Below, piece after piece: positions 1-64,000 of a stretch of DNA of 64,000 nt. The stretch is from Treponema sp. GTDB lineage: Bacteria; Spirochaetota; Spirochaetia; Treponematales; Breznakiellaceae. The stretch's first letter is position 1. Every line of letters begins with the position of its first letter. The stretch covers positions 1-64,000 of the forward strand of contig JAIRYT010000020.1 of assembly GCA_031267675.1 (NCBI GenBank), in the 5' to 3' direction. The position numbers were made by a program, and so were the translations under genes. The notes beneath the pieces were generated by a model that did no database searches, was not told the origin of the DNA, and was given only the letters and a program-made list of their open reading frames with translations.

Positions 1-237
1 TGCCGGGTTTATCACGAAAACAGCAATCACCTTACGCCCGTTGGCGATATAACGGTTCCGACCGGCGTTTCGCTTTTCTCAAAAGATATTAATTTGCCGC
101 CAAAATCATGGATAGAGAAACACTTGAACTTAGTTTATTTTTCACGTATAGAAGGCGGCGGCCATTTTACAGCGATGGAAAATCCGGATGCATATTGCGA
201 GGATTTTGTGAAGTTTGTTCAATTGCTTAAATTATAA
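1..237 (+). CDS. alpha/beta hydrolase, epoxide-hydrolase type (C-terminal part)
   Basis: Frame 1 is open from the window edge and ends with TAA at 235-237, giving the last 78 residues of a protein whose start lies outside the window. The tail reads like the C-terminal cap-to-core part of epoxide-hydrolase family alpha/beta hydrolases: a VPTGVSLF strand, a PPKSWIEK segment, then GGGHFTAMENPD. The His of GGHF would be the catalytic histidine, followed by the usual Glu/Pro-rich turn and a final helix. The family hydrolyses epoxides or related substrates in the cytoplasm or periplasm; the substrate cannot be told from this fragment. Confidence 0.75.
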   Translation, partial: CRVYHENSNHLTPVGDITVPTGVSLFSKDINLPPKSWIEKHLNLVYFSRIEGGGHFTAMENPDAYCEDFVKFVQLLKL

Positions 238-300
238 AAACATACTATTGATACGTTCTTAACGGTACCGGACACAACTATGCGCAGCGCGGCGCGGCGT

Positions 301-322
301 AGATTGGGCTTCAGCCCAATCT
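301..322. repeat. perfect palindrome overlapping the clpX stop
   Basis: Ten-base arms AGATTGGGCT and AGCCCAATCT are separated by TC. The right arm runs into the clpX stop codon (321-323 on the minus strand). No T-run follows on either strand, so it is not a classical intrinsic terminator. Its layout resembles the ATTGACC-TT-AGGTCAAT palindromes found at other gene ends in this window (22044, 35819). Confidence 0.7.
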
Positions 323-1592
323 AGGCGCTCTTCTGCAAATCAATAATTTCCGGCGCTTCGGATTTTTCTACGGTGTCCTGGGTAATTACTACGCGCTTGT
401 GACCGCGCATCGAGGGAATATCAAACATAATGCCGGTCATAAGGCGTTCCACAATGGCGCGAAGGCCGCGCGCTCCGGTTTTTTGTTTGATCGCCGTGCC
501 GGCAATGGCGTCGATTGCCCCCTCGGTAAACTCAAGCTGCACATCGTCAATCGCCAGCGAAGCCTGATACTGTTTGACAATGGCGTTTTTGGGTTCGGTA
601 ATAATCCGCTTTAGGTCCTCGTTTTTTAATTCTTCAAGAACTACGGTAATGGGAAGCCGGCCGATAAATTCGGGAATCATGCCAAAATGTATCAAGTCGT
701 CAGGGTGAAGGTGGGTAAACAATTCCTGAAGGCTTTTGTCTCCGTTGTCGCGGACATCGGCTCCAAAACCCATGGGGTGCTGGACAACCCGCTGTTCAAT
801 ATGCTTGTCAAGGCCGACAAACGCGCCGCCGCAGATAAATAAAATATTCGTGGTGTCAATGCGGATCATTTCCTGATTGGGATGTTTTCTGCCTCCCTGC
901 GGCGGAACGGACGCGATTGTTCCTTCGATAATCTTAAGCAGCGCCTGTTGAACGCCCTCGCCGGATACATCGCGGGTAATGGAGACGTTTTCTCCCTTGC
1001 GGGCAATTTTGTCAATTTCGTCTATGTAGACAATTCCCCGCTCTGCGGAAGCAATGTTGCTTCCGGCGCTCTGTATAAGCTTGAGCAGAATGTTTTCCAC
1101 GTCTTCGCCGACATACCCCGCCTCGGTCAGGGTTGTCGCGTCCACAATGGCAAAAGGCACTTTAAGTTTTTTGGCAAGCGTTTTCGCGAGCAGGGTTTTT
1201 CCGGTTCCCGTGGGGCCGATTAAAAGCACGTTGCTTTTTTCGATCTCGACCGCGTCGGGGTCCTTTCCCGAATTGGAGATTCGCTTATAGTGATTATACA
1301 CGGCGACCGAAAGCGCTTTTTTTGCGTCGTCCTGCCCGATAACAAACTGGTCCAGATACTTTTTTATTTCCCGTGGAGTGGGGATGTCGCCGGTAAACTG
1401 GGTAGTAAGTTCCTGTTCTTCCTCGGAAAGAATTTTACGGCAGACTTCGATACACTCGTCGCAGATAAATACATCGTTGGGGCCGGCGATAATGCGCCGC
1501 GCCATATCGGCGCTCTTTCCGCAGAACGAGCACGAGCGGTCGCCGCCGGAATTCCCGCCGCCGGAACCGTAACCATTACGAAGCCGCGCCAT
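321..1592 (-). CDS. clpX: ATP-dependent Clp protease ATPase subunit ClpX
   Basis: ClpX is the AAA+ unfoldase that recognises tagged proteins and threads them into ClpP in the cytoplasm. The 423-residue length is normal. The N-terminal zinc-binding domain has Cys21, Cys24, Cys44 and Cys47. Walker A is GPTGTGKT (126-133) and Walker B is YIDEID. The ClpP-docking loop appears as MGFGAD instead of the common IGF tripeptide. The start overlaps the end of clpP by 17 nt, so the pair is probably translated from one message read tig-clpP-clpX. The identification is firm. Confidence 0.97.
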
Positions 1593-2181
1593 GTTTTATT
1601 TCCTTGACAAGAACCTTGTCGGCAATGCCGTAGGCGACCGCCTCTTCGGCGGACATATAAAAATCCCGTTCGATATCGGCGGCAATTTGACCGCCGGTTT
1701 TACCGGTATGTTTGGCGATATAATCAATCGTCATTTTCTTGAGCCGTAAAATTTCGCGGGCCTGTATGCCGATGTCGCGGGCCTGGCCCTGCGCGCCGCC
1801 CCAGGGCTGGTGGATAATTACCCGCGAAGAGGGAAGCACGAGCCGTTTTCCCGGCGCGCCGGCGCAAAGAATAAGCGCCGCCATGCTCGCCGCCTGACCC
1901 AGACAAATGGTCTGGACATTCGATTTAACATGCTGAATCGTGTCATAAATGGCAAGACCGGCGGTAACGGACCCTCCGGGGGAGTTGATATAGAGGTTAA
2001 TGTCCTTTTCGGTGTTTTGTCCGTCCAGAAAAAGAATCTGGGCTACCACCATGTCGGCGTTAAGATCGACAATCTCCCCGTCCAGAAAAATAATACGGTC
2101 CGAAAGCAGCCGCGAATAAATGTCGTAGTACCGTTCCCCCATACCGGTTTGTTCAACCACATGGGGAAGGATGTTGCTCAT
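1576..2181 (-). CDS. clpP: ATP-dependent Clp protease proteolytic subunit ClpP
   Basis: ClpP is the serine protease that forms the double-heptamer chamber fed by ClpX. The catalytic triad is visible as Ser99 (GQAASMAA), His124 (VIIHQPWGG) and Asp173 (ERDFYM). The length of 201 residues is typical. It lies between tig, 26 nt upstream, and clpX, which it overlaps, giving the tig-clpP-clpX order common in bacteria. The 5' end begins [13 protein letters not shown] with no long propeptide. Confidence 0.97.
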
Positions 2182-2207
2182 AAAACCTCTCCCTGTTATT
2201 GTGAAGT

Positions 2208-3584
2208 TTACACGTTTGTTCCCATAATATCCAGATAGCTCTTCTTCGTTCCCCGTTTAATTTTATTTTCGGCAATAAAGAGATCAAAAAGACGGCGCTC
2301 CTTAATCTCTTCCGCAAGGTAGTCGGCGGCGTTTTCCTGCCGGTAATAATTTTTTGTCTCCTCGATACTGCTGCCCGATTCTTCGGCAATAAACGCGTAT
2401 TCCTTTTCCATATCCTCGTCAGTTACCTCAAAATTCTGTTCTTCCAGCAGATTTTCAACGATAAGCCGCGATTTAAGGGCTTTTTCCGCATCACCCCTCC
2501 AGCTTTCACGAAGGGATTTGGGATCCTGGCCCGATTTTTCAAGATTTGCTTCCAGTTCGCCGGTGTCGATGTTAAAACGGCGGGCAAGGTTCCTCATACG
2601 GGCGTTTTGCTCAAGGCGGATCATGGATTCGGGAAGATCGATGGGCGTTGTTTCCAGCACTTTTTCCAAAAGCTGCGAAATGGCAAGATCCCGCACCCGC
2701 TTGTCCAGATTTTTCTGGAGCCGCTCCCTGACGCTGTTTTTTAGATCCTCCAGGGTTTTGTACCGCTCGTCCACATCCTGGGCCAGATCGTCGTCAAGTT
2801 CGGGAAGCTTTTTTTCTTTAAGGGCGGTCAGGGTTACCCTGACAGAGACGGTTCTTCCGGCAAGGTCGCTGTATTTATAATCGCCGGCAAAGCTCCTGGT
2901 AATATCCTTTGTCTCGCCCGTTTTCATTCCTGCGATTTCATCGTCAAATTCATAGATATTGTAAAGGGATCCCAGGGTAAAGACAAAATCGGCGCGTTCG
3001 GTTCCCGGCAGGGGATTGTTGTCCGCGTCAAGTTCGCAATAGTTTACCGTTACCACATTGTCTTTGACGGCGGCCGCAGTGTCTTCACGGTCCAGGATAA
3101 TCGCGTTGCGCTCCCGGATTTTGTCAAGTTCGCCCCGCATCACCTCGTCGTCAACTTCGGCGGCGGGAATCTCCACTTCCAGACCCTTCCAGGGGCCTAC
3201 GGTAACAGCGGGAAGCACATCGTATATCACCGAAAACACCAGATCGCGGGTAAGGTCAAAGCCCGGCGCTCCGCCCTCTTCGTCAAGGCGCGGCTCGGAA
3301 TAGGGCAGGGGCTTGTCTTCGCGGGCAAAGCCTTCTTCCTCAAAAACGCCGCTAACCGCCTTGCCGATGATTTTGTTAAGGGCTTCGTTTTTAAGATCCG
3401 CGCCAAATTTTTGTTCAAGCACGTTCCGGGGGACCTTGCCCTTGCGGAAACCCTTGATCTGGGCGGATTTAAGATACTCCGCTACAAGATCGTCATACTG
3501 GGAACCAACATCTTCTTTTGGCACGGTAAGTGTCAATTTGACTGCCGAATGTTCAAGGCGTACGAGTTCTTTGGATACAGGCAC
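2208..3584 (-). CDS. tig: trigger factor (ribosome-associated chaperone and prolyl isomerase)
   Basis: Trigger factor binds nascent chains at the ribosome exit and has peptidyl-prolyl isomerase activity. The 458-residue protein has the N-terminal ribosome-binding region with the signature [17 protein letters not shown] near residues 40-57. A central FKBP-like domain follows, then a long charged helical C-terminal domain. The start is GTG at 3584 with AGGGGA about 7 nt upstream on the coding strand. It is the first protein gene of the tig-clpP-clpX unit and lies 64 nt after a tRNA-Leu gene on the same strand. Confidence 0.95.
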
Positions 3585-3648
3585 AAAAAATCCCCTGCTA
3601 ACAAGAATATTTACGGGAAAGGCAAAATACCCGCATTCACCCTCTCTG

Positions 3649-3729
3649 TGCGAGAGAGGGGACTCGGACCCCTATGCCAAAGGCACCAGATCCTAAGTCT
3701 GGCGTGTCTACCAGTTTCACCACTCTCGC
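3649..3729 (-). tRNA. tRNA-Leu (anticodon UAG)
   Basis: A cloverleaf is read on the minus strand. The acceptor GCGAGAG pairs with CTCTCGC, with discriminator A at 3649. The anticodon stem CCAGA/TCTGG encloses CTTAGGA, so the anticodon is UAG. A class II variable arm TGCC-TTT-GGCA is present. CCA is not encoded. The T-loop is TCCGAGT, with C where T55 is nearly universal. The gene lies just upstream of tig on the same strand. Confidence 0.93.
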
Positions 3730-3873
3730 GTTTTGAGCAGACCCCCGGCCCCGCCGGAAACCTGTCAAATTCTGTCTACAATATATCGTATCGGAGGGAT
3801 TTGTTCAATACACCCTCCCATAAGCCGCGAACGCCGGGGGAATTTCGTGTCGCTGGAGGTCTGTTGATTTAAT

Positions 3874-3901
3874 TTGACTTAATCTGGAAGTATGCTATAC
3901 T
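3874..3901 (+). promoter_or_regulatory. sigma70-type promoter of the mannose-family PTS operon
   Basis: TTGACT at 3874-3879 and TATACT at 3896-3901 are separated by 16 nt, with about 50 nt of leader before the EIIC start. The leader holds only a weak hairpin (TTTCGGGT with ACCTGAAA) and the Shine-Dalgarno AAGGAG. No regulator gene or clear operator adjoins it. Confidence 0.65.
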
Positions 3902-3955
3902 GTAAAACAGCTTTCGGGTGTAGACCTGAAAATCCAAACAATAAGGAGAAACAAA

Positions 3956-4726
3956 ATGACTCCAGTTTTGCTGGCACTTTTACTGGCGGTGTTCACCGGT
4001 GTAACCATTGTGGTACTCAGTCTCGGGGTGAATATTTGGGCCCCGCTGCTGTACGGCCTGGTTGCGGGTATCATCGCGCTGGACGTAGACCTTGGCCTTA
4101 AGGTCGGGGCGTTCTGCGCGCTTATGGCGATTGGTTTTTATACATACGGAGGGGCCACGATGCCTGATTACAGCATCGGGGCCATATTCGGGGTCTTTGT
4201 GGCCAAACAGGTTATGGCCACCGGAGCCTCACTTGAAGCCGCAATGGGTCAGGCTGCCACGGTAGCAACGGCAATCGCCCTGCTTATGTCGCTGTTTGAC
4301 ATTCTGGGCCGCGGTTCCACTACCATATTTCAGCACGGCGGCGATAAGGCCCTTGCCAAACGGAATGTGGCTTCGTTCCAGCGCTGGCATCTTGCCGGAA
4401 CGATCCCCTGGGGCTTAAGTCGCGCAGTTCCGGTATTTATCGGGATGCTGTTTATCAACCAGTATCAGGTGGTGGCGGAATTCATTGAAAAGCTCACTTG
4501 GCTTAAAAACGGCCTGGGGGTGGTTGGTACGGCCCTTCCTGCGGTCGGGTTCGCCCTGCTCCTCTCCTATATGGAAATTACCGTTTACTGGCCCTACATG
4601 CTCATCGGGTATGTACTTTTCGCGTTCATGGGAGTTCCCACGGTCGGTTTGGCGATCGTCGGTATTGCCTTGGCGGGCCTGTATATGAAGGGCAAGAAAG
4701 ATAAACTTGCAGTAGGAGGAAACTAA
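3956..4726 (+). CDS. PTS mannose/sorbose-family permease component EIIC
   Basis: EIIC forms the membrane sugar channel of mannose-family PTS transporters with EIID. The 256-residue protein is strongly hydrophobic, with several transmembrane segments starting at the N-terminus (LLALLLAVFTGVTIVVLSLG) and family signatures such as GATMPDYSIGAIFG. An AAGGAGA ribosome site precedes ATG. It is the first gene of a C-D-A-B operon; EIID follows after 1 nt. The sugar (mannose, fructose, sorbose, amino sugar or other) cannot be decided from sequence alone. Confidence 0.93.
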   Translation: MTPVLLALLLAVFTGVTIVVLSLGVNIWAPLLYGLVAGIIALDVDLGLKVGAFCALMAIGFYTYGGATMPDYSIGAIFGVFVAKQVMATGASLEAAMGQAATVATAIALLMSLFDILGRGSTTIFQHGGDKALAKRNVASFQRWHLAGTIPWGLSRAVPVFIGMLFINQYQVVAEFIEKLTWLKNGLGVVGTALPAVGFALLLSYMEITVYWPYMLIGYVLFAFMGVPTVGLAIVGIALAGLYMKGKKDKLAVGGN

Positions 4727-4727
4727 T

Positions 4728-5555
4728 ATGGCAAAGACCAATCAGAAAGTATCACAACAAGCCCTAAAAAAGGCGGCGACCCGGCATAACTGGGCGCTCC
4801 AGTGGTGCTGGAACTATGAACGTATGCAGGCGTCCGGCTTTGCCTATGCCATGGTCCCGGTCATGAAGGAACTGTACACAACCGAAGAAGAAGTGTGCGA
4901 AAACCTTGAACGGCACATGCAGTTTTATAACAGCCATCCGGGAACGTCGGCGATTGTGTTCGGCGCTTCGGTGGCGCTGGAAGAAGGCTACCAGCCGGAG
5001 ATGTCCGACTCCATCAAGATAGCCCTTATGGGCCCGCTGGCCAGTATCGGCGACACCCTGCAGGGCGCCCTGGTCCAGCCCTTTGCCTATCTGATATCGG
5101 CGGCGCTGGCAAATAACCCCTATCCGAGTAATTTGCTTTCCATTCCGGTACTGCTTGTTCCGTTCCTTATTTACTTCTGGGCGCGCTGGCCCTTCTTCTG
5201 GTGGGGCTATAGGCAATCGACCAAGATTATTGAAGACGTAGGCGGGCAGGGCGACTTTAACCTGCTGAGGGACGCCGCCCAGGTTTTGGGGTTAACGGTT
5301 ATCGGGGGATTTATACCGGATATCCTTAAGGGATTAACCTTTAAATTCACCTGGACGCAGACGATCGACGGCAAGCCGGTCGGCGAGTCCTTTAGTTTGC
5401 AGGGTCTGCTTGACGGCATGGTTCCCTACATTCTGCCTATCGGTCTGGTGGCGTTTTGTTACTGGATGCTCAAGTCGCGGCGGCTTACGCCGGTCAAGGT
5501 GATTTGTATCATTGCTTTGATTACCTTTGTACTTGGCGCAGTCGGGATACTGTAG
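4728..5555 (+). CDS. PTS mannose/sorbose-family permease component EIID
   Basis: EIID is the second membrane component, unique to the mannose PTS family. The 275-residue protein begins with the cytoplasmic part containing NWALQWCWNYERMQASGFAYAM, followed by NSHPGTSAIVFGASVALEEG and the GPLASIGDTLQGAL motif, then hydrophobic C-terminal segments. AGGAGG lies upstream of ATG and overlaps the end of EIIC. Subunits IIC and IID act with EIIA and EIIB encoded immediately after. Confidence 0.94.
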   Translation: MAKTNQKVSQQALKKAATRHNWALQWCWNYERMQASGFAYAMVPVMKELYTTEEEVCENLERHMQFYNSHPGTSAIVFGASVALEEGYQPEMSDSIKIALMGPLASIGDTLQGALVQPFAYLISAALANNPYPSNLLSIPVLLVPFLIYFWARWPFFWWGYRQSTKIIEDVGGQGDFNLLRDAAQVLGLTVIGGFIPDILKGLTFKFTWTQTIDGKPVGESFSLQGLLDGMVPYILPIGLVAFCYWMLKSRRLTPVKVICIIALITFVLGAVGIL

Positions 5556-5561
5556 GCGATT

Positions 5562-5981
5562 ATGGTTGGCGTTGTACTTATCAGCCATGGTGATTTGGCC
5601 AAAGGGATTGTTTCGTCGGCTTCGATGCTGGTTCCCAAAATTGAACAGCTTGCGAGCGTTACCCTTTGGCCCGATGACAATCCCGACGAGTTTCAGCAAA
5701 AACTGGAAGCGGCGGTAAAAGAAATGGATACAGGAGACGGGGTGTTTATTCTGGCGGATATGCTGGGAGGCACCCCCGCCAACCGCGCCATGTATTCACT
5801 GGGCGACAGGGTGCGTGTTTTAACCGGCCTAAGCCTGCCTATGCTGTATTCGTTCCTTAACGTACGCGAAGAAACCAATGACATCGCGTCTATCGCAAAA
5901 GATGTTATGGATGAAGCACGGGAAGCCCTGATTGATGTAAATGAAATGGTCAAAAATAGCGAAAGCGGGGGAGAGGCATGA
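5562..5981 (+). CDS. PTS mannose-family EIIA component
   Basis: EIIA accepts phosphate from phospho-HPr and passes it to EIIB. It is a 139-residue stand-alone domain, beginning VGVVLISHGDLAKGI, where His9 is the expected phosphorylation site. The ADMLGGTPANRA segment is characteristic of the family. The start lies 6 nt after EIID, and its stop overlaps the EIIB start as ATGA, suggesting coupled translation. Confidence 0.93.
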   Translation: MVGVVLISHGDLAKGIVSSASMLVPKIEQLASVTLWPDDNPDEFQQKLEAAVKEMDTGDGVFILADMLGGTPANRAMYSLGDRVRVLTGLSLPMLYSFLNVREETNDIASIAKDVMDEAREALIDVNEMVKNSESGGEA

Positions 5982-6466
5982 TTACCCATTTGCGTATCGA
6001 CAATCGTTTAATTCACGGGCAGGTAGCTGTTGCCTGGCTAAAATACATCGGGGCCAAAGCCATTATTGTCTGTAACGACAAGGTCGCCCAGGACCCCATA
6101 CAAAAAATGGCCCTGCCCATGGCGGCGCGGAATGCCAAGATACTGGTTTTTTCTGTCGCCGAAACCATAAAGTATGAAAAAGAAAATCCCGGCGAAACAC
6201 TTTTTGTTATCGCGAAGTTTCCCCAGGATGCCCTTGACATTCTTGCGGCGGGGGTAAAAGTCCAGTCGATCAATGTTGGCAACGCCGCGTGTATTGCGGG
6301 AACCACTTATGTAATGGTAACCAAATCCATCGCGGCCACCAAAGAAGACGCCGAAATATACCGGAAGATCGCGGAACTTAACGGGGGTAAACTGACAAGC
6401 CAGATTATGCCCCATAACGCGGTTACGGACTTTTTGGCGGATTTAAAAAAAGCCAAGCTGCTGTAA
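5978..6466 (+). CDS. PTS mannose/sorbose-family EIIB component
   Basis: EIIB receives phosphate from EIIA and transfers it to the incoming sugar. The 162-residue protein starts ITHLRIDNRLIHGQVAVAWLK, where His13 in the RLIHGQV motif is the phosphorylated residue of this family. It overlaps the EIIA gene by 4 nt (ATGA) and ends the operon shortly before an intrinsic terminator. Together with ptsI and ptsH at 10.5-12.5 kb, all components of the phosphorelay are in this window. Confidence 0.94.
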   Translation: MITHLRIDNRLIHGQVAVAWLKYIGAKAIIVCNDKVAQDPIQKMALPMAARNAKILVFSVAETIKYEKENPGETLFVIAKFPQDALDILAAGVKVQSINVGNAACIAGTTYVMVTKSIAATKEDAEIYRKIAELNGGKLTSQIMPHNAVTDFLADLKKAKLL

Positions 6467-6544
6467 GCCAAAAAAACAGCGGAAAGATGTATGGTCCCGG
6501 CTCCAGCCGGGGGCATGGCGGGCTGATTAAACGCCGTATAGGAA

Positions 6545-6579
6545 CAACCGCCCCGGTCCAGGCCGGGGTTGGTTTTTTT
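6545..6579 (+). terminator. intrinsic terminator of the PTS operon
   Basis: AACC-GCCCCGG, loop TCCAGG, then CCGGGG-TTGGTT and a T-run form a strong GC stem followed by seven T. It stands about 80 nt after the EIIB stop. Its 3' arm also overlaps the -35 of the next promoter. Confidence 0.8.
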
Positions 6580-6596
6580 ATACCGGGTTTTATAAT
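6569..6596 (+). promoter_or_regulatory. possible promoter for the 6619 membrane protein gene
   Basis: TTGGTT at 6569-6574 and TATAAT at 6591-6596 are 16 nt apart. The -35 is weak and shared with the terminator arm, the -10 is perfect. A short leader with AAGGA precedes ATG at 6619. Confidence 0.45.
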
Positions 6597-6618
6597 TATT
6601 TTATCGTAAGGATGGGGC

Positions 6619-7248
6619 ATGCAGGTTTTTCTTGCGCGTACGCTGAATAAAATACTCCTTTTGTTTTTTGTCGTCGCCCTGGCGTTATTTGCCGGCGTTT
6701 TTGTCACCGGACATTTTTATCCTGAGTACCGTACATACTATCTGGGAGTATTTGCGGTAATCTCCATAATCCTGGCTGTTTATTTTAAATATCTGGAAAA
6801 CTACTGGGATAAAAAAATAATTTTAAAAATGGCGTCGGACGGCAAAATCGCCCTTATGAATATACAATCGGGAAAGCGCCTTATGCCGCTGCGGGATACT
6901 TCGCTTGGAAGGTACTGGATCTACGAACTAACGGGGCAGTTGTGGAATCGCGAACATATCCCGCTGCAAAAAACATTCCAGGAAAAAATGAACGGCGGCA
7001 CACAGGAAATTCCCCCCGGCTTTGTTTATGTTACCTACGATGAACTAAAACCCCGGCAGATATTTATTATTCCCAACGCCATGATAGGGAACCTTCCCAA
7101 TCTAATGCCCCTGGTCGCGGATTATGAAAAAGACAAAACGATTGATATACGGTATCTGGACGCCCATTATAACAGGGGCATGGTGCTCAGGACCTTTAAA
7201 GAGACAATCGCCGATTATAACTCATGTTACACAGACCAAAAAATTTAA
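6619..7248 (+). CDS. hypothetical membrane protein with two N-terminal membrane segments
   Basis: I do not recognise this 209-residue protein. Two hydrophobic segments lie at about residues 10-32 (ILLLFFVVALALFAGVFVTG) and 40-58 (YLGVFAVISIILAVYF). They are followed by a mixed, probably cytoplasmic domain of about 150 residues rich in Tyr and Lys. ATG at 6619 is preceded by AAGGA. The gene has its own likely promoter after the PTS terminator and is followed by a dispersed repeat. No function is proposed. Confidence 0.7.
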   Translation: MQVFLARTLNKILLLFFVVALALFAGVFVTGHFYPEYRTYYLGVFAVISIILAVYFKYLENYWDKKIILKMASDGKIALMNIQSGKRLMPLRDTSLGRYWIYELTGQLWNREHIPLQKTFQEKMNGGTQEIPPGFVYVTYDELKPRQIFIIPNAMIGNLPNLMPLVADYEKDKTIDIRYLDAHYNRGMVLRTFKETIADYNSCYTDQKI

Positions 7249-7256
7249 CCGGCCGC

Positions 7257-7343
7257 ACAAAAAATACGAACTTTTTGCCGGAAATTCCAGTTATTCGTGA
7301 TGTTGGTTGGTGTGGTTCGTGGTAAAAAATTCGTGGTAAATTC
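7257..7343. repeat. dispersed ACGAACTTTTTG...TTCGTGGT repeat, copy A
   Basis: This stretch shares a series of blocks with 49438-49506, 42 kb away: ACGAACTTTTTG, GAAATTCCAG, TTATTCGTGATGTTGGT and GTTCGTGGT. A third, more diverged and inverted relative lies at 50009-50064. It sits between stop and start codons of neighbouring genes and carries no open frame of interest. Confidence 0.7.
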
Positions 7344-7370
7344 TCTTTCGATTTCCAAAGCGGAGGCAAA

Positions 7371-8351
7371 ATGACCATAGGAACCGTCGGAACTAATTTT
7401 ATTGTTGACACCTTTATCGAAGCGGCGCGAAAAGCGGGCGCCGGGGTTTCCGCGTCGTATTCGCGAAACGCCCGTACCGGAGCGGACTTTGCCAAAAAAC
7501 ACGGCATTGGCAGGGTATATTCGGAACAGGATGAATTTCTCGCCGATACGTCGCTTGATTTTATCTATGTCGCCGCTCCCAATTCCCTTCACTACCGCTG
7601 GTGCCTGGACGCGCTTAACGCGGAAAAAAACGTAATCTGCGAAAAGCCCTTTGTTTCCAACGCAAAGGAAGCGCGCGTCCTTGTTTCGCTGGCAAAGAAA
7701 AAAAATCTTTTTCTTTTTGAGGCGCTTACGGTTCCCCATCTTCCCAATTTTCGTCTTATACAAGAAAAACTCCCCGCGCTGGGCGACATTCGTTTTGTCC
7801 AGCTTAATTTTTCGCAGCATTCGAGCCGTTACGGCGCGTTCCGCGAGGGGAAAAACCCCAATTTGTTTAATCCCGGGTTTTCCGGCGGCGCGCTTATGGA
7901 TATTAATTATTATAATCTTTCGTTTATTACGCTGCTTTTCGGGTCGCCGCTGGATATACGGTATACCGCGACAAAAGCGGAAAACGGCATAGATGTTTCG
8001 GGAATTCTGGTACTGCGTTATGACGGTTTTATCGCGTCGGCAATCGGCGCCAAAGACAGCGACAGCCGGAACTATGTGCAGATACAGGGAGAGAAGGGCT
8101 ATATTTATTCGCAATCCACCGCAAGCAATCTGCGCGGGGGAATTGAGCTTTGTACCAAAAACGGCGAAGCGCAGTACAACAGGCAGGAAGAAAACGCGCT
8201 TTACTACGAACTGCTTGATTTTATCGCGGATTATAAAGCGGGGGACGCGTCCTCTTGTGACGCTTCCCTTGCGGAAAGCATAAAACGGGCACAGTTAATG
8301 GACAGGGCGCGCTCGGACGCCGGCATTGTTTTTCCGGCCGATCTGGTTTAA
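7371..8351 (+). CDS. Gfo/Idh/MocA-family NAD(P)-dependent oxidoreductase
   Basis: A 326-residue protein with the two-domain layout of Gfo/Idh/MocA dehydrogenases. The N-terminal Rossmann fold is modified (MTIGTVGTNFIVDTF), VAAPNSLHYRWCLDAL follows, and the catalytic lysine motif EKPFVSNAKEA lies near residue 95. The C-terminal half is the alpha/beta substrate domain with GGALMDINYYNL. Members oxidise or reduce sugars and polyols. GGAGG precedes ATG. The ceramidase-family gene begins 9 nt downstream, so the two are likely one operon. The substrate is unknown. Confidence 0.9.
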   Translation: MTIGTVGTNFIVDTFIEAARKAGAGVSASYSRNARTGADFAKKHGIGRVYSEQDEFLADTSLDFIYVAAPNSLHYRWCLDALNAEKNVICEKPFVSNAKEARVLVSLAKKKNLFLFEALTVPHLPNFRLIQEKLPALGDIRFVQLNFSQHSSRYGAFREGKNPNLFNPGFSGGALMDINYYNLSFITLLFGSPLDIRYTATKAENGIDVSGILVLRYDGFIASAIGAKDSDSRNYVQIQGEKGYIYSQSTASNLRGGIELCTKNGEAQYNRQEENALYYELLDFIADYKAGDASSCDASLAESIKRAQLMDRARSDAGIVFPADLV

Positions 8352-8360
8352 GCCGGTATT

Positions 8361-8930
8361 GTGACAACGCTCGGCTTTTCAAAAAAAGATATTACCCCGG
8401 ACTTTCCTGTTTCGCTTGCCGGATATTTGGCGGATCGTCCCGCGGCGGGAATACATGACCGGCTTTACGCGCGGGCGCTGGCCTTTTTGGCGGCACGCGA
8501 AAAATACGTCCTGCTTGTTCTGGATCTGTTACACCTTGACAGGGTCTGCATCGAAAAATTATATCAGGGCATTACACGTTTTGGGCTTACCGGAGAAAAC
8601 CTTCTTGTATGCTGTACGCATACCCATTCAGGGTTTGGAGGCATATTTGACAATACGCCGCTTAACCGCGCGATGCTTCCGCTTTTTGGCAGTTATAACG
8701 AAAGAGCGGTGGAATGGGTAATTCAAAAAAGCTTTGAAGCCGTTGAAGAAGCGCTGCAAAACGGCGTTGCCGCAACGGTAAAAATGCGAAACGGCGTAAT
8801 AAACGGCCTTGGCACAAACCGCCATGATCCCGCGCTTCCCTGCGACCGGAATCTTTTTAGTATCGAATTTTTCAGGGCGGACGGAAAAAAGATACTGCCT
8901 ATAATCTTTCCTGCCATCCGACCGTGTTAA
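8361..8930 (+). CDS. neutral ceramidase-family hydrolase, 5' part (frame 0 of a frameshifted gene)
   Basis: This 189-codon frame encodes the N-terminal half of a protein related to neutral/alkaline non-lysosomal ceramidases (PF04734 type). It begins LGFSKKDITPDFPVSLAGY and includes the metal-site motif CCTHTHSGFGG. The frame stops at 8928-8930, while the rest of the domain continues in the -1 frame from 8891 on. The GTG start at 8361 lies 9 nt after the oxidoreductase stop and lacks a clear ribosome site. No signal peptide is seen, so the protein is cytoplasmic, unlike secreted ceramidases; the real substrate may be another amide or sugar. Confidence 0.8.
   Translation: MTTLGFSKKDITPDFPVSLAGYLADRPAAGIHDRLYARALAFLAAREKYVLLVLDLLHLDRVCIEKLYQGITRFGLTGENLLVCCTHTHSGFGGIFDNTPLNRAMLPLFGSYNERAVEWVIQKSFEAVEEALQNGVAATVKMRNGVINGLGTNRHDPALPCDRNLFSIEFFRADGKKILPIIFPAIRPC
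8885..8891 (+). other. slippery heptamer A AAA AAG at the frame change
   Basis: In the upstream frame the bases read GGA AAA AAG, so the heptamer A AAA AAG is in the phase that supports -1 slippage in dnaX. Slipping back one base yields ...DGKKDTAYNLSCHPTVLNG, restoring the family motif CHPTVL. An SD-like AGGG lies at 8874-8877. No clear downstream stem-loop is seen. A one-base loss from the A-run, real or a sequencing error, gives the same picture. Confidence 0.5.
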
Positions 8931-9694
8931 ACGGAAGCAATCTTTTGCTGAGCGCGGATTTTGCCGGAGCGGCGGCCGCCTGGTTTGAACAGCATTACGA
9001 CATGGCGCTTTTTGTCAACGGTTCCGCGGGCGATATGAGCACCCGTTTTACCAGAAGCGGGTGCGGCTTTGAAGAATGCGAACGCTTTGGCCTGCTTGTG
9101 CGGGACGCGGTAGAGAATCTGGCAGCCCTGGATGTTGAAGAGGAAGCGCTGCGGCGCATCAGCCTGACCTATCACCATATGGCGCTTAAACGGGCGGAAA
9201 TACCGGATTTAAAAACGGCGGACGCGGACCTTGCTGCGGCGCTTGACAATCTGGAGAATATAAAGCGCGCGCGGGCAAACGCTCCGCTTTTACGCAAAGC
9301 GGAATCACTGGTAGAAGGCGCCCGGATAAATTTGGTAAAGGCAAAAACAGCGTTGGAAGAAGATGCCAAACGCGCGGACGGAAAACACCCATATCTTGAC
9401 ATCAGGGCGGCATTGTTTACCGTAAATAAAAAAGTAATTGTCTGCTCGCCGTTTGAATTATTTTCAACCCTGGCGCTTCAACTTCGAAAAGACGGGGCGG
9501 AGCTGTTTGGCTATGCCAACGAACTTTACGGATATCTTGCCGACAGGGCGGCGTACGACAACAGCGACTATGAAGCGCTCTTTAGCGTTTTTGCGCGCGG
9601 AGAAGGGGAGCGCTATATAGAAAACATTAAAGCCCTGTTACCGCTTTCCACAAATCCGGAACAGACACGTTCCGGAGTTACTTTGCCGGAATAA
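8924..9694 (+). CDS. neutral ceramidase-family hydrolase, 3' part (-1 frame)
   Basis: The frame continuing the ceramidase-like domain carries CHPTVL just before the nominal GTG at 8924, then LLLSADFAG and NGSAGDMSTRF, the region that holds the catalytic serine in known ceramidases. The frame is open from before 8891, so the joined product of about 444 residues would be a complete domain. Its end overlaps by 17 nt the end of the convergent metallo-hydrolase gene (9678). If it starts at 8924 it lacks the metal-binding half and would be inactive. Confidence 0.75.
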   Translation: MLNGSNLLLSADFAGAAAAWFEQHYDMALFVNGSAGDMSTRFTRSGCGFEECERFGLLVRDAVENLAALDVEEEALRRISLTYHHMALKRAEIPDLKTADADLAAALDNLENIKRARANAPLLRKAESLVEGARINLVKAKTALEEDAKRADGKHPYLDIRAALFTVNKKVIVCSPFELFSTLALQLRKDGAELFGYANELYGYLADRAAYDNSDYEALFSVFARGEGERYIENIKALLPLSTNPEQTRSGVTLPE

Positions 9695-10514
9695 AGCGGT
9701 ATCCGTCTTCCGCCGCCTGTACGGTTCCGATTGCCGGAAACACCAGATGCATTCCCGCGACAGGTATATTGTTCCGTACCGCGTATTCAAGCATGCGTTT
9801 GCGTGTTTCCGCGGCCATGGCAGGATCGCTGTCATAGCTTACGGAAATGTCAGGGCGCGGAAACTGTATGTCCTGGACGTGCATAACGTCGCCCCAAATA
9901 AGAAGGCGGGCGTTTCCGCTCTGCAGCAAAAACGCCGTATGTCCCGGAGTGTGGCCGAACGCGGCAATCGCGCTGATGCCGGGAACAAGTTCGGTCAGGG
10001 CCGCGCCCAACCGGGCGGGGTTAAAGGTACGGATTCTGCCGCTGTATGGCGCCAGGGCCGCAACAGCGCCCGCGTTTATGTTTACGCGGGTCCAGTAATC
10101 CCTTTCCGCTTCCGCCAGAAACACAAGCGCTTTGGAAAAAAGCGCCTTTCCGTCTTTGGACAGGCCGCCGATGTGGTCGCCGTGCAGGTGGGTAAGCAGC
10201 ACCGCGTCCACGTCGCCGGGGCTTACGCCGAGCTTCTTCATGCTGTCAAAAACCGCCCCGCCAAAACCGGTATCAACCAGAACGATGCGCCCCGGCGCTT
10301 TTATCAGAAACGTGTTTGTCGAAGACTGGAAGCCGGGTTTTAGATAGCGCTGTTTAAGCGCGTCGTCGGCTCCCAGAAGAACCTGGGGACGGCCCGCGCC
10401 GGTATTTTCTACCAGCATGTGGACTTCGATACTGCCCAGTTTATAGGTGAAAATACTTTGACCAAAAACTTCTGTCGCGGCCATTCCCAAAAGCAGACAC
10501 ATCATTTTTTTCAT
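9678..10514 (-). CDS. exported metallo-beta-lactamase-fold hydrolase
   Basis: The 278-residue protein starts with a short hydrophobic signal-like segment (MKKMMCLLLGMAATEVFG) and has the MBL metal-binding motif THLHGDHIGG, then GHTPGHTAF and a later WGDVMH aspartate. The family includes lactonases and organophosphate hydrolases; the substrate is not evident. GGAG precedes ATG. The gene lies 40 nt after ptsH on the same strand, so it may be read through from the PTS unit. Confidence 0.87.
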   Translation of the reverse strand: MKKMMCLLLGMAATEVFGQSIFTYKLGSIEVHMLVENTGAGRPQVLLGADDALKQRYLKPGFQSSTNTFLIKAPGRIVLVDTGFGGAVFDSMKKLGVSPGDVDAVLLTHLHGDHIGGLSKDGKALFSKALVFLAEAERDYWTRVNINAGAVAALAPYSGRIRTFNPARLGAALTELVPGISAIAAFGHTPGHTAFLLQSGNARLLIWGDVMHVQDIQFPRPDISVSYDSDPAMAAETRKRMLEYAVRNNIPVAGMHLVFPAIGTVQAAEDGYRFIPAK

Positions 10515-10554
10515 TCGGCACTCCTTTGTTTACACAGCCTTGCGGCATTGCGAA

Positions 10555-10827
10555 TCACTGCAGCGGCGTAAAATTATTTTCCAGCAAAAATACCTTGACC
10601 GCTTCGGCGGCTTCCGATTCGTCTTCGCCGGAAAACGTCATGGTCATTTCTGCGCCCTGTTTAAGGGAAAGCGCCATAACGCCGATGATGCGCTTCGCGT
10701 TTACCATTTTTGCGGGCGTGCCCAGCTGGACATCGCATTTACATTTGGCGGCCATCTTTACCAAAAGTCCGGCAGGACGGGCGTGAAGCCCCAGTTCGTC
10801 ATTTATCACATATCGTTGTTCAATCAT
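10555..10827 (-). CDS. ptsH: phosphocarrier protein HPr
   Basis: HPr carries phosphate from Enzyme I to the EIIA domains. The 90-residue protein has the active site GLHARPA with His15 and Arg17. The position normally occupied by regulatory Ser46 (KSIMG in Firmicute HPr) is Arg46 in NAKRIIGVMAL. Phosphorylation there by an HPr kinase is therefore impossible. It follows ptsI by 32 nt in the same direction and supplies phosphate for the mannose-family EIIA encoded at 5.6 kb. Confidence 0.96.
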   Translation of the reverse strand: MIEQRYVINDELGLHARPAGLLVKMAAKCKCDVQLGTPAKMVNAKRIIGVMALSLKQGAEMTMTFSGEDESEAAEAVKVFLLENNFTPLQ

Positions 10828-10859
10828 TACCAGCCTCCATAAAACCCCGGCGGGGTTTG

Positions 10860-12476
10860 TTATTCCATTTCACGGATACGTTTACGCATATCCAAAATAA
10901 AAGCGGGCGAAACAGACAATTCGTCATATCCCCATTCGATAAAACGGGCCGTCATTTCTTTGTCGGCGGCAAGCTCGCCGCAAATACCCGCCCAGATATG
11001 CGCGCGATGGGCGCTTTCGACTATCATTTTTAACAGTTTAAGCAGGGCGGGGTGGTGTGTGTCAAGAAACTTGTCAAGTTTCGCGCTTTGTCTGTCTATT
11101 GCCAGTGTATACTGGGTAAGATCATTGGTGCCCACGCTAAAAAAATCCGCCTCGGCGGCAAGCTCGCCGGCGCACAGGGCGGCGGCCGGAGTTTCAATCA
11201 TGATTCCCAGTTCGATCTCGCCGGTTGTGATTCCTTCTTTTATCAGCGAATTTTTTGCCTCCGCGGCTATCTCTTTGCAGCGCCGTAATTCCCACAGGCT
11301 CGCAATCATCGGAAACATGACGGCGATTTTGCCGAACGCCGCCGCGCGGTAAAGCGCGCGAAGCTGGGTAACAAACAATTGCGGCATCCGGAAACAGAGC
11401 CGTATCGCCCGCAGCCCGAGCGCGGGGTTTTCTTCCGCTTCGCATCCCAGGTAGGCGGCCTGTTTGTCGGCTCCAATGTCAAGCGTACGGATTACAACCC
11501 GCTTTCCCCCGAGCGCCAGGGCCGCAGCCTTGTACGCTTCAAACTGTTCGTCTTCCGCCGGCGCGGAGTTCCTTCCCAAAAATAAAAATTCGCTTCGAAA
11601 AAGGCCTATCCCTTCCGCGTCTCCTTCAAAAACCGCTTTTAGATCTTCCACGCTGCCAATGTTCGCGGCAAGTTCCACTTTCTTTCCGCTTTTTGTTACC
11701 GTGGGCAGTCCGCGGACGCTTTCCAGTGAATCGGCTTCCGCCTTGTCTTTCCGCGCCCGCTCTTTAAGGCGCTCTTTGACGTTTTTGTCGGGTTCAAGGT
11801 AGATGATCCCTTCGTGACCGTCAACAGCCGCGTCCAGCGCGTTAAATTTTTTATCCAGCGGAATGTCCGCCTGCACGATGGAAGGAATTTTTAAAATACG
11901 GGCCAGAATCGCCGTGTGGGAATTGGTCGAACCGCCGCGCGTTACAAACGCGGCAATATATTTTTTATCAAGCGATAACGTGTCGCTTGGCGTAAGATCA
12001 TCGGCTATAATCACCGAAGCTTCGCCAAGGGTAAAGTCTGTTCGTTTGTTTAAAAGAACGGCGGTAAGGCGGCGGGATATATCGGCTATGTCGGGAGCGC
12101 GGGCCTTCATGTACGGATCGTCCAGTCCGGCAAAAAGCTCGTAAAACTGTCTGCCTGTTTTGTCAACAGCGTACGCGGCGTTGCCGTGTTCGCCGGTAAT
12201 CACCGCTTCAACCGCCTCCAAAAAATCCCCGTCGACAAGCATCATGCGCTGGACATCGATTATCCGGGCTTCTTCTTCGCCAATCTCCCTAAGGGTTTTT
12301 TTATAGATTTCTTCAAGTTGGCCGTCCGCGGTTTTAATGGCCGCCCTGAAAGCCTCCAGCTCCACCCCGCTGTCGGATGCGGGCGTTGCGTCAACCGCGA
12401 GATCCGCTTTTAGGTAGAGGAAGGCTTTTGCGAAGGCCACTCCCGAAAACACCGTTTTTCCGCTAAACTGAATCAT
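10860..12476 (-). CDS. ptsI: phosphoenolpyruvate-protein phosphotransferase (PTS Enzyme I)
   Basis: Enzyme I takes phosphate from PEP and passes it to HPr. The 538-residue length is slightly short of the usual 570 or so but complete. The phosphohistidine loop is GGSTNSHTAILAR, and the PEP-binding TIM barrel has the signature DFFSVGTNDLTQYTLAIDR followed by GICGELAAD. It lies between a Cof-type phosphatase gene (9 nt upstream) and ptsH (downstream), all on the minus strand and probably one transcript. Confidence 0.96.
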   Translation of the reverse strand: MIQFSGKTVFSGVAFAKAFLYLKADLAVDATPASDSGVELEAFRAAIKTADGQLEEIYKKTLREIGEEEARIIDVQRMMLVDGDFLEAVEAVITGEHGNAAYAVDKTGRQFYELFAGLDDPYMKARAPDIADISRRLTAVLLNKRTDFTLGEASVIIADDLTPSDTLSLDKKYIAAFVTRGGSTNSHTAILARILKIPSIVQADIPLDKKFNALDAAVDGHEGIIYLEPDKNVKERLKERARKDKAEADSLESVRGLPTVTKSGKKVELAANIGSVEDLKAVFEGDAEGIGLFRSEFLFLGRNSAPAEDEQFEAYKAAALALGGKRVVIRTLDIGADKQAAYLGCEAEENPALGLRAIRLCFRMPQLFVTQLRALYRAAAFGKIAVMFPMIASLWELRRCKEIAAEAKNSLIKEGITTGEIELGIMIETPAAALCAGELAAEADFFSVGTNDLTQYTLAIDRQSAKLDKFLDTHHPALLKLLKMIVESAHRAHIWAGICGELAADKEMTARFIEWGYDELSVSPAFILDMRKRIREME

Positions 12477-12485
12477 ACCTTCACC

Positions 12486-13319
12486 CTACTGTATTATTTT
12501 GGAAATTGCCACCGCAAGACCGTCTTCGTCATTACTGAGCGTTATCCAGTCCGCTTTTTCTTTGAGCTGGGGAATGGCGTTCCCCATCGCCACCCCAAAA
12601 CCAACCGCTTCGATCATTTCCAGATCGTTAAAATGATCTCCGATTGCCATAATGTTTTCCATTTTGACCCCGGCCCGTTCGGCGACAAACCCCAGTGTAT
12701 GCGCCTTGGAAATACCGGCTTTGACAAACTCAAGGCTCCCGTCGGCGCCCGACACCGTGCTTACCGCGGGCCAGCGGGAAAGGTCCCAGTGGTGTTTCGC
12801 CGCCGCCTCGGCGCTGGGAAAATTGACGGTAAGCTTAAGGACGCCGCCCTTCCATTTGATAAGCGGTTCCGCGTCGGTAATAGGGATGTACCATTTTTCG
12901 CTGTATTCCTCGACCATGCGGGGCATCGTGCCTGTCTCCCAGGCCAGGCCCTTGCTGTCGGTACAGCCCTCGTGCCCAAAACTTGCGTACACCTGCCCGT
13001 CGCAGCTGCGGCATTCGGCAAGCAGTTCAAGGGCGGTTTTTTCGTCAATATTGTGGGTAATGATCAATTCCCGCCTGGGAAGGTAGTACGCCTGCGCGCC
13101 GTTTGCGGTAATAATGTAGGGGAACGCGTCAAAACCCAATTCGTTAAGAAGCCGGGTAAGGGCGTCGGAAAGGTGATTCAGCGCCCTGCCCGTACAGGGT
13201 ACCAGAATCTTGCCCATACGGTACGCTTTTTCAAGCGCGGCGCGGTTCCCCGGACTGATTTCGTTGCTGCTGTTAAGCGTTGTTCCGTCCAAATCAAAGG
13301 CGATAAGGCGTATATTCAA
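12486..13319 (-). CDS. Cof-type HAD-superfamily phosphatase
   Basis: The 277-residue protein begins IRLIAFDLDGTTLNS with the DxDGT nucleophile motif. It ends with the Cof-type GDHFNDLEMIEAVGFGVAMGNA motif that supplies the magnesium-binding aspartates. A C2-type cap lies between. Such enzymes dephosphorylate sugar phosphates and cofactors. The start is TTG at 13319 with AAGGAAA upstream. Being first in the cof-ptsI-ptsH group suggests a role in sugar-phosphate handling, but this is inference. Confidence 0.88.
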   Translation of the reverse strand: MNIRLIAFDLDGTTLNSSNEISPGNRAALEKAYRMGKILVPCTGRALNHLSDALTRLLNELGFDAFPYIITANGAQAYYLPRRELIITHNIDEKTALELLAECRSCDGQVYASFGHEGCTDSKGLAWETGTMPRMVEEYSEKWYIPITDAEPLIKWKGGVLKLTVNFPSAEAAAKHHWDLSRWPAVSTVSGADGSLEFVKAGISKAHTLGFVAERAGVKMENIMAIGDHFNDLEMIEAVGFGVAMGNAIPQLKEKADWITLSNDEDGLAVAISKIIQ

Positions 13320-13411
13320 TGGTTGATTTCCTTATGTCTAATATACCAATAATACCGGATACAGGTACAGTACCGCCGCGCAATTTTTTGTCCGTTTTTG
13401 AGAAAGGTGTA

Positions 13412-13440
13412 TTGACTTTTTTTTTGATTTTTTACATGAT
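13412..13440 (+). promoter_or_regulatory. probable promoter of the tRNA cluster
   Basis: TTGACT at 13412-13417 and CATGAT at 13435-13440 are 17 nt apart. The expected start is about 30 nt before tRNA-His. The -10 has one mismatch at its first base; the region between is T-rich. Confidence 0.5.
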
Positions 13441-13479
13441 TATACCGTCTGGCGCCGGGACTTGTCCACGCGCGGTTAT

Positions 13480-13552
13480 GGTGGATGTAGCTCAGTGGTA
13501 GAGTCCCAGATTGTGGATCTGGTCGTCGCGGGTTCAAACCCCGTCATCCACC
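13480..13552 (+). tRNA. tRNA-His (anticodon GUG)
   Basis: The acceptor GTGGATG pairs with CATCCAC. The extra G at 13480 can pair with discriminator C at 13552, as expected for G-1 of tRNA-His. The anticodon stem CCAGA/TCTGG holds TTGTGGA. CCA is not encoded. First of four tandem tRNA genes. Confidence 0.95.
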
Positions 13553-13566
13553 CGAGTCTCTACCAG

Positions 13567-13640
13567 GCGTCCGTAGCTCAGCTGGATAGAGCGACGGACT
13601 TCGAATCCGTAGGCCGCAGGTTCGAGTCCTGTCGGACGCA
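13567..13640 (+). tRNA. tRNA-Arg (anticodon UCG)
   Basis: The acceptor GCGTCCG pairs with CGGACGC, discriminator A. The anticodon loop CTTCGAA in stem ACGGA/TCCGT gives UCG. The T-loop TTCGAGT is normal. It follows tRNA-His by 14 nt. Confidence 0.95.
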
Positions 13641-13664
13641 GTTTTTTACGGGTCTACATTGTAC

Positions 13665-13737
13665 GGGCCGCTAGCTCAGCTGGTAGAGCAGCAGACTCTT
13701 AATCTGCGGGTCGAAGGTTCGATCCCTTCGCGGCTCA
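13665..13737 (+). tRNA. tRNA-Lys (anticodon CUU)
   Basis: The acceptor GGGCCGC pairs with GCGGCTC (one G-T pair), discriminator A. The anticodon loop CTCTTAA in stem GCAGA/TCTGC gives CUU. The T-loop TTCGATC is normal. Confidence 0.95.
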
Positions 13738-13763
13738 GTAGGGCGTAACAGCCCTTCGTAAAC

Positions 13764-13835
13764 GCGGGAATAGCTCAGTGGTAGAGCGCGACCTTGCCAA
13801 GGTCGATGTCGCGGGTCCGACTCCCGTTTCCCGCT
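13764..13835 (+). tRNA. tRNA-Gly (anticodon GCC)
   Basis: The acceptor GCGGGAA pairs with TTCCCGC, discriminator T. The anticodon loop TTGCCAA in stem CGACC/GGTCG gives GCC. The T-loop is TCCGACT, with C at position 55, so pseudouridine 55 cannot form. Last gene of the cluster. Confidence 0.93.
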
Positions 13836-13840
13836 AATGT

Positions 13841-13877
13841 AAAAAGTCTGAAAACCAACGTTTTTCGGGCTTTTTTA
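13841..13877 (+). terminator. intrinsic terminator after the tRNA cluster
   Basis: AAAAAGTCTGAAAA and TTTTTCGGGCTTTTTT form an imperfect stem with G-T pairing around the loop CCAACG, ending in a T-run a few bases after tRNA-Gly. Confidence 0.7.
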
Positions 13878-13940
13878 TGCCAAACCGGTAAGCCATGCGT
13901 TCCGGGCAGGCTCTGCGGATCCATTCTTGCTACGGAATCC

Positions 13941-13969
13941 TTGATAGTATTGCAAATTCATGCCATACA
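13941..13969 (+). promoter_or_regulatory. possible promoter of the RhuM-family gene
   Basis: TTGATA at 13941-13946 and CATACA at 13964-13969 are 17 nt apart, with AAGGA and ATG shortly after. Both hexamers are imperfect. Confidence 0.4.
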
Positions 13970-13981
13970 AGGAATTAATCC

Positions 13982-15028
13982 ATGTCTAATGACTTAACCA
14001 AATCCAGTTTTCTCATGTATCAGACAGAAGACGGTTTTACAAAAATTGATGTTATGCTGGAAAAAGACACCGTATGGTTGTCCCTTAACCAAATGGCTGA
14101 TTTATTTCAAAGGGATAATTCGACAATTTCACGGCATATAAAAAACATTTTTACGGAGGGCGAGTTAAAACAGGATTCAGTTGTTGCAAATTTTGCAACA
14201 ACTGCGGCAGACGGAAAAACCTATAATGTTACTTATTATAACCTCGATGCTATCATATCAATTGGTTATCGGGTAAAGTCCCTTCGTGGTACCCAATTCC
14301 GGATTTGGGCGGGCGGCATTCTCAAGGAATACCTAAAAAAAGGCTTTGCCATGAATGACGAACTGCTTATGGCTTCGGGAGGGGGAAACTACTTTGACGA
14401 GCTTCTGGAACGGATTAGAAATATCCGTTCCGCGGAAAAAGTTTTCTACAGAAAAATACTTGAAATTTACGCTACCAGTATAGACTATGATCCAGGCGCT
14501 GAACCTGCGCAGCACTTCTTTGCTGCTGTTCAAAATAAAATGCACTTTGCTTCCCATGGGCAAACTGCCGCCGAGGTAATTTCCAACCGGGCTGATGCGG
14601 AAATGGACTTTATGGGCTTAACATCGTGGACAGGTTATTTTCCCAAGAAGCAAGATGCCGAAATTGCCAAGAATTATCTCTCGAAAGACGAAATTGATAC
14701 ATTGAACCGGATAGTAACCCTTTACCTGGATTTTGCCGAATTACAGGCGAAAAGCCAGATACCCATGTACATGAAGGACTGGATAGCAAAACTCGATGAT
14801 TTCCTTAAACTCTCCAACCGCAAACTTTTAACTCACGCCGGAAAAGTCAGTGCTGAAACCGCCAAGAAAAAGGCCGGCTTCGAATATGCCAAATTTAAAA
14901 AACGAACCGACACTATGCTCTCTCCGGTGGAAAAACATTTTTTGGAGTCACTTAAAAAAACCGAAAAGAAACTGCTTGAAAGCCGGGGCAAGGAAGCAGT
15001 AAAAAAATCTTGCCATAAAAACTCTTAA
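13982..15028 (+). CDS. RhuM-family protein (virulence-associated, accessory)
   Basis: The 348-residue protein matches the RhuM family (PF13310 type). The N-terminal part includes VWLSLNQMADLFQRDNSTISRHIKNIF, which looks like a helix-turn-helix segment, then YYNLDAIISIGYRVKSLRGTQFRIWA, the family hallmark. The C-terminal region is lysine-rich and helical (KKTEKKLLESRGKE). RhuM genes were first noted on Salmonella pathogenicity island 3 and are scattered on mobile DNA; their biochemical role is unclear. It is inserted between a tRNA cluster and the flagellar operon, consistent with horizontal gain. Confidence 0.88.
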   Translation: MSNDLTKSSFLMYQTEDGFTKIDVMLEKDTVWLSLNQMADLFQRDNSTISRHIKNIFTEGELKQDSVVANFATTAADGKTYNVTYYNLDAIISIGYRVKSLRGTQFRIWAGGILKEYLKKGFAMNDELLMASGGGNYFDELLERIRNIRSAEKVFYRKILEIYATSIDYDPGAEPAQHFFAAVQNKMHFASHGQTAAEVISNRADAEMDFMGLTSWTGYFPKKQDAEIAKNYLSKDEIDTLNRIVTLYLDFAELQAKSQIPMYMKDWIAKLDDFLKLSNRKLLTHAGKVSAETAKKKAGFEYAKFKKRTDTMLSPVEKHFLESLKKTEKKLLESRGKEAVKKSCHKNS

Positions 15029-15051
15029 CCAGCGCCCCAAGCCTGCCGATA
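15024..15051 (+). promoter_or_regulatory. possible sigma28 promoter of the flgN-flgK operon
   Basis: TTAACCAG at 15024-15031 and GCCGATAT at 15044-15051 are 12 nt apart. The spacing is the same as in the strong flagellin promoter at 28919-28946. The -10 is 7 of 8 to GCCGATAA, the -35 is poor. It overlaps the stop codon of the preceding gene. Confidence 0.4.
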
Positions 15052-15070
15052 TTCGAAGCGGAGGCATTGT

Positions 15071-15553
15071 ATGGACAATTACAAGGCAATGGAAACAGTT
15101 CTGGCGCGGGAAGTTGAACTTTTGGACAGAATTCCTCCTCTGCAAAGTCTTATCCGCGACGCGGTGATCAACCGTGACTGGGCCGATTACGAGATACTCA
15201 TGGAATCGATCGGCGAAATTGGCGAGCGTTTTGGCAGCCTTGAAACAGAGCGGCAGGCCCTGCTGGACACGATATCCGGGAATACCGAACAGGAACAGTT
15301 TTATACCCTTACGGCGCGGCTGCCCGAACGGGAACGAAATGCGCTCGGCACGCTGTACCGCCGCCTTAAAATGGAAACGCTTCAAATAAAACTGGCAAAT
15401 GACGCCTTGATGGAATATTTAAAGGAAGCGCGAAAGGCGGTGGCCGGCGTAATCGAAACGGCATATCCCGAACGGCGCGGAAAGCTCTACACCAAAGACG
15501 GCAGTACGATTGAAGCGGACATGAAAAGCGTCATGATAAACAGGCACTTTTAG
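15071..15553 (+). CDS. flgN: FlgN-like flagellar export chaperone
   Basis: The 160-residue protein is entirely helical and charged and sits 8 nt before flgK. This is the place and size of FlgN, the cytoplasmic chaperone that holds FlgK and FlgL for export through the flagellar type III apparatus. Sequence motifs of FlgN are weak in general, so the call rests on position, length and coiled-coil character (EVELLDRIPPLQSLIRDAVI at the N-terminus). GCGGAGG precedes ATG. Confidence 0.7.
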   Translation: MDNYKAMETVLAREVELLDRIPPLQSLIRDAVINRDWADYEILMESIGEIGERFGSLETERQALLDTISGNTEQEQFYTLTARLPERERNALGTLYRRLKMETLQIKLANDALMEYLKEARKAVAGVIETAYPERRGKLYTKDGSTIEADMKSVMINRHF

Positions 15554-15561
15554 GAGAAAAA

Positions 15562-17442
15562 ATGACTTCTACATTCCAGGGCATAGAAATAGGAAAACGC
15601 GCGGTAGTAGCCCACCAGCAGGCAATCGCCACCACCGGCCACAACCTTTCAAACATGAACACCGAAGGCTATTCGCGGCAGCGGGTCGAGTTTTCCGCGT
15701 TTGAGCCGATTTATTTTCCGGGACTTGAGCGCGAAGAAACCGCCGGGCAGATTGGGCAGGGCGTCGTAATTCAGCGCATCGGCCGGCTTCGCGACGAATT
15801 GCTGGATCAGCAGATTGTCGCGCACAGTTCAACCGAAGGTTACTGGAATGCACGCGATCCCTATATTCAGCAGCTTGACCAGATTTACCACGAGGTCGGC
15901 GAAACCTCGGTGCGCGGACGGCTTGACGCGTTTTGGGACGCCTGGCAGGACCTGGCAAATAATCCCGCCGATACTCCGCCGCGCACCGCCGTCCTTGAAC
16001 GGGGAAAAACCCTTGCCGATTCGCTGGTTAAACGTTTTAGAAGCCTCAAGGGCGTCCAGGATATGGTTGATCAGAACATTGTCATGACGGTACGCCGCAT
16101 CAATGATCTTTCCGGACAAATCGCGGGGCTTAACCGCGATATACAGCGGATTAGCGCGCAGGGTGATAACGCGAATGATCTTCTGGACCGGCGAGATTTA
16201 CTGGTAGACGAGATGTCGTCGTTAATCGACATTACGGTAGACCGCCGGGACCCCGATGAATTTATGGTTCATACTGCGGGTATTATTTTGGTGCAGGGGA
16301 ATATCGGCCGCCAGTTTACGCTTGAAAAAGTTGACGGCCCCGACCCGTATTCCAAAGTTGTCTGGAGCGAAACACAGCAGGAAATGACGTTCCGCGACGG
16401 CAGCCTTGCCGCCCTGTTTGAACTGCGCGATGTCACCATCGAAGACGAAATACGTTCGCTGGATAATCTTACCATGAACCTTATGGATTTGGTAAACGAA
16501 GTTCACCGCAACGCTTACGGACTTAACGGCGTAACCGGCGAGGACTTTTTTGTCCAACGGCCCTTTGTAAATAATATCAACGGTAATTATGACCGTTCAG
16601 GCGACGGTGAATATGATTCCAGCTATATTTTTAGAATAAACGGAACAAATAAACTTGAACCAAACGCCCTTTCGGGTCTTGAAGGCGTAATTACCCTGCC
16701 GGGGCCAAATGAAGACGTAATCGAAGTTCCCTATTATTCCACCGACACCGTAAACGACATTATCATGCGTATAAACAATTCCGGCGCGGAAGTCGCGGCG
16801 CGTTTAAACCGGGACAATATGCTCCAGCTTAAAGGAACTCCGGCAGAAGGATGGGAAAACCCCGATTTTGTTATACGCCACGTTGAAGATTCAGGTTTCT
16901 TTCTGGAAGGGTACGCGGGAATTCTTGGCGGCCGCGGAGAAGAGGGCGCGTATGACTGGAACGGACCTGACGCGGTCAACGCCGTTTCGGGCGGGGCAAA
17001 CCAATACGCGGTCGCGCCCACCGCGCATCCCGCCGGATGGATCGAAATAAATCCGGTGCTGCTGCGCGACGCTTCCGCGATTGCGGCGGGCTTTGGCGAA
17101 AACGGGCGCGCCGCCAACCCGGGGAACGGCGAGGCGGCCGTTGCCATTTCCAGCATTCGCTACACGCCCGTTATGGTAGGAAAGCTCCGTACCTTTGACG
17201 ACTATTTTGCCGACGCGGCGGGACGCATTGGCGAGCTTGGACAACAGGCTATCACCCAGAGGGAAACCCATAACCAGACGATGAAGGGATTAAAGGAACT
17301 GCGCCAGTCGGTTGCCGGTGTAAATATGAACGAAGAACTTTCCGACCTTATACGCTTTCAGCACGGATACAGCGCGGCGGCGCGTTTTATTACGACGGTT
17401 AATTCAATGCTGGACACCTTGATTAACCGCATGGGCGTTTAG
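15562..17442 (+). CDS. flgK: flagellar hook-associated protein 1, FlgK
   Basis: FlgK forms the first hook-filament junction ring. The 626-residue protein has the conserved N-terminal axial motif (IGKRAVVAHQQAIATTGHNL, then SNMNTEGYSRQRV) and a C-terminal axial helix (MNEELSDLIRFQHGYSAAAR, then FITTVNSMLDTLINRMG). Together these assign it clearly. The middle variable domain is of usual size. TAGGAG lies before ATG. The order flgN-flgK-flgL-fliW-csrA matches other treponemes. Confidence 0.96.
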   Translation: MTSTFQGIEIGKRAVVAHQQAIATTGHNLSNMNTEGYSRQRVEFSAFEPIYFPGLEREETAGQIGQGVVIQRIGRLRDELLDQQIVAHSSTEGYWNARDPYIQQLDQIYHEVGETSVRGRLDAFWDAWQDLANNPADTPPRTAVLERGKTLADSLVKRFRSLKGVQDMVDQNIVMTVRRINDLSGQIAGLNRDIQRISAQGDNANDLLDRRDLLVDEMSSLIDITVDRRDPDEFMVHTAGIILVQGNIGRQFTLEKVDGPDPYSKVVWSETQQEMTFRDGSLAALFELRDVTIEDEIRSLDNLTMNLMDLVNEVHRNAYGLNGVTGEDFFVQRPFVNNINGNYDRSGDGEYDSSYIFRINGTNKLEPNALSGLEGVITLPGPNEDVIEVPYYSTDTVNDIIMRINNSGAEVAARLNRDNMLQLKGTPAEGWENPDFVIRHVEDSGFFLEGYAGILGGRGEEGAYDWNGPDAVNAVSGGANQYAVAPTAHPAGWIEINPVLLRDASAIAAGFGENGRAANPGNGEAAVAISSIRYTPVMVGKLRTFDDYFADAAGRIGELGQQAITQRETHNQTMKGLKELRQSVAGVNMNEELSDLIRFQHGYSAAARFITTVNSMLDTLINRMGV

Positions 17443-17461
17443 TCTTTTACAGGAGTGAACA

Positions 17462-18709
17462 ATGAGACGAATATCTTCTGATATGCCGACTACCGACATG
17501 CAGTACCGCCTTCGCCGGCAGGAACAGGGTTTGGCCGATGTACAGTCAAAACTGGGAACGGGAAAGCGTATCCGCGCGTTAAGCGACGATCCCATGGCCG
17601 CCGCGCGCGCGGTACGATACGAATCGTACCTCGCGCGCCTTAACCGCTACGAAAAAAACACCCAGTACGCGATGAATCATTATGATACGATTGACGGCTA
17701 TTTGACAAAGTACAATGACGTTCTGCAGCGTGTTCGCGAGCTTGCCGTTGCGGGGGCAAACGGTACGGACGGCCCGGAAGAAAACAAATACCGCGCAGTC
17801 GAAATAAACGAACTGCTCAAGGAACTTGTCGCCATCGCGAATAAAACAGGACAGGACGGAAAACAATTGTTTGCCGGCGACAAGGCGTTTACCGAACCGT
17901 TCAGGCTTGTCGAAGGATCGGTCGAGGGGGGCGGGGAGTCTGTGATCGTACGCGTCGAATACCGGGGTTCCGGCGCAAACCGCCGTACCGAAATAAGCGA
18001 CGGCGCCTACACCACGCTTGATTTTTCAGGCGGCGAGGCGTTCTGGGGCGAACGGATGAATATCGTTTCGCGCACGGACGCCACCAATTACCGGGTAAAC
18101 GAAGCGACCTCCATTTTTGTAGACGGCGTTGAAATCCCGCTTGCGGCGGGAGACACCGCCGCCGCGATTGTGTCAAAAATTAACGAAAGCGCCGCGCCGG
18201 TAAAGGCGTATATTGATCCGGAATCGCACGGCCTTGCGCTGACGGGGACGAATCCCCATCTTATCCGCATGGAGGACAGGCAGGGGTCCGCCACATTACA
18301 GGACCTGGGAATAATCCGCATGACAAACGATCCCTACGCGCCAAACTGGAATGACAGCGCGCTGGTTTCAGGCGGTTCAGCCTTTGATATGGTAATACGG
18401 CTCCGCGATTCGCTTTTCCGCCATGACCAGGAATTTGCCGGCAGCCAGGGGCTGGGGGGAATCGATCTGGCGCTGAGCAATATTCAGTCCCATCTGGCGC
18501 TGGAGGGCAGCCGCAGGGAACGGGCCGAAATGGCCTTCTTCCGTACGAACGAAGAAATTGTCAATGTTACCGTAAGCCTTGCAAGGGAAACATCAACTGA
18601 TTATATTGACGCCGCGACCGAACTTGGCATGATGGATTTTGCCCACCGCGCGGCGCTGCAAACAACGGCAAAAATTATACCGCCTACGCTGCTGGATTTT
18701 TTACGTTAA
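17462..18709 (+). CDS. flgL: flagellar hook-associated protein 3, FlgL
   Basis: FlgL is the second junction protein, between FlgK and the filament. The 415-residue protein begins MRRISSDMPTTDMQYRLRRQ and contains VQSKLGTGKRIRALSDDPMA, the flagellin-like N-terminal motif, and a C-terminal helix (DYIDAATELGMMDFAHRAAL). AGGAGTG lies before ATG, 20 nt after flgK. Confidence 0.95.
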   Translation: MRRISSDMPTTDMQYRLRRQEQGLADVQSKLGTGKRIRALSDDPMAAARAVRYESYLARLNRYEKNTQYAMNHYDTIDGYLTKYNDVLQRVRELAVAGANGTDGPEENKYRAVEINELLKELVAIANKTGQDGKQLFAGDKAFTEPFRLVEGSVEGGGESVIVRVEYRGSGANRRTEISDGAYTTLDFSGGEAFWGERMNIVSRTDATNYRVNEATSIFVDGVEIPLAAGDTAAAIVSKINESAAPVKAYIDPESHGLALTGTNPHLIRMEDRQGSATLQDLGIIRMTNDPYAPNWNDSALVSGGSAFDMVIRLRDSLFRHDQEFAGSQGLGGIDLALSNIQSHLALEGSRRERAEMAFFRTNEEIVNVTVSLARETSTDYIDAATELGMMDFAHRAALQTTAKIIPPTLLDFLR

Positions 18710-18735
18710 TTACCGCATAAACAAAGGAGTGTATC

Positions 18736-19194
18736 TTGAAAGTACAAACAAAAGCATACGGGTCGGTTGAAGTTGACGAAAGGCAGCGTATTTGCTTTCC
18801 GTCCGGCCTGTTTGGGTTTGAGTCAATTAAAGAATATGTGCTTCTTGACGCGGATCGTCAGCCGTTTTATTGGCTCCAGTCGATAGAAGTGGAACAGATC
18901 GCGTTTATCATTCTTAATCCGTTTTTATTTCGTCCGGATTATGAGCTTGATATTGATGACGATTTATTAAAGGATATTAATATTGACAGCCCCGAAAAGG
19001 CGCTTATCTTTTCCATTGTAACCATTCCGGAAAACGGACCCATGTCCGCCAATTTACAGGGCCCCCTTATTATTAACCGCGACACCCATATCGGCAGACA
19101 GGGTGTTTTAACCGATCCCCGCTGGAAAACAAAACACGACATTCTTGAAGAATTAAAGAAAACAGAAATTCCCGAAAGGAAGGTTCTATGCTGA
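18736..19194 (+). CDS. fliW: flagellar assembly factor FliW
   Basis: FliW binds CsrA and flagellin; free flagellin releases CsrA and blocks its own translation. The 152-residue protein has the FliW features [37 protein letters not shown] and [18 protein letters not shown]. The start is TTG with AAGGAG 8 nt upstream. Its end overlaps csrA by 7 nt. The two flagellin genes with predicted CsrA sites lie 8-10 kb away. Confidence 0.95.
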
Positions 19195-19418
19195 TACTTT
19201 CGCGAAAGATAAACGAAAAAATAATGATTGGCGACGATATTTCAATTTCGTTAATTGAAATACGGGGCGATCAGGTTCGTATAGGAATTGACGCGCCCAA
19301 AACGGTAAAAGTGTTCAGAAACGAGGTGTTTGACGCAATCAAGGCGGAAAACAAGGCCGCCTCCGAATCACTGCCGGTATTCCCGCAGTTCGATTTTGGT
19401 CAGCGCGATCCGCTGTAG
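19188..19418 (+). CDS. csrA: carbon storage regulator CsrA
   Basis: CsrA is a small dimeric RNA-binding protein that represses translation by binding GGA motifs at ribosome sites. The 76-residue sequence begins [20 protein letters not shown] with the conserved [20 protein letters not shown]. The C-terminal tail is short. It overlaps fliW and ends the flagellar operon, facing the convergent HD-GYP gene 21 nt away. Confidence 0.97.
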
Positions 19419-19439
19419 TTTTAAACCGTTACCTGGCGG

Positions 19440-20507
19440 CTATTTGTCTTTGTTGGATTCAAAAAGTTCTCTAAAGTCTTCAGCAATGGAGTAAAACACG
19501 TCCGCCAGGGCGGGATCAAACTGGGTGTTTTTTGATTCCATAATTTTTTCCACGGTTTTTTCATGATTGATTGAAGGCTTGTAGCTGCGCGCCATCCGCA
19601 GGGCGTCGTAAACATCGGCAATGGAAACAATGCGCGCCGCAAGGGGAATCATGTCTCCTTCCAGATTAAAGGGATACCCCGATCCGTTCCAGCGTTCATG
19701 ATGGGAAAGCGCGATTTCTTTTGCCATGGGGTTAGGGTAGGTTGATAAAATAAACGCGCCGTTTTTGGTATGCTCCCGCATTACGGTCCATTCCCAGTCA
19801 GAAAGCGGTCCTTCCTTGTTAAGAATGTCATCGGGCGTGCCGATTTTTCCTACATCGTGCATGGTAGAAAGAAAACCAATATTGTCGATAAAATCCGCGT
19901 CAATGCGTTCATAGCCTTTTTTGTTAAACAATTCCCGCGCAAGCCGCTGTGAATAATAATGTACGCGGACAATGTGTTTTCCCGTATCGTTGTCTTTTAA
20001 TTTTGACGCTTCAAGCAGGCTCATAAAAACGCTTCGGAGCAGGGATTTGTTTTCTTCGGTTACGTCGTCAAACAATACGACAAAAACCGAAGGGCTGTCC
20101 TGGGCAACATCTTTTGGAAAAATATGAATCTTTGTCTGCATGGTCGCCGTTTCGCGGCTTTTTATTTTTGCCTCGCCTTTCCATGAATAGCCGTTTGTTC
20201 CGGTACGCAGTATTTCGCGGATTGATCGAATATCCTCCATGTCAAAAAATCTTCCAAACACATTGGTTATGTATTTACCGGTCAGCTTGTTAAAGCCGCT
20301 CAAAAGTTCATCGCAGACTTTATTGGCAAATAAAATTTTTAATTCCTTGTTGATAAAAAGCACCGGAAACAGGCTGTCGACAAACGGGTTTGTGTCAGAT
20401 GAAAGGAATTTTGCCTCGCTAAACGCCGGATCGTTTTGATCCGCTGATTCTTCAAAATCTTCCAGCGACTCGGCTTCTTCTACTTCGTTTAATTCCTTGT
20501 CTGTCAT
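19440..20507 (-). CDS. PAS/HD-GYP domain protein, putative cyclic-di-GMP phosphodiesterase
   Basis: The 355-residue protein has an acidic N-terminus and a PAS-like domain (about residues 45-160, starting FPVLFINKELKILFANKVCD). A C-terminal HD-GYP domain follows: MHDVGKIGTPD, HTKNGA, SHHERWNGSGYP and IADVYDAL. HD-GYP enzymes hydrolyse cyclic-di-GMP; the metal-ligand motifs are present. Its start overlaps the end of tsaB by 4 nt, so it is read from the same message. The nearby PilZ gene suggests shared second-messenger control of motility. Confidence 0.88.
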   Translation of the reverse strand: MTDKELNEVEEAESLEDFEESADQNDPAFSEAKFLSSDTNPFVDSLFPVLFINKELKILFANKVCDELLSGFNKLTGKYITNVFGRFFDMEDIRSIREILRTGTNGYSWKGEAKIKSRETATMQTKIHIFPKDVAQDSPSVFVVLFDDVTEENKSLLRSVFMSLLEASKLKDNDTGKHIVRVHYYSQRLARELFNKKGYERIDADFIDNIGFLSTMHDVGKIGTPDDILNKEGPLSDWEWTVMREHTKNGAFILSTYPNPMAKEIALSHHERWNGSGYPFNLEGDMIPLAARIVSIADVYDALRMARSYKPSINHEKTVEKIMESKNTQFDPALADVFYSIAEDFRELFESNKDK

Positions 20508-21226
20508 TCACCATTCCGTTTTTGGACTGCCATTTCGGCGTCGCTTTTACGCAGATATACCGGGCCGCCGTCCAGCGCTTCGCTCCGGTCTTTTTGTGAG
20601 TACAGTGTACTTTTTTTAAGCGCGAAATTCAATAATTCATAGGCGTGTCCCCTGTTGTTAAAAGGCGCCAGGGAGGTCTTTGGAAAGCGTTTTTCAAGCT
20701 CCCCTTTAAAGAGGGAGGCGCCGGGGCCGCACAGCAAAAGGGGGATTTCGGCGGCCGGACTGCCGCGCATATTCACTAAACAGGCTTCGACCGCGTCAAG
20801 CAGCTGTCCGGCGTTTTTATCCAGGTAGTCAGAAACTTTGCCGCCGTCCCGGTAGAAGGCCGAATAGAACGCGTGCTGCTTTGCGTCCATTACGGTAATA
20901 ACCATTCCGGGCCACACCGAATAGGGGGCGGCATAGCAGTCCAGTGTCGGCACGGCGACAAGCGGTATGTTCAAGGCCAGGGCGAGTCCCTTGACCGCGG
21001 CATAGGCAATACGAAGTCCGGTAAACGATCCCGGACCTTCCATACAGGCGGCGGCTTCAAGTTCCGTTTGGGAAAGTCCCGCGGTAGACAGGAGCATATC
21101 CGCCGCTTTCATAATAAGCTCCGAATGCCTCATGCCGCCGTCAATTTCCAGATAGTAACGTTTTTCGCCAAAAGACAGGGCAGCCGAAAAAACATCACCG
21201 GCGCAGTCAAAGGCTATCATGTTCAT
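20504..21226 (-). CDS. tsaB: tRNA threonylcarbamoyladenosine biosynthesis protein TsaB
   Basis: TsaB is the scaffold partner of TsaD in making t6A37 of ANN-decoding tRNAs. The 240-residue protein shows the ASKHA-fold start MNMIAFDCAGDVFSAALSFG and the signature EGPGSFTGLRIAYAAVKGLA. It overlaps tsaE upstream by 4 nt and the HD-GYP gene downstream by 4 nt, so the three are tightly coupled. Confidence 0.93.
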   Translation of the reverse strand: MNMIAFDCAGDVFSAALSFGEKRYYLEIDGGMRHSELIMKAADMLLSTAGLSQTELEAAACMEGPGSFTGLRIAYAAVKGLALALNIPLVAVPTLDCYAAPYSVWPGMVITVMDAKQHAFYSAFYRDGGKVSDYLDKNAGQLLDAVEACLVNMRGSPAAEIPLLLCGPGASLFKGELEKRFPKTSLAPFNNRGHAYELLNFALKKSTLYSQKDRSEALDGGPVYLRKSDAEMAVQKRNGE

Positions 21227-21687
21227 TCGGACGCCTGTATCCGGCCGTGTTCCGGCGATTCAATCTGTATCCGGCGGCGGCCGTCGTCCAGTATGGTAAT
21301 TACAACCCAAAGCGTAGAAGAGGGGAGCGCGCTCCTGATATGTTCCGGCCATTCAATAACCGAAATCCCCTTTTCTCCGATAATATCCCTGCCGCCTGTT
21401 TCATAAAAATCCCTTTCGTCCGGGACGCGGTACGCGTCAATGTGGTTCAAAATATGTCTGCCTTCATAGGTGCTGACAATGGTATAGGTAGGGCTTGTCA
21501 CTTCTTCTTCGATGCCAAGGCCTTTTGCCATTCCCTTGGCAAAAATTGTTTTACCCGCGCCCAGTCCGCCGGAAAGCGCGACAACGCTCCCCGCCTTTAA
21601 TGTTCCGGCCAGCATTTTGCCCAGGCCGGCGGTTTCATCGGCGCTTGCGGTGTAAAACACGTCAGCGCGGAAGTCCGCCGGTTTCAT
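21223..21687 (-). CDS. tsaE: tRNA threonylcarbamoyladenosine biosynthesis ATPase TsaE
   Basis: TsaE is the small ATPase that drives the TsaB-TsaD cycle. The 154-residue protein has Walker A GGLGAGKTIFAKG, the family motif VTSPTYTIVSTYEG, and IEWPEHI. It follows a small conserved gene (overlap 26 nt) and overlaps tsaB by 4 nt. Confidence 0.94.
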   Translation of the reverse strand: MKPADFRADVFYTASADETAGLGKMLAGTLKAGSVVALSGGLGAGKTIFAKGMAKGLGIEEEVTSPTYTIVSTYEGRHILNHIDAYRVPDERDFYETGGRDIIGEKGISVIEWPEHIRSALPSSTLWVVITILDDGRRRIQIESPEHGRIQASE

Positions 21688-21928
21688 CCAGTACCGTAAT
21701 AAACTTTTTGATTTCTTTTGTCAGCGGCAAAAGCGGATAATCCACCACTTCCATATTGTTGATAATGACCTCGTTTACGCCGGTCGGTTTTGTTTCCAGC
21801 GTAAATTCAAGCCGCGCTTCCCTTGTACTGTTGACAAGATCAATAACGAGCACGCCCGAAAAAACCCTGCGGTAATATATGGGAACATCCTTTCGAACCA
21901 TGTTTCTTATTTCGACTATCCGCATCAA
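21662..21928 (-). CDS. small conserved hypothetical protein in the tsaE-fliD interval
   Basis: This 88-residue protein has no recognised motif. It looks mostly beta-stranded (VPIYYRRVFSGVLVIDLVNS; LEFTLETKPTGVNEVIINNM) with a short helical end. It overlaps tsaE by 26 nt, which favours a real translated gene. Function unknown; ATG at 21928 is assumed. Confidence 0.6.
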   Translation of the reverse strand: MMRIVEIRNMVRKDVPIYYRRVFSGVLVIDLVNSTREARLEFTLETKPTGVNEVIINNMEVVDYPLLPLTKEIKKFITVLDETGGLPR

Positions 21929-21940
21929 TCTACCTTGGCA

Positions 21941-22063
21941 ATAAATTTCGCAAGCCGCGCAGCAGCTCGGGGATTGACCTTTAGGTCAGCAGCCTCAGAC
22001 TGCCCAGCCAACAAATTCGCAAGCTGCGCAGCAGCTTGTCGCGGATTGACCTTTAGGTCAATC
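21941..22063. repeat. two direct copies of an AAATTCGCAAGC...TGACCTTTAGGTCA repeat
   Basis: Copy 1 (21941-21988) and copy 2 (22011-22063) share AA(A)TTCGCAAGC, TGCGCAGCAGCT-like and GGATTGACCTTTAGGTCA blocks in the same order. Copy 2 ends with the perfect palindrome GATTGACCTTTAGGTCAATC (22044-22063), next to the stop of the PilZ gene. Related copies are at 35819-35832 and 53081-53118. Confidence 0.8.
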
Positions 22064-22066
22064 CTC

Positions 22067-23179
22067 CTAATCATCGGCATATTCAAACACCAGTGAATTT
22101 ATCGTGTTCATGGATTTTCGTGGTACTTTAAGAAATTTAACATGCATGATGGCGCTGGAAATTCCCCCCCGGTTAATTCTAAGAACCTGTCCCAGTACGG
22201 CGACGGGAAGGGCGGTTTTTACGGTTGAAAACTCAATCTTAAGCCGGGAACCGGCCGGCACCGATGTCTGGGTTTTGATCGCGCAGCCGCCTATCGAAAC
22301 ATCAACGGGAGTTCCGGTCATGCGGCGCGTGTCCACCACCATACGCGGAGGCAGCTTTTTGCTTTTTGCTTCTTCCATCCGCACCTGATAAAAATCACAG
22401 CTGGCCGTCGTTATCTGCCGCCGCCTAAAGCGGCGCTGGGTCATGGGTTTGGGCCGCCCCGAATGGGAAAGCACCAGCGCCGGTCCGAACGAGGTGTCGG
22501 TCGCGCCCAAAACCTGGGTGTCAAAAGAAAACCCCTTGTTTGTTTTGGTAAAGAACGCCAGTGAAACCCTTGTGCCCCGGGGGAATTTGATCAAACTGCC
22601 GATTGCGCTTCGGGGGCAGTCAATCTGGATACCGTCGTTTTTGGAGGATATCACCTTTACCGAATATGATTCGCCGTTTACCGTAAGGACCGCGGCCATA
22701 TTCGCGGAAATATGCTGGGTAGAAGGCGCCGCGGGAGTCGTATTGTGATACATGTCGATGGTATTTCGCACCGAAAAGAGCATAGCCATTCTTTGCTGGG
22801 CTTCTTCTTCGGTATTGGCGCTTTTTTCTATTTGTTTGTACGCGCGCCTAAAAACCTTGTCCAGCGCCGTTGGAGTGGCCGCCAGATGTTCGGGGTCGGT
22901 AATGCCGCTGGAACGCAGAACATACTCAAAAACTTTGGTTTGATCTTTTCGCAGCCCGTAGTTTTTTGCTACGCGGTGCAGGGCGAAAGTCGAAAAATGT
23001 TTTGAGCCGCTTCCCCCGCCGCCGCCGGACTTTCCCGGATTAACGCCGTTTTTGATAATATTGGAAACAAAGACAACAAGGATTACAAGGCCCAGCACGG
23101 CAAGAATAATCGTTCCGGCAACGGGGTCGTCCTGTTTAAAGTATTGTACATCCGCCTGCAGCAAAAACAAATTACCCAC
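22067..23179 (-). CDS. membrane-anchored PilZ-domain protein
   Basis: The 370-residue protein has one transmembrane helix near the N-terminus (AGTIILAVLGLVILVVFVSN), a cytoplasmic helical part, then a C-terminal PilZ domain. This carries the RxxxR motif (QRRFRRRQ) and DVSIGGCAIKT, which in PilZ proteins bind cyclic-di-GMP. The neighbourhood (fliD upstream, HD-GYP downstream) suggests it links cyclic-di-GMP to motility. Ligand binding is inferred from the motif. Confidence 0.85.
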   Translation of the reverse strand: MGNLFLLQADVQYFKQDDPVAGTIILAVLGLVILVVFVSNIIKNGVNPGKSGGGGGSGSKHFSTFALHRVAKNYGLRKDQTKVFEYVLRSSGITDPEHLAATPTALDKVFRRAYKQIEKSANTEEEAQQRMAMLFSVRNTIDMYHNTTPAAPSTQHISANMAAVLTVNGESYSVKVISSKNDGIQIDCPRSAIGSLIKFPRGTRVSLAFFTKTNKGFSFDTQVLGATDTSFGPALVLSHSGRPKPMTQRRFRRRQITTASCDFYQVRMEEAKSKKLPPRMVVDTRRMTGTPVDVSIGGCAIKTQTSVPAGSRLKIEFSTVKTALPVAVLGQVLRINRGGISSAIMHVKFLKVPRKSMNTINSLVFEYADD

Positions 23180-24049
23180 TTATGATTTCCTCCCTTTGCC
23201 GGCGGCAAACGACACAAGAACGGAACCCAAAGCAAGCATGCGGGGCGCCAGCTCGTACTCTGCCAGGTCACCCGCCAAAATAATATCCTTGTTTGTATAG
23301 ACATCGATTAGTTCGTACAGCACGGCGCTGAATTCGTCTACATAGGCGTTGAGTGTAACAGTTCCCCCGCCGTCAACGGGAAGCGTTACTGAATCAAAAT
23401 CGCGTCCGTACTGTTTAAAGATATAAAGCAGACGGTAGATTTTTTCGGACAGGGTAGAAAAGATTACAATTGTTTCCGCCGCCCGCGAATCTTTTCCGGT
23501 CTGCACGTCCAGGTTTAAATCTTCGAGCCGTTTTGCGCTTTCGCCGATAAGCGGATACAGCGCCGACGCTTCTTCGTGCGGGTTTTGTATCTCGCGCAGC
23601 CGCTCGTCAATCAGGTCCAGTATTTTTGCGCCCGGTGTTTCCGTTTCCTCCAGCGCGTCAATAATGGATTTTTGCAGGGCTTTATCGTTTTTTTTAAGGA
23701 ACGAAGAGGCCGCCGAGCTTTCCCAGTTTTCGCGGAATGCGCGCTGTTCTTCGCGGGGAGCGCCGCCAAACAGTTCCAGATTGTAACGCAGTTCGGAAAG
23801 CAAATCGAACATAAGCTGGGCCCAGCTTTTGGTAATAATGTCGACCGTTGTAATACCGGAAAGCTCCAGGGTAAACGCGCGATCCAGCGACAGGCTGCCG
23901 TAATTCGTGCCGTCAACGGCAAGGCCGCTTAAATACTGCCCGGAACCGTCAAGCCACTGATCCAGCGCCGCCATCACCTGGCCCAGATTTGTTTCCGACT
24001 CCACGACGATGTCGGCTTTTTGTCCGTTTATGGTGATACCGTCCATCAC
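23180..24049 (-). CDS. conserved hypothetical protein downstream of fliD
   Basis: I do not recognise this 289-residue protein. The N-terminal part is a compact ubiquitin-like or flagellin-associated stretch (ITINGQKADIVVESETNLGQ) and the rest is helical and acidic with no signal peptide or membrane segment. It starts immediately after the fliD stop and ends at the PilZ gene start, so all three are probably cotranscribed. A flagellar assembly role is likely by context only. Confidence 0.7.
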   Translation of the reverse strand: MMDGITINGQKADIVVESETNLGQVMAALDQWLDGSGQYLSGLAVDGTNYGSLSLDRAFTLELSGITTVDIITKSWAQLMFDLLSELRYNLELFGGAPREEQRAFRENWESSAASSFLKKNDKALQKSIIDALEETETPGAKILDLIDERLREIQNPHEEASALYPLIGESAKRLEDLNLDVQTGKDSRAAETIVIFSTLSEKIYRLLYIFKQYGRDFDSVTLPVDGGGTVTLNAYVDEFSAVLYELIDVYTNKDIILAGDLAEYELAPRMLALGSVLVSFAAGKGRKS

Positions 24050-26065
24050 TTACCGGTTATTATTCGCCCGCTGGCTAAATTGTTCAAGCGAAGTCCCCAT
24101 TTTTTCCATCCGCGAATACGCCCCTTCCATCTGCCCGTACTGCCGTTTAAGCGCCGCTTCTTTTGCTTCAAGCTGGCGGTCCAGCGTTACAATGCGGCGC
24201 TCTTCCTGGCCAATCCGGGTATCAAGGGTTCCGGTTTTAAGCGAAACAACGCCGCCGCTTTCTACATAGGGTTTTGCCATTGCTTCAAGCGCGACAGAGA
24301 CCCCCGTGTCGGAAATAAGATCGCCGTCCGTATCGGAGCCAAAAAGCTGCTGTATCGCCGGCAGTTTGGTTTCAAGCGCCGCGTCAAGAATTTTTTCGTC
24401 AATTTCAAGATAGCCCCGTAAATACGACGCGTTATACCCTGCGGTCGCTCCGGAGTGGCGTACGTCGGTGCCGATGCCGATCTGCGCGAGCATGGAAAGC
24501 TCCCGTTCCATCGCCGTAGGATACGCGTTGGTGACGGCCCGCTGTAATCCGTTTTTAAACTGGTTAAGGGTCGAGTCGCCTGAAAAAGTACCAAGCCGTT
24601 CGCGCATTTGCGTTTGTTCCTCGGGGCTCAGGTAGCTTAATTCTTCGATGATTTTTTCATCGCTGCGGGTAAGCACGTTAAGCTCGGCGACAAGACGGTT
24701 ATAATTTCCCACCATCGAGATGATCGCCTCTTTGACCGCTTCCCGGTCGGGCTCGACCGAAAGACGCACTTCCCTGTCCGAGGGCGACTTGGCGATAACG
24801 GTAAGGCCCGGAATTAAATCGCTTATTTCGTTGGACGGCCTTGAAATTTCAATGCCTTCCATTTCGATAACCGCGTCCTGCGCCCGGGAAAGCGCGTTGG
24901 ACGGCGCGTTTCGTTTATTTTCGTCAGGGTCGAACACCGTTACATTCCGTATGGTAAAGTCGCGGTTTGTATTATTGTTGGTAATTTCAAGCGAAACCAC
25001 CGTTTTGCCCGGCGAAAAACCGGAGAGGGTATAGGCGCTTTGTAAAAAGCCTTCCGAATCCCGCACCAGCGGCAGTTTGGCGCCGGTTCCGTCCGAAAAA
25101 CGCAGCGAAAGCATCTCCATATCGTCCAGGCGCTGCCGCGCCGCCGGCGGAGTCCATTCGGGAATATCAAGCGCCGACTGATCATTTTCGATTGTTATTC
25201 CGCCATAGGTAATCGCGCCGGCAGCGGGAAGAACGGGTCCCTCCGGTTTTTGGGGCGCGGGCGGATCGGGTCGTATTCCGGTGGCTGTTTCAAAGCTAAG
25301 CTGTATATTTTTTCCCGCGCTCAGGAGTTCCGCGGTACGGGGAAACGGTATGCTGTTTTTTTCGCCCGGAGCGACAGAAAGGGCTGAGGGGTTTACTTCA
25401 ACCCTGCCGACGCCCGCCGCCGCTACCGCGGGATCGACCGCCTGGGCGGGCGTATCTTTAAACATTCCCGTAGCACGGGCAAGGTTTTCCGCTTCGCCAC
25501 CAAAGCTTAGTTTGTTTTCCGCGCCGGTAACCAGCGATTCAATTAAAAGCGACTGGGTCTGCGGCTTTACGGAAATAAGGGACGCGCCAAGCTTTCCTTT
25601 CCCCCGGCGGTTTAGGGTTTCGACAAAATCTTTGGCGCTGCCGCCCCGGTAATCAAAACTAATCTCGTCGCTGCCTATGGTAAAACGGTAATTCCCCGCT
25701 TCTATCCGCTGTGAATTTGCCAAAGGGTCCGAAAGAAAACGGTCCGCCCTGGCGACCTGCTTGACAATAAAAGAACGTTCCTGTTCTGCCGCCTGCCGTG
25801 TCGCGGTCGCGACAAGAACCGACTCGTCGGAAGAACGGGCTATCCGTTCGTTAAAGGGATTTTGAAATGAATAAAGGGACCGGGCGCTTTCCCGCAGGGT
25901 CGTAACGCGCCTTCCAACTTCCTGCCAGTATCCTTTTTCCGACTTGAGCGTCTCAATCTGTTTTTGAGCGCGTTCCTTGGGAATACGCTCCACCTTCATC
26001 AGGTCTTCAATGAGCGTCTCGGTATTAAACCTGCTTTTTACCCCAGGTACATAAATGTCGGACAT
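24050..26065 (-). CDS. fliD: flagellar filament capping protein FliD
   Basis: FliD forms the cap that inserts flagellin at the filament tip. The 671-residue protein begins MSDIYVPGVKSRFNTETLIE, matching the N-terminal FliD domain (V-P-G-x-x-S-x-x-D/N-T pattern). Its C-terminal part includes the usual coiled helix (RIGQEERRIVTLDRQLEAKE, then YSRMEKMGTSLEQFSQR). It lies 48 nt after flaG on the same strand. Confidence 0.95.
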   Translation of the reverse strand: MSDIYVPGVKSRFNTETLIEDLMKVERIPKERAQKQIETLKSEKGYWQEVGRRVTTLRESARSLYSFQNPFNERIARSSDESVLVATATRQAAEQERSFIVKQVARADRFLSDPLANSQRIEAGNYRFTIGSDEISFDYRGGSAKDFVETLNRRGKGKLGASLISVKPQTQSLLIESLVTGAENKLSFGGEAENLARATGMFKDTPAQAVDPAVAAAGVGRVEVNPSALSVAPGEKNSIPFPRTAELLSAGKNIQLSFETATGIRPDPPAPQKPEGPVLPAAGAITYGGITIENDQSALDIPEWTPPAARQRLDDMEMLSLRFSDGTGAKLPLVRDSEGFLQSAYTLSGFSPGKTVVSLEITNNNTNRDFTIRNVTVFDPDENKRNAPSNALSRAQDAVIEMEGIEISRPSNEISDLIPGLTVIAKSPSDREVRLSVEPDREAVKEAIISMVGNYNRLVAELNVLTRSDEKIIEELSYLSPEEQTQMRERLGTFSGDSTLNQFKNGLQRAVTNAYPTAMERELSMLAQIGIGTDVRHSGATAGYNASYLRGYLEIDEKILDAALETKLPAIQQLFGSDTDGDLISDTGVSVALEAMAKPYVESGGVVSLKTGTLDTRIGQEERRIVTLDRQLEAKEAALKRQYGQMEGAYSRMEKMGTSLEQFSQRANNNR

Positions 26066-26113
26066 AACCCTCCCCCAAAAGTTAAACGGTCCGGTTCCCG
26101 TGGAACCGTACCG

Positions 26114-26479
26114 TTATATCCGCTCGTCAAACATAAAACCCAAAGTCTCCTTTATACGCGAATGAAGCCTTTGCAGCTCTTCGGGCGGAAGCACCTTGAT
26201 CACCTTATCGGTTTCCGGGTCTATAACCTTTACTGTTACTTCGTGCGACTGGTGGTCCACCACGAATTTGAGTTTTTTATTGAATGCAAGGGTTACTTTT
26301 TCCAAATCCGCCATTACCGATTCTACCGGCAGCGGCCGGTGATTCCCCGGGAGCGACGCTTTTAACTGTTCGACAAAAGCCGCCTTGTGTTCCGAGGCCC
26401 GTACATTGTTTCGGGTCAGATCCTGACCCAGTTCTTGCTGCGGAAGTCCATTTCCTGCAACGGCAATTTGAATACTCAT
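26114..26479 (-). CDS. flaG: FlaG-family flagellar protein
   Basis: FlaG proteins affect filament length; the family signature is the C-terminal VTVKVIDPETDKVIKVLPPE motif, clearly present here. An upstream ATG would give 157 residues, but the start at 26479 (MSIQIAVAGNG, 121 residues) has a strong GGAGGT seven nt upstream and normal family length, so it is preferred. It heads the flaG-fliD-unknown-PilZ group. Confidence 0.9.
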   Translation of the reverse strand: MSIQIAVAGNGLPQQELGQDLTRNNVRASEHKAAFVEQLKASLPGNHRPLPVESVMADLEKVTLAFNKKLKFVVDHQSHEVTVKVIDPETDKVIKVLPPEELQRLHSRIKETLGFMFDERI

Positions 26480-26549
26480 GGTATTCCACCTCCGTGTCTG
26501 CCCGCAAACGATTCCCCGTACAACAAAGGAACCGGCATATATAACACCT

Positions 26550-26567
26550 TTATCCGTCAACGGATAA
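26550..26567. promoter_or_regulatory. palindrome upstream of flaG (possible operator)
   Basis: TTATCCG, TCAA, CGGATAA form a perfect seven-base dyad 70 nt upstream of the flaG start. No T-run follows. It could be an operator or an RNA hairpin; no sigma28 promoter with good spacing is seen around it. Confidence 0.4.
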
Positions 26568-26573
26568 GGCAGT

Positions 26574-26612
26574 CTTTTAAAAAGCAACCGGGGAAGGGCG
26601 CGAGCTTCCCCA
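26574..26612 (-). terminator. intrinsic terminator after flagellin 1
   Basis: Read on the minus strand, CTGGGGAAG, loop CTCGCGC, CTTCCCCGG is followed by TTGCTTTTT. It stands about 120 nt past the flagellin stop and before flaG, so flaG-fliD would need their own promoter. Confidence 0.7.
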
Positions 26613-26664
26613 GTTCCTTTGAATTCAATCCCCGCTGCCTGATATAATGCCTGAACAAAGGGAC

Positions 26665-26735
26665 CTCAAAAGACGACGTCCAGCGGTCTTTTGAGCGGTA
26701 AACAAATCGGGCTTTTGACCCGGTATCTGTTTACC
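26665..26735 (-). terminator. two hairpins at the flagellin 1 mRNA end
   Basis: GGTAAACA/TGTTTACC arms (26697-26704, 26728-26735) overlap the stop codon, and CTCAAAAGAC/GTCTTTTGAG arms (26665-26674, 26686-26695) follow. Neither has a T-run, so they may protect the message 3' end rather than terminate. Confidence 0.6.
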
Positions 26736-27585
26736 CGAGCAGCTGCAGAACCGATTGAGTCCGCATATTGGCCTGGGCCAACATGGCGGTACCCGCCTGA
26801 TTAAGAATGCTGTCTCTGGTGTAATCAACCATCTGTGAAGCCATATCAGCGTCTCTGATGCGGCTTTCAGCAGCCTGCAGGTTTTCTGACGCGATAGCGA
26901 CTCCGTCGGCGGCCATTTCAAAACGGTTTTGATACGCGCCCAAGTCCGCCCTTTGCCGTGAAACCGCCTGAAGGGCGGAATCAACCATCCCGATAGCCTG
27001 ATTGGCTTCTTCCGGGGTTGCAATGGATATGGTGCCGGTCTCGCCCTGGGCAGTCTGCAAGCCGAGCGCCTGGGCAGTCATGGTTCCAATAAAGATCTGT
27101 TCATTCTGATCCATATTGGCTCCAACCTGTAACTGCATAACGCGGTTCACTGACGAATTCTGGGCAAACGCGCCGGTCAACATATTCATCCCGTTAAACT
27201 GAGCATGGCTCGCGATACGGTTGATTTCGTCAACCAGCTGGGAAACCTCGACCTGTATCTGCATACGGTCTTCGTCGGTATAGATTCCGTTGGCGGACTG
27301 TACCGACAGTTCCCTTAAACGGTGAAGAATATCCTGTGTTTCCTGAAGATAGCCCTCAGTTGACTGGATAAACGACACGCCGTTCTGGATGTTGCGTTCT
27401 GCCTGGTTAAGGCCCCTGATCTGGCTCCGCATTTTCTCGGAAACCGCGAGCCCGGAAGCATCATCGCCTGCCCGGTTTATCCGCATGCCGGAGCTGAGTT
27501 TTTCGATACTCTTTGCTACATCGGCATTGGTAACCCCAAGCTGGCGGTCGGCGTACATGGCGCTCATGTTGTGATTAATAATCAT
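26731..27585 (-). CDS. flaB: FlaB-type periplasmic flagellin 1
   Basis: Core filament subunit of spirochaete periplasmic flagella, exported by the flagellar apparatus without a signal peptide. The start at 27585 ([17 protein letters not shown], 284 residues) is chosen over an upstream ATG because AAGGAGGG lies just before it and the sequence begins as FlaB proteins do. D0/D1 motifs [20 protein letters not shown] and C-terminal [20 protein letters not shown] are present. The leader carries a GGAU-loop hairpin (27609-27627), a likely CsrA site. Confidence 0.96.
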
Positions 27586-27608
27586 ATAACCCTCCTTGAG
27601 TTGGTACC

Positions 27609-27627
27609 TGCGGCAATCCATGCCGCA
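27609..27627 (-). promoter_or_regulatory. predicted CsrA-binding hairpin in flagellin 1 leader
   Basis: On the mRNA strand, TGCGGCA, loop TGGAT, TGCCGCA form a perfect 7-bp stem with GGA in the loop, 23 nt upstream of ATG. A second GGA lies in the Shine-Dalgarno AAGGAGGG. The two-site layout is that of flagellin leaders controlled by CsrA. Confidence 0.65.
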
Positions 27628-27684
27628 GCCGCGCCGCACTAAAGCCTGCAAGCGGGGCATTCGCGCCGCCCGTACTTACAAAAC

Positions 27685-27699
27685 TTCGTACGGTACGAA
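27685..27699. promoter_or_regulatory. 15-bp palindrome upstream of flagellin 1
   Basis: TTCGTAC-G-GTACGAA is a perfect dyad 100 nt upstream of the start codon. It may be an operator or a structured part of the leader. The rest of the 341-nt interval to the next gene holds the hairpins listed here and a lone TTGACA (minus strand, 27772-27777) without a good -10. Confidence 0.4.
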
Positions 27700-27814
27700 T
27701 CCGCCGTCCCCGCCCTGCGGCGGAAAAAGCGGCTTTATACCGTAGTACCAGCTATCCAACCCGAGAGTATTTGTCAAAGAACTATGGGGCAAGCCCCGCT
27801 CTCAATATACTCAA

Positions 27815-27865
27815 AATAAACCCTTAGGGGCCTGGCAGGTTTCAAAAAACCGCCGTAAGGCCCCC
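27815..27865 (-). terminator. long hairpin and T-rich tail after flagellin 2
   Basis: On the minus strand, GGGGCCT pairs with AGGCCCC and, inside, GGCGGTTT with AAACCTGCC, followed by a T-rich stretch (TTTATTTT). It lies 60 nt after the flagellin 2 stop and is the best terminator candidate between the two flagellin genes. Confidence 0.65.
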
Positions 27866-27926
27866 ACGAGTTCTTCCTGCGCCTTGATCCGCCAACTGCG
27901 GACCTTCAACCTTCAATAATACCGTA

Positions 27927-28787
27927 CTATTGAAGAAGTTGCAAGACCGAAGTGGCTCTCTGATTAGCCTGGGCCAGCATCGCTGTTCCCGAGTTGATCA
28001 GGATTTGGTTCGTTGTGTAGTTTACCATCTGGTTGGCCATATTGGTATCGCGTATTCTGGATTCCGAAGCCTGAAGGTTTTCCGATCCGATATCAAGACC
28101 GCGTACCGCATGTTCGAGCCTGTTTTGATATGCTCCCAGATCCGCCCTCTGTTTGTTGATAATTCTAAGCGAGGTATCGAGGGTCCCGATGGCGCGGTTG
28201 GCGTCATCCGGGGTGGCAATGGTAAGGAAACTGCCGTCTCCGATATTGCGCAGACCAAGGCCCATGCTGGTCATGGTACCAATAAAAACCTGCTCCCGCT
28301 GATCCATGTTGGCGCCGATATGGAACCACATTGAAGCGGTAACCACATTATTGCCCACTTCCCGCGCAAAACGGCCGGTAAGCATATTCATGCCGTTAAA
28401 CTGGGCATGACTCGCGATACGGTCGATTTCGTCAACAAGCTGTGAAACTTCTACCTGGATCTGCATGCGGTCTTCTTCGGAATAGATACCGTTGGCCGCC
28501 TGAACGGCGAGTTCCCGCATACGCTGGACAATGTCTTCGGATTCCTGCAGGTACCCTTCGCTCACCTGGATAAAGGAAATGCCGTTGGAAGCGTTCGCCG
28601 AAGCCTGGTTAAGGCCGCGAATCTGACTCCGCATTTTCTCGGATACGGCGAGGCCGGAAGCATCGTCGCCCGCGCGGTTAATGCGCAGTCCCGAGGACAA
28701 TTTTTCCATATCTTTGGTGAGGGCTACATTGGTAACCTTAAGGGAACGATCAGCGAACATGGCGCTGAGGTTGTGGTTGATGATCAT
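27927..28787 (-). CDS. flaB: FlaB-type periplasmic flagellin 2
   Basis: Second core flagellin, 286 residues, close to flagellin 1 in the terminal domains ([40 protein letters not shown]) and diverged in the short middle. The start at 28787 is preceded by AAGGAGG. It has a near-perfect sigma28 promoter 130 nt upstream and a canonical CsrA hairpin between promoter and Shine-Dalgarno. A short dyad (CTTCAATA/TATTGAAG, 27910-27934) overlaps its stop. Confidence 0.96.
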
Positions 28788-28812
28788 GTCATCCTCCTTG
28801 AATGTGTCATGG

Positions 28813-28830
28813 AAAGACATCCTTGTCTTT
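28813..28830 (-). promoter_or_regulatory. predicted CsrA-binding hairpin in flagellin 2 leader
   Basis: The mRNA reads AAAGAC-AAGGAT-GTCTTT, a 6-bp stem with AAGGAU in the loop. The core ACAAGGAUGU matches the in vitro selected CsrA consensus RUACARGGAUGU over its last ten positions. It sits 25 nt before ATG; the second GGA is in AAGGAGG. Confidence 0.8.
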
Positions 28831-28918
28831 CTTGATCAAGCTCTTTCCAGCCGCCGCCCGTTGGGAGAACGAACGGCGCCTTACCGCGGATAAGGTGGAA
28901 AGACCCCTCTCGTTCCGT

Positions 28919-28946
28919 TTATCGGCGGCTTTTGCCCGAAACTTTA
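28919..28946 (-). promoter_or_regulatory. sigma28 promoter of flagellin 2
   Basis: On the minus strand TAAAGTTT and GCCGATAA are separated by 12 nt. Both elements match the FliA consensus exactly; the spacer is one base longer than in E. coli. It gives a leader of about 120 nt. Confidence 0.88.
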
Positions 28947-29033
28947 GCTTTTTTTACAAAAATCGCGGCTTTTCGCCGCGGAAGCCAACTTGCCGGCCCC
29001 GGATACGTATAATTTGTGTGTGAATCGGACAAA

Positions 29034-29061
29034 TTCAAAGTAAAAAGGACGATTTTACTAT
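29034..29061 (+). promoter_or_regulatory. weak promoter candidate for the PocR/AraC regulator
   Basis: TTCAAA at 29034-29039 and TACTAT at 29056-29061 are 16 nt apart, 26 nt before ATG. This is a low-score match only. Confidence 0.35.
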
Positions 29062-29087
29062 ATCGTTAATGAAAAGGCGGGTGTACT

Positions 29088-29963
29088 ATGAAAAGCACGA
29101 CAATGATTTCCGAATTTAACCTTGTAGAAATAAAATCCTGGCTCAAAGACTTCTTTGTGCTGACAAAGATCAGGGCTGTTGTTTTTAACGACCGTTTTAG
29201 GGAACTTGGCTCCTATCCGGAAGAACACGCGCCCCTGTGCCGCCTGATGCGTTCCGATCCCGAAGCGTTAAAACAGTGTACGGCGTGCGACAGGGAGGCA
29301 TGCGTCACGGCAAAAAGCCGCCGTTCCATATACATCTACAAATGCCACGCGGGGCTTACCGAAGCAATTGTTCCGATTGTTTTTAACAATATCCATACCG
29401 GATACCTGTTTTTGGGGCAGATCTTTTCGTTCCCGGATCATGAAACCGGCTGGCTCGAAATAGAAAGCCGGTGTAATACGTACCATATCGATATGGATGT
29501 TTTAAAATCGGTATGTTTTGGGCTGCCCATTATTTCCGAAAAATATATCCATTCAGCTTCCAATATATTAAAATCCATCGCCTATTATATTTGCCTGGAA
29601 CAACTGGTGGTTTTACGCGAACAGGACTTGTCCGTACAAATCGACAATTATATTGTTTCCCGCCTTACGGAGGATATAGGCGTACAAAGCATTTGCGATC
29701 ATTTTCACATCGGTAAAACATTTCTTTATACCGTATCAAAGCAAATTTACGGAACGGGAATCGCCGGATATATACGCGGACTGCGTATTGGCAAGGCAAA
29801 AAAGCTGTTAACGGAGCAGCCGGAAATACACGCAAAAGAAGTTTCTTTTGCCTGCGGTTTTAAAAATTATGACTATTTTATCGCGCTCTTTAAAAAAGCC
29901 ACCGGCGTTTCGCCCATTCAGTACCGTAATACCAAAACTGCCGTTACGATAAACCAAAATTGA
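29088..29963 (+). CDS. PocR-domain AraC-family transcription regulator
   Basis: The 291-residue protein has an N-terminal PocR-type sensory domain (about residues 5-175) with its cysteine set, C-x2-C in CTACDREAC and a later YKCHAGL, and GYLFLGQIF. A C-terminal AraC-type pair of helix-turn-helix motifs follows (VQSICDHFHIGKTFLYTVSK; VSFACGFKNYDYFIALFKKA). It probably senses a small polyol or sugar and controls the aldolase and isomerase genes 25 nt downstream. The ligand is unknown. Confidence 0.88.
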   Translation: MKSTTMISEFNLVEIKSWLKDFFVLTKIRAVVFNDRFRELGSYPEEHAPLCRLMRSDPEALKQCTACDREACVTAKSRRSIYIYKCHAGLTEAIVPIVFNNIHTGYLFLGQIFSFPDHETGWLEIESRCNTYHIDMDVLKSVCFGLPIISEKYIHSASNILKSIAYYICLEQLVVLREQDLSVQIDNYIVSRLTEDIGVQSICDHFHIGKTFLYTVSKQIYGTGIAGYIRGLRIGKAKKLLTEQPEIHAKEVSFACGFKNYDYFIALFKKATGVSPIQYRNTKTAVTINQN

Positions 29964-29987
29964 ACTTTTTTTACAGGAGCAGCAACA

Positions 29988-30923
29988 ATGAACGCTGAAC
30001 AGGCGGTGCGATTGGCGGCGAAAAATAAAACAATAATTCCCGCGTTAAATATTCCCTATCTGCCCATGATGGAACCCGTTATCAGGGCGGTGCGGGACGA
30101 AAATTCATTCGCCATAATAGAGGTGGCGCGGCTTGAATGGGAAAAGTTTGAGTCCAAAAGCCCCGAGGCGGTGGCGGAGGAATATTTTAAATACCGGGAT
30201 CCGGAACACACCCTTTTGCATCTGGATCATGTTCCGGTTATTGACGAAGACGGTCTTGCCGTTGACTACCTTCCGATCATTGAAAGGGCGATAAAGGCCG
30301 GTTATCAGTCGGTTATGATAGACGCGTCCCGGCTGCCGCTGGCGGAAAACATCAGGGCGACTGCGGCTGTCGCGGAACTGGCGTATAAGGCGGGTATTCC
30401 GGTCGAAGCGGAGCTGGGCGCCATCGCCGGACACGAGGAGGGCGGTATCGGCATGAGCTACGAGGAACTTTTTTTGTCAAAAAAGGGATTTACCGGTATC
30501 GAAGACGCCCGGCGTTTCGCGAAAGAGTCCGGCTGCGCCTGGCTTTCTGTCTCCGCCGGGAGCATCCACGGCGCTATCGCAAAGGGCATACGCGGGGAAC
30601 AAAAACCCGAAGCCCGGCTGGACATTGATCATATCGCGGCCCTTTATGCGGCGACAGGCGGAATGCCCCTGGTTCTCCACGGCGGTTCGGGCATCAGGCA
30701 GGAATACCTGCTGCGGGCCGTCCAAAACGGAATCGCCAAGATCAATATCGGCACGGAAATCCGCCAGCCCTATGAAGCGGCGCTGGATGAAAAACATAAA
30801 AAACACGAAAAACCCGTAACCATGGAAAATGTCCGGGAAAAGGTATATCGTAAGACCCGTTGGGTACTACGCGATTTTTTGAAGGCTTCAAACACAAAAC
30901 CACTCATCGGTAAGGAGCAGTAA
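29988..30923 (+). CDS. class II fructose-bisphosphate aldolase family protein
   Basis: The 311-residue TIM-barrel protein has the class II layout: LHLDHVPV (residues about 78-85, Asp and zinc His), EAELGAIAGHEEGG (second zinc His) and LHGGSGI (third zinc His), then KINIGTEIR for the phosphate. It is distant from housekeeping FbaA and closer to GatY-like or sugar-specific aldolases. It splits a ketose phosphate to DHAP and an aldehyde. The regulator gene is upstream and a sugar isomerase follows after 1 nt, so a dedicated sugar pathway is inferred. Confidence 0.87.
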   Translation: MNAEQAVRLAAKNKTIIPALNIPYLPMMEPVIRAVRDENSFAIIEVARLEWEKFESKSPEAVAEEYFKYRDPEHTLLHLDHVPVIDEDGLAVDYLPIIERAIKAGYQSVMIDASRLPLAENIRATAAVAELAYKAGIPVEAELGAIAGHEEGGIGMSYEELFLSKKGFTGIEDARRFAKESGCAWLSVSAGSIHGAIAKGIRGEQKPEARLDIDHIAALYAATGGMPLVLHGGSGIRQEYLLRAVQNGIAKINIGTEIRQPYEAALDEKHKKHEKPVTMENVREKVYRKTRWVLRDFLKASNTKPLIGKEQ

Positions 30924-30924
30924 G

Positions 30925-32328
30925 ATGGCGGGAAAAATGACCTTTGCGCTTTGTTTTGGCAACCGGGGCTTTATGCCCGGCGAATTAATCCTTGACGCGC
31001 GGAACGACATGGTAAAAGCCGTACGCGAAGCGGGATTTGATTATATCATGATGGAAGAAAACGCCACCCGCTACGGCGCGGTAGAAACCCGCGACGAAGG
31101 CCGCCTGTACGCCCGCTGGCTCGATCAACACCGGGGAACATACGACGGCGTTATTTTTTGCATGCCCATCTTTGTGGACGAAAACGGCGCGGCAGAGGCC
31201 CTGCGGGACGCCGGCGTTCCCGTCTTTCTGCAGGCCTATCCCGATGAGATACACAAGCTTGATTTTGCGCACAGGCGGGACGCCTACTGCGGAAAATTCA
31301 GCGTTACCGACGTATTCCGGCAATATCAGATTCCCTTTACCGTATTCAAACCCCATGTGGTGCATCCCCTTGGTCAAACCTTCGCCCAAAACCTTGCGGA
31401 TTTCGCCGCCGTGTGCCGCGTCGTAAACGGAATGAAACGCTTTACCATTGGCTGTATCGGCGCCCGTACGACGGCGTTTAAGACGGTGCGTTTTGACGAG
31501 ATTACCCTGCAAAAATACGGCATTACCGTCGAGACCTTTGATCTGTCCGAACTGGTTTTTAAGGTCCAAAAGATGGACGATAACGCCCCCGGCATGGCTC
31601 AAAAATTGCAGCACCTAAAAAGCTATACCGATTTTTCCGGGGTCCCCGGCCAAAATACCGTAACACTGGCAAAAATAGGCCTGGTTATTGACGAATATAT
31701 CGAGTCGTATCACCTGGACGCGGTAACGCTGCGGTGCTGGAACGATATGGAAACCATTCTTAGGGTGTGTCCCTGCGTGCTTTTGTCCGAACTGAATGAC
31801 CGGGGTATTGTGGCTTCCTGCGAAATAGACCTGTGTTCCGCCATTTCGATGCGGGCCATGAGCCTTGCGTCGGAAGAGCCCGCCGCCGTACTGGACTGGA
31901 ACAATAACTACGGCGATGACGAAAACAAGGTAATACTCTTCCACTGCGGCCCGGTCGCGCAAAAACTGATGAAAGCGAAAGGTACGGTAACCGAGCATAA
32001 AATGTTCGCGAAAAACGATCCGGGATCGGGCTGGGGCTGTAACGAGGGCCGTATTGCCGCCTTTCCCATGACCTTTTCAAACTGCCTGACCGAAGACGGT
32101 AAACTTGTTATGTATGTAAGTGAAGGCCGGATGACCGGCGACCCGGTTGAAGAAGGGTTTTTTGGCTGCGGCGGCGTGGCGGAGATTCCGGATTTACAGA
32201 ACAAACTGCTTCGTCTGGCGCGCGGCGGCTTTAAACACCACACGGCGATAGGCCGGGGCAGCATGAAAGCGGTTCTCGCCGAGGCGTTCGGCTCCTATTT
32301 GGGTTATACGCTGGTGACGATAGAGTAA
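30925..32328 (+). CDS. L-fucose/L-arabinose isomerase-fold protein
   Basis: The 467-residue protein has the three-domain outline of the FucI/AraA fold: an N-terminal Rossmann-like part with FDYIMMEENATRYGAVETRD and DGVIFCMPIFVDENGAAEAL, then a C-terminal part with WGCNEGRIAAFPMTF and TAIGRGSMKAVLAEAFG. The family interconverts aldoses and ketoses with a divalent metal. With the aldolase upstream it would supply the ketose, but no kinase is present in the cluster. True substrate unknown. Confidence 0.75.
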   Translation: MAGKMTFALCFGNRGFMPGELILDARNDMVKAVREAGFDYIMMEENATRYGAVETRDEGRLYARWLDQHRGTYDGVIFCMPIFVDENGAAEALRDAGVPVFLQAYPDEIHKLDFAHRRDAYCGKFSVTDVFRQYQIPFTVFKPHVVHPLGQTFAQNLADFAAVCRVVNGMKRFTIGCIGARTTAFKTVRFDEITLQKYGITVETFDLSELVFKVQKMDDNAPGMAQKLQHLKSYTDFSGVPGQNTVTLAKIGLVIDEYIESYHLDAVTLRCWNDMETILRVCPCVLLSELNDRGIVASCEIDLCSAISMRAMSLASEEPAAVLDWNNNYGDDENKVILFHCGPVAQKLMKAKGTVTEHKMFAKNDPGSGWGCNEGRIAAFPMTFSNCLTEDGKLVMYVSEGRMTGDPVEEGFFGCGGVAEIPDLQNKLLRLARGGFKHHTAIGRGSMKAVLAEAFGSYLGYTLVTIE

Positions 32329-32364
32329 CGGTCACCGGCCGGACAGGGCGAAAACCGCCGCCGT

Positions 32365-33510
32365 TCAGGTAAAACGCAGATCAAGAAGGGTAAGGTCGTC
32401 GACCAGGGCGGTTTCGTGGGTCCACTCCTCAACCTCGCGCTGCAGGGCTGTTTCCATCTCTTCCTGGGAACGGGCGTGCATCGCCTTGATAAACGACAAC
32501 GACCTTTTTTCGCCGTAGCGTTCGCCGGACTTATTGACCATATCGGGCAACCCGTCCGAACAGGCGCCAAGGCGCAGGCCTTTTGAAATGGGGACGGTCT
32601 GCCGCTCGGAAATGGCAAAATCTTCTTCAAGCCCCAAAGGCGGCAGGGCGGGAGACATGATTTTAAAGCCGATTTTACCGTTATCCAGCGGTTTAAACAC
32701 CGAAACCGGCGAAAAGCCGCAGTTATGAATCTCCAGAATCTCTGTCGCAAAATCGATGTGAAAAAGAAGGGCGGTAACATAGTGACCAAGCGGGCTTACG
32801 TCTTTTACCAGCGAATTGAGCAGTCCGGTAATTCGCGACGGCGATTCCGGATACTTAAAAAGTTCCAGCGTGGAAAAACAGGCCCCCAGCGCCATCGTCG
32901 CCATTGAACCGGCGACATTCTTTCCGGATACGTCAAAACAGCCGACAAGATAACGCTTGGCCCCGCAGGAAAAGACATGGTAATAATCCCCGCCTATTTC
33001 ATGGGCCATCTTGTTGCAAAACAGGAGCGAAAAATGATCCGTCCTGTACAGGGACTCGCCCAGCAGTTTTTTCTGAATTGCCCCGGCGTTCTCCATATCA
33101 CGGGATCGAAGCGTGTTGATATATTCAAGCATGTATTGAAGACTCACCACCCCCAGGCTCCGGTCGTTATAGCTGATTTCAAACCAGGCCGGGAATTCCC
33201 CCTGATCCTGTTTAAGGTTTTCGTCTACAACCCGCGAAATAAAAGACCGGGCGTCAAGAACGCCCTTAAGGGGAATAAGAAAATCCTTTAGATCCTTCTG
33301 GTATTCACGGTACGCGGCGGATATGGCGTAATTTTTGGTAATACCGCGCGGCACCACCCCCAGAAGACAGCCTTTGCTGTCCGTCACCGGGACCACTTCC
33401 AGACCGTCGTTTTGCAAAAAAAGATCCAGCACCACCTTGGCGTACGCGTCAATCGGAACCGGCTTCATGTCGTTGGCAAGAAAGCCAACCTGTAACGGAG
33501 AAAAAACCAT
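32365..33510 (-). CDS. SpoIIE-type (PP2C-like) serine phosphatase with CBS-like N-terminus
   Basis: The 381-residue protein starts with a CBS-like region (PIDAYAKVVLDLFLQNDGLE, then VVPVTDSKGCLLGVVPRG, about residues 15-55). It continues with a linker and a SpoIIE/RsbU-type PPM phosphatase domain: GGDYYHVF, CFDVSGKNVAGSMATM, GACSDGLPDMVN and DDLTLLDLRF. Such enzymes act on anti-anti-sigma factors or similar partners; none is next door. The -10 sequence lies 5 nt before ATG. Confidence 0.87.
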   Translation of the reverse strand: MVFSPLQVGFLANDMKPVPIDAYAKVVLDLFLQNDGLEVVPVTDSKGCLLGVVPRGITKNYAISAAYREYQKDLKDFLIPLKGVLDARSFISRVVDENLKQDQGEFPAWFEISYNDRSLGVVSLQYMLEYINTLRSRDMENAGAIQKKLLGESLYRTDHFSLLFCNKMAHEIGGDYYHVFSCGAKRYLVGCFDVSGKNVAGSMATMALGACFSTLELFKYPESPSRITGLLNSLVKDVSPLGHYVTALLFHIDFATEILEIHNCGFSPVSVFKPLDNGKIGFKIMSPALPPLGLEEDFAISERQTVPISKGLRLGACSDGLPDMVNKSGERYGEKRSLSFIKAMHARSQEEMETALQREVEEWTHETALVDDLTLLDLRFT

Positions 33511-33515
33511 GTATG

Positions 33516-33546
33516 AGTATACTACCTTTTTAGTCAGTTATGTAAA
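33516..33546 (-). promoter_or_regulatory. promoter abutting the SpoIIE-type gene start
   Basis: On the minus strand TTTACA and TATACT are 19 nt apart, and TATACT ends 5 nt before ATG (33510). Transcription from it would begin at or inside the start codon. The long spacer makes it the weakest of the leaderless set. Confidence 0.4.
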
Positions 33547-33577
33547 AAAAATCAAAAAAAAATTAAAAAAATGTTTT

Positions 33578-35812
33578 TTAGCGGCGCGCGCGCAGAAAAA
33601 GGCTTTTCCAGCGCCAGGTTACCGTTCCGCACCGGCGCAGGGCGGTCTTGAACGCGCCGATCTGTTCATCGCCCAGCGCGCCGGCCATCCGGCGGCCCCA
33701 GGCCGATTTTTCGCGGTCAAACCAGCGTTCGACATCGGCCTCCGTCAGGACGCGGTCTTCTTTGTTTTCAACGATTTCGTCCGAAACGCCGAACCCCGCG
33801 CGGGTAAACGCCTTTATAACCAGACCGGCGTCCCAGGTCCAGGGGTCTTTCGAGGGGCGAAAAAAATCTTCGTCGGCTTCGCGGAAACGGGAAAGGCCGG
33901 AACCGTGTATTCCGGGACACTCGGCGGGGGATTTTTCGTAAAATTCCGCAAGCGCCGCGGAAAGGCGCTGGCCCATAGCCGGGGGAGAAGCAAGAACGGC
34001 GATGATCCCGTCTTTTTCCAGCAGATTAAAGGCCGCCTCAGCTGTTTCTTCGATGGCGGGGGCCTTTCCGCCGCGCCAGCGCAGGGCAATGCGGTCAAAA
34101 ACAGGGGTCCCGAACAGCGATTCCGAAGAGGCGGGGCGGGGGATGACTGCGCCGTTTGTTTCTGATAAAACGGCGATTTTGGGAAACTCTGTTTGGTCCA
34201 GATCGAATGTTCCGGCAAACCACCCAAGGGCTTCGCGGGCGGCTTCGTCGTCCACAACGGCGGCGGTCAAGCCTTCGGGAGCCCGGCGCAGCGCTTCCCA
34301 CAGCAAAAGGCCGTCATTCGCGCAGGGAACAAGTATACGGTGGTGGCGCGACGGCTCAAGCGCCGCAAAAATACGGTCCCGTTCGGCAATCAAACGCCCG
34401 GATCGCTCCGCTTCAAGGCGCTTGTACCAGCCGTCCCTTCCTTTGGAAGAGGACGACCAGCTTAGAATTTGTCCATCGTCTTCTTCAAGAATAACAGCCG
34501 CCTGAATTTCGCGTCTGCGCTGAACCTCGTCCCGTATTTTTCCCTCATAGCCGCTTGTAGACGGCATATAAAATGTTTTTCCCTTTAAGGAGGAGGGAAG
34601 GTACTGCTGGGCCGCCCAGTGATCGCGGTACGCGTGGGGATAGACATAGCCTTCGCCATGACCAAAACCCTCTGCGTCGCGGCTCGCGTCCCTCAGGTGA
34701 TTGGGTACTTCGGCGTCCTCTTTTTCAACTTCGCCCAGCGCGTCAAAAAAGGCCATCGCCGAATTTGATTTTGGCGCGGTGGCAAGATACAGGCAGGCGT
34801 GGGCGAGGGGATAGTTCCCTTCGGGAAAGCCGATGCGCCTGAACGATTCCGCGCATGACAACACCACCGCCAGCGCCTGCGGATCGGCCAGGCCGACATC
34901 TTCGCTGGCAAGTACGGTCATACGGCGAAAAATAAAGGCCGGGTCCTCTCCGGCGCGCACCATTTTTGCCAGCCAGTAAAGGGCCGCGTCGGGGTCGCTT
35001 CCGCGGACGCTTTTGATAAAGGCGCTGATCGTATCGTAGTGGTAATCGCCTTCCTTGTCGTAGAGCACCGCCCGGCGCTGTATGCTTTCTTCCGACGCCT
35101 GCAGCGAAATAAACACATCGGCGCCTTCCCGTGGCGGCCATGAGTCAAGGGAAGTTTCCACAGCCAGTTCCAGCGCGTTAAGCAGGCTTCTCGCGTCTCC
35201 GCCCGACACTTCGACCAGATGTTCCAGAGCCCCCGCCTCGAACGAGACGCGCCAGACACCGTAGCCGCGCTCCCTGTCGGCAAGGGCGCGTCGGGCCGTT
35301 TTTAGCAGATCCGGGGCCGAAAGGCTTTTAAGCTGAAATATCCGGCTGCGGCTTACCAGCGCCTTGTTTACCTCGAAAAAGGGATTTTCGGTGGTGGCGC
35401 CGACCAAAATCACGGTGCCGTTTTCCACCCAGGGAAGAAGCGCGTCCTGCTGGGCCTTGTTCCAGCGGTGCACCTCGTCGACAAAAAGAATGGTCCGCTT
35501 GTTATAGAGACGGCGGCGTTCGTTTGAACGGTCTATCGCTTCGCGAATATCCTTTATTCCCGAAAGGACGGCGTTAAGGCTTTCGAACGCGCTTTTGGTG
35601 GTATTGGCGATAACGCGGGCCAGACTGGTCTTGCCGGTGCCCGGCGGACCGTAAAAAATAATCGATGAAAGCCGGTCCGCCTGAATGGCCCGGCGAAGCA
35701 GACGGCCCGGACCGACAATGTGATCCTGGCCCGCAACCTCGTCAAGTGTACGGGGCCGCATCCGGTCGGCAAGAGGGCCTTCCCCGGCGGGCGGGCCAAA
35801 AAGCTCGTCCAT
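33578..35812 (-). CDS. rarA: RarA-type AAA+ recombination factor fused to a methyltransferase-like domain
   Basis: Residues 1 to about 430 are RarA/Mgs[17 protein letters not shown], Walker A GPPGTGKT (55-62), Walker B FVDEVHRW, sensor [12 protein letters not shown], and the C-terminal tetramer part with [20 protein letters not shown]. RarA acts at stalled forks with single-strand-binding protein. A further 270 or so residues follow with a Rossmann-like segment ([18 protein letters not shown]) and a helical end, resembling a SAM-dependent methyltransferase fold. Similar fusions are known to me from cyanobacteria. Whether the extra domain is catalytic is uncertain. Confidence 0.9.
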
Positions 35813-35818
35813 CAGGAG

Positions 35819-35832
35819 CGACCTAAAGGTCG
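35819..35832. repeat. short palindrome of the ACCTTTAGGT family
   Basis: CGACCT, AA, AGGTCG arms lie between the lipoprotein stop (35837) and rarA start (35812), in the opposite orientation to copies at 21.9-22.1 kb. It overlaps the rarA ribosome-site region. Confidence 0.6.
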
Positions 35833-35836
35833 ATCC

Positions 35837-36892
35837 TTAATAGTCGTTGTTTTCGCCGTTCCATTGCGGGCTGCTGCCGCCCCGGCTGCGGTACGAAAAA
35901 ACACCGTCCTTGGTTGAGGCGGCAAACACAACGGGTTTGCCGTTGGTATTATATACAAAACTTGGCGGCGTAGCGATCAAGCCGTAGACGGCGTATTTGC
36001 CGATAGTGCTGCTGTAGCGCGAATCCGGATCGGAGCTGTACTGACCGTTGTCGCCGGGAGTAAAGGATGCTACCGGAGGAGGAGTTGTTCCGTCCCAAAT
36101 AAATTCGCGGTACCCGTAGGAATAGGTTCCGCTGCCCCGTATAAGACCGGCAAGCAGGATTTTATTGACACCGTCATCCCATGACGCAAGCGCGCCGGTA
36201 AAGCTGGGGCCTCTGCTGAGTTCAACAACAGATCCACTGCTAAGATAATAAATGGCGTTGCCGTCTACCGCCGTGACGACATTATTGTGAACAATGATCC
36301 CCAGAAAATCCCCTCCCCTCAGTAGGGTAACAGCTCCGGGCGTTGACGGCGTGGAGTAAAGCCCGTTTTTTGTGACCAGATAATGGCTCCCACTGCTCTC
36401 TACCGCGCCCAGCAATAAGCCGCCGGCGCCGCCGAGTCCCGTCATGCCGCTGCCGGCGGCGGCGCCCTCACTCATAAAAAAAACACTGTCGCCGTTCCCG
36501 GCAAAAAGAACGCCGCCGGAACCGTAGATTTGCTGTATGCCGGAGATATTGAATGAATCCCAGCCTCCCGCCCCGTTGTCCCGGTACAGGCTGCCGTCAT
36601 AGTTTATGATAAAAAGTTTGCTGGTAGTTGTGGCGACAGACTTTATTTTACCGCCGGGCGTGGGCGGCTGGCTCCAGCGCTTTGCGGATAGATCAAATTT
36701 CCAAAGGTCGCCGTTGGCGGTATATATATTACCGGCTGTGTCTCTTACAAAACGGGACGCCGCCCCGCCGATTACGGGTTTTATGGGTTCGATTTCCATA
36801 TAGATATAGTAAAACAGCGGCTCCTGGGTACAGGCCGAACATAAAAAGAGCACTGCGGCAAGAAATTGTATCAATACGATATTACGCTTCAC
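35837..36892 (-). CDS. lipoprotein of unknown function, beta-rich
   Basis: The 351-residue protein starts with a signal ending in the lipobox LCSAC, so it is probably lipidated and exported. The mature part is rich in Gly, Ser and Tyr with repeating WKFDLSAKRW-like and YTANGDL-like strands, suggesting a beta-propeller, without clear enzymatic residues. The start is GTG at 36892 with GGAG seven nt upstream. It follows the outer-membrane-like gene by 9 nt. Confidence 0.75.
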   Translation of the reverse strand: MKRNIVLIQFLAAVLFLCSACTQEPLFYYIYMEIEPIKPVIGGAASRFVRDTAGNIYTANGDLWKFDLSAKRWSQPPTPGGKIKSVATTTSKLFIINYDGSLYRDNGAGGWDSFNISGIQQIYGSGGVLFAGNGDSVFFMSEGAAAGSGMTGLGGAGGLLLGAVESSGSHYLVTKNGLYSTPSTPGAVTLLRGGDFLGIIVHNNVVTAVDGNAIYYLSSGSVVELSRGPSFTGALASWDDGVNKILLAGLIRGSGTYSYGYREFIWDGTTPPPVASFTPGDNGQYSSDPDSRYSSTIGKYAVYGLIATPPSFVYNTNGKPVVFAASTKDGVFSYRSRGGSSPQWNGENNDY

Positions 36893-36901
36893 TATTCGCT
36901 C

Positions 36902-37546
36902 CTAAAAGTGGTACCGGATACCAATGCCGATGTCCCAAAAAAAACCATGGACGGCGCTGCTGGCATTGTCCATTTTATTGGTGGCGCCAATCTGGGGAAT
37001 CCACCAGTATTCCGTTTGAACGCCAAAGGACCAGTTTTGGGTGATACGAAAATAGGCCCCCACGACCGGTTTGGCAAAGAAGCCAAAGTAACTTGAGTCA
37101 AGATACGACTGGGCGGCAAAGCCCAGCATAAGGGTAAGCGGAAACTCAAAACGGCCCAGAACAAACTGATAGCCCGCCCGCATCCCGAATGGTATGCTGT
37201 AGTACATATTGTCGCCGATTGTCGGGGCGAACATCGCGCTTAGCTCGCCGCCCAGATAAATGTGCGGGGTAAAAAAGTAGTGGTACGCAAGGGAAGCCAT
37301 TCCGCCCATATCGATGTTGGTATCAACCTTTCCAATCCCGCCGCCATAGTAAAAGTGGGGGAACACCAGCCCCAGGTTTACGTTAAAGATCTGATCCCCC
37401 CGTGAATATACCGAGGCAATCCCCGACCAGTCCGAAGCAATAGCTTCGTCATCGTCCTCGTCTTCGCCGTCTTCCTGGCAAAAAAGGGGTATCGTCAACG
37501 CCGCCAGCATAAAAAACAGTAAAAAAGCGCGTAATCGAAAGACCAT
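36902..37546 (-). CDS. outer-membrane-type beta-barrel protein
   Basis: With the start at 37546 the product is 214 residues, beginning with the signal peptide MVFRLRAFLLFFMLAALTIP. This start is preferred to upstream ATG codons that would bury the signal. After an acidic stretch (EDGEDEDDDE) the sequence alternates aromatic and polar residues and ends in aromatic HF (GIGIRYHF), as outer-membrane barrels do. Function unknown; paired with the lipoprotein gene. Confidence 0.75.
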   Translation of the reverse strand: MVFRLRAFLLFFMLAALTIPLFCQEDGEDEDDDEAIASDWSGIASVYSRGDQIFNVNLGLVFPHFYYGGGIGKVDTNIDMGGMASLAYHYFFTPHIYLGGELSAMFAPTIGDNMYYSIPFGMRAGYQFVLGRFEFPLTLMLGFAAQSYLDSSYFGFFAKPVVGAYFRITQNWSFGVQTEYWWIPQIGATNKMDNASSAVHGFFWDIGIGIRYHF

Positions 37547-37610
37547 AGAACGACTGTAATAGGTTTTTGTTTTTTTTTCAAGCGATGTACGCCTTTTTTG
37601 AAAATTCATA

Positions 37611-37639
37611 TTGACATTTTTTACTATCCGCCTTATCAT
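37611..37639 (+). promoter_or_regulatory. sigma70 promoter of the O-acetylhomoserine sulfhydrylase gene
   Basis: TTGACA at 37611-37616 and TATCAT at 37634-37639 are 17 nt apart. About 95 nt of leader follows before ATG, including the inverted repeat at 37645-37670. Confidence 0.75.
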
Positions 37640-37644
37640 CATCA

Positions 37645-37670
37645 CATAGTATACCTATCGGAATACTATG
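37645..37670 (+). promoter_or_regulatory. inverted repeat, possible Rrf2-type operator
   Basis: CATAGTAT and ATACTATG enclose ACCTATCGGA. The inner ATACC-N4-GGAATA pattern resembles operators of Rrf2-family sensors such as CymR, which control cysteine genes. It covers the expected transcription start of the sulfhydrylase gene. Confidence 0.45.
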
Positions 37671-37741
37671 AAAAATATGGTTTTTGGGGCTTTAAAAGGT
37701 TCCGTAAACAGTATAAATTTTAGATACAAAAGGAGCTTTGT

Positions 37742-39031
37742 ATGGCGAACAAAAAATACCGGTTTGAGACAGTACAGGTCCACGCCGGTCAGGAAAAACC
37801 GGATCCGGCGACCGACGCGCGCGCGGTTCCAATCTACCAGACCTCGTCCTATGTGTTCAAGGACTCGGCGACTGCGGCGGGACGTTTTGCCCTGAGCGAA
37901 ACGGGGAATATCTACACGCGGATTATGAACCCTACCTGGGATGTGTTTGAACAGCGTGTCGCGGCCCTTGAGGGAGGAGTCGGCGCGCTTGCGACCGCGT
38001 CGGGCGCGGCAGCCACCACCTACGCGATTCAAAACATTGCCCGTTCCGGCGATCATATTGTGTCGGACTTTCAGATTTACGGCGGCACATTCAATCTTTT
38101 TGCCAATACCTTTAAGGACCTTGGCATTGACGTTACCTTTGTCGACGGCAGCGATCCCAAAAATTTTGAAAAGGCAATCAAGGCGGAAACAAAGGCGCTC
38201 TTTTTTGAAACCCTTGGAAACCCCAATGCTTCGATTGTTAATATTGAAGCGGTGGTAAAAATCGCCCATGACCGGGGTATTCCCGTTATTGTCGACAATA
38301 CCTTTGCCACGCCCTACCTTCTGCGGCCCATTGAGTACGGCGTTGATATCGTTGTCCATTCCGCGACAAAATTTATCGGCGGGCACGGAACCTCCATAGG
38401 CGGCATTGTGGTAGACGGCGGTAAATTCGACTGGGCGCAAAATGACAAATTCCCCGGTTTAAGCAAACCAAACCCGAACTACCACGGCGTTGTCTTTACC
38501 GACGCGGTAAAGAACCTTGCGTACATTATCAAGGCCCGGACCACGCTGCTTCGCGACACCGGCTCCGCGCTGAGCCCCTTTAACGCCTTCCTCTTTATAC
38601 AGGGCCTTGAAACGCTTTCGCTCCGGGTCGAACGCCATATCCAGAACGCGGTCAAGGTGATTGATTTTCTCAAAAATCACGCCCAGGTTGAAAAGGTAAA
38701 TCATCCCTCGCTTGCGGAACACCGCGATCACGCGCTCTACCGCAAATACTTTCCCCAGGGCGGCGGTTCAATCTTTACCTTCGAAATCAAGGGCGGTGTA
38801 GACAAGGCAAAGCGTTTTACCGAAAAACTTGAGCTGTTCTCGCTGCTTGCCAATGTCGCCGATGTAAAGTCGCTGGTAATTCATCCCGCTTCGACAACCC
38901 ATTCCCAGGTAGAAGAAAAAGATCTTCTTTTACAGGGAATAAAACCCAATACGATACGGCTTTCGATTGGCACCGAACACATTGAGGACATTATTGACGA
39001 TCTAAAACAGGGTTTTGCCTCGGTTATATAA
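37742..39031 (+). CDS. metY: O-acetylhomoserine sulfhydrylase (PLP enzyme)
   Basis: The 429-residue protein is a Cys/Met-metabolism PLP enzyme of the MetY branch: FETVQVHAGQEKPDPATDAR at the N-terminus, YTRIMNPTWDVFEQRVAALE, DNTFATPYLLRP, and the PLP-lysine motif SATKFIGGHGT. The C-terminal SIGTEHIEDIIDDLKQGF is also typical. It makes homocysteine from O-acetylhomoserine and sulfide. AAGGAG precedes ATG. It is monocistronic with its own promoter. Confidence 0.93.
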   Translation: MANKKYRFETVQVHAGQEKPDPATDARAVPIYQTSSYVFKDSATAAGRFALSETGNIYTRIMNPTWDVFEQRVAALEGGVGALATASGAAATTYAIQNIARSGDHIVSDFQIYGGTFNLFANTFKDLGIDVTFVDGSDPKNFEKAIKAETKALFFETLGNPNASIVNIEAVVKIAHDRGIPVIVDNTFATPYLLRPIEYGVDIVVHSATKFIGGHGTSIGGIVVDGGKFDWAQNDKFPGLSKPNPNYHGVVFTDAVKNLAYIIKARTTLLRDTGSALSPFNAFLFIQGLETLSLRVERHIQNAVKVIDFLKNHAQVEKVNHPSLAEHRDHALYRKYFPQGGGSIFTFEIKGGVDKAKRFTEKLELFSLLANVADVKSLVIHPASTTHSQVEEKDLLLQGIKPNTIRLSIGTEHIEDIIDDLKQGFASVI

Positions 39032-39055
39032 GATCCGGCGGGAAAATCCCCGGTA

Positions 39056-39535
39056 TTACGGCAGGGAAAACGCCTGCCGTAATTTTTTAACGGTAAGGTC
39101 CGGGTTTTCTACCAGCACGCGTTTGCCGCCCAGCAGTTCCGCTACCCCCAGTTCGTGGGGGTAGCGCGGAATAACGTGCATGTGCAGGTGATCGATAGAG
39201 GCCCCGGCGTTTAATCCCATGTTAAAGCCGGTATTGTACGCGGACGGGGTATAGTTTTTGTCCAGCACGTCCAGCGCGCGGTTAAGGAGCAGATCAAGAT
39301 CGTTCCGTTCCTCGCCGCCAAGCTCCCTGATGTCGCGGATATGCCGCAGGGGAAAGATCAAAAGGTGCCCCGGATTGTAGGGATACAGGTTTACCGAAAC
39401 AGCGTTAAACGCGCTGCGGTACACGACGGTGTCGCTTGCCTGTCCGTCGCCGGCGCACAGATGGCAGAGTATGCAGCCTTCGGGGCGCTTTCCCTTGAGG
39501 TAGTTGATTTTTTCAAAGTTAAAAAAGTATTCCAC
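39056..39535 (-). CDS. HIT-family nucleotide hydrolase or transferase
   Basis: The 159-residue protein has HLHMHVIPRY (His-phi-His-phi-His) near residue 120 and an N-terminal GCILCHLCAGDG segment with cysteines, as in many bacterial HIT proteins. HIT proteins cleave AMP-linked or dinucleotide substrates. The start is GTG at 39535, 2 nt after the SPFH-like gene, so they are likely one operon. Confidence 0.9.
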   Translation of the reverse strand: MEYFFNFEKINYLKGKRPEGCILCHLCAGDGQASDTVVYRSAFNAVSVNLYPYNPGHLLIFPLRHIRDIRELGGEERNDLDLLLNRALDVLDKNYTPSAYNTGFNMGLNAGASIDHLHMHVIPRYPHELGVAELLGGKRVLVENPDLTVKKLRQAFSLP

Positions 39536-39537
39536 GT

Positions 39538-40344
39538 TTATTTTGGGGGAAATCCCCGCTCCAGGGCCAGATACTGAAGCAGCACCGGGTATTTGGTTAA
39601 AAGCTCGCCGTAACCGGAAAGTTCCTCAAAGCGAAAGCGGGTAGTCACGTTACGGGCGGCGGCCTGGCCGATGTCGCCGCGCAGGGCGCTTCGCTGGCCG
39701 GCAAGAAATTCGCGGTAAAACGCGCGGGCCTCTTCGTACAGCACAAAATCGGGAAGGTTCAGGGTGTTTACCGCGCAGTTTTCGATTTCGACCGAGGGGA
39801 ACGCTTCTTTAACGTGTTTTGTCAAATCGGCGATAGCGCCGGTCTTTTGCGCTTCAAGCAGGGCCTTTTCGTTTTCGCCGTAGGTCCACAGCAGACTGCG
39901 GACATAGTTTTCAATGTCCCGCGAAACAGCCAAAAGCTGTTTGTCAAGATCGCCCTGTTCAAGCAGATTGTATTGTTCCGCCAGCGCGGGAAGGGCGGAC
40001 GGCGCAAGGCGAAACGAAACCGATGCGGAAAGCTTCCACGAAAAGTCCGTCCTAAGACCGGCGGTTGATGAATACACCGCCCCGGAGGGCAGCACGCCGC
40101 TTGATTCAATCATTTTTGTCCGCGGTTCCAGGGTAAAAACGCTCAGGGTTGCATTGCGGGGAATAAGCTTGTACCACACCCAGGTAACATTCCCCTCGCG
40201 GATTGTTTCGCCCAGCACTCCGTGTGTTTTTGACCGCAGCACGCCAAAGGAACCCGGAGGAAGTCCAAACTGGGCCCAGCCCAGAAAAAAGGCCGCCGAA
40301 GCCGCCGCCAGCAGAATGATCATAAAGACAAAAAACTTCTTCAT
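39538..40344 (-). CDS. SPFH/band-7-like membrane-anchored protein
   Basis: The 268-residue form starts MKKFFVFMIILLAAASAAFF, a single N-terminal anchor, and is preferred to longer forms. The rest resembles SPFH-type proteins in layout: GLPPGSFGVLRSK followed by a beta-rich head and a helical tail, but the match is distant. Function unknown. The start lies 17 nt from the divergent gene at 40362, and a promoter with its -10 at 40352-40357 (minus) leaves no room for a leader. Confidence 0.65.
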   Translation of the reverse strand: MKKFFVFMIILLAAASAAFFLGWAQFGLPPGSFGVLRSKTHGVLGETIREGNVTWVWYKLIPRNATLSVFTLEPRTKMIESSGVLPSGAVYSSTAGLRTDFSWKLSASVSFRLAPSALPALAEQYNLLEQGDLDKQLLAVSRDIENYVRSLLWTYGENEKALLEAQKTGAIADLTKHVKEAFPSVEIENCAVNTLNLPDFVLYEEARAFYREFLAGQRSALRGDIGQAAARNVTTRFRFEELSGYGELLTKYPVLLQYLALERGFPPK

Positions 40345-40351
40345 TGATACT

Positions 40352-40380
40352 ATCATACGATATGGATCGCAGTTTAACAA
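40352..40380 (-). promoter_or_regulatory. promoter of the SPFH-like gene, abutting its start
   Basis: On the minus strand TTGTTA (40375-40380) and TATGAT (40352-40357) are 17 nt apart; TATGAT ends 7 nt before ATG at 40344. On the plus strand TATCAT (40351-40356) ends 5 nt before the divergent ATG at 40362. The two promoters would overlap. Confidence 0.6.
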
Positions 40381-40709
40381 CAGATCGGCCGCTTCTGGAA
40401 CGGTTGCTAAAATATTCCGCGCGGGCTCTCGCGGCGGCGGCGGCGTTTATTTTCGCGTGGTATGTTTTCGGCTCCTACCGCCGTTCCGATTCCGAGCAGC
40501 TGACGCTGGTCCGCTATCTTTTGACAACGGGCGTCGCGCTCGGGATCGTTTCGTTTTACGGACTGATTTTAAAGCTTGTCTACCTTGTCCGCAAAAAAAA
40601 CAGCCGCTTTATCCGGGGGGCGCTGGTGTATCTTGCGCTGCTGGTTCTTGCGGCGGCTGTCTCGCTGTTTACCGGCTTTATTATCAGCGCCGTGGGAGGA
40701 AACCGTTGA
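40362..40709 (+). CDS. small membrane protein, three predicted transmembrane helices
   Basis: The 115-residue protein starts at ATG 40362 (MDRSLTTDRP). Hydrophobic stretches lie at about 24-42 (ALAAAAAFIFAWYVFGSY), 58-80 (VALGIVSFYGLILKLVYLV) and 90-112 (LVYLALLVLAAAVSLFTGFI). Not recognised. Its stop overlaps the TTG start of aroH by 2 nt, so it is coupled to it. Confidence 0.65.
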   Translation: MDRSLTTDRPLLERLLKYSARALAAAAAFIFAWYVFGSYRRSDSEQLTLVRYLLTTGVALGIVSFYGLILKLVYLVRKKNSRFIRGALVYLALLVLAAAVSLFTGFIISAVGGNR

Positions 40710-41068
40710 AAATCCTTAAAGCGCTGCGGGGCGCGATCTGCGCCGCCAACGAGGCCGGCGACATTGACGCAAAAACCATCGAGTTGTTTGATCTGTTGCT
40801 GCGGGAAAACGACATTGCCGAAAAGGACCTTGTTTCCCTGATTTTTTCGGTTACGCCGGACCTGGAAGTTCAAAACCCCGCTTCTTCGCTTCGAAAAAGC
40901 GGACGGGCGCGGGAAACCGCCATGATGGTTATGCAGGAAATGAAAACAGCGGAAGGACTGCCCGGGGTGATACGGCTGCTTGCCCACGTCTACCTGGACG
41001 AAAACGCCGCGCCGCGCCACATATACCGGGGCGCCGCCAGAACCCTGCGGCCCGACCTTGGGGCCTGA
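40706..41068 (+). CDS. aroH: chorismate mutase, AroH type
   Basis: AroH converts chorismate to prephenate. The 120-residue protein aligns along its length with the B. subtilis-type enzyme: LKALRGAICA (Arg of RGA), FSVTPDLEVQNPASSLR, VMQEMKTAEGL (Glu), IRLLAHVYLDE and RHIYRGAARTLRPDL. The start is TTG at 40706, with GGGAGGA five nt upstream and overlapping the previous stop. The frame is open far upstream, so automatic start choice could go wrong. Confidence 0.93.
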   Translation: MKILKALRGAICAANEAGDIDAKTIELFDLLLRENDIAEKDLVSLIFSVTPDLEVQNPASSLRKSGRARETAMMVMQEMKTAEGLPGVIRLLAHVYLDENAAPRHIYRGAARTLRPDLGA

Positions 41069-41124
41069 CCGTTTCAGGGCGGCGGCAATTCAAACCTGCA
41101 CGGAATAATATCCCCGCCGCCGCC

Positions 41125-41153
41125 TTGGCAGCACAGTATATATACTGTATATT
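41125..41153 (+). promoter_or_regulatory. hicA promoter with palindromic operator in its spacer
   Basis: TTGGCA (41125-41130) and TATATT (41148-41153) are 17 nt apart. Nearly the whole spacer is the perfect palindrome ACAGTATATATACTGT (41133-41148). The -10 ends 6 nt before hicA ATG. The antitoxin's helix-turn-helix would be expected to bind the palindrome. Confidence 0.7.
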
Positions 41154-41159
41154 ATAACC

Positions 41160-41339
41160 ATGACGGCAAAGCAGATTATGGACAAACTAAAAGCAAACGG
41201 CTGGGTGTTGAATCGGATCAACGGCTCCCATCATGTGTTTGTCAAAGACGGATGCCGCCCTGTCTCTGTTCCTTTTCAAGGGAATAAAGACATAGGAAAC
41301 CTGGCAAAAAGAATCCTCAAAGAAGCGGGGATTGAATAG
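41160..41339 (+). CDS. hicA: HicA-family toxin (mRNA interferase)
   Basis: The 59-residue protein starts MTAKQIMDKLKANGWVLNRI and has the dsRBD-like core with the active-site His in NGSHHVFVKD, then VPFQGNKDIG. HicA cleaves mRNA when free of HicB. It lies 8 nt before hicB and is too short for most ORF lists. No Shine-Dalgarno is visible before ATG. Confidence 0.93.
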   Translation: MTAKQIMDKLKANGWVLNRINGSHHVFVKDGCRPVSVPFQGNKDIGNLAKRILKEAGIE

Positions 41340-41347
41340 GAGGATAT

Positions 41348-41749
41348 ATGACCTACTACTGTACCATCGAAAAAGAGGGGGATGAGTATATAGCCCAGTT
41401 CCCCGATATGACCAATATCGTTACCTGCGGGTTTTCCCATGAGGAAGCCTTGGCAATGGCGCAGGAAGCCCTTGAAGGCTGCCTGGAATCCGATATTTCC
41501 CGCGGATTGCCTATCCCCCCTCCTGCCTATAAAGACGGCTATCCCATTCCTGTAGCAAACCATATCTCCCTGTCCCTCCGGCTCCGGGACCTCCGGGGAG
41601 AACAAAGCCAAACCGACATAGCCCGAAAACTGGGGCTTTCCTACCAGTCATACCAGCGTCTGGAGAACCCCCGCAAGGCGAATCCTACAGTAAAGACCCT
41701 TGAGCGGATTGCCCGTGTCTATGGCCGGGAATTAAACATTTCCATGTAA
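41348..41749 (+). CDS. hicB: HicB-family antitoxin with helix-turn-helix domain
   Basis: The 133-residue protein has the HicB partial RNase H-like fold at its N-terminus (MTYYCTIEKEGDEYIAQFPD, then HEEALAMAQEALEGCL). An Xre-type helix-turn-helix forms the C-terminal half (SQTDIARKLGLSYQSYQRLE). It neutralises HicA and represses the operon. AGGAGG is before ATG. The pair lies beside two tRNA genes, a common place for mobile modules. Confidence 0.94.
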   Translation: MTYYCTIEKEGDEYIAQFPDMTNIVTCGFSHEEALAMAQEALEGCLESDISRGLPIPPPAYKDGYPIPVANHISLSLRLRDLRGEQSQTDIARKLGLSYQSYQRLENPRKANPTVKTLERIARVYGRELNISM

Positions 41750-41781
41750 CTCCTTACCACCCGCAAGGAATTAGTTCTGTT

Positions 41782-41863
41782 TGGGCAGTGAAGGATTCGA
41801 ACCTACGAAGGCTGAGCCAACAGATTTACAGTCTGCTCCCTTTGACCACTCGGGAAACTGCCC
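41782..41863 (-). tRNA. tRNA-Tyr (anticodon GUA)
   Basis: The acceptor GGGCAGT pairs with ACTGCCC, discriminator A at 41782. The anticodon loop CTGTAAA in stem CAGA/TCTG gives GUA. A long variable arm (class II) fits tRNA-Tyr. T-loop TTCGAAT. CCA not encoded. Confidence 0.95.
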
Positions 41864-41878
41864 TGATGTTACCATCCC

Positions 41879-41951
41879 AGCCATCTTCCGGAGTCGAACC
41901 GAAGACCTGCTGATTACAAGTCAGCCGCTCTACCGACTGAGCTAAGATGGC
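41879..41951 (-). tRNA. tRNA-Thr (anticodon UGU)
   Basis: The acceptor GCCATCT pairs with AGATGGC, discriminator T. The anticodon loop CTTGTAA in stem GCTGA/TCAGC gives UGU. T-loop TTCGACT. It stands upstream of tRNA-Tyr on the minus strand, 15 nt away. Confidence 0.95.
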
Positions 41952-42055
41952 ACAAGTCTATATATTATATAGAATTATGAAAGATGCACACATTCAGCGG
42001 TGCATTATCATTAATACCGCAAAACGGCTGTAATGTCAATAGAATTTTTGCTTTG

Positions 42056-42084
42056 TTTACAATCGGGGCGTTTTTTTTTATACT
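42056..42084 (+). promoter_or_regulatory. promoter abutting the YkgJ-type gene
   Basis: TTTACA (42056-42061) and TATACT (42079-42084) are 17 nt apart; the -10 ends 7 nt before ATG at 42092, so the message would be leaderless. Confidence 0.65.
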
Positions 42085-42091
42085 GAAAGTG

Positions 42092-42529
42092 ATGCCACAA
42101 TCGTTTTACGCGCGGGGGCTGCGCTTTTCCTGCAAACGCTGTTCGGTGTGTTGCAGACGGGATCCCGGCTACGTGTTTCTTTCGCGGGATGACGCCGGGC
42201 TCCTAGCTTCGCGGCTTAAAATGGGGTATAGTTCCTTTGTGGAACGCTGCTGCCGCTGGGTTACGTTAAACGAAAAACCGCTGCTCTCGCTGCGGGAGAC
42301 GCCCGCGTATGACTGCGTTTTGTGGGACAGGGGCTGTACGGTGTACCAGGATCGCCCCGTCCAGTGCCGGACCTTTCCGTTTTGGAAGGCGAATCTTGCA
42401 TCACGGGAAAGCTGGGACGCGCTTGATTGTCCGGGCGTCAATGAGGGTGAATTGCGGAGCGCGGAATATATTGACCGCTGTCTTGCCGGTATGGCGGACT
42501 GGAAGGTTCTGACCCGGGGGCCGTTGTGA
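42092..42529 (+). CDS. YkgJ-family cysteine-cluster protein
   Basis: With ATG at 42092 the product is 145 residues, MPQSFYARGLRFSCKRCSVC at the start. The Cys-rich cluster C-x2-C-x3-C, DRPVQCRTFPF and DCPG match the YkgJ family of putative zinc or iron-sulfur proteins, function unknown. A longer in-frame start exists at 41984, but a good promoter lies inside that extension, which argues for 42092. An MBL-fold gene follows after 28 nt. Confidence 0.8.
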   Translation: MPQSFYARGLRFSCKRCSVCCRRDPGYVFLSRDDAGLLASRLKMGYSSFVERCCRWVTLNEKPLLSLRETPAYDCVLWDRGCTVYQDRPVQCRTFPFWKANLASRESWDALDCPGVNEGELRSAEYIDRCLAGMADWKVLTRGPL

Positions 42530-42557
42530 ACGCTCGTCCGGCGGGTTTAGGGTCCTT

Positions 42558-43493
42558 ATGAAGGTTCATTTTTGGGGGGTACGGGGCTCCATTCCCGCGC
42601 CGCAGCTTCCTTCCCAGCTGCGCAGCAAAATATCGGCCATTCTGGAACGGCTTACGCCGGACGACATCAGCACGCCCGAAAAGCGCGAAAAATTTCTTGC
42701 GGGGCTGCCCTTGTGGCTTTTTGGCACCGTCGGCGGGAACACTCCCTGCGTCAGCGTAAGCTTTGAATCAATCAAAGACCTGATTGTTTTTGACGCGGGT
42801 TCCGGGCTGCGCGAGCTGGGAATGGTCCGCAGGCGGAAAAAAATCCGTCGTTACCGTATTTTTTTCTCCCACTTTCACTGGGATCACCTTCAGGGGCTGC
42901 CTTTTTTTAGCCCGGGCTATGATCCGGCCGTCAATATTGATTTTTATTCTCCCATGTCAAATCTGGAAGCGGCCCTGCATGGTCAAATGACCAGTCCGTA
43001 TTTTCCGGTTCATATGGAATCAATGGGAGCAAAAAAAACGTTCCACCGGCTCGAAGGGCCGGTCAAGTTTGGCGGTATCAAAATTACCTGGCGCAAAATG
43101 AATCATCCGGGCGATTCGTTTTCGTACAAGGTATGCGAAGCGGAGCGCAGTTTTATTTTTGCGACCGATACCGAGCTTTCGGCCAATGATTTTCAAAAAA
43201 CCGAAGAAAATGTTTCATATTTTGACGGGGCCGACTGCATCGTGCTTGATTCCCAGTATACCCTGGGCGAGGCGATAGAAAAATACAACTGGGGCCACAG
43301 CGCGTTCAGCCTTGCGGTGGATTTTGCCGCCAACTGGGGAATTAAACAACTGGTGCTGTACCATCACGACCCAACCTATGACGACCGCAAACTGTTTAAC
43401 ATACTGCAGTCGGCGCGCTGGTATACGGAACGAATGAATATAAAGGGAATTGAAATTACCCTTGCGATGGAAGGGATGGAACTTGACCTGTGA
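42558..43493 (+). CDS. metallo-beta-lactamase-fold protein (RNase Z-like class)
   Basis: The 311-residue protein starts KVHFWGVRGSIPAP, then GGNTPCVSVSF and DAGSGLRELG, with the metal motif SHFHWDHLQGLPFF and later FATDTE and YHHDPTYDD. This is the WGVRGS-type MBL group related to RNase Z and PhnP-like phosphodiesterases. The exact substrate is not evident. Its stop overlaps the next gene by 4 nt (GTGA). Confidence 0.88.
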   Translation: MKVHFWGVRGSIPAPQLPSQLRSKISAILERLTPDDISTPEKREKFLAGLPLWLFGTVGGNTPCVSVSFESIKDLIVFDAGSGLRELGMVRRRKKIRRYRIFFSHFHWDHLQGLPFFSPGYDPAVNIDFYSPMSNLEAALHGQMTSPYFPVHMESMGAKKTFHRLEGPVKFGGIKITWRKMNHPGDSFSYKVCEAERSFIFATDTELSANDFQKTEENVSYFDGADCIVLDSQYTLGEAIEKYNWGHSAFSLAVDFAANWGIKQLVLYHHDPTYDDRKLFNILQSARWYTERMNIKGIEITLAMEGMELDL

Positions 43494-43681
43494 CGGAAGG
43501 ACTCTTGTTAAACAGCCAGGAATTACGCGTACTCCTTCCGCTTCTTAAGGGGAGCGAAGAAAACATGAAAAACAGCGAACGGGCCCTGCTTCTTAAAATT
43601 GAACGGGCCCTTTACCGGGAGCTTTCAATCGAAGAAATTGAAGCAATTGAATACCCGTATCAAAGCGGAGGAACCGCGTGA
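43490..43681 (+). CDS. small helical protein between the MBL gene and mltG
   Basis: This 63-residue, charged and helical protein has no recognised motif. It is linked at both ends by GTGA overlaps with its neighbours, which strongly supports translation. GTG start. Function unknown. Confidence 0.65.
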   Translation: MTEGLLLNSQELRVLLPLLKGSEENMKNSERALLLKIERALYRELSIEEIEAIEYPYQSGGTA

Positions 43682-44760
43682 GTAAAGAAAATAAAGTTCC
43701 CCGGCCGTTCAGAATGCTCTTTGGCGTACTTAGCAGTCTGATCGCCGTATTTTTATTTTTGGCGGCGGTGTGCGCCGGACTTGCCATATTTTTGAACAAG
43801 GCCCCTCCGGCCCCGGCGGCAGGGCTTTCCGCGAACGGCATTACGCTTGACGATTCCGGTTCCGCGTTAATCATTATCGGCGAAGGAGAAAGTTCCTACG
43901 CGGTAGGAATACGGCTGGAACAGGCGGGCCTTATTAAAACGCGCCTTTTTTGGAATTTGATTTCGCGCTTTGAAAAGGATTTTATCAAAGCGGGAAGTTA
44001 CCGCATTCAGCTGCCCGCTTCGCAGAGCGAGATTCGCGCGGCGCTGGTGGAAGGCAGGCAGATTCTTTTACGGGTGACAATTCCCGAAGGCGTAACCCTT
44101 AAAAAAACGGCGTCCATAATGGAAGAGGCCGGCGTCTGTTCCGCCGCCGGTTTTTTGGCGGCGGCGCGGGACGGGGAAATCATCGCCTCTTACGGTATTC
44201 CCAACGAAACTATGGAAGGCTACCTGTACCCCGAAACCTACTTTTTCCCCGCCGCCTATCCCGCCGAACGGGCGGTCCGTACCATGGCCGACACCTTTTT
44301 TAGCCGCGTCGGGGAAATCGCCCCCGAATCGGCGGACATGAGCGCGGAGGAATTAAACAGCTATATTATTCTTGCCTCGATAGTGGAACGGGAATACCGC
44401 GTCGCCGATGAAGCGGCGATAATGTCGGGGGTTTTTCATAACCGTATGAATATCAATATGCCCCTTCAGTCCTGCGCGACCGTGGAGTACATCATTACCG
44501 AAATTCAGGGGAAACCCCACCCGCGCCAGCTTTTTAACAGCGATATTGAGCAGATAGATCCCTACAATACCTATGTAATTAACGGACTGCCGCCGGGGCC
44601 CATTTCGCTTCCCGGAAAAACAGCCCTGGACGCGGCGTTTCATCCCGCGCAAACGGACTACCTGTACTTTCGCCTGGTCGACGAAAGCGCGGGCAGGCAC
44701 TATTTTTCCAAAACCCTTGACGCGCATATCAGAGCCGGGGCCCTTTTTGTAAAAGGCTGA
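43678..44760 (+). CDS. mltG: endolytic murein transglycosylase MltG (YceG-like)
   Basis: MltG cuts nascent glycan strands at the inner membrane. The 360-residue protein has one N-terminal transmembrane helix (LIAVFLFLAAVCAGLAIFL), a LysM-like region (IIGEGESSYAVGIRLEQAG), and the catalytic domain with IILASIVEREYR (Glu), VFHNRMNINMPLQSCATVEY and NTYVINGLPPGPISLPG. GTG start overlapping the small upstream gene. dnaG begins 1 nt after its stop. Confidence 0.94.
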   Translation: MSKENKVPRPFRMLFGVLSSLIAVFLFLAAVCAGLAIFLNKAPPAPAAGLSANGITLDDSGSALIIIGEGESSYAVGIRLEQAGLIKTRLFWNLISRFEKDFIKAGSYRIQLPASQSEIRAALVEGRQILLRVTIPEGVTLKKTASIMEEAGVCSAAGFLAAARDGEIIASYGIPNETMEGYLYPETYFFPAAYPAERAVRTMADTFFSRVGEIAPESADMSAEELNSYIILASIVEREYRVADEAAIMSGVFHNRMNINMPLQSCATVEYIITEIQGKPHPRQLFNSDIEQIDPYNTYVINGLPPGPISLPGKTALDAAFHPAQTDYLYFRLVDESAGRHYFSKTLDAHIRAGALFVKG

Positions 44761-44761
44761 C

Positions 44762-46531
44762 ATGGCTCGTCTTACCGAGGCATGCAAACAGGCGGTGCTG
44801 GAAAGTATCGACGCGCTGGCAGTGGCGGGCGACTACCTGCGGCTGGAAAAAAAAAGCGGCCGTTACTGGGGCCTCTGTCCCTTTCACCACGAAAAAACCC
44901 CTTCCTTTACCGTTAACGCCGAGCGCGGCAGCTACTATTGTTTTGGCTGCCACAAGGGCGGGAGCATCATAAGCTTTTACATGGAGATGGAAAAACAAAG
45001 CTTTGGCGAAGCGCTGGAGGCGATGGCGAAGCGTTTTGGGGTGCCGGTGGTGTATGAATCGGGGGCCCCGTCGCACGAGGACAAACGCGGCGATGAATAC
45101 GCGGAACTGTACAGCCGTATCGCCGGTACATTTTATCATTTTTTGATTGACAAACCTGACGGATTAAACGCGAAGCAGTATATTCTGTCCAGGGGAATTT
45201 CGCTCGAGTCTGTTACCCGTTTTCAGCTGGGCTACGCGCCGAGGGATCGTTCGTGGCTTTACCGTTTTCTTGGTTCCAAGGGCGGGTTCTCCCATTCCTT
45301 TTTGGCCGAATCGGGGCTCTTTTTGCCAAAGTCGCCGCAGACGGCCTTTCTGGGTAACCGGCTTATTTTTCCGATTCGGGACCGGAACGGCCGGACAGTG
45401 GCCTTTGGCGGACGCCTGCTGGAAGGCGAGGGCCCCAAATACCTTAACTCGCCGGAATCGGCCCTTTTTAAAAAGGGCCGTACGCTTTACGCGCTTGATT
45501 TGGCGCTTCCGGCGATACGAAGTGAAAAAGCGGTATACCTTGCCGAAGGGTACCTTGACGTGATCGCGCTTCACCAGGGGGGGATTTGCAACGCGGTGGC
45601 GCCCCTGGGCACCGCGTTTACCGACGAGCAGGCAAAACTGCTGCGCCGCTGGGCGGATCGCCTTAACCTGCTCTTTGACAATGACGAGGCCGGCAAAAAA
45701 GCGGCGCTCAAGGCTGTTTTGACCGCGCGAAAGGCGGGTCTTGAATGCCATATCGTCGATATTGGCGCTTATTTTAAGGGAGAAGCGCGAATTCCCAAAG
45801 ATCCTGCGGAAATCCTTCAAAATTTCGGCGCGGAGGCATTGCAACAAAGTGTAAAATATACTATAAACGATCTGGAGTATGTCATTTCACGCGGCAGACT
45901 TCTGCAAAATACGTCCCAGCAGGTGGCTTTTTTGTTTCCCTTCCTTGATGTTTTGGATTCGGAGGTAACAAAGGATGTCTGGGTGGGCGTTATTGCCGAC
46001 GCGTTCCGCGTGGAGCGAAGGGCGGTCCGGGCGGATTATGAGGCCGCCGCGAAAACGTTTGAGGCTCCTCCCGCAGGCGTTGCGGCGCTTCGTTCCAACG
46101 AGGAACTGTTCCTTATGGCGATGCTGTGCTGTCATCCCGGTTTTTTCCGCAGGGTACGGTCCTGTATCGCGCTGGAGGATATCGGGGATTCCCGCGCGCG
46201 GGAGTTATATATTGTCCTTGAAGAATGGTTCAGGGGCGGCAATAACGAACATGTTGAAACATGGGAGCTGATGCGCAGGATCGATGACGATGTTTTGCGC
46301 GATTATGTGATGCGTCAGGAAGCTTCCGGCGTGTTTGACAAGGGCGGGCAAATGCTGGAAGACGGCATTAAGCGCGTCAAACGAAATGTTCTGGAACGGA
46401 GGATGGAGGAGATAGTACGTCTGTTGCGTGATCCTTCGCTTGAATATTCAAGGCAGGAGGACTTGCTTGCCGAAAAACTACATATTGATACGGAACTAAA
46501 GGATTTATTTGAACTTTCTGCAGCGCATTAA
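44762..46531 (+). CDS. dnaG: DNA primase DnaG
   Basis: DnaG makes RNA primers for replication. The 589-residue protein shows the CHC2 zinc finger (Cys39, His42, Cys60, Cys63), the RNA polymerase domain with [33 protein letters not shown] (TOPRIM Glu/Asp) and [11 protein letters not shown], and a C-terminal DnaB-binding helical region. It is in an mltG-dnaG-rpoD series typical of the macromolecular synthesis operon. Confidence 0.96.
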
Positions 46532-46544
46532 AAGGAAACTGTGG

Positions 46545-48548
46545 ATGACTGCCAGGGATGTCTCCATACAAACGCAAGAGTCTCCGGCCCTTGCTCCAAC
46601 TGAAAACTCTGATCTCCCAACGAACCGGGACGCGGGTCAAATTCCGGTTATTCCGGGGCTGGTTCCGGTTCCAGTTCCACTTCCGGTTATTCCGGTTCAG
46701 GTCCCAGCTGTTCCGGCAAGCACGACCGAACCCCGGACCGGCGAAAAGCCGGCAAAGACCAAAACGGTAAAACACCGGGGAAAGAAGTATTTACAGGATG
46801 TTTCATCGCAGGCCGGCGATCCCAACGCGGACATCTCCCAGGATCCTACGGTCCTAAAACTGATTGAGTACGGAAAACAAAAAAAATCGCTTTCGTATGA
46901 CGAGCTTTCGGACTTTTTACCCGAGCATATTACCAATACCGACAAGATTGAACAGGTGCTGGCGATGCTCGAGGCGAATAACGTGCAGCTTATCGAAGAA
47001 GACACCCTGGACGAAGAAGAGCCCCGCAAAAATGAAAACGACAAAAAGCGCCTGGTCTATAACGAAAAGGAATCTTCCGTCGACGACCCGATACGGCTCT
47101 ATCTAAGGGAAATCGGCAAGGAAAGCCTTTTAACCGCCATGCAGGAAGTGGAACTTTCCAAGCTTATGGAAGAGGGCGAAAATATTATCAAAACCGTGAT
47201 CAAAAAATCGGGCATGATCATTCCCGAATTTTATCACATTGCCCAAAGGGCTTTTTCAAAAAAAGACCCCCGCGAGCTTTCGCTTTCAAAAAAAGAAATA
47301 ACCGAGTTTATGACCGAGCGCCGCCGCCTTAATCAGTTTTACAAGGAAACCCTGCGTCTGGTCGGCGCGGATCTTCGCAGCTATATCGAGATAAAACGCA
47401 GGGTTATCGCCAAGGGCGGCGACATTTACGAAGACCAGGAAATTGCCGCGCTGCGCCGTAAAGTGCTGGAAGTCGTTGAAAACGTCGAAATTCATCCCGA
47501 AGAAATAAGCGGCTTTTCCGAAAAATTTGTACAGGCCGCCAAAAAAATCAAGCGCTACAAAAAAGAACAGGAACGTATCGAAAAGCGCCTTAAGGTCGGA
47601 TCGCTCAAGGAATTACGCGCGCTGGGCCGGGCCCTTACGATTAGGGCGGACCGCGAGGCGCTGGAAGAAGATCTTGGCCTTTCATCGGACGAAATAAAGG
47701 AACTGATACGGCATATTCAGGTAACCGAAAAAAAACTGCGCCAGATGGAATCTGAATTTGAAGAAACCATCGAAAACATCAATCTGATGGCCAAAGAGAT
47801 TAACCGCGGCCGCATTATGATGAAAAACGCCAAGGACCGTCTGATCAAGGCCAATCTGCGGCTTGTTGTTTCAATCGCGAAAAAATATACAAACCGCGGG
47901 CTTCATTTTTTTGATCTTGTCCAGGAGGGGAACATCGGCCTTATAAAGGCGGTTGAAAAGTTTGAATACCGCAAGGGCTACAAATTTTCCACCTATGCCA
48001 CCTGGTGGATACGGCAGGCGATAACCCGGTCCATTTCGGATCAGGCGCGGACAATACGTGTTCCGGTACACATGATCGAACAAATTAACAAAGTGGTGCG
48101 CGAAGGCCGGCAGCTTATGCAGGTTCTGGGCCGCGAGCCGACCGATGAAGAAATCGCCGAACGGCTGGGCTGGACGGCGATACGGGTAAAATCGGTAAAA
48201 AATGTCGCCCGCGAACCAATCAGCCTTGAAACGCCGATAGGCGAGGAAGAAGACTCCCTTTTGGGCGATTTTATCGAAGACAAAGATGTTGAAAATCCCG
48301 CCAACCAGACGGCGTTTACCCTGCTCCAGGAACAGTTAAGCGGAGTGCTTTCCACGCTGCCCGCCCGTGAGCAGGAAGTGTTAAAAATGCGCTTTGGCCT
48401 TGACGACGGGTATTCGCTTACCCTTGAAGAAGTAGGGCTTTACTTTAATGTAACCCGCGAGCGGATACGTCAGATCGAAGCCAAAGCGCTGCGCCGCCTG
48501 CGGCATCCCAAACGAAGCCGAAAGCTTAAAGATTATCTGGATCATTAG
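46545..48548 (+). CDS. rpoD: primary RNA polymerase sigma factor RpoD (sigma70)
   Basis: The start at 46545 (667 residues) has AAGGAAA about 8 nt upstream and is preferred to TTG at 46509, which overlaps dnaG. A disordered N-terminus with a Pro-Val-rich stretch (residues 33-58, encoded by TTCCGGTT-like repeats) precedes region 1.1. Regions 1.2-2.4 are complete ([20 protein letters not shown]) and 3 and 4 follow ([19 protein letters not shown]). It directs most promoters in this window. Confidence 0.96.
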
Positions 48549-48571
48549 TACGGTTTACAGGAGAATACCTT

Positions 48572-49408
48572 ATGGAAGACACATTTGAAAAACTAAAGAG
48601 TTTACAGGAGATACTTTCCAACCGCATACAGCTGGAACACGAAGTAGAGGATGCGCCAAAAATTCTGGTTACCCAGGAAGAACTGCTGGCGCGCCTAAAA
48701 AAATCGTTCATTGACAAAAATGTGGATTATGAAAAATCGCGCGCCGCGGAAGTGGAATACCGCAACCTTCTTTCCGAGGCGGAATCGCAGCGCGAAAAGT
48801 CAGAAAAAAACATGGATGCGGTGAGCACCCAGCGGGAATATGAGGCGCTGGACAAGGAAATCCGCGACGCCTCTGATCGCGAGCAGCAGTACCGCAAGGA
48901 ACTCCAGCGCGAGGAACGTTCGCTTTTTGAACTGGACGAACAGATCAAACAGAGTACGGCCCTGATAGAAGCGCAGGAAGCCGAACTGGAAGAACGTAAA
49001 AAGCGGATCGAAGCGGAAGTTTCTGAAACACAGGAACGTATCGCCGGACTGTCCAAAGAAGAGGCGGCGCTGATCCCCGGACTGGATCCGGAAGTGCTTT
49101 TTAAATTCGAACGCATCATCCGCAATAAGATGGGCAAGGGTATTGTCGCGATTAAAAGCGGGGTATGTATGGGCTGCCATATGGTGCTTCCCGTGCAGTT
49201 TGCCAATACGGTGCGCCAGGGCGAAGAAATCGTGTTTTGCCCCTACTGTTCCCGCATTCTCTATTACGAAGAATCCGGCGAAGACGAAGAAACCTATTTT
49301 AACGGCGAAGATTCGGGCAGCCTTTCCGATCTGGACGATATGGACGAAGAAGATTACGATGAAGGCGAAGACGAAGAAGAAAAAGCCGGGAACGACTTTG
49401 AGGAATAG
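48572..49408 (+). CDS. coiled-coil protein with C4-type zinc ribbon (DUF164 family)
   Basis: The 278-residue protein has a long coiled coil (about residues 1-180), then a zinc ribbon with CMGCHM and CPYCSRIL pairs, and a highly acidic tail. This is the spirochaete-type version of the zinc-ribbon family related to CT398/CdsZ of Chlamydia, reported to bind type III secretion or sigma54-related partners. The role here is not known. AGGAG precedes ATG, 23 nt after rpoD. Confidence 0.82.
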   Translation: MEDTFEKLKSLQEILSNRIQLEHEVEDAPKILVTQEELLARLKKSFIDKNVDYEKSRAAEVEYRNLLSEAESQREKSEKNMDAVSTQREYEALDKEIRDASDREQQYRKELQREERSLFELDEQIKQSTALIEAQEAELEERKKRIEAEVSETQERIAGLSKEEAALIPGLDPEVLFKFERIIRNKMGKGIVAIKSGVCMGCHMVLPVQFANTVRQGEEIVFCPYCSRILYYEESGEDEETYFNGEDSGSLSDLDDMDEEDYDEGEDEEEKAGNDFEE

Positions 49409-49437
49409 ATTTATAACTATGTTACGAGACTTAAGAA

Positions 49438-49506
49438 ATTTGACCACGAACTTTTTGTCAGAAATTCCAGATTTATTCGTGATGTTGGTGTAGTTCGTGG
49501 TGAATT
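49438..49506. repeat. dispersed ACGAACTTTTTG...TTCGTGGT repeat, copy B
   Basis: It is the close relative of copy A at 7257-7343. It lies between the zinc-ribbon gene and rnpB, and with an inverted partner on the far side of rnpB (50009-50064) it frames the RNA gene. Confidence 0.7.
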
Positions 49507-49563
49507 TCCAGAGCCTTGTGTAAGGAGAGTTATGATGCCTAGATACGGAACAGAGTAGCTTAC

Positions 49564-49957
49564 AGGCGGTGAATGAAGCAGCCGCGGCATGAACATGCCG
49601 AGGAAAGTCCGGACTCCACAGGGAACGATGCCGGGTAACGCCCGGGGGTTTTGGGGCCCAAGCCCCAAAATTACGGAAAGTGCAACAGAAAGAATACCGT
49701 CCGGCCGCAAGGCCGGATAAGGGTGAAACGGCGGGGTAAGAGCCCACCTTGGCGGCGGTAACGCCGCCTGAACGGCAAACCCCATCGGGAGCAAGGCCAA
49801 ACAGCGCCGTCGGACGTAATGTCCCGCAAGTACCCGCTTGAGGCGCGGGTAGGCCGCTTGAGACGGATGGCGACATCCGCCCCAGATAGATGGCTGCTTT
49901 TGTCCAGGCCGCAGGGCAGGGGCAAAGACAAAATCCGGCTTATGATTTCACCGCCTT
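49564..49957 (+). ncRNA. rnpB: RNase P RNA (rnpB)
   Basis: Class A RNase P RNA, the catalytic RNA that cuts 5' leaders from tRNA precursors. Hallmarks in order: P1 arm AGGCGGTGAA, GAGGAAAGTCCGGACTCC, ACAGAAA, GTAAGAGCCCACC, GCAAGGCC, AGATAGATGGCTGC, ACAAAATCCGGCTTA, and the closing P1 arm TTCACCGCCT followed by a T-run that ends transcription. About 394 nt. Promoter upstream is not clear (TTGTGT-N18-TAGATA is possible). Confidence 0.95.
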
Positions 49958-50008
49958 TTTTTATGATAATTACGTACCTTGCGCAGGGCTTTTGAAATGA
50001 AAAGGGAA

Positions 50009-50064
50009 TTTACCACGAACCACGCAAACATTACGAACCGCAAACATTACGGATGGTGGAATTT
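50009..50064. repeat. diverged inverted relative of the ACCACGAA repeat
   Basis: GAATTTACCACGAACCACGC and CATTACGAACCGC resemble, in the reverse sense, the ends of copies A and B. Only part of the unit is seen. It lies 52 nt after rnpB. Confidence 0.5.
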
Positions 50065-50077
50065 TTGACAAAGCGGG

Positions 50078-50248
50078 GGTCCGCGAATTACGCTAATTAA
50101 CGCGAATGGAGAAAGGAAGAAAGAATTATTCGCGGACATTCGCGTCATTCGCGGAAAAAAAAGAACAGGGTCCGCGAATTACACTAATTAACGCGAATGA
50201 ATGAAAGAAAGAGAGAACTATTCGCGGACATTCGCGTAATTCGCGGAC
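50078..50248. repeat. two tandem units of a CGCGAATT-type palindromic repeat
   Basis: Unit 1 (50078-50154) and unit 2 (50169-50248) each start GGTCCGCGAATTAC and end in CATTCGCGTNATTCGCGG. Within a unit the left and right arms (27 nt) are inverted repeats with about 22 of 27 matches, and each arm is a triple of a 9-base CGCGAATTA-like motif. A purine-rich link (AAAGGAAGAAAG) sits between arms. With the preceding repeat this accounts for the 327-nt interval between rnpB and cdd; no gene is seen. Confidence 0.8.
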
Positions 50249-50284
50249 AAAAACAGTATACTCTCCGGCAATGGATTATATTTT

Positions 50285-50689
50285 TTACGGGTCGTTAAAA
50301 AAATCGTGCAGCGAGTCGTAGGGGTACAGAATTCCCAGCGTTGTTGAAACCTGCTCCGGGCCGGCGCCGGCAAAAAACACGGGCGCTTCGGGCGGCATAA
50401 ATTCGCTGAGTACCTGGCGGCACGCTCCGCAGGGTCCTACCGGCGAGGCCGAATCCGGCGTCGCGATGGCCAACGCGGTAAACGAGCGTTTGCCGTCGCT
50501 TACCGCGCGTACCACGGCGCTTCGTTCGGCGCAGATGGTAAGGCCGTACGAGCGGTTTTCCACATTACAGCCGGTGTATACGGCGCCGTCAGACGACAAA
50601 AGCGCCGCACCGACCCGAAACCGGGAATAGGGAGCGTACGCGGCTTCTGCGGCTTTTTGGGCGGCGGCAAAAAGAGCGTTCATATCCAT
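50285..50689 (-). CDS. cdd: cytidine deaminase
   Basis: Cdd turns cytidine and deoxycytidine into uridine forms. The 134-residue product from ATG 50689 has the substrate motif AYAPYSRFRVGAAL, GCNVENRSYGLTICAERSAV (Cys-Ala-Glu) and PCGACRQVL for zinc. A longer form from 50740 exists but only adds an unrelated tail. It diverges from the 50768 gene, and pseudouridine salvage genes lie nearby. Confidence 0.94.
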   Translation of the reverse strand: MDMNALFAAAQKAAEAAYAPYSRFRVGAALLSSDGAVYTGCNVENRSYGLTICAERSAVVRAVSDGKRSFTALAIATPDSASPVGPCGACRQVLSEFMPPEAPVFFAGAGPEQVSTTLGILYPYDSLHDFFNDP

Positions 50690-50733
50690 AGTTTCTACAG
50701 TATACAGCGCGGACGCCGTAAATGCCAGATTCT

Positions 50734-50762
50734 TTGACATCCCTCGTATATTTTGTTATGAT
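50734..50762 (+). promoter_or_regulatory. strong promoter abutting the 50768 gene
   Basis: TTGACA (50734-50739) and TATGAT (50757-50762) are 17 nt apart, and only 5 nt separate the -10 from ATG at 50768. Transcription should begin at the start codon. Confidence 0.8.
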
Positions 50763-50767
50763 AAGGT

Positions 50768-51166
50768 ATGTTTTGGATTTTTGACACATTAATCAGGGAT
50801 TTTTTGGGGAAATACGGTCGAATCGCGCTTGATTTTTGCCTTGAAAACAGTCTGGTCATCGGCCTGGTGGTAATCGGCTACGGTTATCTGCTTATCAGGG
50901 CCCAAAATAATCTGGAAAAAGTTGTTAAAAAAGCCCGCGAATTGGCCGGTCCGGTCCTTTTTGAGGCGGAAAAACCGGCGGCGCTTATCGCGCTAAAGGG
51001 CGATGATTTTTGGGACACCATACGGGCGGAATCGGCCTTTCCCTTTGTCGCCCACCCGACGACGCTTCTCTTGCGCCGTCCAAGCGCGCCTGTTCTTAAA
51101 AGGCTGCTTGAACGTTCCATTCTTTATGAACAAAAAAACAAATTCTTTGGAAAAAAGAAAAAATGA
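50768..51166 (+). CDS. small membrane-anchored protein, first gene of the psuK-psuG unit
   Basis: The 132-residue protein has one hydrophobic helix at about residues 27-46 (NSLVIGLVVIGYGYLLIRAQ) and a basic C-terminus (KNKFFGKKKK). It is not recognised. It is 17 nt before psuK and shares its promoter. Function unknown. Confidence 0.65.
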   Translation: MFWIFDTLIRDFLGKYGRIALDFCLENSLVIGLVVIGYGYLLIRAQNNLEKVVKKARELAGPVLFEAEKPAALIALKGDDFWDTIRAESAFPFVAHPTTLLLRRPSAPVLKRLLERSILYEQKNKFFGKKKK

Positions 51167-51183
51167 AATCGCGATAAGCAACC

Positions 51184-52173
51184 ATGAAACAGATTACCGT
51201 CATCGGCGCAGCCAATATTGATATCTCGGGCTTTTCTGCCAAACCGATTAACATGGCCGATTCAAACCCCGGTCATATCGAATATTTTCCGGGCGGCGTC
51301 GGCCGCAACATTGCCGAAAACCTGCTGCGGATCGGCGCGGCTGTACGCCTTGTCTCTGTTATCGGCGACGATCCCTTTGGCCGGCTGCTGGTAAGCCACA
51401 GCCGCGAAATCGGGCTTGATATCAGCGGCAGCAAGTTTCTTTCAAACACCGATTCGTCGGTATACATCGCGTTGATGAACAACACGGGCGAGATGGCGCT
51501 GGCGCTTTCTGATATGAGCGTGCTGGAGCGGCTTACACCCGGCGATATTGAAGAACGCGCCGCCCTTGTAGAAGACAGCGACGCCGTCGTACTTGATGCG
51601 GGGCTTTCGCCGGAAACACTGCGTTTTATTCCAGAGCGCTTTAGCGGCAAAATCATTTATCTTGATCCGGTTTCTTCGCGCAAGGCGGAAAAGGTCCGCT
51701 GTTCAATCGGCGCGTTTCACACCCTTAAATTAAACCGCATGGAAGCGTCTTCCCTGTCGGGAATTGAACTGCCGGCTCCGGCTGTTAATCCGGTGATAAC
51801 GCTTGGCAAAGACGAAAGCGCGGTATGGACCGGAGACGAATCGCTGCACCGGGGGCTTGAAACAGCCGGCGCCCATTTTTTGCGGCAGGGGTCAAAGCGG
51901 GTTTTTATTACGCTGGGCAGGGCCGGCGTTTACTACCGGGGAACCGATGACGAATTCCTCGCGCCGGTTACGCCGGTTACGCCGCGTAATACGACGGGCG
52001 GCGGAGACGCGTTTATGGCGGGAATCGTTTATGGCACGCAGCTGGGCATGAGCAGCCGCCGCATCGTTTCCTTTGCCGCCGCAATGGGGTCCATCACCAT
52101 ACAAAGCAAAATGACGGTTTCGCCTGAAATGACTATTGACAAGGTACGCCGTATTTGTCCGGAGGAAAAATGA
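51184..52173 (+). CDS. psuK: pseudouridine kinase-like PfkB-family kinase
   Basis: The 329-residue protein has PfkB signatures: [31 protein letters not shown] and the catalytic [14 protein letters not shown]. It overlaps psuG (ATGA), and the PsuK-PsuG pair is the known route that phosphorylates pseudouridine and then splits it to uracil and ribose 5-phosphate. The kinase assignment follows from this link. Confidence 0.88.
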
Positions 52174-53087
52174 AACCGCAAAATTACCGTGAATACCTTG
52201 AATATTCACCCGAAGTAAAAACAGCTCTGGACAGGGGAGGCGCGGTTGTCGCCCTTGAAACCACAATTATCTCGCACGGCTTTAATTATCCCGAAAATCT
52301 TGAGTGCGCCCGCGAATGCGAGCGGATTATCCGCGCGGAAGGAGCTGCGCCCGCGACAATAGGAATCGTAAACGGCAAAATTAAAATCGGCCTTGGCGGC
52401 GGGGAAATAGAGCATTTTGCCAAAAACCCGGATATTCCCAAATGCAGCCGCCGGGACGCCGCCGTTATTATCGCGCGCGGTTTGAACGGCGCGACCACCG
52501 TTGCCGCTACGATGCTTTTTGCGGAAATGGCGGGAATTCGCTTTTTTGCCACCGGCGGCATTGGCGGCGTTCACCGGGGGGCCCGGGAATCATTTGACAT
52601 TTCCGCCGATCTGGAAGAACTTGCCCGGACCAATGTGGCGGTTGTCTGCGCCGGCGCAAAATCAATCCTTGACATTCCGCTGACGCTGGAATATCTGGAA
52701 ACCGTGGGTGTTGCCGTTCTGGGTTACGGGACGGATGTCTTTCCCGCTTTTTACCTGCGGGATTCCGGCTGCAAGACCGATTACCGCGTCGATACGCCGT
52801 TTGAGGCCGCAAAACTGTTTGCGACAAAAGAAGCGCTCGGCTTAAAGGGAGGCATGCTGATTGTCAATCCCATTCCTCCCGGTGACGAACTGGACGCCGA
52901 TTTTATTAACGAAAAAATTAACGCGGCGCTTGCCAAGGCAAAAGAGCTGGGGATTCGCGGAAAAGCGGCGACGCCGTTTCTTTTGGCCGAACTCCATAAA
53001 AGCACCGGGGGAAAAAGCGTCGCGGCAAATAAAGCGCTGGTGTTTAACAACGCCCGCGTCGCCGCCCGTATAGCTCAAGCGACCTAA
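52170..53087 (+). CDS. psuG: pseudouridine-5'-phosphate glycosidase
   Basis: PsuG cleaves the C-C glycosidic bond of pseudouridine 5'-phosphate. The start at 52170 (305 residues) is chosen for its GGAGG and ATGA overlap with psuK. Family motifs: [53 protein letters not shown] then GIGGVHRG, and [11 protein letters not shown]-type loop ([17 protein letters not shown]). The final codons overlap a short repeat at 53081. Confidence 0.93.
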
Positions 53088-53118
53088 CGGTCAATCCTCA
53101 ATCCTCAATCTGGCTTGC
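53081..53118. repeat. GGATTGACCGTTAGGTC...AAATTCGCAAGC repeat across two gene ends
   Basis: Read on the minus strand it contains ACAAATTCGCAAGC, GATTGAGGATTGAGGATTGACC and GTTAGGTC, matching the order of blocks in the copies at 21.9-22.1 kb. It covers the last codons of psuG on the plus strand and of hemW on the minus strand. Confidence 0.7.
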
Positions 53119-54266
53119 GAATTTGTCCGCTGGTCCAGTTCCGTAAACGCGTCAAGAAGAAAGCGGTTAAGAAAGGTAAAGCGTTCGTCGTTGTTTTTCC
53201 ATTTTTTTAGCGCGGCGGGGATAAGTTCGTCAATACTCCGCTTAAAGCGTTTTTGAAACAGCGCCTTATCGGGGCCTTCTTTATAACGGTACCCCATCAT
53301 TATCGACTCCTTCATCAGGGTTGCGGCGTCTATTTCCTCCCGTTCGGGCGGCGCGAGCGAAAGAAACTCCTCCAGACTGGAAGAATAGCGCAGACGCAGC
53401 GCCGTTCCGTTTTCATCGTCAAAAAGCGTGCCGGATGCCGAAGGACCCGCGCCAAGCCAGTTTTCCATGCGCCAGTACCTGATATTATGCAGACAGCGAT
53501 CATGCGGGCCTGCCGCAAAATTGGAAATTTCATACTGATCAAAACCGCAGGCGGCAAGCTCGTCACGTCCGGCAAGCCACATTTTTTCCGCAGCTTCGGC
53601 TGGAGGGGCGTTCCGTAACGCCAGCGTTCCCGGCTCCACGGTAAGCGCGTACAGCGAAATATGCGTGGCCCCAAGAGACAGCGCCCCGGCAATGTCCCGC
53701 TTTACCGTATCTTCTGTCTGCGACGGGAGCCCCGTCATTAAATCAAGCGACAGCTTGCCGGCGCTTTCGATCCAGAAACGGGCCGCGCGAAAAACTCCGT
53801 CTAATCTGGTCCTCCGGCCCGCCCCCTCCCTGCATTGTGTGTCAAAACTTTGCACACCCAGCGAAAGCCTGGTAACGCCGGCCCGCCTGCAGCTTTCAAG
53901 AAACGCTTCGCCGGCGTTTTCGTTGGCTTCGACGGTAACTTCCCTTGCTTCTCCCGCTCCCGGCGCGCAGGATTCCTCACAGGATTTAATAATGCTCAGG
54001 ACCCGCGTAATTTCGTCCCCGGTAAGCATCGACGGCGTTCCTCCGCCGATATAGACACTGGGAATGATACACGCGCTCTGCCCGGCGCTTTCCACCAGAC
54101 GGCGCGTCTGCGCGTGGAGCGATTCAAGGTAGCGGTCAATGGTTAATTCCCCCGGGGGAATTGAATAAAAATCACAGTAATCACATTTTGCGGCGCAAAA
54201 GGGAATATGCACATACAGGGAGCAGGGCGCCGCCGTTACAGGATACTTGCCTGGGTAAGCGGCCAA
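53091..54266 (-). CDS. hemW: HemW-like radical SAM protein
   Basis: The 391-residue protein has the radical SAM Cys motif YVHIPFCAAKCDYCDFYSIP (C-x3-C-x2-C) and YIGGGTPSML, then TRLSLGVQSFD, SLDLMTGLPSQTED and HISLYALTVEPGT. HemW-type proteins bind heme and one or more Fe-S clusters. The last residues (RTNSQARLRIED) are encoded by the repeat at 53081-53118 and are unlike family ends. The start overlaps the signal peptidase gene by 31 nt. Confidence 0.9.
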   Translation of the reverse strand: MAAYPGKYPVTAAPCSLYVHIPFCAAKCDYCDFYSIPPGELTIDRYLESLHAQTRRLVESAGQSACIIPSVYIGGGTPSMLTGDEITRVLSIIKSCEESCAPGAGEAREVTVEANENAGEAFLESCRRAGVTRLSLGVQSFDTQCREGAGRRTRLDGVFRAARFWIESAGKLSLDLMTGLPSQTEDTVKRDIAGALSLGATHISLYALTVEPGTLALRNAPPAEAAEKMWLAGRDELAACGFDQYEISNFAAGPHDRCLHNIRYWRMENWLGAGPSASGTLFDDENGTALRLRYSSSLEEFLSLAPPEREEIDAATLMKESIMMGYRYKEGPDKALFQKRFKRSIDELIPAALKKWKNNDERFTFLNRFLLDAFTELDQRTNSQARLRIED

Positions 54267-54949
54267 TACCGTAAAAGCGCGCTTCCGATAATCTGGTGCG
54301 ACGATACCGGACCCCAGCTGCGGGAATCGTTGGTAACGCTCCGGTCATCGGAAAGCACAAAGAATTCGCCGCCGCCCAGTATTTTTGGCTCCATCGTACC
54401 GGAAAACGGAAGCGATTCATCCCAGTAAAGGGAAACCTGCGGCACGTTGGGTATATAATTGGTTTCAGCCAGTTCAAACTCGGTGTATTCGTAGCTGTCG
54501 CCCGCCGGCTTTACCCTTACGACAAAGTTTTCGATACTTACCGTATCGCCGGGAAGCCCGATAACTCTTTTAATAAAAAGCGTATCGTCCCTTTCAAAAA
54601 CGCTTACCCGCTGGAGCGTGCAAAAGCGTACGACCGCGTCCAAAGCCACCTTTATAACGCCGCGTTTTTCGCCGGCGCCGCGATCCACGAGTACAATTTG
54701 ACCGCGCTTTACCGGAAGCCCTCCCTTGCCGGCAAGACGGATCAACGCGAACGAAGTAAACAAAAACCGGTCCCCTTCGGCGAGTCCGGGTTCCATTGTT
54801 CTATTGTTCAGCACGCGGTTTGAAACAAAAAGACCGCTTACCAGCGAGTAGACCAGAAAAAACACAAACAGCCAGGTAAGAATTACCCGCAGCCTGCGAA
54901 AATAGCTTTTTTGTTCCGCGTAGGAATAACGCCGCCATCTGTTTGCCAT
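54236..54949 (-). CDS. signal peptidase I-like protein with Thr in the nucleophile position
   Basis: With ATG at 54949 (237 residues, TGATG junction with the upstream gene) it has a transmembrane helix (WLFVFFLVYSLVSGLFVS) and box motifs of type I signal peptidase: NRTMEPGL, where the family has S-M-x-P, FIKRVIGLPGDTV (Lys of the dyad) and FVLSDDRSVTNDSRSWGPV. The nucleophile Ser is Thr51 (ACA codon). It follows a normal paralogue and precedes hemW. It may process a special substrate or be inactive. Confidence 0.85.
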   Translation of the reverse strand: MANRWRRYSYAEQKSYFRRLRVILTWLFVFFLVYSLVSGLFVSNRVLNNRTMEPGLAEGDRFLFTSFALIRLAGKGGLPVKRGQIVLVDRGAGEKRGVIKVALDAVVRFCTLQRVSVFERDDTLFIKRVIGLPGDTVSIENFVVRVKPAGDSYEYTEFELAETNYIPNVPQVSLYWDESLPFSGTMEPKILGGGEFFVLSDDRSVTNDSRSWGPVSSHQIIGSALLRYWPLTQASIL

Positions 54950-55929
54950 CAGCGTATCCTGCCAATTCGGTGGAACGGCCAATAAATGATTGAACCCCTG
55001 CCCAAAATTTTCGACGCGCGCACCGGCCCAAAAAAGCGGCCGTCCTGGGAACTGTCGCGGTTGTCCCCCAGGGGAAGTATGCGTCCGGGCGGTACATACC
55101 AGCCCCGCGCAAGCGAATTGGCCTGGACACGGTAACGTTCGTGATACGGAAGCGCCGCCCGGATCAGGGCAAGCCGCTTTTCTTCGGCGGCAAAACGGTC
55201 GCCGTAGCGCAGGGCGTATTCGTTGGAACGGTGCACAACGTCGATGGGCGGCTGTAATCCCATTGCCATATAGGCGGACAATTCGCCCTGCGCCTCAATT
55301 GACACGTAGGCTTCGTCGTCGATAAGGCGCGAAAGCTCATGGGTAAAACCGCGCGCTTTTATATATTCACGCTCGCTTACCCAGCGATCCTCGCCGGGAA
55401 AACGAATGTACATTTCGCCCCGGCGGATGGCAAAGCTGTCTCCGCCGGTTCCGGCGGCGCGTTTGATTAAAAAGTGAACGCGGGGACCGCCCGATTCGTC
55501 GCGGTCAATATCAACAAGCGAAAGAGTCAGCATATAAATAATCCGCTGGGCGATATCAAAACCCGGACCCCGCGAATAATATTCGGGGTTTTCAAAAATG
55601 ATCACGTCTTCGCGTTTTGGTATAACGGGGCTGGAAAGCTTGGCAAGACCCGGAAGCAGTTCCGGACCGTATATCAGTTTATTGACAAATATACGGTCTT
55701 TGATCTCCAGCGTATTGATCATTGACCCCGAAGGAATCTGGTACGCCTGAAAAAAATACTGGTTGATAAGCAGCACAACCCCCGCGGCCCAGATGAACGC
55801 CTCGATCCAGTCGACAATGGGATTCTTTGCCTTTTGTTTTTCTTTTTTTATCCGCTGCGCCGCCCTGCGATAGGTCAAAACCTTTTCGCCCGCGCGGCGC
55901 AGGGCGCGTAAAAAGCCCCGATCTGCCAT
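54949..55929 (-). CDS. lepB: signal peptidase I
   Basis: The 326-residue protein has a transmembrane helix (IEAFIWAAGVVLLINQYFFQ) and the catalytic Ser69 in YQIPSGSMINTL, the dyad Lys in HFLIKRAAGTGGDSFA, and RILPLGDNRDSSQDGRFFGP. It cleaves signal peptides of exported proteins at the periplasmic face. The TGATG junction ties it to the second, Thr-type peptidase. A basic N-terminal tail (RIKKEKQKAKNP) precedes the helix. Confidence 0.94.
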   Translation of the reverse strand: MADRGFLRALRRAGEKVLTYRRAAQRIKKEKQKAKNPIVDWIEAFIWAAGVVLLINQYFFQAYQIPSGSMINTLEIKDRIFVNKLIYGPELLPGLAKLSSPVIPKREDVIIFENPEYYSRGPGFDIAQRIIYMLTLSLVDIDRDESGGPRVHFLIKRAAGTGGDSFAIRRGEMYIRFPGEDRWVSEREYIKARGFTHELSRLIDDEAYVSIEAQGELSAYMAMGLQPPIDVVHRSNEYALRYGDRFAAEEKRLALIRAALPYHERYRVQANSLARGWYVPPGRILPLGDNRDSSQDGRFFGPVRASKILGRGSIIYWPFHRIGRIR

Positions 55930-55956
55930 GCCGCAAGTCTAGCACAACGCCGCGTC

Positions 55957-55986
55957 TTGAACAATAGCCGTTTTACCGCCTATACT
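55957..55986 (+). promoter_or_regulatory. promoter abutting the SUMF1/PEGA gene
   Basis: TTGAAC (55957-55962) and TATACT (55981-55986) are 18 nt apart; the -10 ends 7 nt before ATG at 55994, again leaving no leader. Confidence 0.6.
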
Positions 55987-55993
55987 GGACAGT

Positions 55994-57421
55994 ATGCTGT
56001 TCAAACACGTCGACTACCAGGAATCTGACAAGGTTACTCTTAAACCGGTTTTGGGAATACAGCCCGAACAGTATCTTGCCGTCTTATGCGCCCTTGTACT
56101 TGCGCTTGTTCTTTTTTTCGCGCTTGTGTTTCCCGGTCTTAAAAACCGGGGCGTGCTGGGCGTGTTTGACTCCGAACCACGGGGCGCCGCAGTTCGGGTG
56201 GACGGCGTTACGCTGGGTTCCACGCCCGCGCGTATTTTTTTGCCCCGGGGAACGCGGACTGTCGAGATGGTCCTGCCCGGTTTTACCCCCGCTTTGTTTC
56301 AACTTGAAGTCCGGGGAAGAATTTTTGCCTCGGCGTTTATTCCCCAAAAACGCTTTATTACAAAAACCCTTGTTTCACCCGATCCGGCCGCGGCTCTTGC
56401 CGAAGGCGCCGCCGAATTCGCCGCCTGGGCCGCGGCGGGGGAACCGGGCGAAACAAGCCAGGCGCCCATGGTGCTTTCGCAGACAATGTACCGTGTCGCG
56501 CCGGCCGCCGGGGATCCGGCTGTCCGCGAACAAATGAACGAGATACTCAGAACGGCCCTGCGCCATACCACGACCAGGGCGGCGGCCCGCGATTTGTTGC
56601 GGGCAAAATTTTTGCTTGATTCCCGCGGCCGTCTGCCCTTCCCGTGGAATCCGGGCGGAACCATCGCGGATATCAGCGCCGAGTTTTCATCGGTACGCCT
56701 GAACGATGCAAACAGCACTGCCGGCGAAAGGGCGAAAGCCTGGTTTGCCTACCTGCGGGGAGGGCCGGAATATTCCGTGCTTTCGGGCGATGAATCCGCT
56801 TCCCGCAGTTCATTGATCACCGTAACAGAGGCGGCGCAAAGCGCCCCGATTATCGTAAACGGCGTACGCTTTCTTAGAGTAAACGGCGGAACGCTCAGTT
56901 CGGGAAGAACCCAGGCAATTCCTTCGTTTTACATGGCTGCGGACGAAATCAGTATTGAACAGTGGGAGGCGTTTAGCGCCGGGAACGGTCAATGGGCGGT
57001 CAAAATGAATACTGATTTTTCCGGCTATCCGCAGGGCGCCGCGTCGGGGATCAACTGGGACGCCGCCGCGGCCTATTGCCGCTGGCTGAACGGGTTTTTG
57101 CCAAATGCGGAAATACGGCTTCCCGGCGAAGCGGAATGGGAATACGCCGCCCTCTACTTTATCCAGCCCGGCATAGCCGAAAAATGCGAAAATCTGGAAG
57201 GCGGCCTGTGGGAATGGTGCGACGGTGTTTTTACCCCCCTTAATTTTTTGCTTCCGGCTCCGCTTTCGTTACCGCTAAGTCCGCCCGAGCGGCCGGTGCG
57301 GGGAGGTTCCTGGGTAAACGCGCCGGGGAGCGTAAGCAGCGGAACGCGGGGAGCGCTTCCCGCCGATTCCGCGTCTCCGTTTGTAGGTTTTAGGCCGGTT
57401 CTTGTCCCGATAACACAATGA
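55994..57421 (+). CDS. PEGA-domain and SUMF1-domain membrane protein
   Basis: The 475-residue protein has one transmembrane helix near the start (YLAVLCALVLALVLFFALVF) and a PEGA-like strand region (FDSEPRGAAVRVDGVTLGST). A C-terminal SUMF1 (formylglycine-generating enzyme-like) domain follows, with RLPGEAEWEYAALYF and RGGSWVNAPGS. The two catalytic cysteines of true FGE are absent, so it is not a sulfatase activator. It overlaps smpB by 4 nt (ATGA). Probably an envelope protein. Confidence 0.82.
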   Translation: MLFKHVDYQESDKVTLKPVLGIQPEQYLAVLCALVLALVLFFALVFPGLKNRGVLGVFDSEPRGAAVRVDGVTLGSTPARIFLPRGTRTVEMVLPGFTPALFQLEVRGRIFASAFIPQKRFITKTLVSPDPAAALAEGAAEFAAWAAAGEPGETSQAPMVLSQTMYRVAPAAGDPAVREQMNEILRTALRHTTTRAAARDLLRAKFLLDSRGRLPFPWNPGGTIADISAEFSSVRLNDANSTAGERAKAWFAYLRGGPEYSVLSGDESASRSSLITVTEAAQSAPIIVNGVRFLRVNGGTLSSGRTQAIPSFYMAADEISIEQWEAFSAGNGQWAVKMNTDFSGYPQGAASGINWDAAAAYCRWLNGFLPNAEIRLPGEAEWEYAALYFIQPGIAEKCENLEGGLWEWCDGVFTPLNFLLPAPLSLPLSPPERPVRGGSWVNAPGSVSSGTRGALPADSASPFVGFRPVLVPITQ

Positions 57422-57888
57422 GCGAACATGTCAAGATAATAGCCGTAAACCGTAAAGCGCGTTTTGATTACACAGTCGACGACCGCTACGAGGCGGGAAT
57501 TGAACTTATGGGAACCGAGGTAAAATCGTTCCGAGACGGAAAAATCTCGTTCCCCGACGCCTGGGCGGAGGTCGCCGCCGGGGAAGTATGGCTTAACTCG
57601 CTGCGCATAGCCGAAAATCCCTTCTCTTCCATTTTTAACCACGATCCCGATCGTAAAAAAAAGCTGCTTCTTCACCGGGACGAGATCAAACGAATTCGGC
57701 GCAAAACAGAAGAAAAGGGCTACACGCTTATTCCCCTTTCGTTTTACTTTAAAAAAGGCCGCGTCAAGGTAGAATTGGGTCTTTGCAGGGGAAAAAAAAC
57801 ATACGACAAACGGGCGGGTATCCGCGAACGCGACCTGGACCGGGAGATTTCCCGCGAATTCAGGGGCAGGAACTTTTCCGGAGGGTAG
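57418..57888 (+). CDS. smpB: SsrA-binding protein SmpB
   Basis: SmpB carries tmRNA to stalled ribosomes. The 156-residue protein has the beta-barrel motifs AVNRKARFDYTVDDRYEAGI, ELMGTEVKSFRDGK, NPFSSIFNHDPDRKKKLLLH and the basic tail KKTYDKRAGIRERDLDREIS. The tmRNA gene itself was not found in this window. Its 3' end overlaps by 29 nt the convergent FtsB-like gene. Confidence 0.96.
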   Translation: MSEHVKIIAVNRKARFDYTVDDRYEAGIELMGTEVKSFRDGKISFPDAWAEVAAGEVWLNSLRIAENPFSSIFNHDPDRKKKLLLHRDEIKRIRRKTEEKGYTLIPLSFYFKKGRVKVELGLCRGKKTYDKRAGIRERDLDREISREFRGRNFSGG

Positions 57889-58336
57889 AGTCTCTTGGGG
57901 TATGGACCTTTCGCAGCGAATCAATCGTAATAAACAGGGCCAGCAGGATCAACGCCGTACAAAGCGAGGCAAGATGCGAGATATGATCCGTGACAAAAAA
58001 GGGCTGGTTGGCGTTCCGCACGATCCCCGGCTGTAAAGGCCGCGAGCGTGAACTGGGCAGTCCTACAATGCGCAAAAAGCGTTCCTCGCTTCTGCCGTAG
58101 CCCAGTTCGCGCGCCTTGATACGTATCGTTTCCGAATCATACAAAAGCGCGTCCATGGACCCTTCCAGTTCGCGGTTTAATTGTTGAAGCCGTTCAAGAT
58201 TTGTAATAAGTTTTTCCCGTTCATGTAACAGGCTGCGGTAGGAACCAATCCCCGACGAACCCGAAAAAACGGCGGCAAAGCTATAGACAACGACAGCCGC
58301 CCAGGGAACAAGGAGATATTTTGCCAGTCTCATCAT
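57860..58336 (-). CDS. FtsB/DivIC-family septum formation protein with C-terminal membrane helix
   Basis: The 158-residue protein has an N-terminal transmembrane helix (YLLVPWAAVVVYSFAAVF) followed by a coiled coil (REKLITNLERLQQLNRELEG) and IRIKARELGYGRSEERFLRI, the FtsB/DivIC pattern. A second hydrophobic stretch (ASLCTALILLALFITIDS) near the end is unusual. It would act with FtsL/FtsQ at division. The tail overlaps smpB in convergent orientation. Confidence 0.82.
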   Translation of the reverse strand: MMRLAKYLLVPWAAVVVYSFAAVFSGSSGIGSYRSLLHEREKLITNLERLQQLNRELEGSMDALLYDSETIRIKARELGYGRSEERFLRIVGLPSSRSRPLQPGIVRNANQPFFVTDHISHLASLCTALILLALFITIDSLRKVHTPRDSTLRKSSCP

Positions 58337-58396
58337 TCGATTTACGGATTATTTTGGAGCAACCTGAAGATCAATTTTGCGCCGTAAAGCGGCCCG

Positions 58397-58425
58397 GTGA
58401 CAGCCCCAACGAACTTTGTTATGAT
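58397..58425 (+). promoter_or_regulatory. promoter abutting the repeat-protein gene
   Basis: GTGACA (58397-58402) and TATGAT (58420-58425) are 17 nt apart; ATG at 58432 follows after 6 nt. It lies inside the N-terminal extension of the longer in-frame start, which is therefore rejected. Confidence 0.7.
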
Positions 58426-58431
58426 TCCGTC

Positions 58432-59490
58432 ATGAAACAAAAAACGATAAAGAAAACCCTTGTATTTGCGGCAGTCTTCGCTCTTTCCGTCCCTGTCCTG
58501 ACCGCCCAGGAGAGGTCTTCCGATCCCGCCGTGTACCTGGCGGGCGGATACTTCGATGTCGACGACAGGAGGATTCCCTGTTACTGGAACGGTGGAACAC
58601 GGACGCCTCTTGCCCTCCCCGCAGAAAGTGAAGGGGGCGCCCTGTTCATCACCGTATCGGAAGGAGAAGTGTACGCCGCGGGGGCATATAGGAAAGGCGG
58701 CGATTATGTTCCCTGTTACTGGAGCGGCGGGGCGGTGATCCCCCTTGCCATTCCCGCCGGGTTCACGGGGGGATACGCTCGTTCCGTTACCGTATCGGAC
58801 GGCGGAGTATATGTGACGGGGTATTGTGAAAAAGACGGCGGCATGGCGGTCTGTTCATGGAATGCCGACGGGACCCTGGCGGGCGCCGCCGTTCTTGCCG
58901 AGGGCGGATATACCCGTTTCGTCACCGTATCGGGCGGCGCAGTGTATGCGGCGGGATATTATAAAAACCCGGACGGTAACGATGTCGCCTGTTACTGGAA
59001 AGTTGACGGAACAAGCGCGGCAAGGACAGACCTTGGCGACGGAACCGGGAATTCGAATGCCTGTTCCGTCACCGTATCGGACGGCGGAGTGTATGCGGCG
59101 GGATATGATGACGGCGACTACTACCGCCTTGCCTGTTACTGGAAAGCCGATGGGACGGACGTGGTAAAGACAGACCTTGGCGACGGAACCGCGACTACGG
59201 AAGCCTTTTTCATTGTCTTGCAAAACGGCAAACCGTACGTGGCGGGGACTTATAACGACATTCTCTGTTACTGGAGCTGCGGGACGATGACCCTTTTGCC
59301 CCTTCCCGCCGGGGCCGAAAACGGATTCGTCGATTCGGTCGCCGTATCGGGCGGCGGAGTGTATGTGGCGGGATCGTATACAAGCGCCGGCGCTACGTCA
59401 CGAACAGCCTGTTACTGGAGCGGCGAAACAGGGTTTGACCTTTTCATCGCCGGCTGCGGTTCTCCCACGGCCGTCACCGTGGCAGAATAG
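58432..59490 (+). CDS. exported protein with seven YAAG...CYW repeats (predicted beta-propeller)
   Basis: The 352-residue product from 58432 begins with the signal peptide KKTLVFAAVFALSVPVLTAQ. The rest consists of seven units of about 45 residues with the pattern V-Y-x-A-G-x-Y ... C-Y-W-x-x-G. Seven equal units suggest a seven-bladed beta-propeller; each carries Cys-Tyr/Ser-Trp. No enzyme motif is seen. It may be a secreted binding protein. It is followed by a SUMF1 lipoprotein gene with its own promoter. Confidence 0.75.
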   Translation: MKQKTIKKTLVFAAVFALSVPVLTAQERSSDPAVYLAGGYFDVDDRRIPCYWNGGTRTPLALPAESEGGALFITVSEGEVYAAGAYRKGGDYVPCYWSGGAVIPLAIPAGFTGGYARSVTVSDGGVYVTGYCEKDGGMAVCSWNADGTLAGAAVLAEGGYTRFVTVSGGAVYAAGYYKNPDGNDVACYWKVDGTSAARTDLGDGTGNSNACSVTVSDGGVYAAGYDDGDYYRLACYWKADGTDVVKTDLGDGTATTEAFFIVLQNGKPYVAGTYNDILCYWSCGTMTLLPLPAGAENGFVDSVAVSGGGVYVAGSYTSAGATSRTACYWSGETGFDLFIAGCGSPTAVTVAE

Positions 59491-59514
59491 GCCAGGATCA
59501 TCGTCCAAAAATCG

Positions 59515-59543
59515 TTGAAAAATTTTGTATAGCGCGGTATGCT
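59515..59543 (+). promoter_or_regulatory. promoter of the SUMF1 lipoprotein gene
   Basis: TTGAAA (59515-59520) and TATGCT (59538-59543) are 17 nt apart. A leader of about 70 nt follows. Confidence 0.6.
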
Positions 59544-59563
59544 TTAGCTGGCTGCTGGGAAAG

Positions 59564-59599
59564 GCGCGGCTCCTGGTTTTTTCTTTCGGATTGCCGCGC
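59564..59599 (+). promoter_or_regulatory. leader hairpin before the SUMF1 lipoprotein gene
   Basis: GCGCGGC and GCCGCGC arms enclose a 22-nt T-rich loop and are followed by TCTTTT, then GAGGAGG. It could act as a leader attenuator or a read-through block; the large loop makes it uncertain. Confidence 0.4.
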
Positions 59600-59619
59600 T
59601 CTTTTGAGGAGGTACTATT

Positions 59620-60663
59620 TTGAAAAAGACTTTTGGGAAACATGGGACACGGGCACAGGTATGGGCGGCTTTAGGGGCCGTGATAACGCTGGGATTGGGC
59701 GGATGTTCCAGTCCTGCCGGAGGGGGAGGAGGCGCGATAGAAGCGAGCGTAACTACCTACAATTTTACCACCCAGGCGAAATACCGGGAAATGGTTTCCC
59801 TGAGCGGTGGAACAGTCGATGGCAACGCGGCGTATTACTACGATCCCGGTGAAGATAGATACAAAGGCGTGTTTATAGCCGGACGAACGGTAACCTTAAG
59901 CGCGTTTAAGACATCAAAGTATGAAACCACTTATGAGTTGTGGTACGAAGTGCGCCAGTGGGCCGCTGATACCGCCCGTGGCGCGAATGTGTACAGTTTT
60001 GCCAATGCGGGCCGGGAAGGGAGTGGTGGAACCGACGGGGCGGTTCCCACGACGGCGCAAAACGAACCGGTTATTGCTATTAACTGGCGGGACGCAGTAG
60101 TATGGTGCAACGCCTACAGCGAGATGAACGGAAAAACCCCGGTGTATGTTGACGCTTCCGGGAAGGTAATCAGAGCCTCGACCAATGAAAGCGGAACCAC
60201 AGCGGCGGACGGGGCAAAGATGAAGGCGGGGGCCAACGGCTACCGTCTGCCTACAGAGGCCGAGTGGGAATACGCGGCCAGAGGAGGGGGAACGCCGGAT
60301 ACCGGCAGTTCTTTTGCATATGCCTATCCGGGAACCAACGAAGAAACTGACTTGAAGAATTACGCCTGGTATAGTACCAATTCAGGCGAGACCACCCACC
60401 AGGTGGGGGACAAGAAGGCCAACAATGCGGGGCTTTACGATATGAGCGGGAACGTACGGGAATGGTGCTGGGACTGGTATAGTACTCCAATCAACGCGGC
60501 GACCAATCCGGCCGGGCCTGAATCAGGCACATTACGGATAGTCCGGGGAGGCGGCTTTCACAACGGTTCCACCGCCTGTACGGTTACCACCCGGCATGAT
60601 TACTACCCCAACTTCTTCGACGATACGTACTTCAGCATCGGGTTCCGGGTGGTTTGCCTCTGA
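59620..60663 (+). CDS. SUMF1-domain lipoprotein
   Basis: The 347-residue protein starts at TTG with GAGGAGG eight nt upstream and has a lipobox LGLGGCSS after a hydrophobic signal. The mature part is a SUMF1 domain: KYETTYELWYEVRQWA, GYRLPTEAEWEYAARGG, NVREWCWDWYSTPIN and VRGGGFHNGSTACTVTTRH, ending GFRVVC. Of the two catalytic cysteines of FGE only one seems kept. Such lipoproteins are expanded in gut treponemes; function unknown. Confidence 0.87.
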   Translation: MKKTFGKHGTRAQVWAALGAVITLGLGGCSSPAGGGGGAIEASVTTYNFTTQAKYREMVSLSGGTVDGNAAYYYDPGEDRYKGVFIAGRTVTLSAFKTSKYETTYELWYEVRQWAADTARGANVYSFANAGREGSGGTDGAVPTTAQNEPVIAINWRDAVVWCNAYSEMNGKTPVYVDASGKVIRASTNESGTTAADGAKMKAGANGYRLPTEAEWEYAARGGGTPDTGSSFAYAYPGTNEETDLKNYAWYSTNSGETTHQVGDKKANNAGLYDMSGNVREWCWDWYSTPINAATNPAGPESGTLRIVRGGGFHNGSTACTVTTRHDYYPNFFDDTYFSIGFRVVCL

Positions 60664-60679
60664 GTTCGCCTTTCCGCGC

Positions 60680-61369
60680 TTAGCTGATGACGGTTCCCAA
60701 AAAGTGTTCGTTCGAAAGAAGCCGCCGCAGGTTTGCCAGATTCCGGCCGGCGGCGCAGATTACGGTAAGGCCCAGGCGCTCTGCGTGGCGGCTTGCCACC
60801 GGATCAAAGGGCACGTTTATTCCCGGCTTCCATTCGCCGCCGATCATCGCGCGAAAATCGGCCCACGAAATTGTGTCAATGGCTTTTGCGCCGGGGTTTT
60901 TGCGCGGGTCGTCGGTATAGACCTGCTCAATATTGGAAAGATTTATGACAAGCGGCGCGGAAAAGCGTTCGGCCAAAAGTACGGCGTCGTAGTCGGAAGA
61001 AAACCCGGGCTTCCAGCCCGAAGCGACAAGAACCCTTCCCACAAAGGGCCCTACCTCGGAAGGATTGGTAATTACCGGCTGGGTACACCAGGCGCCCATG
61101 AGCGCTTTTATTAACTGGGCGTTAAGGCGCGTCGCCATTACGCCGATCCAGTCGGCTTCTTCGTCCAGAACATTCGCGGCCCCGGCAATTTCGCGGTAGG
61201 CGTTCTGCCATGTCCGCGCGGGTCCTCCGCCGCCGGTAACAAAAATAAACTGGCGCTTTTCATCCTTTGCCAGTTCTTCGGCAATCAGCGAACGAAAATC
61301 GCGAAGAAAGGGAACATCGACGGAATCGGGGGCAATGATCGAGCCCCCCAAAGAAATAACGGTAATCAC
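60680..61369 (-). CDS. pyrH: UMP kinase, archaeal/spirochaete type
   Basis: PyrH phosphorylates UMP to UDP. The 229-residue protein is of the amino acid kinase fold: SLGGSIIAPDSVDVPFLRDF, FVTGGGGPARTWQ, and NLSNIEQVYTDDPRKNPGAK. It resembles the archaeal group more than the usual bacterial PyrH. The GTG start overlaps the previous stop by 1 nt (TAGTG). Fourth protein after the cysS-sigma-anti-sigma run on this strand. Confidence 0.9.
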   Translation of the reverse strand: MITVISLGGSIIAPDSVDVPFLRDFRSLIAEELAKDEKRQFIFVTGGGGPARTWQNAYREIAGAANVLDEEADWIGVMATRLNAQLIKALMGAWCTQPVITNPSEVGPFVGRVLVASGWKPGFSSDYDAVLLAERFSAPLVINLSNIEQVYTDDPRKNPGAKAIDTISWADFRAMIGGEWKPGINVPFDPVASRHAERLGLTVICAAGRNLANLRRLLSNEHFLGTVIS

Positions 61370-61944
61370 TATCTGGTTCCCGAAGCAGGAGCCTTTGTCT
61401 CGGGAGGAGCCGGGGGGGCGCTTTCTTCCTGGGGTTCTTCGCCGTAGCGGTACAGGGAAAGCTGTAATTCAATAAGCGGGTCGCCGGCGGCGTCGTTTTC
61501 CGAACCCAGCGGAAAAAAATAAACCGGTTCGCCAAATTCCATAAAAAGCGACTGCATGGTTGTTTTGTAGCTCATTCCCCTTTCGGGAAGGTTTACCCAA
61601 ATCTGTCCCTGGGCTACGAGCATCGTTTTGCCCTTTTCCTGTAGATAGGGAGTAAATTGAATTGAAACGACAATGTTTTCGCCTACCAGTTTAATTCCCA
61701 CCGGCCTGCCGGGAACAGTTACCTTTGAATTAAACGCGTTCCAGACTTCCTGGCTGTTTTCATTGACGCGGGTTCGAATCTGCAGCACGACCGCCCTTTC
61801 GCGCAGGCCGGGAATTTCTTCAAGGCTCAAATCCTGCGCAAAGGCATTCTGTCCAAAACAAGCGGCAAAAACAACGCAAAGATTACAAAGGAACAAAAAG
61901 CTTCGTTTATGTGCCTTTGCGGACAAAATTACCGGCGCCGGCAT
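61369..61944 (-). CDS. exported hypothetical protein in the sigma factor operon
   Basis: The 191-residue protein has a signal-like segment (SFLFLCNLCVVFAACFGQNA) and a Pro-rich end (EESAPPAPPETKAPASG). The middle is beta-rich with no known motif. It directly follows the anti-sigma gene (no gap) and overlaps pyrH by 1 nt. Function unknown; periplasmic location is inferred. Confidence 0.65.
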   Translation of the reverse strand: MPAPVILSAKAHKRSFLFLCNLCVVFAACFGQNAFAQDLSLEEIPGLRERAVVLQIRTRVNENSQEVWNAFNSKVTVPGRPVGIKLVGENIVVSIQFTPYLQEKGKTMLVAQGQIWVNLPERGMSYKTTMQSLFMEFGEPVYFFPLGSENDAAGDPLIELQLSLYRYGEEPQEESAPPAPPETKAPASGTR

Positions 61945-62499
61945 CTACTTTTGCTCCGGCAAAGTCGGAACGATTACACTGCTGGTATAATCAGCGGCGC
62001 GGAGCATGAGCGGCGCCCCCGCGCTCTTAAAGGTGGTATTGGGCAGATTGATGATTACCATATCGGGGCCGTCGCTGGAACCAAGATAGCGGATAAGCCC
62101 CGCCATATCCTGAACCGGCGCAAGATTTTGAACATCCATGCCCAGGGTCGCAAGCTGGAGTTCCGGCTCCTCAACGACCGCCGGCGGGCGCAGAATCATC
62201 AGCGCCGACACGAGCGCCAGGACAAGGCCCGCCGCAGCGGCCGCCGGCAGGGGGACACGTATCGACCTTCCCCAAAAGGGAGTATGACGGAGCGTTCCGC
62301 CGGCTTCTACCCGCCGCCATACCCGCTCCATCGCGGGCGCGTGATCAACGGGAACAAGGGAATCCTTTATTACGCGGTACCGTTCCAGCGTACCTTTGCA
62401 GGACTGACATTTGCCAATATGGCTTTCAAGTTTTTCTTTCCAGGGCGAATCAAGTTCACCGTCAAAATAAACCGAAAGAACTTCACGATCCGGACACAT
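61945..62499 (-). CDS. zinc-finger anti-sigma factor with one membrane helix
   Basis: The 184-residue protein has the ZAS motif H-x3-C-x2-C (SHIGKCQSCKG) in its N-terminal cytoplasmic domain. A transmembrane helix follows (PLPAAAAAGLVLALVSALMI) and then a periplasmic part. It should hold the ECF sigma factor encoded immediately upstream (17-nt overlap). The signal it senses is unknown. Confidence 0.87.
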   Translation of the reverse strand: MCPDREVLSVYFDGELDSPWKEKLESHIGKCQSCKGTLERYRVIKDSLVPVDHAPAMERVWRRVEAGGTLRHTPFWGRSIRVPLPAAAAAGLVLALVSALMILRPPAVVEEPELQLATLGMDVQNLAPVQDMAGLIRYLGSSDGPDMVIINLPNTTFKSAGAPLMLRAADYTSSVIVPTLPEQK

Positions 62500-63028
62500 A
62501 ATTACCTTCCTTCTCGCCTAAACCCCTGCCCGAAAGAAGCGCCGCAAGGCGTTCGCGGGCCCTGAATACCCTGACTTTAACGTTTCCTTCGCTAATGCCC
62601 AGGACCCGTCCAATTTCTCTATAGTTTAGATCACCATACTCTTTTAATACCAGCACCATACGAAGCTTTTCCGGCAGCAGGGCGAGCGCCCCGGAAACAT
62701 CTTCTTTTGTTTCCTTTTTTATAAGTTCCGCTTCGCCGGTTTCAACGGCGCGCCGGTCTTCCCGAAAGGCCCGCTGGTACGCTTTCCACTCCCTGTTCTT
62801 GCGCTGGGCATAGTTTAGGGCGGAATTTTTTACCACCCGTATAAGCCAGTACTTTGCCTCTTCCGGATCGGGAAAAACCATGTGCTTTTCGTGAAGCCTA
62901 AAAAAGGCCTCCTGGCACAGGTCCTCGGCGGCTTCCTCGCTGCCCGCGATTCGAAAGGCAACCCTAAAAAGTATCGGAAACGCCTCGGTGTAAAGCCGGC
63001 GGAACCCTCCTTCCTCACTAGTAAACAA
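62483..63028 (-). CDS. ECF-family RNA polymerase sigma factor
   Basis: The 181-residue protein has region 2 (RRLYTEAFPILFRVAFRIAG; EDLCQEAFFRLHE; KYWLIRVVKNSALNYAQRKN) and region 4 (LPEKLRMVLVLKEYGDLNYR; GRVLGISEGNVKVRVFRARE), the two domains of ECF sigma factors. The start is placed at TTG 63028, 17 nt after cysS, with only weak ribosome-site evidence. It is paired with a ZAS anti-sigma gene. Confidence 0.9.
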   Translation of the reverse strand: MFTSEEGGFRRLYTEAFPILFRVAFRIAGSEEAAEDLCQEAFFRLHEKHMVFPDPEEAKYWLIRVVKNSALNYAQRKNREWKAYQRAFREDRRAVETGEAELIKKETKEDVSGALALLPEKLRMVLVLKEYGDLNYREIGRVLGISEGNVKVRVFRARERLAALLSGRGLGEKEGNYVSGS

Positions 63029-63045
63029 CGATCTGTCCCATTTCG

Positions 63046-64000
63046 TTACAACGCCTTTTTCCAGATGGTGCCGTTTTTGCCGTCTTCCAGAATAATACCC
63101 CGCGCTTTTAAATTTTCGCGGATTGAGTCCGCTTTTGCAAAATCGCGGTTTTTTTTGGCATCCGCCCGGCAGGCGATAAGGGTTTCAATTTCATGATCGG
63201 GAACGCCGGTTTCCGCGCCGGCGGCGGCAAGCTTAAGCCCCAGTACGGCGTCCATTTCGAGCGCCGCGTACAGGGCCGAAGCGGGGGCAAGCGAGTTGTC
63301 CCGCAGCGTTCCCCACAGTTCGGCAAGGGCCCGCGGAGTGGCGAGATCATCGTTCATTGCCCGGTAAAAGGCGGCGACGCGTTTTTTTGCCGCTTCGTCC
63401 GCCTCCGGTTTTTCGCCTTCCAGCGCGCGGACTTTTTCCAGCAGCGACCGCCGGGCGTTGCGCGCGCCTTCCAGCGCGGTAAACGAAAACTGCAGCTGGC
63501 TGCGGTAATGGCCGCCCAAAAGCAGATAGCGGTAATCAAGGGGATCGAAGCCCCTGTCGACAAGGCTTTGCAGGGTTAAAAACGCGCCCCCGCTCTTGCT
63601 CATTTTTTCTTTATCCATAATAAGGAATTCATTATGAATCCAGTATTTGACCCAGGGATGTTTGCCGGTAGCCGCCTCGCTCTGGGCAATCTCGTTGGTA
63701 TGGTGAACAGGCACATGATCAACGCCGCCGGAATGAATATCAAACTGTTCGCCCAAATAGGTAATACTCATCGCCGAACATTCAATATGCCAGCCCGGAT
63801 AGCCCCGGCCCCAGGGGCTGTCCCACACCAGAGCCTGATTTTCAAACTTGCTTTTGGTGAACCAAAGGACAAAGTCGCCGGCGTTGCGTTTGTTTGTATC
63901 AACGGTTGTACGGGCGCCGGCCTTAAGCGCGTCCATGCGCAGCCGCGCCAGGTCCCCGTAGGCGGGAAAACGGCTGATGTCAAAATAAAGATTGCCGCCC
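63046..64000 (-). CDS. cysS: cysteine-tRNA ligase (C-terminal part)
   Basis: CysRS charges tRNA-Cys. The window holds about 317 residues from [20 protein letters not shown] onward; the frame is open to the window edge, so the HIGH part is outside. Visible are [13 protein letters not shown] and [11 protein letters not shown] (zinc ligands), the KMSKS loop [11 protein letters not shown] and the helical anticodon-binding end. It heads the transcript cysS-sigma-anti-sigma-unknown-pyrH. Confidence 0.94.

Follow-up and report, generated by a model that had tools for sequence, protein, structure and literature searches.

How a cell avoids making toxin ahead of antitoxin is not obvious for toxin-antitoxin (TA) operons in which the toxin gene comes first. 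An operon of this kind, a probably autoregulated type II hicAB pair of a Treponema-like spirochaete, lies in the window analysed here (the whole stretch of DNA, 64,000 nucleotides), and the first-pass annotation had proposed that a HicB operator fills its promoter spacer and that hicA is translated from a leaderless message. At the level of sequence, this interpretation is supported by the exact anatomy of the locus, by a conserved layout in related operons and by an operator that appears to track the HicB helix.

On the + strand, the hicA toxin gene (59 aa, 41160-41339) comes first and is separated by an 8-nt gap from the hicB antitoxin/repressor gene (133 aa, 41348-41749). HicA matches Pfam PF07927 with 48.2 bits, for a cut-off of 27. 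Its start at 41160 is supported by the relatives, which align at MTAK, MTGK or MSGK with the start codon in common; an alternative start at the internal ATG 41178 was set aside, as relatives align to the first ATG. HicB ends in an HTH_3 domain (residues 79-129, 39.1 bits for a cut-off of 23), and its residues 10-132 match the E. coli HicB chains 6hpb and 6u0i by sequence. The N-terminal (partial RNase H) domain PF15919 scored 22.7 bits, below the cut-off of 27, and is otherwise indicated only by the length of the 6hpb match. Within the C-terminal domain, the SYQSYQ segment (residues 98-103, codons at 41639-41656, + strand) is predicted from the HTH match to provide the recognition helix. By toxin domain, HTH and gene order, the operon is most probably a type II HicAB system of the HTH class (class 3 of PMC10865869). 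Directly after hicB, tRNA-Tyr(gta) and tRNA-Thr(tgt) genes are found on the minus strand (41782-41951).

A promoter scan of the + strand placed a -35 hexamer TTGGCA at 41125-41130 (most relatives have TTGACA or TTGATA) and a -10 hexamer TATATT at 41148-41153, a pair scoring 10 matches out of 12 with a 17-nt spacer. As the first-pass annotation had it, a perfect 16-bp palindrome, ACAGTATATATACTGT (41133-41148, no strand assigned), sits between the two boxes: it fills the spacer save its first 2 nt and shares the first T of the -10. Its symmetry and the in-register palindromes of the relatives designate it as the predicted HicB operator, and across the 64-kb window it is unique at up to 3 mismatches (0.07 expected from shuffles). 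The -10 does end 6 nt ahead of the hicA ATG (41160), and no Shine-Dalgarno (SD) sequence precedes that start. As sigma-70 promoters are usually numbered, a 6-nt distance from the -10 makes the A of the ATG position +1, and a pyrimidine just before +1 is the usual initiator preference. The A at 41160 (+ strand) is thus the predicted transcription start, given that the distance of 6 is the mode in relatives and that a pyrimidine stands at -1.

Between hicA and the upstream gene, which we take, by eye, to be chorismate-mutase-like, a GC-rich inverted repeat (41074-41128, + strand) extends its 3' arm into the -35 box. Its predicted fold has -25.9 kcal/mol (z -2.9 relative to shuffles); no T-run follows the stem, and the window scan did not call it as a + strand terminator. 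It may insulate hicA from read-through.

Relatives of HicB were found in 71 of the 197 genomes searched, the source genome included, and 80 loci of named genomes were kept for comparison. HicA genes, whatever the HicB type, were found in 70 of 117 genomes, and the matches of this second search were entered in part (30 as loci and 40 as further regions, not every match). The resulting 204 loci gave 187 HicA frames, from which we removed 23 with an unreadable start or the C-terminal part only, 18 duplicates and 1 without upstream DNA. The remaining 145 hicA upstream regions comprised 75 of the HTH class, 27 of the RHH class and 43 with neither HicB domain; these labels come from small profiles built here, and some of the last group may have such a domain. 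A region was counted as having the layout when the -10 of a promoter with at least 9/12 matches was followed, at 3-8 nt, by a start codon.

The layout was found in 59 of the 75 HTH-class regions (51 at the aligned start and 8 at an upstream in-frame ATG), in 18 of the 27 RHH-class regions and in 13 of the 43 others, for 3.7%, 4.2% and 2.1%, respectively, in dinucleotide shuffles. By eye, two regions of the third group (L082 and L085) also show it. For the remaining genes of these loci, counted from 150 aa upwards, it occurred in 12 of 166 cases (7%), a difference with Fisher p values, which ignore relatedness, of 3e-29 for the HTH class and 2e-11 for the RHH class. AT-rich operators do resemble -10 boxes, and the arrangement could have been a chance promoter-like sequence beside a toxin gene; with a conservation over phyla and HicB classes far exceeding both shuffles and other genes, this explanation is extremely improbable. 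In the window itself, 5 of the 48 first-ATG ORFs of at least 150 aa have a promoter 3-8 nt before their ATG, so that the genome may contain further leaderless genes. The occurrences before other genes, in the loci and in the window, count against the leaderless reading of hicA.

The spacing is also precise. The spacer measured 17 nt in 48 of 65 HTH-class and 20 of 26 RHH-class promoters, and the distance from -10 to start was 6 in 49 of the 77 layout regions, among them all 18 RHH cases. A pyrimidine occupied position -1 in 63 of these 77 regions, compared with 45-60% at -2 to -6, a bias in keeping with a transcript whose first base is the A of the AUG. Nine HTH-class loci show the arrangement ATG-N3-ATG (L022, L030, L045, L046, L110, L113, L129, L131 and L134, the promoter of L113 scoring only 8); in these it is the upstream ATG, and not the aligned one, that lies 5-6 nt from the -10. 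In two other HTH-class loci (L014 and L083) the upstream in-frame ATG abuts the -10 and is an unlikely start. The layout test was failed by 16 of the 75 HTH-class and 9 of the 27 RHH-class regions, some of them with an evident leader. The promoters of two RHH-class hicA genes, L023 (+ strand) and L194, contain a TACGTG repeat and lie with their -10 at 18 nt from the ATG; these genes provide a leadered contrast. GTG is a poor start for leaderless translation in E. coli, so that the GTG-started hicA genes (5 of 75 in the HTH class, 4 of 27 in the RHH class) count against the leaderless reading.

The placement of the start bears on whether hicA is read at all from this promoter. The message might begin at the AUG and leave hicA unread, the promoter serving the antitoxin alone, with HicA made by read-through or from a distant promoter. 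There is a precedent for this: according to passages of PMC10865869, PMC7167474 and PMC6957337, the HicB-repressed P2 transcript of E. coli, truncated at the hicA ribosome binding site (RBS), gives only HicB, and the first two sources state that it yields no HicA. However, no second promoter position recurred within 280 nt upstream of hicA in 70 HTH-class loci, and any separate HicA promoter of the E. coli type may be more distant or weak. Moreover, hicA would mostly be without a Shine-Dalgarno on any transcript, and to hold the AUG at the predicted +1 almost to the base, even where this means tracking a shifted upstream ATG, would serve no purpose if it were unread. We consider an antitoxin-only promoter unlikely; it is from the AUG placed at +1, and from its tracking of shifted ATGs, that we argue that the leaderless AUG is used.

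Among the 80 named loci, 55 had both a readable hicA start and an HTH HicB, and 45 of these showed the layout. With group labels taken from record titles, many of them of metagenome bins, these were 27 of 32 Spirochaetes, 9 of 9 Geobacterales, 4 of 4 other Deltaproteobacteria and single loci each of Omnitrophota, Marinamargulisbacteria, Magasanikbacteria, Neomarinimicrobiota and Phycisphaerae; among the named loci whose hicA start could be read, the layout was absent from 3 of 3 Fibrobacterota and from the single loci of Desulfovibrio and Gallionella. Within the source genome, three hicAB operons (L001, of the RHH class, and L002 and L003, of the HTH class) carry three different palindromes, each with a spacer of 17 and a distance of 6, and a fourth HicA gene (L004) is without this 17/6 layout. 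The design thus appears conserved, its spacing being kept across several bacterial phyla and both HicB classes. In many relatives hicA is interrupted or shortened (L008, L012, L013, L037, L060, L065, L068, L071, L105, L106 and L117 among them) and the operator-promoter is often intact, as if the toxin decayed first.

The spacer of the HTH-class promoters is frequently symmetric: 30 of 65 have a centre in the spacer around which 7 or all 8 of the scored pairs are palindromic, versus 3.6% of shuffles, and the palindrome centre was located 7 nt before the -10 in 53 of 65. With the same 8-pair score, at least 7 pairs were found in 7 of 26 RHH-class promoters (1.7% of shuffles), a weaker signal than in the HTH class, and it is the latter that carries most of the case for an operator. 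For this class, operator half-sites were set against the HicB helix, 11 of the 75 rows being omitted for lack of an in-register operator or of a helix motif. Helix YQ[A/Q/N]YQ pairs with the half-site ACAA, KYQVYQ in most cases with ACACC, SYQVYQ mostly with ACATC, ACACC or CAGC-type half-sites, and NWTFYQ with ACTAC. When HicB residue 101 is A, Q, N or F, base 4 of the operator is A in 34 of 34 cases, and in none of the 22 cases with V is base 4 an A. The mutual information between the two positions is 0.93 bits, a value reached by none of 2000 permutations; among 25 representatives at 70% identity it is 1.08 bits (none of 5000 permutations), still inflated by shared ancestry. The window operon is one of the serine-101 group, in which the right half-site reads CTGT in 7 of 8 cases; its own site is perfectly symmetric because the matching change is present in both half-sites. 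The operator sequence thus varies by subfamily, in step with the predicted recognition helix of HicB, and the spacing is constant. Another HTH-class operator, of the ACCAAATATATTTGGT type, occurs in L190 and L200 with a similar layout, a different helix motif and, by eye, -10 to start distances of 7 and 9.

At its other end, the operon carries a strong signal for translation of the antitoxin: hicB retains the AGGAGG attributed to it by the first-pass annotation (41338-41343, + strand), which overlaps the hicA stop codon and lies 4 nt ahead of the hicB ATG. With hicB taken to start at the first ATG close to the stop codon of hicA, SD matches of 4 nt or more preceded hicB in 58 of the 69 HTH-class operons and in 21 of the 23 of the RHH class; for hicA the numbers were 13 and 6. 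The better match belonged to hicB in 58 of the HTH-class operons and to hicA in 7; in the RHH class it belonged to hicB in 20 and to hicA in none. In the set of upstream regions, 16 of 75 HTH-class hicA genes are preceded by an SD-like match of 4 nt or more, which counts against a leaderless rule. Alternatively, transcription might start farther upstream, the palindrome, still an operator, being carried as a hairpin in an SD-less leader. A weak hairpin could form in such an RNA, but the region is no more stable than shuffles (z 0.67), for which reason an RNA hairpin was rejected, and the only recurrent promoter is the one in register with the palindrome; a leader of this kind is very unlikely.

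We therefore favour, with a probability of about 0.7, the reading in which HicB autorepresses a promoter yielding a message with leaderless hicA and Shine-Dalgarno-led hicB, so that derepression gives more antitoxin than toxin. The C-terminal HTH of HicB, as a dimer judging from the operator symmetry, would bind the palindrome between -35 and -10, and HicB in the spacer would shut the promoter by keeping RNA polymerase out. Shortage of HicB or excess of HicA would open it, and transcription would then begin on the A of the hicA AUG. HicA would be translated weakly from this 5' AUG, and hicB, on the same mRNA, by means of its strong SD. In this scheme HicB binding, the 5' end of the transcript and the HicA/HicB translation ratio are what we infer from the DNA. 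The layout suggests a built-in means of making less toxin than antitoxin: a promoter locked on the AUG would be a simple answer to the toxin-first problem without a second promoter, combining HicB repression at one site with low leaderless synthesis of HicA relative to SD-driven HicB. Conditions that favour leaderless initiation are predicted to tip the balance to the toxin, and the pairing of operators with helices provides a naturally occurring panel for studies of repressor specificity. A general rule for toxin-first TA operons, in which the antitoxin operator fills the spacer, the start is locked on the toxin AUG and the toxin is always initiated leaderless, is more doubtful, and we put it forward only tentatively. 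If true, the toxin/antitoxin ratio would be a readout of the ribosome pool and its state (70S, initiation factors), and the operator sequence would be an exchangeable cassette on a fixed chassis.

The closest known system is hicAB of E. coli K-12 (promoter P2, operator hicO; Turnbull & Gerdes 2017). As described in passages of later papers, it resembles the window operon in having the toxin first, an HTH HicB matching by sequence, a palindromic operator in the hicA-adjacent promoter and a transcript shortened at the hicA 5' end. It differs in that its nearest -10-like sequence, TATACT, is separated from the GTG start by 18 nt that include GGGAGG, which makes the P2 message RBS-truncated rather than leaderless, and in that a separate promoter, P1, is described as making HicA; no P1-like promoter recurs in the present relatives. 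Regulation of the window operon would thus be related to, yet distinct from, that of E. coli P2. For hicA3-hicB3 of Yersinia pestis and hicAB of Burkholderia pseudomallei, with RHH HicB, passages of PMC11594946 describe HicB binding to promoter-overlapping palindromes; these operators overlap or flank the -10, unlike the spacer-filling one here, and a leaderless start is not described in those passages. Leaderless TA genes as such have been reported: from the parts of the sources consulted, starts map to the first codon for 32 of 37 TA pairs in Mycobacterium tuberculosis (PMC3898074), and three toxin-first pairs of Synechocystis, of toxin families other than HicA, have a start distance of 0 (PMC4963859), neither account tying this to operator position. 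Autoregulated leaderless genes are also known from lambda cI and paaR2, where, in the excerpts of PMC8630535, the leaderless gene is the regulator and not a toxin, and leaderless mRNAs are described as common in the spirochaete Leptospira (PMC5243855, in part). In the titles, abstract openings and passages of the open-access literature on leaderless transcripts and hic or toxin-antitoxin genes, no description of a leaderless hicA was found. A leaderless hicA under a spacer-filling operator would represent a new form of HicAB regulation, with good comparative support.
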